This document shows positions 1 through 43,296 of a stretch of DNA of 43,296 nucleotides, piece by piece. This stretch comes from Spirochaetota bacterium. GTDB lineage: Bacteria > Spirochaetota > Brachyspiria > Brachyspirales > JACRPF01. Position 1 is the stretch's first letter; each line of letters begins with the position of its first letter. A model generated the notes under the pieces. It did not search any database. It saw nothing but the letters and a program-made list of their open reading frames with translations, and was not told the DNA's origin. Made by a program: the position numbers and the translations under genes. The stretch covers positions 356,244 to 399,539 of the forward strand of contig JACRPF010000014.1 of the NCBI GenBank assembly GCA_016214035.1, given 5' to 3'.

Positions 1-1
1 G

Positions 2-2416
2 AAAAACCGAGAGTATACGATACAGAAAAAAGCCGATTTCGCCAACCTGAAGCCGGTACGCACCTTCGTCTCGAAATACGCCAAACGCGCGGGCCTTCTG
101 CCGAAACAGGCACATAACGTGCAGCTTGCCATCGACGAAGTTTCCACCAATATCATCCGTCACGCCTATAAGGATATGGAACAGGGCGACATCCGCATCT
201 CGGTGGTCCGCCGTGAAAAAGCGGTTGACGTCATCGTCAGCGACTCCGGTGTCGAGTTCGACTGGAACAAAGTGCTTGACCCCGACCTTGAAAAGTACGT
301 CGAGGTGAAACGCAAAGGCGGCCTCGGCATCATGCTTATCAGAAAACTCACCGACCATGCCGCCTATCGCCGCGAGGACGGAAGGAATATCGTCACACTC
401 ACGTTCAACCTTCCGATAACCGAGAAGAAAATACTGTTCGCCCAATTCGTGAAGAACGTCCGCGAACAGATGTCGATAAGCGCGAAGTTCGGCGTACTCG
501 GCTTTCTCGTCGTTACGTTCATCGGGCTTGCGGTATATCTCGCGCTCGGCTATGTCCGCCGCGGATCCGCCGAAGAAGCATTGTTCACGAAAGGTGTGGA
601 TTCCGCAAAAAGCATTGCCGCAACATCGGCGATGAATCTCGAGGAGGACGATCCGCTCATCTTAAACGAGATCGTCAACACCACGAAAGAGCAGGTCAGC
701 GGCATCGTATACATAAGCATCATAAACCGCAAACGCATCATCGTCGCGGACACGTCTTCGGACCGGACGTTCGAAAAATACAAGGAGCCAAGCGGTATCG
801 AGCCGCTGGGTAACCGGCCGCGTATGGTGCAGCGGTATAAGGCGCGCAACGGCGATTCGATACTCGATGTCGCCGTGCCGGTGGTGCTCAATAAGCGCGT
901 TATCGGAGAGGTTCATCTGGGCATATCGCAGGCGAGTCTCACGAAAGCGGAGCAGGAATCATCACTGTGGCTGCGCTCGCTGTTCGTGACCATATTCATC
1001 TGGTTCACCGCACTCGCGGGCATCATGTTCCTCATCACACTTTTCATCTCACCGATAAAAAAGTTCACCGCAGAGGTGGCAAAGGTGGGGACGTCTGATT
1101 TCCAGCTTGACCGCATCAGCTCGGGAACGCTCAACGAATTCAAGGAGATCGGCAACGCTTTTGCCGGAATGATAGGACGGCTCAAGGACCAGGAGTCGCA
1201 GCTCACCGACCAGACGCGCATCAAGAAGGAAATGCAGCTTGCGAAAGACATACAGAACACGCTGCTGCCGAAGGTCATTCCGCAAACAGAAGGATTCGAG
1301 CTTGCCGGAAACTATATGAGCGCCCTCGAGATGGGCGGCGACTATTACGACTTCTTTCCCGTCTCTGACGGGGTGCTCGGCCTCGTGGTCGGCGACGTAT
1401 CCGGGAAAGGCATCGGTGCCGCATTCATCATGGCGATGTGCCGCACCACCATGCGCATTGAATCGAAAGGCATCCGGCGCGCATCGGACGTACTTGCACG
1501 CATCAACTCATTGCTGGTAGGCGATATAAAAAAGGGCATGTATATCACGATATTCTATGCCGTACTTGATTCGGAAAAACACACTATCAATTACGCGTCG
1601 GCGGGGCATAACCCGATGATACTCTACCGCGGGGCGGATGACAATACCTATTTCCTCAACCCCAAGGGATTTCCCGTGGGACTCCAGCTGCCGTCGGACG
1701 ACCTGTTCCGGAAAACGATTCGTTCTGAAAGCATTACACTTGCAAAGGACGACCTGGTCTTTATTTACACCGACGGTATCACCGAAGCGATGAACCCCGA
1801 ACGCCAGCAATACGGCGAACCCAGGCTGGTGCAGTTCATCAAGGAACACCATAATCTTTCCACGGCAGAATTCAGCAAGGCGCTGGACGCGGACATTCTG
1901 GAATTCAGCAAAGGATATCCGCAGAGCGACGACATCACCTACATCGTGATCAAGGCGAAAAAGAACGCAGCCGATGTACGCTATGAAAAAGTTGTTGCGC
2001 TCTATGCACTCGCCGCGGAGGAAAAGATACCGCCGAAAAAAGCGGCTGAACGGCTCGGCATCAGTGCCGAAGAATACCACAAAATACACATGGTGTATCG
2101 CAAAAAAGGACTTGAGGGATTCAAGCCGTCGGAAGAGGAAATGACTCCCGGCGCGCTTTCACATGCTACACTTGAACAGTCACGCAAGATCATTTCCATT
2201 GTCCGCGAACACCCGGGGTTCGGCACAAAGCGTATACAGCAGATGCTTGCCACTGAGGCATATGGCAATGAGATTATGTCCGAGATCGTCATCGCGAAAG
2301 AGCTCAACAAGCAAAAGCTGAACACCAGGGCACAACGGGAACGATTTACGAAACGAAAAATGTCCGACTTTTCAGCAGCCACCGCGGATCTCGGAAAAAA
2401 TCAACCGCAGCAGTAA
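2..2416 (+). CDS. SpoIIE-type PP2C phosphatase with N-terminal HATPase, membrane sensor and C-terminal HTH (5' end outside window)
   Basis: The frame is open from base 2. The first GTG (119) lies inside conserved HATPase sequence, so the true start is upstream of the window. Domain order is: an RsbW/SpoIIAB-like HATPase (about 20-420, N-box around VQLAIDEVSTNIIRHAY); a membrane segment (488-556); an extracytoplasmic region; a second membrane segment (980-1048); a HAMP-like linker and coiled coil; a SpoIIE/PP2C phosphatase (about 1220-1960) with the metal-site motifs GGDYYDFF, GDVSGKGIGAAF, YTDGITEAM and SDDITY. A C-terminal part (about 1980-2400) contains a helix-turn-helix-like stretch followed by a second one around EHPGFGTKRIQQML, resembling transposase-type HTH tails. 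It probably controls the phosphorylation of a STAS anti-anti-sigma protein in response to an external signal; no STAS gene lies in the window. The gene converges on lepB with an 11-base gap and no visible terminator. Confidence 0.88.
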   Translation, partial: KNREYTIQKKADFANLKPVRTFVSKYAKRAGLLPKQAHNVQLAIDEVSTNIIRHAYKDMEQGDIRISVVRREKAVDVIVSDSGVEFDWNKVLDPDLEKYVEVKRKGGLGIMLIRKLTDHAAYRREDGRNIVTLTFNLPITEKKILFAQFVKNVREQMSISAKFGVLGFLVVTFIGLAVYLALGYVRRGSAEEALFTKGVDSAKSIAATSAMNLEEDDPLILNEIVNTTKEQVSGIVYISIINRKRIIVADTSSDRTFEKYKEPSGIEPLGNRPRMVQRYKARNGDSILDVAVPVVLNKRVIGEVHLGISQASLTKAEQESSLWLRSLFVTIFIWFTALAGIMFLITLFISPIKKFTAEVAKVGTSDFQLDRISSGTLNEFKEIGNAFAGMIGRLKDQESQLTDQTRIKKEMQLAKDIQNTLLPKVIPQTEGFELAGNYMSALEMGGDYYDFFPVSDGVLGLVVGDVSGKGIGAAFIMAMCRTTMRIESKGIRRASDVLARINSLLVGDIKKGMYITIFYAVLDSEKHTINYASAGHNPMILYRGADDNTYFLNPKGFPVGLQLPSDDLFRKTIRSESITLAKDDLVFIYTDGITEAMNPERQQYGEPRLVQFIKEHHNLSTAEFSKALDADILEFSKGYPQSDDITYIVIKAKKNAADVRYEKVVALYALAAEEKIPPKKAAERLGISAEEYHKIHMVYRKKGLEGFKPSEEEMTPGALSHATLEQSRKIISIVREHPGFGTKRIQQMLATEAYGNEIMSEIVIAKELNKQKLNTRAQRERFTKRKMSDFSAATADLGKNQPQQ

Positions 2417-2427
2417 CCCCCACCCGT

Positions 2428-2949
2428 TTACCAGAGTACTTTCCAGTCTTTGGCGGGAGAGAACACCAGCAGCGCCACACCGGTAATCCGTGACACGTTG
2501 ACAAACCCGTACGCGCGGCTGTCCTCGCTTACGATTCGATTATCCCCGAGCACGAATATCGAATTCGACGGCACACGATAGGCAGTATTCTCGGGCATGG
2601 GCGTAACCGTATACGGTTCGCTCAGATTCGTTCCATTGATGATTATCCGGTTATGCGATAGCACCACCGTATCGCCGGGCAGCCCGATAACACGTTTCAC
2701 CAGAAATGACCCCGGAGATGCGGCATCATCAAAAACAACGATGCGGCTTCTCGCGAGCGATTGTGACGCGTGCTCAGGAGAAAACCGGAACATACCCTTA
2801 AATATCAGTATCTCGTCTCCGGCATGAATTGCCGGCTCCATGGAACGCGATGGCACGATGAATGTCTGAAACAGGAATATCCTTATGCAGACGGCGATGC
2901 TCACCGCGATGAACCCGGCGATGATAATCTCGATTATCGAGCGCTTCAT
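2428..2949 (-). CDS. lepB: Signal peptidase I
   Basis: A 173-residue type I signal peptidase (S26 family), which removes signal peptides from exported proteins at the outer face of the cytoplasmic membrane. One N-terminal membrane helix (residues about 8-28) is followed by box B SRSMEP with the nucleophile Ser36, box D FLVKRVIGLPGD with the general base Lys85, and box E GDNRIVSEDSRAYG. The length is typical of the short Gram-positive or spirochaetal type with a single membrane anchor. Its ATG overlaps the recG stop by four bases (ATGA), so it is translated from the recG message. No second signal peptidase is visible in the window. Confidence 0.95.
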   Translation of the reverse strand: MKRSIIEIIIAGFIAVSIAVCIRIFLFQTFIVPSRSMEPAIHAGDEILIFKGMFRFSPEHASQSLARSRIVVFDDAASPGSFLVKRVIGLPGDTVVLSHNRIIINGTNLSEPYTVTPMPENTAYRVPSNSIFVLGDNRIVSEDSRAYGFVNVSRITGVALLVFSPAKDWKVLW

Positions 2950-4994
2950 ACGTTCGGCTCCGCAGACTGCAGATGTGCGGCAAGATAATCCCGCCGCGCG
3001 TTAAAATCGGCGATACCGGCCGGAGTGTCGGCAAGAAACCGCAACGCCGCTGCACGCGCATCACGCATGATATCCGCGTCACGGATGATATTTCCGGCCT
3101 TGAACTCGGGCAATCCGCTCTGCTTCACGCCGAGAAATTCACCGGGCCCGCGTATCTCAAGATCGGTCTCCGCTATCTTGAAACCGTCATTCGTCTCACA
3201 CATGATTTTCATACGGGCCGACGCGATATCTGCCAGTTCGCCGTGATTCACGAGATAGCAGAAACCGTCCCTGCCGTTGCGTCCCACGCGCCCGCGAAGC
3301 TGATGCAGCTGCGAAAGCCCGAACCGTTCCGCGCCTTCGATGATGATCGTCGTCGCGTTCGGTATATCGATACCTACTTCAATGAGCGATGTGGCGAACA
3401 GCACCTTGAGTTCTCCGGACGCGAAGCGCGCCATCGTACCGTCGCGTTCAGGAGCCGGCATTCTCCCGTGCACCATGCCGGCGGGGATATTGAACAGATA
3501 GTCGGCGCAAACTGTATGATATTCATCTACAAGCGTGAGTATTTCATCATCAGCGCTTTCGCTGATGACCGGAAACACCACGAACCCCTGCTCACCTTTT
3601 GCGATACGGCTTTTGAGAAATTGATAACAATGCGAACGGTCCGCAAGCCCCATCGATTTTGTCTTCACCGGAATGCGTCCCGGGGGCATCTCGTCTATCA
3701 CTGACAGATCGAGTTCGCCGAACAGCGTCATCGTCAACGATCGCGGTATCGGGGTTGCCGTCATCAGCAGATAGTCGACATTCGATCCTTTGGAAAGCAG
3801 CACGTTGCGCTGATCAACACCGAAGCGCTGCTGTTCATCTATTATTGCCAATCCGAGAGACGCGAATGATACCGTTTCCGACAGCAGCGCATGCGTTCCG
3901 ATGATGATATCGCATTTCTTCTCCGCGATATCCCTTGTTGTGCCCTCGCGGTCATCTGATGTACCGGTAAGCAGAGCGATGACCGCGTTATCACCGAGCA
4001 GTTTACGTGCGGTTGCGGCATGCTGGCGCGCAAGCACCTCGGTGGGTGCAAGCAGTGCCGCCTGATAGCCGTTTTCCACCACTACCATTGCGGCAAGAAG
4101 CGCGACAATGGTCTTGCCGCTGCCCACGTCGCCCTGCAGAAGACGGAACATCTGGCGGTCGGACATAAGATCAGCGGTAAGTTCTCCGAGAACGCGTTCC
4201 TGTGCACCGGTAAGCGTGTACGGTAATGTCCGTTTCAATGCATCCATACGTACAATTGAACTGTATCGCGGTGCCTTTTTGAGTACCGGCGGCCGATTCG
4301 CGGCAAGATACATCGTCTGAAAGGTGAAAAATTCTTCAAAAATGATAGTCCGCTTCGCTTTTTCTAATGATGAAAACGCCGCGGGTTCATGCATCTCGGC
4401 GAGCGCATCAGCATAGCACATCGTACCTTTCAGTTTGTACGGCGATGGAATATCGTACTTGAGCGCCCGTTGAATAACGGTCATCTGCTGGTGAATGAGC
4501 GCGCGCATTTTTTTCTGCGAAAGCCCCGCGGTAAGCTCATACAACGCAACAATGCGCCCGTATGAAGCAGGCGTTCCGCCGGAAAGTTCAATCTCGGAAA
4601 TGGAGCACTGCACGCCTTTGAATCCGCGCTTGAATTTCCCGGTGATGACGACCTGCACACCCACCTCGAATCCTTTCGGCATGCGGCCTGAAAAAAGCGG
4701 CGCCTGCGCGACATGATCCCCGTCAGTGACGATGAGTTTCGGCACGGTGCGGAAGTTCACGGTGAGCGACTCAATCCCGGCAATCTCAACGAGAACTACG
4801 GCATTTTTATCCGGAGTAGTTATCGCTTCGGTGATGGTAACCATCTTCGTGCGGTCCTCATAATCACGCGGGAAAAAAGTTACGAGATCGAACAGCGTAT
4901 GGATTCTTTTTTTCGCGAGGATCTCCTCGAAGTACGGACCTACGCCCTTAGAGAATTTCACATCCTGTTCGATGAGATCTTTGATCGTCGACAT
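2946..4994 (-). CDS. recG: ATP-dependent DNA helicase RecG
   Basis: A superfamily 2 helicase that remodels stalled forks and Holliday junctions. The N-terminal wedge/OB region includes the helix-hairpin-like KGVGP segment. Helicase motifs run in order: Walker A GDVGSGKT (about residues 288-295), the DEXH box as IIDEQQRFG, motif III LLMTATPIPRSL, motif V FATSLIEVGIDIPNAT and motif VI QLRGRVGRNGRDGFCYL. The protein is 682 residues from the chosen ATG at 4994, close to the 690 or so usual for the family. An in-frame ATG at 5045 would add 17 residues that do not look conserved. Neither start has a strong ribosome site. It is followed by lepB with a four-base overlap. Confidence 0.95.
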   Translation of the reverse strand: MSTIKDLIEQDVKFSKGVGPYFEEILAKKRIHTLFDLVTFFPRDYEDRTKMVTITEAITTPDKNAVVLVEIAGIESLTVNFRTVPKLIVTDGDHVAQAPLFSGRMPKGFEVGVQVVITGKFKRGFKGVQCSISEIELSGGTPASYGRIVALYELTAGLSQKKMRALIHQQMTVIQRALKYDIPSPYKLKGTMCYADALAEMHEPAAFSSLEKAKRTIIFEEFFTFQTMYLAANRPPVLKKAPRYSSIVRMDALKRTLPYTLTGAQERVLGELTADLMSDRQMFRLLQGDVGSGKTIVALLAAMVVVENGYQAALLAPTEVLARQHAATARKLLGDNAVIALLTGTSDDREGTTRDIAEKKCDIIIGTHALLSETVSFASLGLAIIDEQQRFGVDQRNVLLSKGSNVDYLLMTATPIPRSLTMTLFGELDLSVIDEMPPGRIPVKTKSMGLADRSHCYQFLKSRIAKGEQGFVVFPVISESADDEILTLVDEYHTVCADYLFNIPAGMVHGRMPAPERDGTMARFASGELKVLFATSLIEVGIDIPNATTIIIEGAERFGLSQLHQLRGRVGRNGRDGFCYLVNHGELADIASARMKIMCETNDGFKIAETDLEIRGPGEFLGVKQSGLPEFKAGNIIRDADIMRDARAAALRFLADTPAGIADFNARRDYLAAHLQSAEPNV

Positions 4995-5080
4995 GGTACG
5001 CTGGATCATGCCGGGTATCATATGGCAGATCGGGGTGAAAAACAAGAATACGGATTATGCAAAAACACCGCGTTGGTGTA

Positions 5081-5944
5081 TCACATGCCGCTCTTCCGGT
5101 ATGCGCCCGGAGACATGCCGATGGCGTTCCTGAAAACGCGGCAGAAATGATTCGCATCAGGCATACCGGTGCGGATGCCCACTTCATGTACGGTAAGCGA
5201 TGTATTCCGGAGCAGATCCACCGCCCGCCGTATTCGCACCTGCATGATATACGCTGCCGGCGAGACCCCGGTATGTTCGCGGAAAACCCGAGTAAAATGG
5301 TATCTGCTGTACCCCGACTGATATGCCAGATCGGCTACCGACAGATCCAGACCGGTATTCGAAGCAATGTATCGTTTCACCCGTGTCAGCCACACGGCTT
5401 CGTGTCCGGATTCCTGTTCCCCGGCGGCCGCGTCACAAAGCATCATCGTCAGACGATACGCCGCCTGCGAGGCGTCAAATGCCGACGTGAACGCTCCGTC
5501 ACGCGCCTGCTCCAGAATATCCACGGCACATCCCACGGCGCGGCACTCCGCATCCATAGTGAGAAGCGCGCCGTACCGTTTCACCATGTCTTTCCATGCA
5601 GCCATAACCGCACTGCCGTTAAGACAGATATAGACGAACTCCCATGACCGGGATGATGCCGGCAGCCGATAACGATTATCGTGCGGGAAATAGAGCAGCA
5701 TCGCTGTTCCCGGTTTGACATGGCGGGTCGTGCCTTCATACGTCAATTCACCTTCGCCGCGCAGTGTATATTGAAACAATGCGAATTCGGCTTTTCCGCG
5801 TTTCAATCCGTGCCAGTCGTATGTTGATTTTGTCTCATTGCTGTATCCGGCGCTTACCACCATCGCATGAAGCGGCAATGGGGCAACGGGAAGCACTACT
5901 CCGGCGCTTCCGAGACCGATGCGCTTAAGACGTTCCGTTGTCAT
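5081..5944 (-). CDS. AraC family transcriptional regulator with N-terminal cupin domain
   Basis: A 287-residue regulator. The N-terminal part (about 1-170) is an AraC-type cupin sensor with strands around RGEGELTYEGTTRHVKPGTA. The C-terminal 100 residues hold the two helix-turn-helix motifs, the first around LSVADLAYQSGYSRYHFTRV and the second around VHEVGIRTGMPDANHFCRVF, ending with the usual GMSPGAYRK signature. It lies 27 bases downstream of the dehydrogenase-fold gene at 5972-7123 on the same strand and is probably co-transcribed with it. The ligand is unknown; family members of this shape commonly sense sugars. Confidence 0.9.
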   Translation of the reverse strand: MTTERLKRIGLGSAGVVLPVAPLPLHAMVVSAGYSNETKSTYDWHGLKRGKAEFALFQYTLRGEGELTYEGTTRHVKPGTAMLLYFPHDNRYRLPASSRSWEFVYICLNGSAVMAAWKDMVKRYGALLTMDAECRAVGCAVDILEQARDGAFTSAFDASQAAYRLTMMLCDAAAGEQESGHEAVWLTRVKRYIASNTGLDLSVADLAYQSGYSRYHFTRVFREHTGVSPAAYIMQVRIRRAVDLLRNTSLTVHEVGIRTGMPDANHFCRVFRNAIGMSPGAYRKSGM

Positions 5945-5971
5945 CGTGGTTAATCCCGGCTGTTCCGGATA

Positions 5972-7123
5972 TCAGTATGCCTGTTCGAGCAGCGTCATGA
6001 TGTCATCCATTCCCATTGGTCGCGGTATGGTATTCAGCGCATTGAACGTGAGCATATCCTGCGCGAGCTGTTTGAAATGTTTGCTCTCGATGCCGATTTC
6101 CGAAAGACGCGTGGGCAGATTGAACTCGGAGAGATATCTGCGCATGTTCTCCACGCTTTTAATAGCCGCTTCAAGCACCGATATATCGCTCACGTCCTCG
6201 CCGAAAATACGCGCTATCTGAACAAACCGCGCCGCGGCAGAAGTGATATTGTATTCCATGATTGACGGCAGCATCACCGTGACGGCGACACCGGGATTGA
6301 TGCCGCGCTGACTGTTCGCAGCGAGCGCGAATGCCCGCAATGCGCCGGTGCTGCAGCCGTTCACCGCGATGGACCCGAGGATGGATGCCATGCCCATGTT
6401 GAGACGGTATTGAAGATTCGACTGACTTTCAACGACATGCTTGAGGTTCTGCACCACCAGTTCCATGGCGCGGAGCGCAAGCGAATCGGATATCGCGTTT
6501 GCCTGACGAGAAATGAACACCTCGAACGCGTAGCCGAAAATGGCGATGGCCGATGTGGCAAGGAATTTTGAAGGTATGGTAAGATGCAGTTTCGGGTCGA
6601 TAATGCATTCCGCGGGATGTATCATCGGATTGACCATCTCTTTATTCACTTTGTCGTATTTATCGAGCACGCAGAAACCGCTTGTCAGTTCGGCAAGCGT
6701 CCCCGGTATGGTCGGCACGGTTATCAGCGGCATCGCCTGATTCGTTATCTTCTGTCCGTTCACATAATCCGACGATTCACCGCCGTTGGTCACCACTGTT
6801 GCGGCAGCTTTGCCGATGTTCATCGTGCGGAATCCGCCCACCGCAATGATAAGCTCCGCGGTGCCGAAACGGGCGATATTAGCCGCAAGATCGGCCTGAT
6901 TCGAGTCACTTTCACTGGTTACATCGTCAAACACCGTGGTGTTGATGTTGTTCTCATGCATCTGCTTGAGTGTCTCGTCGATGATACCGGTATCAGACAA
7001 TGTCTGGCCGTTCGTAATGATAAGTGCACGTTTACCGTATTTTTTGCTTATCCTGCCGAGTTCCGAAAACGCACCGTTGCCGAAGGTCAGCATCGTGGGA
7101 AGCGTGAATTCGAAATATGACAT
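5972..7123 (-). CDS. Iron-containing alcohol dehydrogenase-fold protein, predicted catalytically inactive
   Basis: The 383 residues align along their whole length with group III (iron) alcohol dehydrogenases such as FucO. The start MSYFEFTLPTMLTFGNGAF, the segment IIDPKLHLTIPS and the C-terminal PRPMGMDDIMTLLEQAY all fit. My hand alignment places the four metal ligands of FucO (Asp196, His200, His263, His277) at Ala194, Tyr198, Leu267 and Pro277. The nucleotide-binding GGGSxxD motif is GGFRTMN (residues 96-102), and the PTTAGTGSE loop is PTIPGTLAE. The fold is therefore kept but the metal site and cofactor loop are gone. The reading frame is intact, so this is a diverged protein and not a decaying gene. 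The start has a GAGG site five bases upstream. The next gene downstream is an AraC regulator. Confidence 0.85.
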   Translation of the reverse strand: MSYFEFTLPTMLTFGNGAFSELGRISKKYGKRALIITNGQTLSDTGIIDETLKQMHENNINTTVFDDVTSESDSNQADLAANIARFGTAELIIAVGGFRTMNIGKAAATVVTNGGESSDYVNGQKITNQAMPLITVPTIPGTLAELTSGFCVLDKYDKVNKEMVNPMIHPAECIIDPKLHLTIPSKFLATSAIAIFGYAFEVFISRQANAISDSLALRAMELVVQNLKHVVESQSNLQYRLNMGMASILGSIAVNGCSTGALRAFALAANSQRGINPGVAVTVMLPSIMEYNITSAAARFVQIARIFGEDVSDISVLEAAIKSVENMRRYLSEFNLPTRLSEIGIESKHFKQLAQDMLTFNALNTIPRPMGMDDIMTLLEQAY

Positions 7124-7217
7124 AGTGCCTCGGCAAATAGTAATAGAACCGTGCGGATGCTTCTATATTATCGAATTCCGGCTAAAAACCTTTATCCATT
7201 TAAATTGTGGACGAATA

Positions 7218-7245
7218 TTGAAATAAAAGTATATTATAGTATACT
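7218..7245 (+). promoter_or_regulatory. Promoter of the bactofilin operon
   Basis: TTGAAA (7218-7223) and TATACT (7240-7245) are separated by 16 bases, 65 bases before the bactofilin ATG. The -10 box lies within an inverted repeat, GTATA-N6-TATAC (7229-7244), which could be an operator. The rest of the 186-base gap between the divergent genes shows no other clear signal. Confidence 0.6.
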
Positions 7246-7309
7246 CACGCACCGAACATTATCGCGCACCTGCAAGGAAAGGAACGATCATCGATCCGAC
7301 AAACAAGCA

Positions 7310-7732
7310 ATGAGCACTGCACCGAATAAACAACGTAATCTGCTTCGCGACACACGCAACCTTGAGATAGCCACGGTTGTCCGCAAAGATGTGCGACTTA
7401 AAGGCGATATCAATCTGCATACGTCCATGAAGATAGAGGGTGAGTTCGAGGGTTCCATCACCTGCAGCGGCTATATCCATATCGGCAAAGGCGCAATCAT
7501 CAAGGCGGACATCAAAGCCGATGTCGTGGCGGTAGAAGGAACGGTCACCGGAAACATCTACGCTTCGCATAAAGCCGAGCTCGGCCCCACGGCGGAAGTA
7601 CACGGCGACATCACCACACATAAGCTGAAAATGGCCGACGGCGTCAATTTCAGCGGCATTTGCAAGATGCTCCGCGACGACGGAACACCGGTAACACCTT
7701 CGCCGGCGCCCATTGCTCCGACGAAAGCATAG
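7310..7732 (+). CDS. Bactofilin family cytoskeletal protein
   Basis: A 140-residue protein with a central bactofilin (DUF583) beta-helix, about residues 20-120, seen as repeating short strands such as LKGDINLHTSMKIEGEFEG and GTVTGNIYASHKAELG. The flanking tails are unstructured, the C-terminal one rich in Pro and Thr. Bactofilins polymerise into filaments without nucleotide and help localise cell-wall or envelope enzymes. The ATG at 7310 is chosen because it begins the conserved tail; the frame stays open upstream but the upstream residues look non-coding. A purine-rich GGAAAGGAA lies about 25 bases upstream, farther than usual. The glycosyltransferase gene follows after 8 bases. Confidence 0.88.
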   Translation: MSTAPNKQRNLLRDTRNLEIATVVRKDVRLKGDINLHTSMKIEGEFEGSITCSGYIHIGKGAIIKADIKADVVAVEGTVTGNIYASHKAELGPTAEVHGDITTHKLKMADGVNFSGICKMLRDDGTPVTPSPAPIAPTKA

Positions 7733-7740
7733 GACATCTG

Positions 7741-8475
7741 ATGATCGAATCTAAAAAACTGTTCGGTGTCCGTGTCGATATTCTCAGCGGCGACATTGAG
7801 AATGAACTTGCATCCGCACTCGGCGTCAAGGGCAACGTCATCGTTCCGCTCACCATGAAAAAGCTCCTCATGCTCCGCAGGAACGCGAAACTGCGCGAAA
7901 CGGTGAATAATGCATTTCTTGTCCTTCCCGCAGACCGCTTCGTGCAATGGGCGGTACGTTTCCTGTATAAGATCTATGTTCCGCTTGTCACTGAAAGCGT
8001 ACTGCTCAACAAGATATTCGCTCTCGGCAACGCGAAACGGCTTTCATATTTTTTCTACGGCTCTACCGACGAGCACCTGTTCGTTCTGCAGCAGAAGCTC
8101 AAGCGCCTGTATCCCGGGCTCACCATCGTCGGTGCATACCGGGAAAAAATCCCTGATGGCTGGGAGGAAAAGGTAATCGAAGGTATACGAAAGACCGATG
8201 CCACGTTTCTTCTGCTCATGATGCGTTTCCCCCGTGATATGTCATTTATCGCCGAACATAAAGACAAGCTCCACCTCACCTTCTACCTCGGCAGCGATGC
8301 GCTCAACTATTTCAGCGGACGTAAAAAGCCGCCGCCGCCGTGGGCCATCGATCGCGGGCTTGAATGGCTTTCATCCGCTTTGGCCCGCCCATGGCGCATA
8401 CATGCGGTATTCAGATATCTGCGCTTCCTGATTCTGGTGCTGTTTGAGAAGTTTACAAGAAAAGATCTTCGGTAG
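7741..8475 (+). CDS. Divergent WecG/TagA/CpsF (GT26) family glycosyltransferase
   Basis: A 244-residue protein matching the GT26 fold in order: an N-terminal segment, FFYGSTDEHLFVLQQKLKRL, YPGLTIVGAY, FYLGSDALNYFSGRKK and GLEWLSSALARPWRIH. GT26 enzymes transfer ManNAc or ManNAcA to a lipid-linked sugar at the membrane. Two signatures are altered: the usual PDG around the catalytic Asp reads LPAD (62-65), and the usual PKQE reads PRDM (164-167). The donor or acceptor may therefore differ, or activity may be changed. The C-terminal basic and hydrophobic tail (about 215-244) suggests membrane association. It is co-transcribed with the bactofilin, suggesting localised envelope or polysaccharide synthesis. 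Confidence 0.8.
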   Translation: MIESKKLFGVRVDILSGDIENELASALGVKGNVIVPLTMKKLLMLRRNAKLRETVNNAFLVLPADRFVQWAVRFLYKIYVPLVTESVLLNKIFALGNAKRLSYFFYGSTDEHLFVLQQKLKRLYPGLTIVGAYREKIPDGWEEKVIEGIRKTDATFLLLMMRFPRDMSFIAEHKDKLHLTFYLGSDALNYFSGRKKPPPPWAIDRGLEWLSSALARPWRIHAVFRYLRFLILVLFEKFTRKDLR

Positions 8476-8478
8476 TTT

Positions 8479-8560
8479 TGCGAGCGGAGGGACTTGAACC
8501 CCCATACCTTGCGGTACCAGATCCTAAGTCTGGCGCGTCTGCCAATTTCGCCACGCTCGC
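8479..8560 (-). tRNA. tRNA-Leu (UAG anticodon)
   Basis: On the minus strand the sequence starts GCGAGCG and ends CGCTCGC plus the discriminator A, forming a perfect seven-pair acceptor stem. It has the long variable arm of tRNA-Leu, a T-loop GGTTCAAGTCC and a seven-base anticodon loop CTTAGGA with the anticodon UAG (complement of 8524-8526). The 3' CCA is not encoded and must be added by the CCA-adding enzyme. Confidence 0.97.
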
Positions 8561-8570
8561 GAGTTTCGGC

Positions 8571-8599
8571 ATTATAACATAGCGCGGGTAAACCTGCAA
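8571..8599 (-). promoter_or_regulatory. Promoter of tRNA-Leu
   Basis: Read on the minus strand, TTGCAG (8594-8599) and a perfect TATAAT (8571-8576) are separated by 17 bases. Transcription should begin a few bases before the mature 5' end at 8560. Confidence 0.8.
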
Positions 8600-8630
8600 C
8601 CCAATCTAGAATGAAAATCGTAACCAAGTA

Positions 8631-8758
8631 CGCATGGATGCGACACAAAATTAAAGAAGGATTTATGCCCGCGCTAACGCCGAGCGCAAGCCGTGTGCAT
8701 GGAAGCACAGGCGAGCGGTGCCACGGATGGCGCATAGCGAGCAATCCATGGAGGGATT
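8631..8758 (+). other. Array of hairpins with A(U/C)GGA hexaloops (possible CsrA-binding RNA or intergenic repeat)
   Basis: Three consecutive five-pair stems each close a six-base loop: TGTGC-ATGGAA-GCACA (8694-8709), GTGCC-ACGGAT-GGCGC (8718-8733, one G-U pair) and AATCC-ATGGAG-GGATT (8743-8758). Spacers of 8-9 bases contain GCGAG. A weaker three-pair stem with loop ATGGAT lies at 8631-8642, and a GGA-less stem GCGCT/AGCGC lies just upstream of the array. Stem sequences differ while loops are conserved. This is how CsrA/RsmA-binding small RNAs look, but a repetitive intergenic element is an equal alternative. No clear promoter or terminator bounds it. Confidence 0.45.
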
Positions 8759-8783
8759 GCGAAAGCGACCACGTGTCATCCGC

Positions 8784-9701
8784 TCAGGCAAGATGCAGTA
8801 CGGTCACCAGAACCCATATCAGTATAAAACTCATGAGCATCGACACATTTGCCGCCATGCCGGTAATACGCGCGTCATAGTCGAGCTTAACACTCATCGG
8901 CAGAAATGCCATCGCCATGGGCAGAAGAACACATACCAGCAGAATGGTTCGCGCGAGCAGCGGGAACGGCAGCAGAAAGAAAAGCAGCAATCCCGCGGCA
9001 AGACCGAAACCGTAGCGAACGGCGATTATATACAGAACCGATTTCAAACGCGAACGATCGAACGAGAAGTCGAGATACAACCCGAGCGTCAGCAGCACCA
9101 GCGCCGCATTCGCCTGAGCGGGAACGGAAATAAAGTCGATGACCGGCGCGGGAAGCCTTATCCCGCTCAGATTCAGCGCGATGGAGACTATATAGGTGAT
9201 AAACGGCGCCGACGAGAGCAGCGCACGAATTATCACCCCCGGCGATATGCCGCGTTTTCCGCCGTCCGCATGAACGGCACCGATAAGATACGCTGTGACG
9301 AACACGGCGAACGCATTACCGAGATCGAACATAGCCGCATGCGCGAGACCCGCAGCACCCCAGATGCCTTCGATAAGCGGGTACCCGAACAGCGCCACAT
9401 TGAATCCTGATGCGCACATGGAAAGATGACCGCGCGTTCGCGCATGATACTTTCTGAGCAGCACGAGCGAGAACAGCCCGAGCGCACTCGCATAGATGAG
9501 CGCAAAACCGGTAAGAAATCCGAGTGTCGGCGTCAGTGTAACGGCGGAAACAGTTTTGAGTATCACCGCAGGCATGGTGACATTAAAAATGACGAGCGAG
9601 AGGGTTTTACCGTCCTCTTCGCGGAGCACCTTCACCCGCTTGAGAATATAGCCGAGCGCAATGAGGCAGAATGAAAGCAGGAACACATGGTGTGCGCGCA
9701 T
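8784..9701 (-). CDS. AEC family (auxin efflux carrier-like) permease
   Basis: A 305-residue integral membrane protein of the AEC/BASS superfamily with about ten hydrophobic helices in two five-helix halves. Halves are split by a hydrophilic stretch near HADGGKRGISPG. Family-typical elements include the LSLVIFNVTMPAVILKTVS segment in the first half and the AALVLLTLGLYLDF segment in the second. Relatives export or exchange small organic acids or amino acids; the substrate cannot be told here. It starts 28 bases after galT on the same strand with a GAGG site, so the two are probably one transcript. Confidence 0.88.
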   Translation of the reverse strand: MRAHHVFLLSFCLIALGYILKRVKVLREEDGKTLSLVIFNVTMPAVILKTVSAVTLTPTLGFLTGFALIYASALGLFSLVLLRKYHARTRGHLSMCASGFNVALFGYPLIEGIWGAAGLAHAAMFDLGNAFAVFVTAYLIGAVHADGGKRGISPGVIIRALLSSAPFITYIVSIALNLSGIRLPAPVIDFISVPAQANAALVLLTLGLYLDFSFDRSRLKSVLYIIAVRYGFGLAAGLLLFFLLPFPLLARTILLVCVLLPMAMAFLPMSVKLDYDARITGMAANVSMLMSFILIWVLVTVLHLA

Positions 9702-9729
9702 ACAAGAGCCTCAATATTATCAGTCAGTC

Positions 9730-10758
9730 TTACAATTCCGGAAGAACAATATCAGCCGATGCGTCGCGCATCTCGGCGGCGGCGACCTCAGGCAGCACGG
9801 TATTGACGAAGAGTCCCCCGGCATATTCCAGCCCGCCTTTGTGTTTGACCTGCGGAATAACGCTGAGATACCAATGAAAATATTCATTCTCACGCTCGTG
9901 ATGCGCCAGCGACTGTATCACATAGTTGAAATCGGGATTACGAAGCAGATTGAACATCTTCGCAAACACAACCTTCATGCATTCAGCCATCGCGGCTATC
10001 TCTCCATCGGTTATCAGCGCGAACGACGGGCTGTGCGATTTCGGCACGATCCAGAAATGATACGGAGACAGGTCAGCATACGGCATGAGACAGATGAACA
10101 TCGCATTTTCAAAGACCACGCGCACCTGTTCATCATCCTCTTTTTTCAGGATATCGCACATAAGGCAGCTGCCGTTCAGGTCGTGATAGCGTTCCCCCTC
10201 CCTGAGCCGGATGTTCGCCTCGAACGGAATTACCGGCAGCCCGTACAACTGTGAGTGTGAATGTTCAAGCGACCCGCCGGCGCGAATTCCCTGATTTTTG
10301 AATACAACGATATGCCGGACCAGATTATTGCGCTGTATCTGCTGATACCGCATCCGGTATGCCGTGAGCAGATAGGTGATTTCAATGGTCGACATGAGCG
10401 CAAGTATCATGTTATGTTTCGGATTATCGATGACTACATCGTGGATTCCGAAGCCTTCTATCTCGTTTCGCAGATGTGAAGTCCGTTTCGTCGGCAGAAC
10501 CGTACGATCAACACTTGAAAAGAGGTTTTCGAGGATACGCACACGCCAGCCGTTCTCTCCGTCAAGTCTGAGCAGTTCCCTGTCTTCAGGTTTTTCATTC
10601 CCCGGACAGAACGGACAATCAGGTTTATGCGCCGGACGTGCAGCCAGAATGGACACATTGTCATGTTCATCCGCCTTAAGATCGCGCGGACGCTTCGCTC
10701 TATTGGGGGCGAATATGACCCAGTCATTGGTTATAACATTTTTTCGAAATACCGACAT
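9730..10758 (-). CDS. galT: Galactose-1-phosphate uridylyltransferase
   Basis: The 342-residue protein has two HIT-like halves. The first half carries the zinc cysteines DCPFC (Cys48, Cys51) and the active-site motif GGSLEHSHSQLYGLP, in which His168 should be the uridylylated nucleophile. The second half has FHWYLSVIPQ. GalT swaps UMP between UDP-glucose and galactose-1-phosphate in the Leloir pathway. The motif reads HSHSQ where E. coli has HPHGQ, which is common in GalT relatives acting on other NDP-sugars, so the substrate is not certain. No galK or galE is adjacent. Confidence 0.87.
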   Translation of the reverse strand: MSVFRKNVITNDWVIFAPNRAKRPRDLKADEHDNVSILAARPAHKPDCPFCPGNEKPEDRELLRLDGENGWRVRILENLFSSVDRTVLPTKRTSHLRNEIEGFGIHDVVIDNPKHNMILALMSTIEITYLLTAYRMRYQQIQRNNLVRHIVVFKNQGIRAGGSLEHSHSQLYGLPVIPFEANIRLREGERYHDLNGSCLMCDILKKEDDEQVRVVFENAMFICLMPYADLSPYHFWIVPKSHSPSFALITDGEIAAMAECMKVVFAKMFNLLRNPDFNYVIQSLAHHERENEYFHWYLSVIPQVKHKGGLEYAGGLFVNTVLPEVAAAEMRDASADIVLPEL

Positions 10759-10776
10759 GTGTCTCTCTTATATTGT

Positions 10777-10804
10777 ACTATACATATCATACACGTTTTG
10801 TCAA
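10777..10804 (-). promoter_or_regulatory. Promoter of galT-permease operon
   Basis: On the minus strand, TTGACA (10799-10804) and TATAGT (10777-10782) are separated by 16 bases, about 20 bases before the galT start. An AGAGAG ribosome site precedes the ATG. Confidence 0.7.
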
Positions 10805-10834
10805 CAAATGCGCATACCTGCCCCATGCATATTG

Positions 10835-10862
10835 TTGAAAAAAACATCTATTACTGTACAAT
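10835..10862 (+). promoter_or_regulatory. Promoter of nadE, very close to the start codon
   Basis: TTGAAA (10835-10840) and TACAAT (10857-10862) are separated by 16 bases. The -10 box ends only 7 bases before the nadE ATG at 10870, so transcription would begin at or next to the start codon. No Shine-Dalgarno sequence is present. Confidence 0.5.
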
Positions 10863-10869
10863 CCGGCGT

Positions 10870-12546
10870 ATGAAATTATTCATTGCGCAGCTGAATCCTG
10901 TCGTCGGCGACATTAACGGCAATTTCGGAAAGATCATGCATGCCGCCCGGACGGCAGACGCGGAACAGGCCGATCTCATCATCACACCGGAGCTGTGTCT
11001 CACCGGTTATCCCCCGCTCGATCTTCTTGAACGCACCGATTTTCTCGACACATCCGACACCTTCATCAGTTATCTGAAAAAAGAGCTTCCGAAAGACCGC
11101 ATGACCATTGTCGGGGCGCCGTTCCGGGAACTCATCGACAACGAAACAAGGCTTTTCTCCGCTGCATATGTATTCCATAACGGCCATATCGTCGATGTGA
11201 TAAAAAAGACGCTGCTGCCCACGTATGACGTATTCGATGAAGCCAGATATTTCACCACGAACAACGAACCGCCGCGTGTCATCACGCTCGGCAGGGAAAA
11301 GATCGGCATCACCATCTGCGAAGACATCTGGAACGATGAACTGTTCGCAAAGACGAGACGATACCAGAAGAATCCGCTTGCCGAACTGATGAAAAAAAAA
11401 CCGACGATTGTGGTAAATATCAGCGCCTCACCGTGGGAATCGGGGAAGCACTTGTATCGGCGAGACATGATAGTCCACGCGACAAAGCGATGGAAGACGA
11501 CACTTGTCTATGTCAACCAGACCGGCGCCAATGACGCGCTGATATTCGACGGCCGCTCGATGATAGTCCGTGAAGGCCGCATACTCTGGGCCGGCCCGCA
11601 CTATGAACCCTGTCTTGAATCATTCGATCTCATGCATTACAAGAAACGGCCTCCGGTTGATGTTACAAAAACCGGCGACCTGTTTCTGGCGCTGACACTC
11701 GGCATCAAAGATTATTTTGCCAAACAGGGATTCACCAAAGCGGTGATAGGTCTTTCCGGCGGCATCGATAGCGCACTGGTCGCCGTGCTCGCGGTACATG
11801 CGCTCGGCAAGGATAACGTCCTCGGCGTCCTCATGCCGAGTGAGTTCTCATCCGGCCATTCTATATCCGACGCCGAATTCCTCGCGGCCAATCTCGGCAT
11901 ACAAACGCTCGTACTGCCGATACAATCACCGTTCGAATCGATGAAAGCGCTTCTGCGTACGCAGATTGCATCGAGCACGCTTCCCGACGCAATGAAAGAA
12001 AAGATAACAGCAGATGATGTAACCGAGGAAAATATCCAGTCGCGCGTCCGCGGCATGCTCCTCATGGCATTATCCAACAAATACGGATATCTGATGCTTG
12101 CCACGGGCAACAAATCGGAAATGTCCACCGGCTATGCTACGCTCTACGGCGACCTCTGCGGAGCGCTCGCGCCGCTCGGCGATGTCTTCAAGACTGATGT
12201 GTACACGTTGTCGGAATACGTCAATGCTTCCTATGGGCGCTGCATTCCCGACAACATCATTACCAAAGCTCCGTCGGCGGAACTGCGTCCGAACCAGAAA
12301 GACCAGGACACGCTGCCGCCATACGAAATACTCGATGGAATTCTGCGCGCGTATCTGGAAGAAGGACTCCCCTTCGATGATATCATCGAAAAGTTCAATA
12401 AAACCACCGCGACGTGGGTCATCAGGACATTGCACCAGAACGAATACAAGCGACGGCAGGCTCCGCTGATACTGAAAACGAGCAAGAAATCACTCCGGCC
12501 GGGACGATATTTCCCCATCGTACAGAAATATCACCGTCATTTCTGA
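10870..12546 (+). CDS. nadE: Glutamine-dependent NAD+ synthetase
   Basis: The 558-residue two-domain enzyme makes NAD+ from deamido-NAD+, ATP and glutamine. The N-terminal nitrilase-type glutaminase domain has the catalytic triad Glu41 (TPELCLTGYPP), Lys113 (KKTLLP) and Cys150 (ITICEDIWND). The C-terminal synthetase domain has the PP-loop SGGIDS (296-301), ATGNKSEMSTGYATLYGD and the C-terminal NEYKRRQAPLILK. The length is that of the bacterial two-domain type. The ATG at 10870 fits the MKLFIAQLNPVVGD family start; the upstream open frame is spurious. Confidence 0.96.
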   Translation: MKLFIAQLNPVVGDINGNFGKIMHAARTADAEQADLIITPELCLTGYPPLDLLERTDFLDTSDTFISYLKKELPKDRMTIVGAPFRELIDNETRLFSAAYVFHNGHIVDVIKKTLLPTYDVFDEARYFTTNNEPPRVITLGREKIGITICEDIWNDELFAKTRRYQKNPLAELMKKKPTIVVNISASPWESGKHLYRRDMIVHATKRWKTTLVYVNQTGANDALIFDGRSMIVREGRILWAGPHYEPCLESFDLMHYKKRPPVDVTKTGDLFLALTLGIKDYFAKQGFTKAVIGLSGGIDSALVAVLAVHALGKDNVLGVLMPSEFSSGHSISDAEFLAANLGIQTLVLPIQSPFESMKALLRTQIASSTLPDAMKEKITADDVTEENIQSRVRGMLLMALSNKYGYLMLATGNKSEMSTGYATLYGDLCGALAPLGDVFKTDVYTLSEYVNASYGRCIPDNIITKAPSAELRPNQKDQDTLPPYEILDGILRAYLEEGLPFDDIIEKFNKTTATWVIRTLHQNEYKRRQAPLILKTSKKSLRPGRYFPIVQKYHRHF

Positions 12547-12568
12547 AGTATTTTTTCCAGTTAACATA

Positions 12569-12596
12569 TTGACATTCTTCATCGTTTCAATAGTAT
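12569..12596 (+). promoter_or_regulatory. Promoter of the adenylate cyclase operon
   Basis: A perfect TTGACA (12569-12574) is followed after 16 bases by TAGTAT (12591-12596), with TATAGT overlapping at 12594. GGAGGA at 12613-12618 is the ribosome site for the ATG at 12625. Confidence 0.65.
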
Positions 12597-12624
12597 AGTG
12601 GCATCTCTTTCCGGAGGATATGTC

Positions 12625-14130
12625 ATGTCGACATCGTATAAGGACCCGCTGTATTCGTTTTCCACCGCCATTCTTCGCATCGTCGACCGCGTATCATTTC
12701 TGAAAAAGCTTTTCAGTATGCTGCTCGGCATAAAAGCAAAGCTCATCACCGCAGCTGTCGGACTCATACTCGTGGTAACCATGGTGTTAAGCTCGCTCCT
12801 GCTCATGATTCAATACAACGGACTCATCGTTAAAACCGATGAAACCTGCAAAGCGACAGCCATCGGCCTTTCAAGCATCGCCATCGAAGGTATCACGCAG
12901 AACAAACGCGGCATCGTGAGCGATTACGTGAACAACCTCAAAGGCAGCGGCATCAGCGGGCTGAATTCCGTCTACGTCGTCGAATATATGATAGAAAAAT
13001 CCGGTGATGAAAAGAAAGCTGTCGGCGGCACGATTATCGCCCATTCAGATCCGCAGCGCATGAACGCGGCCGTCCCTAAGAATATATTCAACCAGATAAC
13101 GCTTATCAGGGAATTCGATAAAAAGATCGCGGTGGAGGATGGTGAGCGGTATTACCTCTATACCTATCCCATCGATTGGAAAGTAATCCTGAAGGGCAAG
13201 GATCGCACCGCAACGCTCGGCGCCATCCGTCTCAAGTTCGTCGAGAAAGAAGTGCTTGCCGTGTTTTATCAATCCCGCAACGTCGTCATCATCGTGACGC
13301 TCATCGTTCTTGCCGCGGGTATCTTTCTCATGTATATGCTCGGTTCATTCATTGTCCGGCCGATACTCATTCTTTCAGAAGGTGTTTCCGCGGTAAAAGA
13401 CGGCGACCTCACCGTGCATCTCGATATTAAATCCGTTGATGAGGTCGGCCGACTCTCGGAAAGCTTCAATGAAATGACGGCGCATCTGCGTGAAAAACTG
13501 CAGATGCAGAAATTCGTTTCGAGTTCAACGGTTGAAATGATAAAGAAAGCGGGCTCAAAACACGCCGAAGTCGTACGCAAGGGCGAGCGTAAACGTATCA
13601 CGGTATTCTTTTCAGACATCAGGGGATTCACTTCATTCAGTGAAAAACGCTCTCCGGAAGATGTCGTTATCATGCTCAACCACTACCTTGACCTGCAGAC
13701 AAAAATACTCCAGAAACACGGCGGCGATATCGATAAATACGTCGGCGATGAGATCATGGCTACGTTTCAGGGCGACAACATGGGTGTCAATGCGATACGA
13801 GCCGCAATCGAGATACAAAAGGCCATGGGCGCTGAGATAAAAAAGAACAAGGAAGCGAAAGCGGCCATAGCCGTCGGCATCGGCATCAATACCGGCGAAG
13901 CGGTCGTTGGCGCCATGGGCTCGAGCAACCGGATGGATTTTACCGCAATCGGCGATACCGTAAACACGGCGGCACGTCTCTGCTCCGCCGCGGCTAAAGG
14001 CGAGATAATAGTGACCGCCGCGGCGCGCGAAGCCGTTCCCGCGAAAATAAAAACCATAAATTTCATAAAAACGGAACCGCTCACGGTAAAAAATAAAAGC
14101 GAGGCTATCGATGTCTTCAAAGTCAAATAG
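12625..14130 (+). CDS. Membrane-bound class III adenylate cyclase with HAMP domain
   Basis: The 501-residue protein makes cAMP from ATP. Two membrane helices (about residues 38-61 and 214-238) flank an extracytoplasmic sensor region. A HAMP linker follows (about 238-295), then a class III cyclase domain (about 320-495). Catalytic features are the metal aspartates Asp331 (FFSDIRGFTSF) and Asp375 (KYVGDEIMATF), the adenine-selecting Lys371, and the transition-state residues Asn447 and Arg451 (AIGDTVNTAARL). All key residues are present. Its stop lies 20 bases inside the next gene, so the signal sensed may be linked to the TPR lipoprotein and AraC regulator that follow. Confidence 0.93.
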   Translation: MSTSYKDPLYSFSTAILRIVDRVSFLKKLFSMLLGIKAKLITAAVGLILVVTMVLSSLLLMIQYNGLIVKTDETCKATAIGLSSIAIEGITQNKRGIVSDYVNNLKGSGISGLNSVYVVEYMIEKSGDEKKAVGGTIIAHSDPQRMNAAVPKNIFNQITLIREFDKKIAVEDGERYYLYTYPIDWKVILKGKDRTATLGAIRLKFVEKEVLAVFYQSRNVVIIVTLIVLAAGIFLMYMLGSFIVRPILILSEGVSAVKDGDLTVHLDIKSVDEVGRLSESFNEMTAHLREKLQMQKFVSSSTVEMIKKAGSKHAEVVRKGERKRITVFFSDIRGFTSFSEKRSPEDVVIMLNHYLDLQTKILQKHGGDIDKYVGDEIMATFQGDNMGVNAIRAAIEIQKAMGAEIKKNKEAKAAIAVGIGINTGEAVVGAMGSSNRMDFTAIGDTVNTAARLCSAAAKGEIIVTAAAREAVPAKIKTINFIKTEPLTVKNKSEAIDVFKVK

Positions 14131-15178
14131 CGCTATCAGACTCGGTGCTGCCCTCGGGGCGTTTATCGTCTGCATATCCTGCGCATGGGATGCCGGATTC
14201 ACCGTTGACGACAAAGTAAGTTTTCTGCTGGAAAAAAGTACGCGCACATCGGAGCTTGCGGCTGACGCTCCGGCACGCCTCATCGAATCGCGCGACTATA
14301 TCCTTCGCGCCATGAGCTTCGACCCGCAGGACAGTGATGTCAAAAATGCGCTTGCGGCCATCGAGTCAAGTATCGTGGCGCGGAAACGCTCCGAGCACTA
14401 TACAGCCAAAACGCTGATCGCACGAAAAACATATCTTGACGCCGCCATCCGCCTCAACAATGCGCGCGCACTGCGGTTCCCCGACAAACCGGAGGACACA
14501 ACCGACAAAAGCGTAACCGCATCGCTTGACTCGATCCGCCCCATGCTGCAGAAGGAAATCGACGCGCAATTGAAAAGCGCGGAGAAAAAGCTTGCCGCCA
14601 AGGACATATCTGCCGCGTATGATATGTACCGCCGCGTCCTCAGAGCGGACCCCGGCAACGCGACAGCGCAGCAGAAAATGGCGCAGCGCGAGGACCAGCG
14701 TAATGCCGAAGCGGCAAAGCTCGCCGATTCCGGCCGCAAAGAATACGACCGCGGCAACTTTGACGGTGCGCTGAGACTGCTCAAACAGTCATACGCGATA
14801 AAAAAGGATATTGCCACGGCCGATCTCATCTCGCGCATCAGCACCGTTCAGATGAACCGGAAATATTCGGCCGAGGCTGAAAATTACCGCGCAAAGGGCA
14901 ATTATCTGGATGCGCTCAGGATGTATCGCCGTTGTAAAACGAACGACCCGCAGAACATCGCCTACGACACGCAGCTGCAGGCGCTTACCAGAAATCTGAT
15001 GCCGTCGCTTGACGGGTGGCTTGCGGGCGGTATCGCCAAATACAATGAAAGCGACTTCGAATCGGCTATTGAACTTTTCGAAAAAGTGGTTATGGTCGAC
15101 GATACATTTAAAGACACGCGCAGTTATCTCGACCGCAGCCGCCAGAAACTTGAAGCAGCGTTGAAAGCGGCGCAGTGA
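14111..15178 (+). CDS. TPR-repeat protein, probable lipoprotein
   Basis: A 355-residue protein with an N-terminal hydrophobic segment ending in a lipobox-like CISC (cleavage before the Cys near residue 24), which suggests lipid anchoring. The mature part is almost all helical with TPR-like pairs, for example AYDMYRRVLRADPGNATAQQ, ALRLLKQSYAIKK, ALRMYRRCKTNDPQNIAYD and AIELFEKVVMVDDTFKD. TPR proteins act as binding scaffolds; no catalytic domain is seen. It overlaps the cyclase gene by 20 bases and the next regulator gene by four bases, so the three genes form one operon. Confidence 0.85.
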   Translation: MSSKSNSAIRLGAALGAFIVCISCAWDAGFTVDDKVSFLLEKSTRTSELAADAPARLIESRDYILRAMSFDPQDSDVKNALAAIESSIVARKRSEHYTAKTLIARKTYLDAAIRLNNARALRFPDKPEDTTDKSVTASLDSIRPMLQKEIDAQLKSAEKKLAAKDISAAYDMYRRVLRADPGNATAQQKMAQREDQRNAEAAKLADSGRKEYDRGNFDGALRLLKQSYAIKKDIATADLISRISTVQMNRKYSAEAENYRAKGNYLDALRMYRRCKTNDPQNIAYDTQLQALTRNLMPSLDGWLAGGIAKYNESDFESAIELFEKVVMVDDTFKDTRSYLDRSRQKLEAALKAAQ

Positions 15179-16083
15179 AACGCACTACGCAGACAGCCGT
15201 ATCCCCCCTCACGCTGCTCTGGGCATCGCGCTACGAATACAAAGCTGTGCTTAAGACGCATCGTCACCGGATATGCAATCAGCTCTTCTACATAATTTCC
15301 GGCAGCGGTTATTTTACGCTCGGCGGAAAACACTATCCGTTCACCGCAGGCGATTTATTCATCGCCCGCAACGGCATCGCACACGGCCTGATGCCGAAAG
15401 GCTCCGCCGCAGTGCAGACCATCGAAGCCAAATTCGATATACACGAAAACCGGCTGCTCGCCGCGCTCCGTCATTCATCGGGATATTTCCATGACACCAC
15501 ATCGTTTGCCGCGCAGCCGCTTACCATGATGCACGATGAAGGCATGCGCCGCAATGAGTTTTACCGTGAGATTGCCGTCCATACGCTTTCGGCGCTGTTG
15601 TATCGTCTGTTGCGCAGCACGACAGAGGACCAGCGTCCTGCCGGCGACGTGAACGATATCGCGTTCGACCCTACCGTACAGGCCGTCATTGACTATTTGG
15701 ATAAAAATATCACAAGCCACCTGTCGCTTGCCGCTACCGCATCGGCAACAGGTTATTCCACGCGTCATGTGAGCGCACACTTCAAACGCATCACGGGCAT
15801 GACGGTGTTTGATTATGTGAAACACATGCGCATCGCCGCGGCAAAACAGCTCATACGTACCACACAGCTCCCGTTCGAGGATATAGCCGCGAAAACCGGC
15901 TTTGAAAACGTGCAGCATTTCAACCGTATCTTCAAGGCGGTCACCGGAGTACCGCCGGGCAAATGGCGTTCCCGCGAACGTGACGGTATACGCAAGGACA
16001 TCATGTTCGAACCAGCCGCGCTTACGGCAGTCAAAGGGGATTATATGAAGCCCGATGAAAGGACACGAACCCGGAAACATTGA
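15175..16083 (+). CDS. AraC family transcriptional regulator
   Basis: A 302-residue regulator with an N-terminal cupin (about 15-110, including SGSGYFTLGGKHYPFTAGD) and a C-terminal AraC DNA-binding domain (about 160-265). Its helix-turn-helix motifs lie around LSLAATASATGYSTRHVSAH and FEDIAAKTGFENVQHFNRIF. The tail of about 35 residues past the domain is basic. The GTG start overlaps the preceding stop (GTGA), giving translational coupling. It converges on the URO-D gene with a 27-base gap and may regulate it or sugar genes. Confidence 0.9.
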   Translation: MKRTTQTAVSPLTLLWASRYEYKAVLKTHRHRICNQLFYIISGSGYFTLGGKHYPFTAGDLFIARNGIAHGLMPKGSAAVQTIEAKFDIHENRLLAALRHSSGYFHDTTSFAAQPLTMMHDEGMRRNEFYREIAVHTLSALLYRLLRSTTEDQRPAGDVNDIAFDPTVQAVIDYLDKNITSHLSLAATASATGYSTRHVSAHFKRITGMTVFDYVKHMRIAAAKQLIRTTQLPFEDIAAKTGFENVQHFNRIFKAVTGVPPGKWRSRERDGIRKDIMFEPAALTAVKGDYMKPDERTRTRKH

Positions 16084-16110
16084 TATTTCTACCGTAACCG
16101 TTTGATGCCG

Positions 16111-17247
16111 TTAACCTATCCCGATAATTTCTCCCGCTCTCCGGACATAGTACCTATAATTCTCAAGCGGTGTCCCGTTCGGAATGCGATGATCAAGAGC
16201 GATTATCGCGCCTCCGGTCTTCATGAGCGGCGGTATCTTCGCTTCAAGTTCGCGATCGATTGCCGCTTTCCCTTCACGAAGCACATATTTATTGATGCCG
16301 CCCTCAAGCGCCAGCCGTGTCCCGTACTTCTGCCGTATCGAGGCAACATCCATACCCGCTTCCGGCTCGCACGGTGAAAAGAGATTTATTCCGGCGTCGA
16401 TGAGATTGTCGAGGATAGGATTGCAGTCGCCGTCGCTGTCGATGAAGAACAGACGCGCACCGCGGTCGCGGAGCATGTCCCATATCCTCCGGTAGTACGG
16501 TTTGATGAATTCATCCACCTGTTTCGGCCCCCACATCGGCCCGCTTTTACCCGCCATGTCTTCATGCACGCACAGCATGTCGATGACTGTATCTTTCGTA
16601 ACCGCATCGAACACGCGGCAGGCGGTATCTGCGATAGTGGAAAGTATCTCGTGCACAAGCTCCGGCTGCGTATATCCGGCGACAGCGGCCTCTTCATCAC
16701 CGAGCAGTATGCGCACTTCATCGAACCCGCCGGGGATGTCGGCGGTTATAACGCATCCGTCAGCGATATTTTTTGCAGCACGCTCTTGTATATTACCCGG
16801 CATACGTCCGGGATTGAACTCATAATGCTTTTTTACTCTGAGCCAGTCATCCATATTCTTTACCGGATGCTCCATCGGCAGCGGAAGCGTTGAACTGCCC
16901 TTGATGAGTTTCTGCTTAGTGCCGCGTGCATCACGAAAGACAATATGGTTGTCGTTTTCTTCGATCATCTCAGATCTGTCTTCGCCGACATACCCGGTTG
17001 CAGCACCAACGCCTCTCGTGAACGCCTCACGGTAGCGGAACGCGGACAGATCGAGTTCGGATGCCGTCGCGCCCTGTGCCATCCATTCTTCTTTGAGCCC
17101 TACCAGCGGACCGAAAATCTCTCTGAACATGAGCGGTCCGTCCGCACGAAACGTCATATAATCCAGATATGCATCGCGCCGGACAGACATTGTTCTCTGT
17201 ATCGCAAGTTTCCGGTGTTCAGCCATGACATGCTGCATGATGCTCAT
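16111..17247 (-). CDS. Uroporphyrinogen decarboxylase (URO-D) superfamily protein, probably not HemE
   Basis: The 378 residues match the large family of URO-D fold proteins that includes corrinoid methyltransferases (MtaA/CmuA-like) and many uncharacterised members near carbohydrate genes. Family features are FGPLVGLKEEWMAQGATASE near the N-terminus, the C-terminal half with RLFFIDSDGDCNPILDNLID and ALEGGINKYVLREG, and the closing LDHRIPNGTPLENYRYYV. It does not look like the heme enzyme HemE. The start at 17247 is chosen because GGAG lies six bases upstream. An upstream ATG at 17319 gives a longer frame without family similarity. The substrate is unknown. Confidence 0.82.
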   Translation of the reverse strand: MSIMQHVMAEHRKLAIQRTMSVRRDAYLDYMTFRADGPLMFREIFGPLVGLKEEWMAQGATASELDLSAFRYREAFTRGVGAATGYVGEDRSEMIEENDNHIVFRDARGTKQKLIKGSSTLPLPMEHPVKNMDDWLRVKKHYEFNPGRMPGNIQERAAKNIADGCVITADIPGGFDEVRILLGDEEAAVAGYTQPELVHEILSTIADTACRVFDAVTKDTVIDMLCVHEDMAGKSGPMWGPKQVDEFIKPYYRRIWDMLRDRGARLFFIDSDGDCNPILDNLIDAGINLFSPCEPEAGMDVASIRQKYGTRLALEGGINKYVLREGKAAIDRELEAKIPPLMKTGGAIIALDHRIPNGTPLENYRYYVRRAGEIIGIG

Positions 17248-17350
17248 GTGTGTCTCCATGTGTAACGAATGAATATAACGTACACATGACCGAGTTCGGC
17301 GCATATGGAGAATGCGCAAATCGATATGGACGAAATGACGCGAAGCCGGC

Positions 17351-19279
17351 CTAAAAAGGAAGCTTTTTCCCTTTCAGGAGGTCCTGCGCCTTGGATTTTG
17401 CGGCTTCTTCCGCCTTGCGTTTCTCAGCGTCCATCTTACTTTTTGCCTGATCCTCATATGCCTTAAGCTGACGCTCAATCTCGCGTTTTTTCTCATCAAG
17501 CCGGTTCTTTTCTGCATTTACCCGGCTCTCCTGTTCAGAAAATCCGGCGACGACACCTTTTTTCTGACCAGCGATTACGCCGAGAACCCGGTCTTTTTCC
17601 GGTGCAACGGCTTTTGCGAACGATGTTTCCAGATACTTCGTAAGCTCCGCCACCTTCTCACCGAATAATTTCTTCAGCCGCGCCGCAAGGATTTCATCAA
17701 GATTCGACTTGAGTTCGGTCTCCGTACGTCCGCCGATGGTCTTCTGTTTCACCGTCAGCGTCAGCGTATCGATGGACTTCATGACGCTTTTCACAATACG
17801 CGAGAATTCGTCGGACGGTTCAGCGCCGTATTCAAACGCGATGTTCTTTATGCGCATGTCCATAGTCGCCGCGTAGCCGTTGGTCGCCATGAGGAGCGAC
17901 ACGGTCGCATCGGCCACGGCGCTTTTCAGCATCCGGGGCAGACCGCCGCTGCCGTCACCGAACGCCATATCCCGTATAGGCATCCGTTCAACCGCAATGC
18001 GGTAGGTGTCAACCGACATGCTGTTTCGTCTGTCGATGACGGCATCCACCGTCCCTCCCGCGCTGCCGTATGCCGGAACGATGACCGAGAAATGCGCTTT
18101 CGTGGGCCGGCCGATGACGTCCTGATCGGAAACGATATCGTTCACCTCGCCGACGATCATCGGGGATGTAATCACCTCATCAGTCTTCCGTTTCTGATTG
18201 ACGGTGACACGTACGTTGCCGATATGAAAATCGGGATAAAGCCCGCCCGGCATCACCGGATACCGTACATCATATCCGCGGGTGCCGAACGCCGGCGGCA
18301 CATATTTCGCGGTAAGGAATTCCTTCGTTCCTTTCGGCGTTTTTTTATTGATGAAATCGAACCAATAGAGTCCTGAATTTACCCTGCTCATCACACTGTC
18401 GCCGAGCACCATGGCCGCGACATTATTGACCGATACCGCTTCGAGGTTGAGTTTTTTCGCAAGCGCCGCATATTCGTCTTTTGCAGCGGCTTCCACGTTC
18501 TTTGCCAGTGCGTCTATCGCTGCAACATCGCGCTCAAGCGCCTGTTTTTTCTGCGTCACTTCACTCACGATAGTATCTACGCTTTTCTTCGCATCCATTA
18601 TCGCCGCAATCTTAACTCGTGCATCCTCCTGCGCCTTCATCGGGCTTGAGGTGTCTATCTTCGTATCGAGATTCTTCACTTTCTCGACGGCGCGCAGCGC
18701 CTGTTTGTCATAATCCATTGCGGCTACGGCTGCCGTCCATTGTTTCACTATTTCCGTTCCGCGCTTTTCAAGTTCTTTGGCTGCAGCTATCGTCTTCAGA
18801 TCTCCTTTGAGATATGTATCAATCTCAAGTTTTTTCTTAGCGGCCTCCGCAGCGCTGTCCACAATACCGGGACCCTTTGCGGCTGCAGCGTTCTTTTTTT
18901 CCGGCGTTTCTTTTTTCACCGTCCGCGCAACCCGGCCGTCGTAGCGGCGCTTCGTATTCATGCGAATATCTTCCACGGCTACTTTGTTGATGACCGTTTT
19001 CGACTGCACTAACGCACCCGCGTCCATCATGAAACGGACGCGGCCGACTTCCATGATATTGTATCCGGTGTTGTTCACATCGGTTATCTCAAGCTTTTTA
19101 ACACCGAACGTGAGCGTATGCACGCTCGATTCAACAGACTCCACATTTACACGCGCCCCTACAAGCGCAGTGCCGCCGTTCTCGATTATTATTTTCAGCA
19201 GCCACGGCGAGAGCAGTATTTCAAGCGATATCGTTCCGACAGAGCCGATGACAAGGATGATGAGGTTTATCCAGTTCAT
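17351..19279 (-). CDS. TIGR03545 family protein (membrane-anchored, AsmA-like start, coiled coil)
   Basis: A 642-residue protein with one N-terminal membrane helix (about 5-25). It continues into an AsmA/DUF748-like segment (VNVESVESSVHTLTFGVKKL), a long charged helical region (about 115-285), a beta-rich middle, and a coiled-coil tail with many Lys, Glu and Ala. This is the layout of TIGR03545, a family of unknown function known alongside TIGR03546. The AsmA-like start hints at a periplasmic role in lipid or envelope traffic, which is an inference. The ATG overlaps the upstream TIGR03546 stop by four bases. Confidence 0.82.
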   Translation of the reverse strand: MNWINLIILVIGSVGTISLEILLSPWLLKIIIENGGTALVGARVNVESVESSVHTLTFGVKKLEITDVNNTGYNIMEVGRVRFMMDAGALVQSKTVINKVAVEDIRMNTKRRYDGRVARTVKKETPEKKNAAAAKGPGIVDSAAEAAKKKLEIDTYLKGDLKTIAAAKELEKRGTEIVKQWTAAVAAMDYDKQALRAVEKVKNLDTKIDTSSPMKAQEDARVKIAAIMDAKKSVDTIVSEVTQKKQALERDVAAIDALAKNVEAAAKDEYAALAKKLNLEAVSVNNVAAMVLGDSVMSRVNSGLYWFDFINKKTPKGTKEFLTAKYVPPAFGTRGYDVRYPVMPGGLYPDFHIGNVRVTVNQKRKTDEVITSPMIVGEVNDIVSDQDVIGRPTKAHFSVIVPAYGSAGGTVDAVIDRRNSMSVDTYRIAVERMPIRDMAFGDGSGGLPRMLKSAVADATVSLLMATNGYAATMDMRIKNIAFEYGAEPSDEFSRIVKSVMKSIDTLTLTVKQKTIGGRTETELKSNLDEILAARLKKLFGEKVAELTKYLETSFAKAVAPEKDRVLGVIAGQKKGVVAGFSEQESRVNAEKNRLDEKKREIERQLKAYEDQAKSKMDAEKRKAEEAAKSKAQDLLKGKKLPF

Positions 19280-19803
19280 TGTATCGCTCCTGCCGCGCCC
19301 TGCGCTTTCATTTTTTTCTTTTCTTCCTTCTCGAGATCCTTTTTGCTTTTTTTCAAAAACGGGATCTTCTCTTTCAGATTATCCTTGTAGAACGCATATG
19401 CCCATTTCCCGAACAGAAATGAGGGGAAGAACAGTACGATGCCGACGACAAGCCCGCCCATGACGGCGGTATTATAGAATTTGGTAAGCGGGATGAACGG
19501 CGTGCTTCTCAGCTGCGCCCACAGTGGACGCAACGCCGGTATCCCTTCAAGAACGAACGCGCCGGCTTGTACAACCAGCGGCTCTGCACATACGGCGATA
19601 ATCTTGAACAGAAAGAGACTTAAAAAACCTGACGCTTTGTTCACTTTTATGACGAAAAATATCATAAAAATGATCACCCACAGCAATGTCATCGGCTGAA
19701 ATGCCATGACAAGACCGAACGCCACACCAAGACCGACCTGTGTGGGATTCTGGTCTTTCTTGAGCAGATCGAGAATAGTGGTGAATATCTTCAGAAAAAA
19801 CAT
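19276..19803 (-). CDS. TIGR03546 family membrane protein
   Basis: A 175-residue membrane protein with about three hydrophobic segments (around residues 25-55, 60-85 and 110-140). It begins with a short helix that includes LDLLKKDQNPTQVGLGVAFG and ends in a Lys/Glu-rich tail. This resembles the DUF2062-like TIGR03546 family. Function is unknown, but the constant pairing with TIGR03545 suggests a shared complex. A ribosome site GGCGGAGGACG precedes the start. Confidence 0.82.
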   Translation of the reverse strand: MFFLKIFTTILDLLKKDQNPTQVGLGVAFGLVMAFQPMTLLWVIIFMIFFVIKVNKASGFLSLFLFKIIAVCAEPLVVQAGAFVLEGIPALRPLWAQLRSTPFIPLTKFYNTAVMGGLVVGIVLFFPSFLFGKWAYAFYKDNLKEKIPFLKKSKKDLEKEEKKKMKAQGAAGAIQ

Positions 19804-19843
19804 TGCGTCCTCCGCCCGTTAATCGTTCCTCGTTGACGTTTAT

Positions 19844-19872
19844 AGTATAACGGAGTTTATTCTGAATCGCAA
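19844..19872 (-). promoter_or_regulatory. Promoter of the TIGR03546-TIGR03545 operon
   Basis: On the minus strand, TTGCGA (19867-19872) is followed after 17 bases by TATACT (19844-19849), about 40 bases before the start codon. Confidence 0.6.
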
Positions 19873-19883
19873 GCGCTGCTCAT

Positions 19884-22800
19884 TTACTCCAGAATTATCA
19901 CCGCCGCATTATCGAGCAGGAAATTAGCTCCCATTGCCCCGGCAAGTGCGATCCAGTCATCGGTATCGCATCGGCGTACACCGATATTGAACTGCAGCCG
20001 CATGTTCGGCGTATATGCTATCCCCATGCCGTCTATCGGAATAGCCCACTCGGCGATCCAGAACGTATCATCAATAGTTGCGCTGTATCGGGATGCCTTG
20101 CCAAGCGCTTTTGTTTCCTTTTCGAATTCTTCTTCAGGATTGCCGGCGCCCTGTGATTGACCTCCGGTGAAGCCCTGGAGCACAAACGTTGGCGACCGTC
20201 TGCCGACAGCGAGATTATTTTCATCGCGCAGACATACTTCCATGCCGTCGCTCTGACCCCAGGTAGCACCGGTTTTCATCTTAGCTTTATCCGCAAGCGG
20301 AATGCGCACGGCAACATAGATGTTCTTTCCGTCATGCGATATCTTTGCCGACACCGGCTCGCCTTTTATCGCTTCACGCGTGGGTGTTTCCTTCATTTTG
20401 AGCGTAGCCCCCGTCCACTCACCCGGCGACAGTTTGCCGTCGATTACCGGCGCGCTTGCAACTTTCTTTACACCGATAGGCGCCATTGGATTGGGATTTA
20501 TCTTTATCTTGCCGACGGTCTCGCGCCAGTCACGCAGTGTCGCTGGAGTCGTGGCAACCGGCCATGTGGCCCGATACTCATCCTGATAGAGACCAATCGC
20601 TTCAACAGGTATCGGCTTGAACCCCACAGACGCGAACAGCGGCGCATCCGGTTTCAGGCGGAAGTCACCCTGTGCGGCATTCACAAATCCCGGATCGCTG
20701 TTGGTGAAAACACCATTCTCCATCATATCAATATTCGCGCGATTGCCGGTCACCACACGCCCGCATTGATAGAACACATTGCGCCAGACATTGTTGATGC
20801 CGGGCTCGTCCATCATCCATTTGATGGCAGGATATCGTGAAAGATACAGATCATCGTTATAGAAATCAGCAGGTTTCTTCCCCTCGCGAATCAATTTCCA
20901 GACGGCATTGCCTGAATTCCATCCGCCGCTCACGCCCTGTTTACAGTCGGCAAAGATATTATTATCCATGATGTTGTCACGCCCGCTGTTCATCTGTACG
21001 CCGCCGAAATTTCCGTTGGCGCTTCGATAAAATATATTGCCGTACACAAGCATGCCGCTGATGGCGTCGTCAAAACGTATCGCCGCCTGCCCATGCATTG
21101 CGGCTTCCTTGCCTGTCTTGCCGTTGTTGTAAAAATGGTTGTATCTGAAAACAACGCCGCGGAACGTCGGATTACGGAAGAGTTCCATCGCGCCCTGGTC
21201 GTCGGACTCCTGCACCGCGCTGTGCACCTGATTATATTCCATAATATGGTCATTGCCTTCGATGCGCATCACGCTCGACGGGCAGTCATACATGAGATTA
21301 TGCGCCACACGGTTGCCCACGCCCTCAAGCTGCACCGCCGGCGTATATGTGCGGTCGATGCGTCCGAAAAAGTATATCTGGCAGTTCTCCACAAAGTGTT
21401 TCCCCGGCGTCAACGATTTTCTGTCTCCGCCGATGACCTCGGTTGCGCGGCGTCCAATCGTATGAATATCGCAGCCGAGTATACCGCTTTCCTTTCCGCC
21501 GAGAATTGTGATGCCGTTACCGGCGAAACGTTTGACCGTACTCGCTGCTACAAGGCAGCGCTCGCTGTCTTTTATGAGCATGCAGTTGAACCGCGCCAGA
21601 TCGAACGTTATCCCCTCAACACGGATGTTCTTCACATTTTCCATGGTGATCATCGGCACGGAGAGCATGCCTATCTCGACGGTTGCCTTCGCTATATCCG
21701 ACGGCGGATAGAAATAAAGCATGCCGGCTTCGCGATCGAGATACCATTCGCCCGGTGCATCAATCTCTTCCAGCAGATTGAACGCATAATAGATGATGCC
21801 CTGCTTGGTATCCATCCCGGTGCCGCCGTATTTATACGACTCGGCGCTGGTAAGCGTTTTCGCCGCCGTGTCGATTGCCGCTATCTTTATCGTCGCGTCA
21901 GCCCAGAGGTATTTGAAATAACCGAAGAGCCACAGGTCGTTCGCCTTGCTCCAGCGCGCATGCCGTTCGTCATCATATTCAATGACCGACGGAATACCCT
22001 TGTCCTTGTCACCGGGGACAACGAGTTTCTTTATCGGCACAAATCCTTCGTTGGGCCAGCGCGCAAGCGTCATCGGCTTTCCGTTACAGTACAGTTCAAG
22101 CGTGGGCGGCGACGGGGGCTGGCCGAATCCGCGGACTTTGTGTTCGCCGTAGTCGGTGATACCGAGCGCCTTGAGGTCGCACTGCATCACTTTACCCCGC
22201 GCTTCGGAGGGAAGCCGATCAAGGACAGCGCTGTCGCTGACGGGTTTAAATCCTGAAAGTCGCGCACCGCCGTAGAGCACCGCCGCCCCTTTTTTCTCGG
22301 CGCGGTATACCACCGGGGCTTTGTCGGATCCGCTGTCTTCTGCGGTAAGCGCAAGCGTATCCTTCACCGCATATGCTCCGGACTTGAGTATTACGCCTAT
22401 CGCGCCCGATACTCCTTTCGCCTTTATCGCCCGTACCGCATCACGCGCCTTTGCAAGCGTTGCGAACGGCTTCCGCTCCGATCCGTCATTTGCATCGTTC
22501 CCGTTCGGCGAAACGTAGACGCTTGCGGCAAACGATGGTATCGGCGGTATTCTGGTCCGTGACGCAGCGGCATCATGCGCCGGGAGTCCTTTTATCGTGC
22601 GGTCTATCTCTCTGATGCATTCATCCGCTTCAGACCGGTGCACATCGGGATATCCGGTATTCGCTTTTATCTTTTCGTATTCGGCTTTTGCCGAGGCATA
22701 ATTCTTCTCAGCCATATAACTCTGCGCACTGCGAAGCTGTGCATAACTCTGGAAATGCGCAGCGAGTTTCGGAATCGCCATGGCTTTTCCGCAGGCCTCA

Positions 22801-23648
22801 CGTACAGCTGCAAAACGTTTCTCCGCCCATGCGGCATTCGCAGCGGCAAAATATTCTTTCACCGTTTCTCTGGCGTCGATGGATGCCGCATCTGCATTCG
22901 CTGAAATGCCGAATGTTTCCTTCAACGCATTGAACTCTTTGCGTACGTCATCACGGGATAAAGCGCTGCGGAATATCTTTACTTCATCCGCCGCACCCCA
23001 GTAGTTATGCCAACCGGAACCGATGGAAAGATCGCCGCTCATGGAAAAGTCACCGGTGAACGCCGGCGGTAATGCCGCTTCGCCCTGCGGCTGGCCGTTG
23101 ATATAAATCACCACATTGCCTGCCGGCCTGTCGCACACCAGTGCTATATGCGACCAGTTGCTGAGTGCAAGTTTCACCGATGTGCCGCCGCCCGCTGAGA
23201 TATTCTTCCCGGCATCATTCTTGAAAACGAAGTAATAACCAACCGTGCCGACCCCGAATATATCGATAACGAGATATGCATCGGGATATTTGCCGTAAGC
23301 GAAAATACGCCGCTGATTCTGTTTGTCTTCGATTGCGAAATGCACCGGTTTCACCCACGTCATGAATGTCCACGACTTCGTGCCGAACCGTTTATCCTCA
23401 GGAATCACCGTGGAGACAACGGTACCCGATGTACCGTCGAACTGAGCCGCTTTGCCCGAGGGTGAATCAGTCCAGCCCGCTTTGTAATTTCCGTCAAGAC
23501 TGTTGCCGGAATTATCTTTTACCGCCGTGCCGCTGCCCTCATCAAATTTCCAATGCAGCAGCAGGTCGCTTTGTCCAAGAACAACGGATAGTGACATTAG
23601 CATACCGATAATCGGCAACAGACAAAGCCTTATAATACCATGTTTCAT
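19884..23648 (-). CDS. Secreted multidomain LamG / parallel beta-helix / CBM9-like protein
   Basis: A 1254-residue protein. Residues 1-26 form a signal peptide. A LamG/concanavalin-like domain follows (about 27-245, starting LLLHWKFDEGSGTAVKDNS), then a helical TPR-like stretch (about 255-345). A right-handed parallel beta-helix comes next (about 380-1010), opening with the typical VYVSPNGNDANDGSERKPF. At the C-terminus is a DOMON/CBM9-like domain (about 1060-1254, from APVIDGKLSPGEWTGA). The beta-helix resembles GH141-like and other polysaccharide-acting proteins; the bond cleaved cannot be named. The start at 23648 has GGAGGA five bases upstream. It is divergent from the GntR regulator, which probably controls it. 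Confidence 0.85.
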   Translation of the reverse strand: MKHGIIRLCLLPIIGMLMSLSVVLGQSDLLLHWKFDEGSGTAVKDNSGNSLDGNYKAGWTDSPSGKAAQFDGTSGTVVSTVIPEDKRFGTKSWTFMTWVKPVHFAIEDKQNQRRIFAYGKYPDAYLVIDIFGVGTVGYYFVFKNDAGKNISAGGGTSVKLALSNWSHIALVCDRPAGNVVIYINGQPQGEAALPPAFTGDFSMSGDLSIGSGWHNYWGAADEVKIFRSALSRDDVRKEFNALKETFGISANADAASIDARETVKEYFAAANAAWAEKRFAAVREACGKAMAIPKLAAHFQSYAQLRSAQSYMAEKNYASAKAEYEKIKANTGYPDVHRSEADECIREIDRTIKGLPAHDAAASRTRIPPIPSFAASVYVSPNGNDANDGSERKPFATLAKARDAVRAIKAKGVSGAIGVILKSGAYAVKDTLALTAEDSGSDKAPVVYRAEKKGAAVLYGGARLSGFKPVSDSAVLDRLPSEARGKVMQCDLKALGITDYGEHKVRGFGQPPSPPTLELYCNGKPMTLARWPNEGFVPIKKLVVPGDKDKGIPSVIEYDDERHARWSKANDLWLFGYFKYLWADATIKIAAIDTAAKTLTSAESYKYGGTGMDTKQGIIYYAFNLLEEIDAPGEWYLDREAGMLYFYPPSDIAKATVEIGMLSVPMITMENVKNIRVEGITFDLARFNCMLIKDSERCLVAASTVKRFAGNGITILGGKESGILGCDIHTIGRRATEVIGGDRKSLTPGKHFVENCQIYFFGRIDRTYTPAVQLEGVGNRVAHNLMYDCPSSVMRIEGNDHIMEYNQVHSAVQESDDQGAMELFRNPTFRGVVFRYNHFYNNGKTGKEAAMHGQAAIRFDDAISGMLVYGNIFYRSANGNFGGVQMNSGRDNIMDNNIFADCKQGVSGGWNSGNAVWKLIREGKKPADFYNDDLYLSRYPAIKWMMDEPGINNVWRNVFYQCGRVVTGNRANIDMMENGVFTNSDPGFVNAAQGDFRLKPDAPLFASVGFKPIPVEAIGLYQDEYRATWPVATTPATLRDWRETVGKIKINPNPMAPIGVKKVASAPVIDGKLSPGEWTGATLKMKETPTREAIKGEPVSAKISHDGKNIYVAVRIPLADKAKMKTGATWGQSDGMEVCLRDENNLAVGRRSPTFVLQGFTGGQSQGAGNPEEEFEKETKALGKASRYSATIDDTFWIAEWAIPIDGMGIAYTPNMRLQFNIGVRRCDTDDWIALAGAMGANFLLDNAAVIILE

Positions 23649-23687
23649 ACAGAATCCTCCGCCACGTATAGTGGTTGAATATACATA

Positions 23688-23716
23688 AGTGTACGCAATC
23701 CTTGATGGTTTGTAAA
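23688..23716 (-). promoter_or_regulatory. Promoter of the beta-helix gene
   Basis: On the minus strand, TTTACA (23711-23716) and TACACT (23688-23693) are separated by 17 bases. Downstream lies an inverted repeat GTATA-N9-TATAC near 23676-23684, a possible operator between promoter and gene. Confidence 0.55.
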
Positions 23717-23725
23717 TACCCGTGA

Positions 23726-23768
23726 TTGACAAACATATCTTATATTGACACATTAAAAAAAACTTGAC
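23726..23768 (+). repeat. Three TTGAC direct repeats with an exact 19-base period
   Basis: TTGAC occurs at 23726, 23745 and 23764, each 19 bases apart, between the divergent promoters. The third copy is also the -35 box of the regulator promoter, so a bound protein would affect transcription in both directions. Chance is not excluded. Confidence 0.4.
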
Positions 23769-23792
23769 GGTTCATAAATTTTGTATTATACT
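23764..23792 (+). promoter_or_regulatory. Promoter of the GntR-type regulator operon
   Basis: TTGACG (23764-23769) and TATACT (23787-23792) are separated by 17 bases, 18 bases before the regulator ATG, predicting a leader of only about 12 bases. Confidence 0.7.
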
Positions 23793-23810
23793 GTCATCTG
23801 GAATGCCAGC

Positions 23811-24938
23811 ATGCCAGATAAATTAAAGTTTGAAGAAGTTGAAGAACGCCTCCAAAGCGACATAAAACGCGGCGTTTTCGGGGACAAGCTGCCGTCAACC
23901 CGTCTGCTCGCCGAACGTTATAATGTCAGTAAGACATCGATAGACCGAGCAATTGCCGAACTGAGAGCATCAGGAGACATTGAAACGATATCTCGTGTCG
24001 GCAATATCATCAGAAAGAAACGATCGAAATACTCAATTGTCGGTCTGCTGTGGCCGCAGATGAACTCACCTTCAGCGCTGTTTCATGAAACTGTTGACGA
24101 GATCCACCGGACACTGCCGGAATCGTATACGCTGCTCACGCAGACATATACGGGAAGCGCCGAATCAGAACGGGCATGCCTTCAGAAATTACTCGACCAT
24201 AACCTGCAGGGATTATTCGCATTCCCCGTCATAGAGCATGACCGGCCGGTAAACCGCGACCTGTACGAAAAAATCATCCGCACCGGAGTAAAGACCGTTT
24301 TTCTCATGCGCGATGTACGTGAACTGCCGGCCGCATCGATATACTACGACAATGCGTCCCTCATCGAGGCTCATTTCACAAAGCTCGCGTCATACGGCGC
24401 GCAGGTTTTTGTTCATCTGTCGTTCGCCGATCACGAAGTTGAACGGATTCGGAAACGATACTTTCAGATGCGCTATGGAGATAGTCCGCTGCATTACTGG
24501 ATCGATCTGGCCGAGATACGCCGCGATAACTGGAAAATTGTTATCGATGAGATACGTGAAAGAATATCGGCATTGCATATCGCCGATGCACATCCGGGAA
24601 TGCGCATCGGTTTCTCCTGCGCAAATGACCTTTATGTCTATGCCGCATGGCGTGCGCTGACAGATAGTGGAATACAAAATTATAAACTGCTGTCGGACGG
24701 ATGGCTGCGCACCGAGCTCCTCGATTTCTTCGGCATCACACCGTCGGAAATCGATATGAGCGTCTTCAATTACCCGACGCTGTCGTTCCGCGCCGATGAC
24801 ATCGGCCGGCTCTCGCTTGAGCGCATGCGCTTTATGATTGACCATAATGAAACCATAATCGAATCCCTGCCGCTTGCCGTATACTTCATGGATGCCGATT
24901 CGCAGAAAATACCAGCCAGTAACAAAAGGAGTGAATGA
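23811..24938 (+). CDS. GntR family transcriptional regulator with LacI-like sugar-binding domain
   Basis: A 375-residue regulator with an N-terminal winged helix (about 1-70, with GDKLPSTRLLAERYNVSKTS). The C-terminal region of about 300 residues resembles a periplasmic-binding-protein effector domain, as in AraR-type regulators. Such proteins bind an operator and release it when a sugar binds. The ATG at 23811 starts the conserved MPDKLKFEEVEERLQ; an upstream in-frame ATG at 23781 would overlap the -10 box and is rejected. Its stop overlaps the start of the next gene (ATGATG), coupling it to the lyase-like gene. It is the likely local regulator of the degradation locus on both sides. Confidence 0.9.
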   Translation: MPDKLKFEEVEERLQSDIKRGVFGDKLPSTRLLAERYNVSKTSIDRAIAELRASGDIETISRVGNIIRKKRSKYSIVGLLWPQMNSPSALFHETVDEIHRTLPESYTLLTQTYTGSAESERACLQKLLDHNLQGLFAFPVIEHDRPVNRDLYEKIIRTGVKTVFLMRDVRELPAASIYYDNASLIEAHFTKLASYGAQVFVHLSFADHEVERIRKRYFQMRYGDSPLHYWIDLAEIRRDNWKIVIDEIRERISALHIADAHPGMRIGFSCANDLYVYAAWRALTDSGIQNYKLLSDGWLRTELLDFFGITPSEIDMSVFNYPTLSFRADDIGRLSLERMRFMIDHNETIIESLPLAVYFMDADSQKIPASNKRSE

Positions 24939-27900
24939 TGACAAGATTTCATCTCTTCCTCATTCTGCTGCATGCGTTGTTCGTAACAGCCGTGCCTGCC
25001 GTCATACGCTCCGATGATTTTGAATCGTACATGGAAGGCATTGCAGGCGCCAAACTCCCGTCATCCGGCGGCGGTGTCTTTCAGCAGGATGGGCGATGGT
25101 GGGCGATACCGACAGCTCCGCACGTCATGGCGATAGCAGTTACCACGGGAATCACCGGAAACACAACCAAGGCATTTCACTATCGCAAGACGGGAGAGTT
25201 GAAAGCCGGCGGCGTTCTTCAGATAATGGGAACCATGCCGCGTGTCAGAAAAAAGTATTGCTATGAGGCATCTATTCGAAACGGAGACGATACGTCATCA
25301 CCATTCCACGCTGTCACGTATGCAGGCATACGTTTTCAGAACAACGGCGCCGTCGTATGCATGTCGTCCGACGGCAGAACAGAACTGCAGATAATAAAAA
25401 ACGCATATCCAGTGGGTAAATGGTTTCGCTTCAAGGCGGAATTTGATATTCCGTCCGACAGCGCAATCGTCTCTATCAATGGTGAAACTCTGGGCACACT
25501 CGGAATGCCAAAAGGCACGCTGTCGAATTTCATCAACCCGCGATGGGATTTCGGCGGATATGGAACGAAGGACTGCGCATTCTGGCTCGACGATGTCCTG
25601 ATGACAGATGCTGATGACCCCGGTACACCAATCAGTAATGCCGCATCTATATTTTCTACACCTGCAAATATCACCAGCGAGGATGCCTTCGGCTTTGAAC
25701 GTGAAGGCGTCTGGGTATCCATCCCGCCCGATCTTATCTCACAAATGGAACGCTCGGGCAACACAGAATCAGATCTCGCCTGCGCCCGCGCTCAGAACTA
25801 CCGGGACATCGGTATCGTTTCAAACATACCGCTCCGTGAACTTGCCGGAGGTGTTCATATCACCCGTGAGTTTGTACGTCAGGGACAGTTGTCGGGAAAA
25901 TGGGGCAACCACTGCCGTTATCCTTCTATCATATGTTCCGCCGTGCCTTCGGACTGGAGCAGCCGCAACACATTTTCAATCTCCATCAATTCAGCGGTCG
26001 CAACCGGAGAAATCATTACACTCGGTATTCTCAGCGATAATCCGGCAACACCCTGGAAGGATTGGTTCTTTTTCCGATTCAGCGTTGACTGGACGGGAGA
26101 AAAACGTCTTGCCATACCATTCACCGCATTCTCCGCATATGAACAGCCGCTTGGCTGGTCGAACATCGGAGCGATTGCATTTTTCACCAAGGCATTCGGT
26201 TTTCAGCCGGACCCGAATACCGTACTCTGGCTCGATGACATAATACTTTCGTACGAAAAACCAGTATCAGCATCCGTCAAATCCAATGACACATTCATGT
26301 ATCGCCTGAAAAACTATGAAAAATCTGCAATACTTAACCATTCGTTCCCGGAATTACCGCCGGGGATTAATCCTGTAATATCGCAAAACAAAGCGATCAC
26401 CCACGGTTATTATTTTAATTATGAACGGGCGATGTACGGATATAATCCGCGCTTTCAACCCGGCTACGTAAGCATCGCTCCATCAGGAAAAGCATATGTT
26501 TGGGCCGGAGATAGAATTCAGTGGATTGACGGTAACGGACAATGGACATTCAGCGATCTCGCTCCGGTGATAGCCGCCTGGGGAAAATCCAGGGGCTGGA
26601 CCGGTATTCGTAACGGATGGGGTTCTCAGGGCTGTGACCCCATGATCCGGTTTGACAGCTCGGGCGATGTGTACGTTCTTGCCAATGTTACCATGATCGA
26701 TGAGAATGATAAAGAACTCAGCTGGACGAACCGCACCGCATTGCTGCTGCATACGCGTGACAACATGAGAACGTGGCAGGTGTACAAACTGCCGGGTGGT
26801 CGTCTGGCAAATTTTGAAAAACTCGACGGACACAATACCGATTGTCTGGCGCATCCGCCGGTAATATTGAACGGCGACATCTCCTACTTTCCCGGCACCG
26901 ATACCGGCGCATATCTTGTTTTACCGGAAAAAAATGCCGATGGAACATTGCATTTTGACGGCCCGTATAAATATGCTGAGAACGCCATCGTCGGCAACTT
27001 TCACTCGGGAGACGGTAATGTCGCGGTATCTGCGGGAGACAATATTTTCATCGCATGGGGCTGGTGTCCGGACTCCGGACGTTATCCGAACATCATCGCC
27101 GAGATAACCAACAGCGCCGGCGGAGGAACGGTTGGCCGTTGGGGCGGAGGACAATGGGTGTGGAACACGCTGCGTAACACATCACTCGGCGCCACATTAC
27201 CCCCGATACCGCCGGAGCATCCGTCGCTCTTACAGACGTCTATATCCTACAGCCATACCGTCACCACAAAATACTCGAGCAACGGCGTACCGACGTTTGT
27301 GAGTGTTTTCAACCGGCGTACACGGAGCTTTTCATCGCCGGTGTTCGTAGGCATGGGCGGACCTTCACTTGACGGACATAACTGGCCGGCGATAACATTG
27401 GACTCGAAAGGATATCTGCATGTAGTCATCAACGGGCATCATGATCCGGTGATGTATACCAGAAGCATCCGGCCGTATGACGCATCTGCATGGACACCGG
27501 CATCCTATGTTTTCCCGGAAACCGCACGCCTTTCATACGCTACACTCACCTGTGATAATCACGACAACCTTTACACGGTGCACCGCAGCACCTCCGACAA
27601 GACGTATAACAACCGTCTCGGGCTGTACCGGAAACGGTCCGGGGCTGATTGGGAACCGGAGCGTCTGCTGGTGTTCCCGTTCAAATATATGTATATGGTC
27701 TGGTATCAGCGCATGAGCTATGACCGTGTGCGCGACCGTCTTTTTCTTACCTATTACAGCCGCGGCGGCCAGCAGCAGCTCAGTCAGGATATGTATGAAT
27801 TCCTCGTCTTCCAACACCCCGACCAGGAGCGTCTGCTCGCGGTGAATCAGGGCAAGCCGTCCGCAGCCAATCACGGGCGTGTAATGCCGCTCCCCAAACC

Positions 27901-28015
27901 CATCAGCCGTACCGGAGGCGATATGTATAATCCGCTGGCCGGAGATGTGGCTACTATCGTCAGCAGCGATCAGGGAGGGACATGGCGGCTTGCGACGACA
28001 GAGGACTTCAAGTAA
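24935..28015 (+). CDS. Secreted BNR_4-type beta-propeller protein, putative polysaccharide lyase
   Basis: A 1026-residue protein with a signal peptide (about 1-21) and a LamG-like N-terminal sandwich (about 22-230). A second sandwich (about 330-440) is shared with the protein at 29714. The C-terminal BNR_4 propeller (about 480-1026) has the motif GHNWPAITLDSKGYLHVV. BNR_4 includes the PL24/PL25 ulvan lyases, which cleave uronic-acid polysaccharides. The two histidines of that active site are 20 residues apart in PL25 (His123, His143 as I recall). Here His815 and His835 have the same spacing, and Tyr868/Arg884 have the 16-residue spacing of the lyase Tyr/Arg pair. The activity is inferred and the polymer unknown. 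Confidence 0.78.
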   Translation: MMTRFHLFLILLHALFVTAVPAVIRSDDFESYMEGIAGAKLPSSGGGVFQQDGRWWAIPTAPHVMAIAVTTGITGNTTKAFHYRKTGELKAGGVLQIMGTMPRVRKKYCYEASIRNGDDTSSPFHAVTYAGIRFQNNGAVVCMSSDGRTELQIIKNAYPVGKWFRFKAEFDIPSDSAIVSINGETLGTLGMPKGTLSNFINPRWDFGGYGTKDCAFWLDDVLMTDADDPGTPISNAASIFSTPANITSEDAFGFEREGVWVSIPPDLISQMERSGNTESDLACARAQNYRDIGIVSNIPLRELAGGVHITREFVRQGQLSGKWGNHCRYPSIICSAVPSDWSSRNTFSISINSAVATGEIITLGILSDNPATPWKDWFFFRFSVDWTGEKRLAIPFTAFSAYEQPLGWSNIGAIAFFTKAFGFQPDPNTVLWLDDIILSYEKPVSASVKSNDTFMYRLKNYEKSAILNHSFPELPPGINPVISQNKAITHGYYFNYERAMYGYNPRFQPGYVSIAPSGKAYVWAGDRIQWIDGNGQWTFSDLAPVIAAWGKSRGWTGIRNGWGSQGCDPMIRFDSSGDVYVLANVTMIDENDKELSWTNRTALLLHTRDNMRTWQVYKLPGGRLANFEKLDGHNTDCLAHPPVILNGDISYFPGTDTGAYLVLPEKNADGTLHFDGPYKYAENAIVGNFHSGDGNVAVSAGDNIFIAWGWCPDSGRYPNIIAEITNSAGGGTVGRWGGGQWVWNTLRNTSLGATLPPIPPEHPSLLQTSISYSHTVTTKYSSNGVPTFVSVFNRRTRSFSSPVFVGMGGPSLDGHNWPAITLDSKGYLHVVINGHHDPVMYTRSIRPYDASAWTPASYVFPETARLSYATLTCDNHDNLYTVHRSTSDKTYNNRLGLYRKRSGADWEPERLLVFPFKYMYMVWYQRMSYDRVRDRLFLTYYSRGGQQQLSQDMYEFLVFQHPDQERLLAVNQGKPSAANHGRVMPLPKPISRTGGDMYNPLAGDVATIVSSDQGGTWRLATTEDFK

Positions 28016-29649
28016 TGCGTGTATTCATTTCGGTATTTTTCATCTCGTTGTTCAGCTACGCTTTTCTGTCTGCCGTCAACAGCACATATCCTATCGCTGT
28101 CATATCGAACGGACGCATTACCGCTACGGTGTATCTCCCAGATCCAACGAATGGGCATTACCTGGCATCACGTTTCAACCGTTCGTCGATGGCGGCATCG
28201 GTGATATACGACGGGCATCATTTTTTCGGTAATTTCATACAGCCGCATTCACCGGATGCGACTGAAGGCGCCAGCGGTTTTGCCGAAGAGTTTTCAACAC
28301 CTGTCGGATATGATGCAGCCGCGCCCGGCGGCACATTCCTCAAGATAGGCGTGGGCGTGCTTATAAAACCGGACACAAAGCCCTACGACTTCAACAGAGC
28401 ATATGCCATTTCCGACGGCGGACGGTGGGCGGTGAACATAGGCACTTCATCGATTTCGTTTTCACATTATATTTCATCCGGTCCTTATCAATATCATTAC
28501 CGGCGGCGCATGTCGTTATCGAATGCGACGGTCATCATAACTCATGAGCTCAGCAACAGCGGCTTTACAGCGCTAGCTTCTAGCCATTACGCACATAACT
28601 TCATTCTCATTGACGGAAAAGCAATCGACAGCGCGTATGAGGCCGGATATAATTTCAACATGATGACGGGAAACAGGCAGCAGTACCTTGCGGCGATGGG
28701 ACTGAACAGTATCCGCTTTTTGAGACCGTTCGAAAAAACGGATATCTATAGTTTGTATCCGGCAGGACTTTTGAATAATTCAAATACTGCAGCCTATGTC
28801 TATAACTCATCGGCAGGTGCGGGCATCATCATCCGTCCGCACTATCCGGTTGTACGCCCTTTTTTATTTGCGGTATCAAATGCCGTATGCCCGGAATTCT
28901 TTTTTGATATCTCGTGCGCATCCAAAGCATCGGTGCGCTGGTCAACCGAATACGATTTTGTTTCCGGCGCACGACCGGCATTCTCCCCTGCCGACATCAC
29001 GCGCAATTCGAAACGCGGTATCGCTGCAATTATGATCGACGGGAATGGTCTCGCGGAGTACACGCTTGAAAAACGCAGCTATAGTATTGTTCAATGTGCC
29101 GGAGACACACATATACCGCGCATCACAGCGGAACCGTCGGACCCGAAAGACAGTGTCCGCATCACACAGCCGTCCGTCACCCGCGCGGCAGTCATTACGT
29201 ATATTGCCGCTGACAATAGCATCACGAATGAATACACCGTCGCACTCAAAAAGAGCGCCGTTTATGCAGTATCCGCCAGCATGTTCGGCGCAAATCCTCC
29301 GATTAACACGCTCGATGAAGACCTCGATACATCATGGTCTGCGGAGGGTGAACAGTGGATATCCTATGATTTCGGCACACCGCACGGCTTTACCGGCATA
29401 GGAATCGCCTGGCGGTCAGGCAATAAAAGATACTACCGTTTTTCGATTGAGACCGGCATGGACGGTAAAATCTGGAACATGGTATTCAACGGAGCGAGCG
29501 GCGGCAGGACGAATGCCGTGGAACCCATCAGCTTCGCCAGGACCGTCAACGCGCGGTATATCCGCATCCGCGGAAGCGGAAACAATCTCAACCGATGGAA
29601 CAATATGACAGAGACGATATTTCTCACTCCGCGCGGCTCGATTCAATGA
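28015..29649 (+). CDS. Secreted mutarotase-fold protein with C-terminal discoidin (F5/8C) domain
   Basis: A 544-residue protein with a signal peptide (about 1-20). The N-terminal part (about 25-270) has the pattern of a family related to galactose mutarotase: NGRITATVYLPDP, then GFAEEFSTPVGYDAAAPGG, FLKIGVGVL and the YAHNFILIDG segment. The C-terminal 140 residues form a discoidin/CBM32-like domain (INTLDEDLDTSWSAEGEQWI to ARYIRIRGSG), which would bind a sugar. The middle is not recognised. The ATG overlaps the preceding TAA by one base, so it is coupled to the lyase-like gene. It may act on or hold products of that enzyme. Confidence 0.75.
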   Translation: MRVFISVFFISLFSYAFLSAVNSTYPIAVISNGRITATVYLPDPTNGHYLASRFNRSSMAASVIYDGHHFFGNFIQPHSPDATEGASGFAEEFSTPVGYDAAAPGGTFLKIGVGVLIKPDTKPYDFNRAYAISDGGRWAVNIGTSSISFSHYISSGPYQYHYRRRMSLSNATVIITHELSNSGFTALASSHYAHNFILIDGKAIDSAYEAGYNFNMMTGNRQQYLAAMGLNSIRFLRPFEKTDIYSLYPAGLLNNSNTAAYVYNSSAGAGIIIRPHYPVVRPFLFAVSNAVCPEFFFDISCASKASVRWSTEYDFVSGARPAFSPADITRNSKRGIAAIMIDGNGLAEYTLEKRSYSIVQCAGDTHIPRITAEPSDPKDSVRITQPSVTRAAVITYIAADNSITNEYTVALKKSAVYAVSASMFGANPPINTLDEDLDTSWSAEGEQWISYDFGTPHGFTGIGIAWRSGNKRYYRFSIETGMDGKIWNMVFNGASGGRTNAVEPISFARTVNARYIRIRGSGNNLNRWNNMTETIFLTPRGSIQ

Positions 29650-29713
29650 GAACAATTACCCATATTTTGAAGGTGAAAATAACAGCACATAGCAGCATTT
29701 TCGGAGGTATCAG

Positions 29714-32074
29714 ATGAAGACACTGCTCAGTACAGCCGTATGTATTTTTTCTGTGTTCATTGTCTGCGCACAGAACAATGAACACACTGCGTTCGTACTT
29801 TCCGGTTTTGAAGGTGATCTGTCAAAAGCATGGGGCGGACCGCATACAAAATTATTCCCCGAGACAGACACCTCATTTGTAAAAGAAGGAAAGCAATCCG
29901 GCACATGGACGAACCTTACGGTCAACATGTGGCTCACGCTGCTTGATTGCCCGTCAGACTGGTCGCCATATAACACCCTGTCGTTCTGGATGTATGCGCC
30001 ATCCGCGAGCGGCGAGGAATTCCGCATCACCGTCAATTCAGAGACGACACAGTCCGTCAAAGGAAATTATTTTCTATACACTTTCAAAAACGACTGGACG
30101 GGATGGAAGCAGGTTATCATTCCGTTTACCGGCATGAAAAGAAACCGTGCGCCAATCGGATGGCATGCTATTAACGGATTCATGATTGCGCCGTCACGCC
30201 GCGATATTCCGCCGGGCCTTGTGTTCCGCCTCGACGACATGCGTCTGATACGCGGTGATGCGGCCGCTGCTGCAACGCCCGCGAGTTCGTCCGTTCCGCG
30301 ATCTGCGATAAAGACTGAATTGACAGCACTGGTTCGAAGTCCGGCGTGGACCGCAGCGGGAAGCACGGCAGCACTGGTTGCCGTTGGAAATGACGGCAGG
30401 CTTGTATACGGCAAAGACCCCGACGGAGATCGTATTCCCGACTATTCACTCGCAGGTTACCGTGGCGGCGGCGTTGCCATTCCCGATGTGCCGGTAAAAA
30501 AAACGCTGACGCCTTCCGGTGACGACGATACCGCAGCTATCCAGCAGGCAGTTGACGAACTGTCGCTGCTGCCCATGGAGGCCGGTTTTCGCGGGGCAAT
30601 CCTTCTCAAAAAAGGAAAATATACGATTCACGACACAATCACCATCAAAGCGAGCGGCGTGGTGCTGCGCGGTGAAGGAGCAGGATTCGGCGGCACATGG
30701 ATATTTCACAAACGCCTGGTGAATGATCCCGCAAAAACGCAATACGTGCACTTTCCGATCAGGGAAAAAGGCGTTGTACCGACATTTCTAACGGAAAGTG
30801 GAAAACTTACCACAGCCAAATTTGCCGACATACTTGGCAATCGAGTAGGTTCGGGTGAACGTGTTCTCCGTCTATCCGACACATCAAAACTTGCTCAGGG
30901 ACAGTCTATTGTCGTTGTATGTCAGCACACTAAAAAATGGGTCGATGACCTCGGTCTTTCTGAATGGTGGAAAAAGCCGGAGGAGTTCAGTTTAAAGTGG
31001 GAACGGTCTATAGCATCAATAGATAATGTTAAAAATGAGATCACACTCAATGTACCGCTCACATCAATCATCGACAACGCACAAGGACATGCATCAGGTG
31101 AACTGCATCTTGTAACTGAAGAAACACGTCTCAGCAACATCGGCATTGAAGATATGCTTGCCGCGAGCGACTATGACCGATCCAAAATCGATAAAGATGG
31201 ATTTTATGTTGATGAGAATCATCCCAATCAGTTTTTCCGATTTTACAATGCACGCAATGGATGGATACGCCGCGTGGTCGGCCTTTATTACTCCTACGGC
31301 CTGGTCCGCTGCGGAGGCTCGAGTTTCCTGACCGTGGAGGATTGCGCCATGCTCGACGGCGTATCAACCGATACCCCGAAGACGCATTCCGGCGCGCGCA
31401 AATATTACTTCGACCTGTCAGGCAGTCAGGTTCTTGTGCAGCGCTGTTACGGACGATACAGCCGGCACTGTTTTGCCGCAAACGGCACCTGCACCGGCGG
31501 CGTCTATCTCGACTGCTTATCTGAAAAAGGACATCTTGGTTCTGAAGGGCATCAGCGCTGGTCGCACGGATTTCTGTACGACTCGGTATATGCGGATACT
31601 TCTATCAATGCTACGGCGGTACGCGGTGACCATGGTTTCCGAATGGCAAGTACCATGATATGGAACTGCTATATCGATCAGAAACGTGTGTGGGAAGCCG
31701 AGATATATATTGCAGCCATCCCCGGGATGGTGTGGAATTATGCGGTAGGGAATCTCTCCCGCGGAGGAAAAGGTTATTGGGTAAATCAGGACGGAAATGA
31801 AAAACCGACACTCGGGCAATTGGGCGTTAGTGAGTCATGCAATGCATATGCCTCTCCGCGTTCACTGTATCGCGCACAGCTTGAGGACCGGCTTGGTCCG
31901 GACGCCGTAAGCATGGTTACCACACCGCTGCAGGGACAGCGAGGCTCAGTCTGGATAGATCTTTCAGGCAAGTACTCAGCGCTCCCTGAATACGCATCGC
32001 CTGATGAGCTGCCCTGGAAGGGTTATGAGGATTGGGTGGTTTCGTTTGAGCGCAACCGGACAGATAACCGCTGA
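29714..32074 (+). CDS. Secreted pectate-lyase-superfamily beta-helix protein
   Basis: A 786-residue protein with a signal peptide cut near AQ (residues 19-20). A CIA30/CBM11-like beta-sandwich follows (about 25-180, with SDWSPYNTLSFWMYAP and NDWTGWKQVIIPF). A long right-handed beta-helix of the pectate_lyase_3 type starts near DDTAAIQQAVDELS, with many short beta turns and the segment SRHCFAANGTCTGGVYLDCL. The activity cannot be assigned from motifs seen. GGAGG precedes the ATG by seven bases. It is 64 bases after the mutarotase-like gene and probably shares its transcript. Confidence 0.8.
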   Translation: MKTLLSTAVCIFSVFIVCAQNNEHTAFVLSGFEGDLSKAWGGPHTKLFPETDTSFVKEGKQSGTWTNLTVNMWLTLLDCPSDWSPYNTLSFWMYAPSASGEEFRITVNSETTQSVKGNYFLYTFKNDWTGWKQVIIPFTGMKRNRAPIGWHAINGFMIAPSRRDIPPGLVFRLDDMRLIRGDAAAAATPASSSVPRSAIKTELTALVRSPAWTAAGSTAALVAVGNDGRLVYGKDPDGDRIPDYSLAGYRGGGVAIPDVPVKKTLTPSGDDDTAAIQQAVDELSLLPMEAGFRGAILLKKGKYTIHDTITIKASGVVLRGEGAGFGGTWIFHKRLVNDPAKTQYVHFPIREKGVVPTFLTESGKLTTAKFADILGNRVGSGERVLRLSDTSKLAQGQSIVVVCQHTKKWVDDLGLSEWWKKPEEFSLKWERSIASIDNVKNEITLNVPLTSIIDNAQGHASGELHLVTEETRLSNIGIEDMLAASDYDRSKIDKDGFYVDENHPNQFFRFYNARNGWIRRVVGLYYSYGLVRCGGSSFLTVEDCAMLDGVSTDTPKTHSGARKYYFDLSGSQVLVQRCYGRYSRHCFAANGTCTGGVYLDCLSEKGHLGSEGHQRWSHGFLYDSVYADTSINATAVRGDHGFRMASTMIWNCYIDQKRVWEAEIYIAAIPGMVWNYAVGNLSRGGKGYWVNQDGNEKPTLGQLGVSESCNAYASPRSLYRAQLEDRLGPDAVSMVTTPLQGQRGSVWIDLSGKYSALPEYASPDELPWKGYEDWVVSFERNRTDNR

Positions 32075-32104
32075 TACATGTGTTCCCGCCCGGTTAACAT
32101 AACC

Positions 32105-32133
32105 TTGACATAATCATGAATTCAACATAAATT
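32105..32133 (+). promoter_or_regulatory. Possible promoter of the 32144-34596 operon
   Basis: A perfect TTGACA (32105-32110) and TAAATT (32128-32133) are separated by 17 bases. The -10 box is weak and lies only 10 bases before the start codon at 32144, so the leader would be very short. Confidence 0.45.
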
Positions 32134-32143
32134 TCATGTACTT

Positions 32144-32653
32144 ATGGATATTCCCGAACTTATCCGAAACATAACGGATGAAGCCAAATCATTCGTGACC
32201 GCTTACAGACCGATATTTATCGCCGGCGCGTTGACTGTTTTTATCATCACGCTTACACTCGGAATCATGCTCAATAGAAAAAAAAGCAACGGTGACGCGA
32301 CCATACCGGAACAGGCGGTAAACGATTCCCACGCCGTAAAGGAAAAGAACGAGGAACGGCTGTTGTCGGCCGGGCTCATTCTTTCCACGAAAGACATGAC
32401 GCCGCCCGAGAAAATACGCCGCTATAACCGTGTTGACAGCAAAAACCTCACCGTGGATACAACGTTTTTTCAGGATGATCCCGCAGCCGCGCTGCCGGGA
32501 GACGGTACCACATCGATAAAAGAGACCGCACGCGGCATACGATCCCGGACGGCGGAGGATAACGGCCTTACCCGCAAACGAACCGTATCGAACCATAGCT
32601 GGCAGCCGAAGAACATGAAGGATACACGTTATGATGAACCTGTTCTTCCGTAA
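32144..32653 (+). CDS. Small single-span membrane protein of unknown function
   Basis: A 169-residue protein that I do not recognise. One hydrophobic helix (about 21-43) is preceded by a short cytoplasmic start and followed by a hydrophilic, low-complexity C-terminal region rich in Asp, Lys, Thr and Arg. No catalytic motif is seen. Its last 23 bases overlap the start of the TPR gene, and it probably acts with that protein at the membrane. Confidence 0.7.
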   Translation: MDIPELIRNITDEAKSFVTAYRPIFIAGALTVFIITLTLGIMLNRKKSNGDATIPEQAVNDSHAVKEKNEERLLSAGLILSTKDMTPPEKIRRYNRVDSKNLTVDTTFFQDDPAAALPGDGTTSIKETARGIRSRTAEDNGLTRKRTVSNHSWQPKNMKDTRYDEPVLP

Positions 32654-33701
32654 TCTTACCGCGATAATTATTGCTGCGGCTGTTTTGGCAGCCCAGACAA
32701 ATACGAACAGCGTGACAAACGCCGCAGCCGAATCTCTTTTCCAGGAAATGACGTATGTGGAAAGCGGCATCACCGGAGAGCTGAAAGAGATCACGACCGC
32801 CATGGGCGATGACATTATGCTTCAGATTGTGACTACGAATTTCTCATCGTACGTCAGACTCACGGAAATCGATACCAATTATCTTGAATTCGTATCGATG
32901 ACACGTGATAAAATGCGATCGCAGCTTCTCTTAAAAGCGCACAAAGAGGGTACGGCGCAGGTATCGGTTGAACTTATTGAAGACCTCACGGTGCGCTCGG
33001 CGACGACATACCGGGTCACGATCACACCGCCGACGAAGCGCGAGACGGCAGTGGTTGGAAAAAAAGATAAAGACACCGAAGACAGGCGATACTACCTTAT
33101 CGCCATGGACCTTTTTAAAGCCAGGGCATATGCCGAAGCAAAGGAAATGTTCAACCGCGTTGTTCAGAAATTCACCGGGACGGAATTTTCCGGAAAAAGC
33201 ATCAATGCGCTCGGCGATATTGCCATGGCGCAGAGTAATTACAGTGAAGCCTTGGCAAACTACAAACGCGGTTCCGAGACCGGTACCGGCGCCGAACGCG
33301 AACGTTCGCTGCTCTCCTTGGGACGTTGCCAGGCAGAGATGAAAGATCTTTCCAAAGCACTCGCATCATTCCTTTCACTGGAACGTCTCTATCCCGACAG
33401 CGTTTATGCCGGCGATGCGCTGTTCTTCGCCGCGCAGACGATGACCGCGATGAAGAACAGAAACGGCGCCGTAGACACACTCAGCCGTTCGATATCACGC
33501 TACAAACAATTTGAAAAACGCGCCGAGAGCATATACCTCCTTGCTTCGCTGTATGACAAAGGAGGCAGCGAAGTACGCGATCTCGCAGCTGCCCATAAAT
33601 ACTATGGCGAATACATCACACAGTATCCCTCCGGCCCGCAGTTCAGCGCGGCGCTTGAGCGAAGAACGTATCTCGATAAAAATTTCATTAATCTCCGTTA
33701 G
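32631..33701 (+). CDS. TPR-repeat protein, probably exported
   Basis: A 356-residue protein with an N-terminal signal-like hydrophobic segment (about 5-22). A beta-rich region follows (about 40-140), then TPR-like pairs (about 150-350), for example DLFKARAYAEAKEMFNRVV, ALGDIAMAQSNYSEALANYK and SLLSLGRCQAEMKDLSKALA. The repeats resemble those of periplasmic YbgF/BamD-type proteins. AAGGATA lies near the ATGATG start. An AraC gene follows after seven bases. Confidence 0.85.
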   Translation: MMNLFFRNLTAIIIAAAVLAAQTNTNSVTNAAAESLFQEMTYVESGITGELKEITTAMGDDIMLQIVTTNFSSYVRLTEIDTNYLEFVSMTRDKMRSQLLLKAHKEGTAQVSVELIEDLTVRSATTYRVTITPPTKRETAVVGKKDKDTEDRRYYLIAMDLFKARAYAEAKEMFNRVVQKFTGTEFSGKSINALGDIAMAQSNYSEALANYKRGSETGTGAERERSLLSLGRCQAEMKDLSKALASFLSLERLYPDSVYAGDALFFAAQTMTAMKNRNGAVDTLSRSISRYKQFEKRAESIYLLASLYDKGGSEVRDLAAAHKYYGEYITQYPSGPQFSAALERRTYLDKNFINLR

Positions 33702-33708
33702 TTGCGCC

Positions 33709-34596
33709 ATGCCGTCACCGCTTGTCCGCAATACACTCGCCCGGCTTATCGATACACTCACCGCACCGGAGCTTTCCATCATCGATGCTGCGAAACCGCA
33801 GCGAGCTGAAAAACGCGAGATAATCCCGAATGAATACGAACACGCGCATGAAAAAACGTTCGAGTTCATTTATGTGGATGCAGGATCGTTAATACTCACC
33901 TGCAACGGGAGACCGGTGCGATTCACGGCTCCGTGCCTCATCATCATGCCGCCGGGCGTGCGTCACCACGAACGGCCGTTGAAAAACGGCGCCGCATACC
34001 GCGCGCTCTGGATAGCCATGCATGAGCATACTGATATCTGGGTATCACACCGGGATGCGCGCCTGCCCTACCCTCGTTACAAAACCGCCGCACACCTGAA
34101 AGCGCCTATCTCGCTTGACAATTACCTTATCGATTACCGCGATCTTTTTTCAAACGACCGCTATACGATGCTGTATCAGCGCAACCGGTTCATCAACTAC
34201 TGTATCGCGGTGCACCGCCACCTCGGTGCTGCCGAAGAAACGGAATCGCCCACCGGCGAAGTCACCTATCTCATGAAGACGGCAATGCAGGACGCCACGC
34301 GTTTCATCGAGGAGAACTACACGCGGGCCATCAGCGTATCCGACGTTGCGGCGAATGCCGGATATTCGAGCGACCATTTCTCGCGGATGTACCGGAAGAT
34401 CTACGGCATATCGCCGCTTGCGCTCATCTCGAAACTGCGCCTCGAGCGCGCGAAAAAGCAGCTCACCGCTTCATCATTGCGGATTACCGAGATCGCGAGA
34501 GATGCGGGCTATGCAAACCTTACTTATTTCATCGCCGTGTTCAAAAAAACGTACGGCGTATCGCCGTCGGCATACCGCGAACGGAAAGTGCTGTGA
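33709..34596 (+). CDS. AraC family transcriptional regulator
   Basis: A 295-residue regulator with an N-terminal cupin sensor (about 30-130, with YEHAHEKTFEFIYVDAGSL and IIMPPGVRHHERP). The C-terminal domain (about 190-295) has helix-turn-helix motifs around ISVSDVAANAGYSSDHFSRM and ITEIARDAGYANLTYFIAVF, ending YGVSPSAYRER. The ATG at 33709 is chosen because upstream in-frame residues overlap the TPR gene and are not conserved. It is the third cupin-AraC regulator in the window. Confidence 0.9.
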   Translation: MPSPLVRNTLARLIDTLTAPELSIIDAAKPQRAEKREIIPNEYEHAHEKTFEFIYVDAGSLILTCNGRPVRFTAPCLIIMPPGVRHHERPLKNGAAYRALWIAMHEHTDIWVSHRDARLPYPRYKTAAHLKAPISLDNYLIDYRDLFSNDRYTMLYQRNRFINYCIAVHRHLGAAEETESPTGEVTYLMKTAMQDATRFIEENYTRAISVSDVAANAGYSSDHFSRMYRKIYGISPLALISKLRLERAKKQLTASSLRITEIARDAGYANLTYFIAVFKKTYGVSPSAYRERKVL

Positions 34597-34616
34597 TGAA
34601 AACAGCATTGCCGCAC

Positions 34617-34644
34617 TTGCATTTTTCCGCGAATGCAATAGTAT
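34617..34644 (+). promoter_or_regulatory. Possible promoter of the ATP synthase operon
   Basis: TTGCAT (34617-34622) and TAGTAT (34639-34644) are separated by 16 bases, about 30 bases before atpB, just after the AraC gene ends. Read-through from upstream is also possible because no terminator is seen. Confidence 0.4.
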
Positions 34645-34674
34645 CCTTTTTGCAAGCACGTATAGGCATAAACG

Positions 34675-35595
34675 ATGAATGAAGCCCTTGTTACAAACGC
34701 CGTACACGAAACGATGACGAACGCGGCGACACATGTCGCGGCGACTGCACATACTGCGGAATTGTCCATTGCCGACATCATATTCGAGATGATCACCGAC
34801 AATGCGGCGCATCCGTTCGCGCGGCTGTTCACGCTCAATCTCGGTCCGGTGCATATCGACTTCAATCTTACCAAACACCTCATCCTCATGTGGCTGGCGG
34901 CTGTCCTCGTGGTCATCACCATGTGGTATTTGGCGCATAAACTTAAGAAACCGCTCGCCCGTCCTTCCCGGCCTCAGGGATTTTTTGAGATCATCATCGA
35001 ATACATGAAGGATGAAGTACTCGTTCCCGTACTCGGCAATCACAACACCAACAATCTGTTCTTCTGCCTCACCATCTTTTTCATGGTCCTGTACATGAAC
35101 TTTCTCGGCCTCATCCCTGAAATCCCCGGATTTATCACCGGGCTTAAATCCATGGACGGTCACAGCATCGGGTTCGGCGGAGCGGCTTCCGGCAATGTCA
35201 TGGTTACCGGCGCGCTTGCGTTGATATCATTCGTCGCGTACAACATCGCCGGTTTGTTCAAAAAGGGACCGCTCGGCTATATCAAAAGCCTCGTTCCCCA
35301 CGGCACACCGCTCCCCATCGTTCCGTTAATCTGGCTTCTTGAGGCACTCGGTCTTTTTATCAGGGCGTTCGCGCTCACCATCCGACTTTTCGCCAACATG
35401 ATTGCCGGACATATCGTCATCATTGTAGTACTCCTGATGGTAATCATGTTCAAGAACGCAATTATCGCACCCGTGGCGATAGCGGTATCCGTCTTCGTGT
35501 ATTGCCTTGAGATACTTATCGTTTTCATTCAGGCGTATATATTCGCCTTTTTAACCGCGGTTTTTATATCGCTTTCACAAAGCGAAGAACATTAG
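34675..35595 (+). CDS. atpB: F-type ATP synthase subunit a
   Basis: A 306-residue membrane subunit that forms the proton half-channels beside the c-ring. The essential arginine is Arg237 in LTIRLFANMIAGH. Several transmembrane helices follow, with an N-terminal extension of about 60 residues before the first helix (VHIDFNLTKHLILMW). It heads the standard order atpB-E-F-H-A-G-D-C; no atpI precedes it. Confidence 0.96.
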   Translation: MNEALVTNAVHETMTNAATHVAATAHTAELSIADIIFEMITDNAAHPFARLFTLNLGPVHIDFNLTKHLILMWLAAVLVVITMWYLAHKLKKPLARPSRPQGFFEIIIEYMKDEVLVPVLGNHNTNNLFFCLTIFFMVLYMNFLGLIPEIPGFITGLKSMDGHSIGFGGAASGNVMVTGALALISFVAYNIAGLFKKGPLGYIKSLVPHGTPLPIVPLIWLLEALGLFIRAFALTIRLFANMIAGHIVIIVVLLMVIMFKNAIIAPVAIAVSVFVYCLEILIVFIQAYIFAFLTAVFISLSQSEEH

Positions 35596-35856
<261 letters not shown>

Positions 35857-35868
35857 CAGGACTCTGGC

Positions 35869-36357
35869 ATGGACCTGTTCAAGGTTGACCCCGGGCTGTT
35901 CATACTCACGATCATCACCTTTCTCGCGGTGCTCGTGGTGTTGCGGCTTACCGCCTGGAAGCCCATAATCGCCGGTATCGACGCACGTGCGGACAAGATA
36001 CGTGACGACCTAGCCGCTGCAGAAAAGGCAAAAGAGGAAGCGAAACAGTCGCTTGAGGATTACAAGAAGAAGCTTGAGGAAGGCCGTCATGAGGCGCGCA
36101 TCATCATCGAGCAGGCGCGAACCGAGGCGAACCATCTGCGTGAACAGATGCTCTCCGAGACCACCGCGCAGCTTGAGGATCACCGGAAGAAAGCGCTCAT
36201 CGAGATCGAAAAGGCGAAAGCCGACGCGGTGATAGCCGTGCGCAACGAACTCGCCGACGTATCAACCATGATTGCGGGAAAGATTCTCGAGCGCGAACTG
36301 TCGCCTGATAAAAACCGGACACTGATCGACGGATTCGTGAACAAATTGAAGAACTGA
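35869..36357 (+). CDS. atpF: F-type ATP synthase subunit b
   Basis: A 162-residue stator subunit with one N-terminal membrane helix (about 10-31) and a long charged coiled coil rich in Glu, Lys and Ala. The length and layout are typical. It connects the membrane a subunit to delta at the top of F1. Confidence 0.95.
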   Translation: MDLFKVDPGLFILTIITFLAVLVVLRLTAWKPIIAGIDARADKIRDDLAAAEKAKEEAKQSLEDYKKKLEEGRHEARIIIEQARTEANHLREQMLSETTAQLEDHRKKALIEIEKAKADAVIAVRNELADVSTMIAGKILERELSPDKNRTLIDGFVNKLKN

Positions 36358-36366
36358 CGGGATAGT

Positions 36367-36930
36367 ATGGCATCGATTATCGCAAAAAACTACGCAATCG
36401 CGCTGTTTGAGATTGCCGAGAAAGCGCAGACCGTGAAAACGCTCCTCGAAGAGCTTGACACCGTTGTTGCCGGTACGTTCGGCGACGACGTCCGCGAGTA
36501 TTTCCTGTCGCGCACCATCGAGCAGGAAAAGAAAAAAAATATGCTCACGAGACTGTTCGACGGAAAAATCGACCGGTACTTCTACAACATGCTCATGCTT
36601 CTTGTGGATGCGCATCGCTTTCTGATCCTTCCGTCGATACGCGATGAGTTCGTCCGTCTCTACCAGGCGAAAAACAATATCCGCGAGGCGCGCATCATCA
36701 CCGCATTCGCGCTCAGTGATACCGAACGGGACACTATTGTTGCCGCGCTGGGCAAACGTCTCAGCTGCGGCATTAATGCTGTCATAATCGTCCGGCCTGA
36801 ACTCATCGGCGGCATCGTCATCGAAGTGGACGGCACACAGTATGACTACAGCGTTGCCGGACAGCTCGCGTCGATGAAAGAGCGCATTCTGAAGAAAAAC
36901 CTTGAACTGGGGAATTATTATGAAGATTAA
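36367..36930 (+). CDS. atpH: F-type ATP synthase subunit delta
   Basis: A 187-residue delta (OSCP) subunit. It is recognised by the N-terminal [17 protein letters not shown] pattern, the helix bundle and the C-terminal [20 protein letters not shown]. It links b to the alpha/beta crown. Its last 11 bases overlap the atpA start. Confidence 0.94.
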
Positions 36931-38419
36931 CACCGGCGATATCGCCTCCGTCATCAAAAAAGAAATTGAGAACTATGCCGCAGAGCTCACCACGAGCGAG
37001 ATTGGCACCGTTGTAGAGGTCGGAGACGGCATCGCACGCATCTACGGACTCCGCAATGTCATGGCGAATGAAATGATCGAATTCGAGAACGGCATACTCG
37101 GCCTTGCGTTCAACCTTGAAGAAGAAAGCGTCGGCGCCATCATCCTCGGTGATTTCCTCGAGATCAAAGAAGGCTTCCGGGTAAAACGCCTCAACCGCGT
37201 GCTTGAAGTCCCGGTGGGTCCCGCACTCGTCGGCCGCGTGGTGGATCCGCTCGGAAGACCGCTCGACAATAAAGGCGAGATCAAGACCGTGCGCGCGCGT
37301 CCGGTCGAGTTCAAAGCCCCCGGCATCTCAAAACGCCAGCCGGTACGCGTACCGCTGCAGACGGGCATCAAATCGATAGACTCGATGACGCCCATCGGAC
37401 GCGGCCAGCGCGAACTTATCATCGGTGACCGCGGCACCGGAAAAACGGCAATCGCAATAGACACCATCATCAACCAGAAAGGCACCGGCGTCATCTGCGT
37501 GTATGTGGCCATCGGGCAGAAAGCATCCACCGTGTCGCAGGTGGTGAACACGCTTGAAAAGAACGGCGCGATGGGACACACCATCGTCGTCATGGCAACC
37601 GCGTCAGATCCGGCACCGCTTCTCTATATCGCTCCGTATGCCGGCACCGCTATGGCCGAATATTTCATGTATGAAGAAAAAAAGGACACGCTCTGCGTGT
37701 ATGACGACCTCACCAAACAGGCGAACGCATACCGCCAGCTTTCGCTTCTTCTCAGACGTCCCCCGGGCCGCGAAGCGTTTCCCGGCGACGTGTTCTATCT
37801 GCACTCACGTCTCCTCGAGCGCGCGGCGAAACTTTCCGACTCCATGGGCGGCGGTTCGCTCACGTCGCTACCCATAATCGAGACGCAGGAAGGCGAAGTA
37901 TCGGCCTACATCCCGACGAACGTCATCTCGATCACCGATGGTCAGATATATCTCGTGCCGGAACTCTTCTTTGCCGGTGTACGACCAGCGGTGGACGTGG
38001 GTATCTCCGTCTCGCGCGTGGGTGGCCATGCGCAGATCAAGGCTATGAAAACGGTTGCGGGGTCGCTCCGTCTCGATCTTGCATCATTCCGTGAGCTTGA
38101 AGCGTTCGCCCAGCTCGGTACCGAACTCGACAAGGCGACACAGCGTCAGCTTGACCGCGGACGCCGCATGGTGGAACTGCTCAAACAGCCGCAATACCGA
38201 CCCATGTCCGAGGAAGATCAGGTTCTGGCGCTCTTCGCGGGTGTCAATGGTTTTCTCGATGATGTACCCGTGGAACGTGTGCATGAGTTCGAAACGAGGC
38301 TGCTTGAATCGGTCAAGGCGTTCAACAAGGATATCCTTGATGACATCAAAGGCATGCGTAAGATCAGCGATCCGGAAAAACTGATAACGGTAATCAAGAA
38401 ATTCAAGGAAGGCTTTTAG
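36920..38419 (+). CDS. atpA: F-type ATP synthase subunit alpha
   Basis: A 499-residue subunit with Walker A GDRGTGKT (169-176), [20 protein letters not shown] and the arginine-finger segment [11 protein letters not shown]. It forms the non-catalytic nucleotide sites in F1. The ATG at 36920 follows a GGGGA ribosome site; an upstream ATG at 36902 would overlap atpH further and is not preferred. Confidence 0.97.
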
Positions 38420-38427
38420 GCCCGCGT

Positions 38428-41133
<2,706 letters not shown>

Positions 41134-41145
41134 GGCGGCACGCTT

Positions 41146-41859
41146 ATGACCGTCGACGTACTCTCGCTTGCCGCGCATCCCGACGACACTGAAATAACCG
41201 CCGGAGGGCTGCTCCTTACATTAAAACACCGCGGGCATACGACAGGCGCTATCGACTTCACCAAAGGAGAGTTCGGCTCCAACGGAACTGCCGCGGACCG
41301 CATGGCGGAATGCGATGCCGCCACGAAAATACTTGAACTCGATGTACGCATCAATCTCGGATTTCCCGACGGCCATTTATCGTCATACGATACGGAAGCG
41401 ATGAAGGAAACCGTTGTCAAGCATCTTCGCACGCTGAAGCCGAAACTGCTCATACTGCCCGACAGGAATTTCCGGCATCCCGACCACGGTGTTGTGGCCC
41501 GCATCGGACATGACGCGTGGTTCTACGCGGGACTCGCAAAATATATCTCCGAAGTACCGCCGCACCGCCCGAAGCTTGTTGTATATACTCCGCAGCACCG
41601 GAAGACTGAAGTGTCGTTTATCGTTAACGTAAGCGATGTTGCTGAAAAGAAGCTGGAAGCCATCGCCGCATACCGGTCGCAGTTATTCAGTGATAATGAA
41701 AAGCGCACCGAGACGCCGCTCGCTCATGCAGATTTCCTGGAACGCATACGCGCGTCGATGCGTCATTACGGAGCTATGATAGGCGCGGCCTACGGCGAAC
41801 CGTATTATATGGACTCACCCGTACCGCTCAACGACGTCTTCGGCGGACTCGGTCTCTGA
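41146..41859 (+). CDS. bshB1: Bacillithiol biosynthesis deacetylase BshB1
   Basis: The 237-residue PIG-L/LmbE family zinc deacetylase has the metal motif AHPDDTE (His11, Asp14) and RHPDHG (His111, Asp113, His114). The pattern GGLLLTLKHRGHTTGAIDFT and GFPDGHL are typical of BshB1. It removes the acetyl group from GlcNAc-malate. Adjacent bshA supports this. It follows atpC by 12 bases and is probably co-transcribed with the ATP synthase. Confidence 0.9.
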   Translation: MTVDVLSLAAHPDDTEITAGGLLLTLKHRGHTTGAIDFTKGEFGSNGTAADRMAECDAATKILELDVRINLGFPDGHLSSYDTEAMKETVVKHLRTLKPKLLILPDRNFRHPDHGVVARIGHDAWFYAGLAKYISEVPPHRPKLVVYTPQHRKTEVSFIVNVSDVAEKKLEAIAAYRSQLFSDNEKRTETPLAHADFLERIRASMRHYGAMIGAAYGEPYYMDSPVPLNDVFGGLGL

Positions 41860-41863
41860 CGTC

Positions 41864-42964
41864 ATGAAAATAGGCGTTACCTGTTATCCCACCTACGGCG
41901 GCAGCGGCATCATAGCCACCGAGCTCGGTGTGGCCATGGCACGTCTCGGGCATGAGATCCATTTCATATCGTCGGCGCTGCCGGTACGGCTTCCGGTGTA
42001 CGAAGAGAACATATTTTTCCACGAAGTATCGGGACTCCCCTATCCATTGTTCGAACATCCGCCCTACACGCTCAACCTCGCCAACAAGATGGTTGCCGTT
42101 GCCCGCGAATACAAGCTCGACATCCTGCACGTTCATTACGCGATACCGCATTCGGTGAGCGCCATACTCGCGCGCGACATACTCGGTTCGGTGAAAGTGG
42201 TCACCACGCTCCACGGCACGGACATACTGCTGGTGGGTCAGGACGCAAGTTATTTCGACATCACCCGGCACGCCATCGTGCAGAGTGACGCGGTAACCGC
42301 GGTATCGGATTACCTCGCCGAAACGACGAAACGCGTTTTCAGCATCGACAAACAGATACATGTCATCAAAAACTTCATCGATACCGGTGTCTTCTCGCGC
42401 GAGCAATGCAAAGAGACTGATATTCTCCGGCACGGCGATGAAAAGATCATCATCCATGTATCCAATTTCCGTCCTGTAAAGGACATCGGCACGCTGGTGC
42501 GGGCTTTCGGGAAAATACGCGAGTCGGTTAACGCGAAACTTGTGCTCGTAGGTGAAGGCCCGGAACTCCCCGCGGTGAAAACCGTCATCGACAGTCTCGG
42601 ACTATCAAAGCATGTTCGTTTCCTCGGTTCGCAGGGAACGCTGCCGGAACTGCTAGCGTCGGCTGACCTTTTTCTTTTGAGCTCAAAAGTGGAATCGTTC
42701 GGCCTTGCAGTGCTCGAAGCCATGGCGATGGGCGTTCCAGCGGTATCCACGGACTCGGGCGGCATACGTGAGGTCATCGAGGACGGGAAAACGGGATTCA
42801 TCGTACCGGCGGGAAACGACCCGGCGATGGCGAAACGTGCTGTGGAACTCCTGACCGATGACGTGATGCGGAAGTCATTTGCGGATGCTTGTGTACGGAC
42901 AGTGCGGGAAAGGTTTTCGATAGATACGGCGGTTGAGGAATATCTGAGAGTGTATCGTGGATAG
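41864..42964 (+). CDS. bshA: Bacillithiol biosynthesis glycosyltransferase BshA
   Basis: A 366-residue GT4 glycosyltransferase joining GlcNAc from UDP-GlcNAc to L-malate, the first bacillithiol step. Recognised by the N-terminal CYPTYGGSGIIATELGVAMA, the LHVHYAIPHS and TLHGTDILLVGQD segments, and the GT-B donor-site motif SSKVESFGLAVLEAMAMGVP. It starts four bases after bshB1. The third gene, bshC, is not in the window. Confidence 0.93.
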   Translation: MKIGVTCYPTYGGSGIIATELGVAMARLGHEIHFISSALPVRLPVYEENIFFHEVSGLPYPLFEHPPYTLNLANKMVAVAREYKLDILHVHYAIPHSVSAILARDILGSVKVVTTLHGTDILLVGQDASYFDITRHAIVQSDAVTAVSDYLAETTKRVFSIDKQIHVIKNFIDTGVFSREQCKETDILRHGDEKIIIHVSNFRPVKDIGTLVRAFGKIRESVNAKLVLVGEGPELPAVKTVIDSLGLSKHVRFLGSQGTLPELLASADLFLLSSKVESFGLAVLEAMAMGVPAVSTDSGGIREVIEDGKTGFIVPAGNDPAMAKRAVELLTDDVMRKSFADACVRTVRERFSIDTAVEEYLRVYRG

Positions 42965-43045
42965 ATAAGGATATGCCGATTTCGCTTGCGAATTTACACT
43001 TGTATGATAAAATCCGCATAATTGATAGAAAACCAAGGAGCGGCC

Positions 43046-43296
43046 ATGGGGCTCAACGAACTCACCATAACGCAGCTGAAAGACGCTTTCCATAAAAAAA
43101 CAGCCAAACCGAGCGAAGCGCTCAATGATGTCATAAACGCTATCGAGACGGATAATACATTGAAAGAGCCGGTTGGCGCATATCTTGAGCTCTTCAAGGA
43201 ATCCGCTCTTGCACAAGCGAAACGGATGGATGAACGCGCGGCTAAAGGTGAAACACTTCCCCTTCTCGGCGTGCCTATCGCGATTAAGGATAACAT
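43046..43296 (+). CDS. gatA: Glu-tRNA(Gln)/Asp-tRNA(Asn) amidotransferase subunit A, 3' end outside window
   Basis: The first 83 codons of a GatA amidase are seen. The segment LPLLGVPIAIKDN has Lys81, the lysine of the Ser-cisSer-Lys triad. The serines lie beyond the window. AAGGAG (43035-43040) precedes the ATG. GatA releases ammonia from glutamine for GatB. A possible promoter TTTACA-18-CATAAT (42993-43022) lies upstream. Other amidase-signature proteins share this motif, but the N-terminal helix pattern fits GatA. Confidence 0.85.
   Translation, partial: MGLNELTITQLKDAFHKKTAKPSEALNDVINAIETDNTLKEPVGAYLELFKESALAQAKRMDERAAKGETLPLLGVPIAIKDN

Follow-up and report, generated by a model that had tools for sequence, protein, structure and literature searches.

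A ligand-less iron alcohol dehydrogenase fold retained across Spirochaetota and its linkage to flgM

FlgM is the anti-sigma-28 factor, and sigma-28 is FliA. According to PMC12655853, which cites its reference 40, FlgM of Treponema denticola is reported to stabilise FliA and to influence both the number and the polarity of the flagella; spirochaete FlgM behaves unlike the homologues of other bacteria (PMC12655853). An iron alcohol dehydrogenase (iron-ADH)-like partner of the T. denticola FlgM/FliA circuit was not mentioned in the literature searched. In Pseudomonas, the gene for the iron-ADH-like protein ErcA belongs to an ethanol-oxidation cluster, where it is accompanied by a histidine kinase gene (PMC12997753). 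The enzymes of this fold closest to the protein described below are the group III iron ADHs, which include FucO, the 1,3-propanediol dehydrogenase of structure 3bfj, and Bacillus methanolicus Mdh.

The window, by which we mean the whole 43,296-nucleotide stretch of DNA analysed here, contains an intact open reading frame of 383 codons with zero stops, which confirms that the gene is full length and in frame, as the initial annotation had stated. Both PF00465 (1.2e-34) and PF25137 (2.9e-31) span the protein end to end, and its nearest solved structures are 1,3-propanediol and methanol dehydrogenases. The AlphaFold2 model, calculated from a 66-sequence alignment (pLDDT 94.2, pTM 0.91), matched 3bfj with a TM score of 0.95 in Foldseek, in agreement with the iron-ADH fold first proposed. 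Alignment with 3bfj revealed that all 4 metal-ligand columns (D, H, H, and H) are substituted and that the NAD(P) loop GGGSxxD reads GGFRTMN, the loop replacement having already been recognised. We designate this ligand-less iron-ADH-fold protein pseudo-FeADH. Its features are as follows:

5972-7123, minus strand: pseudo-FeADH, 383 residues (open reading frame, Pfam, alignment, model, and tree)
6818-6838, minus strand: residues 96-102, GGFRTMN, in place of GGGSxxD (alignment with 3bfj)
6542-6544, minus strand: Ala194 codon, place of a metal-ligand Asp (FucO Asp196)
6530-6532, minus strand: Tyr198 codon, place of a metal-ligand His (FucO His200)
6335-6337, minus strand: Arg263 codon, place of a metal-ligand His (FucO His263)
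6293-6295, minus strand: Pro277 codon, place of a metal-ligand His (FucO His277)

The initial annotation was right about Ala194, Tyr198, Pro277, and the overall loss, but the residue that it gave for the third ligand, Leu267, has to be replaced by Arg263: Leu267 pairs with an adjacent conserved His (FucO His267), one helix turn off from the pair formed by FucO His263 and Arg263. Relocation of the ligands to neighbouring residues, the check proposed at the outset, was rejected from the sequence and the model; the active-site stretches 190-202 (SAIAIFGYAFEVF) and 258-280 (STGALRAFALAANSQRGINPGVA) contain zero His, Asp, or Cys residues. The Asn of the NPR motif, present in all canonical rows of the alignment, is absent from the pseudo-FeADH family (Ile366 in the window protein), and the stretch TIPGTLAE, close to the canonical TTxGTxSE, is kept in the window protein. 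Judged from its residues, the window protein would be placed among the dehydrogenases by its fold and Pfam domains but not by its metal site or NAD(P) loop, and it is almost certainly a non-metal pseudo-enzyme.

A profile of 23 ligand-less proteins (A1) was searched against 149 spirochaete genomes, each at least 90% complete, and the loci were then read. The lineage labels used below (Borreliaceae-like, Brachyspira-like, Treponema-like, and the like) were assigned from genome size, named genome records, and genomic context. Ligand-less pseudo-FeADH was present in 139 of the 149 genomes. Because the same loss recurs in so many genomes, the ligand loss in the window protein is not a chance event. 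Members of the clade were defined as keeping at most 1 of the 4 ligands, and the window protein keeps 0 of 4. Among 156 ligand-less rows, 139 keep no ligand, 16 keep 1, and 1 keeps 2, whereas the full set of 4 is present in 63 of 66 canonical rows; a His at the 263-equivalent position occurs in 0 of the 156, and Lys or Arg occupies a ligand site in 66 of them. Brachyspira-like orthologues have the loop GGFKIQN and S/L/R/K at the ligand positions, with many other combinations in other lineages. Ordinary full-ligand iron ADHs also occur in spirochaetes (L132-L136, L138, L143, L146, and L147) and served as internal controls. Three members sampled later (L325 of G203, L327 of G418, and L342, with L365, of G277) keep 2 of the 4 ligands, and one of these also has the loop GGGSTLN; they look like decay intermediates and could reveal the order of the losses. 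From the window's family, just one more genome was sampled (G001; L053/L261); it has FlgM, its only iron-ADH gene is canonical, and a ligand-less gene is absent.

A conserved-motif scan (A3) was run across 84,980 species genomes. Its members, among the matches listed, are records of Turneriella, Leptospiraceae, Brevinema, Brevinematales, and Brachyspira; no non-spirochaete member was found among the matches listed and checked, and those readable at the loop kept GGGSxxD. Nearly all non-spirochaete proteins checked among the matches listed keep their ligands, the exceptions (L248 and L253) being partly changed. The absence of the family outside Spirochaetota is thus supported, not proven. When the window protein alone was used as the query of the named genomes' contigs, there was no match, whereas the conserved-motif scan did match.

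In a tree built from 53 ligand-less and 26 canonical sequences, for which no root was inferred and whose deepest branches are poorly resolved, the ligand-less proteins all lie on one side of a single branch (SH-aLRT 99), and the window protein groups with its order-mates (99*). A second tree, from which the ligand and loop columns were removed and to which four unplaced rows were added, was consistent with this split and placed the canonical test row L259 among the canonical proteins. With respect to canonical iron ADHs, the family is shown to have arisen once. The median dN/dS was 0.08 (269 pairs from 26 Brachyspira-like pseudo-FeADH genes); pseudo-FeADH is a maintained protein, on which purifying selection acts in Brachyspira-like species, and not a decaying gene. 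The view that the protein is a conserved pseudo-enzyme is therefore strongly supported by its single clade, phylum-wide presence, and purifying selection. Conservation within the family is highest in the C-terminal helical domain (consensus of A1 and A3), whose conserved helices span residues 285-345 approximately and where E318, E325, R328, and R339, which are clearly more conserved in pseudo-FeADH than in canonical enzymes, are candidates for a new interface.

In most families, the usual gene order is rsmI, flgM, and the pseudo-FeADH gene, with RsmI identified by TIGR00096 and FlgM by PF04316, both above cut-off. By coordinates, flgM immediately precedes the gene, on the same strand, in 79 of the 149 genomes; these belong to 27 of 36 families, and counts of genomes are not counts of independent events. 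A further 12 families sampled later have the same flgM-adjacent placement, and highly divergent members (L160-162 and L165, 110-136 bits) also lie directly after flgM. This adjacency has been lost in the Brachyspira-like genomes, the window's among them, and throughout the window's order, as well as in Brevinematales-like families and f28. In the window genome, flgM is on a separate contig (C3), and no sigma-28-like promoter was found within 200 bp upstream of the pseudo-FeADH gene. In a Treponema-like genus, the gene has been relocated beside fliQ-fliR (L140) and lies approximately 2.5 kb from flhA in 4 of the 5 genomes.

FlgM was detectable in every gene-bearing genome among the 149 apart from G111, where a contig end truncates the copy. 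FlgM without pseudo-FeADH was found in G001, G127, and G072 (1.1 Mb, Treponema-like) and in G159 and G225 sampled later. The dependency is one-way: pseudo-FeADH implies FlgM and not the reverse, and these five genomes indicate that some FlgM circuits do without the gene. A loss of flgM in G072 together with pseudo-FeADH was considered and rejected; a spirochaete FlgM model finds flgM there in an rsmI-flgM pair (L279) that lacks the third gene, although Pfam PF04316 misses it, and the flgM annotation TPANIC_0974 (PMC8525777) is consistent with retention of flgM in this genome. Since flhA was positive in 149 of 149 genomes and gave no discrimination, fliR was used in a larger sample. All 19 genomes of family f45 have neither fliR nor FlgM. 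They encode several iron ADHs each, and among the 46 f45 genes read in these 19 genomes, which are part of the f45 matches, 43 are canonical, 2 partial, and 1 degenerate, the last being a low scorer of another subfamily that keeps GGGSxxD; no ligand-less gene was found among the 46. Pseudo-FeADH was likewise not found in lineages that have flagella but no detectable FlgM (six f34 genomes of Borreliaceae-like size, and G136). Because the gene is missing where FlgM is absent yet flagella remain, its loss would point more to regulation than to motor structure. The joint losses of FlgM and pseudo-FeADH represent few independent events.

We propose that pseudo-FeADH is an ancient, Spirochaetota-specific pseudo-enzyme family that serves the FlgM/sigma-28 circuit as a non-catalytic partner. 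We hold this full statement with middling confidence, and a role in this circuit is the most likely one for a protein with the fold, ligand loss, selection, and flgM linkage described above. Pseudo-FeADH would be a protein-binding scaffold in the FlgM/FliA switch for late flagellar genes, for example one that retains, stabilises, or frees FlgM, either alone or paired with FliA, and a small molecule bound in the former nucleotide cleft may tune it. In the window's order, the gene has left flgM for surroundings with recG, an AraC gene, and bactofilin, where the protein would be expected to do the same job. More tentatively, an early-recruited alcohol dehydrogenase may have been stripped of its metal and cofactor chemistry to become the third, dedicated member of the FlgM/sigma-28 switch and a class of flagellar regulator not yet described in other organisms, possibly an anti-anti-sigma factor or a factor for FlgM holding or export. 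No interaction, mutant, or expression results for pseudo-FeADH were found in the literature searched.

The window gene has the following neighbours:

2946-5045, minus strand: recG helicase, the next gene after the AraC gene on the same strand
5081-5944, minus strand: AraC-type regulator, 27 bp downstream of pseudo-FeADH
7310-7732, plus strand: bactofilin, divergent neighbour
7741-8475, plus strand: WecG/TagA/CpsF glycosyltransferase-like gene, after bactofilin
8479-8560, minus strand: tRNA-Leu, adjoining the WecG-like gene
8784-9701 and 9730-10758, minus strand: PF03547 membrane transporter and GalT-like gene, upstream on the pseudo-FeADH strand

In the Brevinematales-like locus L094 (317-2556), pseudo-FeADH is immediately preceded by genes for a DUF4921 protein and for a PF03547 transporter, and the transporter neighbourhood common to this locus and the window is possibly an old shared arrangement. 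A metabolic role deduced from larB, DUF4921, or laccase-domain neighbours was rejected since those neighbours are lineage-local. Two more AraC-type regulators were seen by eye in the same 43 kb (15175-16083 and 33511-34596, both plus strand), which makes an AraC gene beside any given window gene less remarkable.

The initial annotation had regarded the protein as a ligand sensor or scaffold for the adjacent AraC regulator, with which it is probably co-transcribed given the same strand and the 27 bp gap. This role was not borne out and is now very improbable. Ligand-less orthologues proved abundant, but none of those examined adjoins such an AraC gene: a tblastn search with the window AraC protein against some 170 loci around iron-ADH-like genes (to L173), mostly those of ligand-less relatives, gave no match beside any ligand-less orthologue examined, and the sole weak paralogue adjoins a canonical iron ADH in another genome. 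The AraC pairing is local, and pseudo-FeADH is far older than it. The disappearance of every catalytic metal-site residue might also be read as gene decay or an assembly artefact, a reading already refuted by full-length frames in more than 100 genomes, the low dN/dS in close relatives, and the confident fold; it retains next to no probability.

Two further explanations take account of the wider family. It is unlikely that pseudo-FeADH has been repurposed while retaining the ability to bind NAD(P) or a different nucleotide, so that it signals redox or metabolic state to a regulator, or that it carries out metal-independent chemistry. The loop still begins with GG and the Rossmann-like domain is kept (G96 in 100% and G97 in 84%), the TIPGTLAE of the window protein is near canonical, and a regulatory iron-ADH-like protein, ErcA, has been named in Pseudomonas (PMC12997753); against these, G98, S99, and D102 are lost in approximately 96-100% of rows and T139, G141, and K160 in most, and the TTxGTxSE stretch is wholly replaced in many members. 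The gene may instead have a housekeeping role in translation or cell shape, its product working with RsmI, with SpoU-type methyltransferases, or with bactofilin, and share the flgM operon by history; rsmI is upstream in most families, a SpoU methylase gene is downstream in f8 and a Treponema-like genus, and bactofilin is near the gene in the window and in L046 and L052. However, rsmI is widespread in bacteria whereas pseudo-FeADH is spirochaete-specific, rsmI-flgM occurs without pseudo-FeADH in G072 and G127, and pseudo-FeADH was not found in those genomes sampled that lack both flagella and FlgM, which makes the housekeeping role rather doubtful. The presence of rsmI in the same operon nevertheless counts against the preferred FlgM role in that the link could be partly to rsmI.

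A gene of most sampled spirochaete genomes thus bears an enzyme-type domain name, iron alcohol dehydrogenase, despite its lost active site, and the family is a clean example of an entire enzyme fold that was made non-catalytic once and then retained phylum-wide. If the tie to flgM is functional, pseudo-FeADH would be a component of the control of periplasmic flagella. Comparison with the group III iron ADHs revealed that (i) pseudo-FeADH shares the whole fold and both Pfam domains with FucO, 3bfj, and B. methanolicus Mdh; (ii) the structural residues G96, P137, D176P177, P286, and L340 are common to both; and (iii) unlike these enzymes, pseudo-FeADH has lost the metal ligands, the GGGSxxD loop, and the Asn of the NPR motif. 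ErcA (NF041833) resembles it as a regulatory iron-ADH-like protein, and several members have it among their best NCBIfam hits, but the members score 108-194 (193.8 bits for the window protein), below the NF041833 cut-off of 550, and ercA is not placed with flgM. As for the T. denticola FlgM/FliA circuit, pseudo-FeADH recurs directly downstream of flgM in spirochaetes, and such an extra partner might help explain the features reported for T. denticola FlgM.
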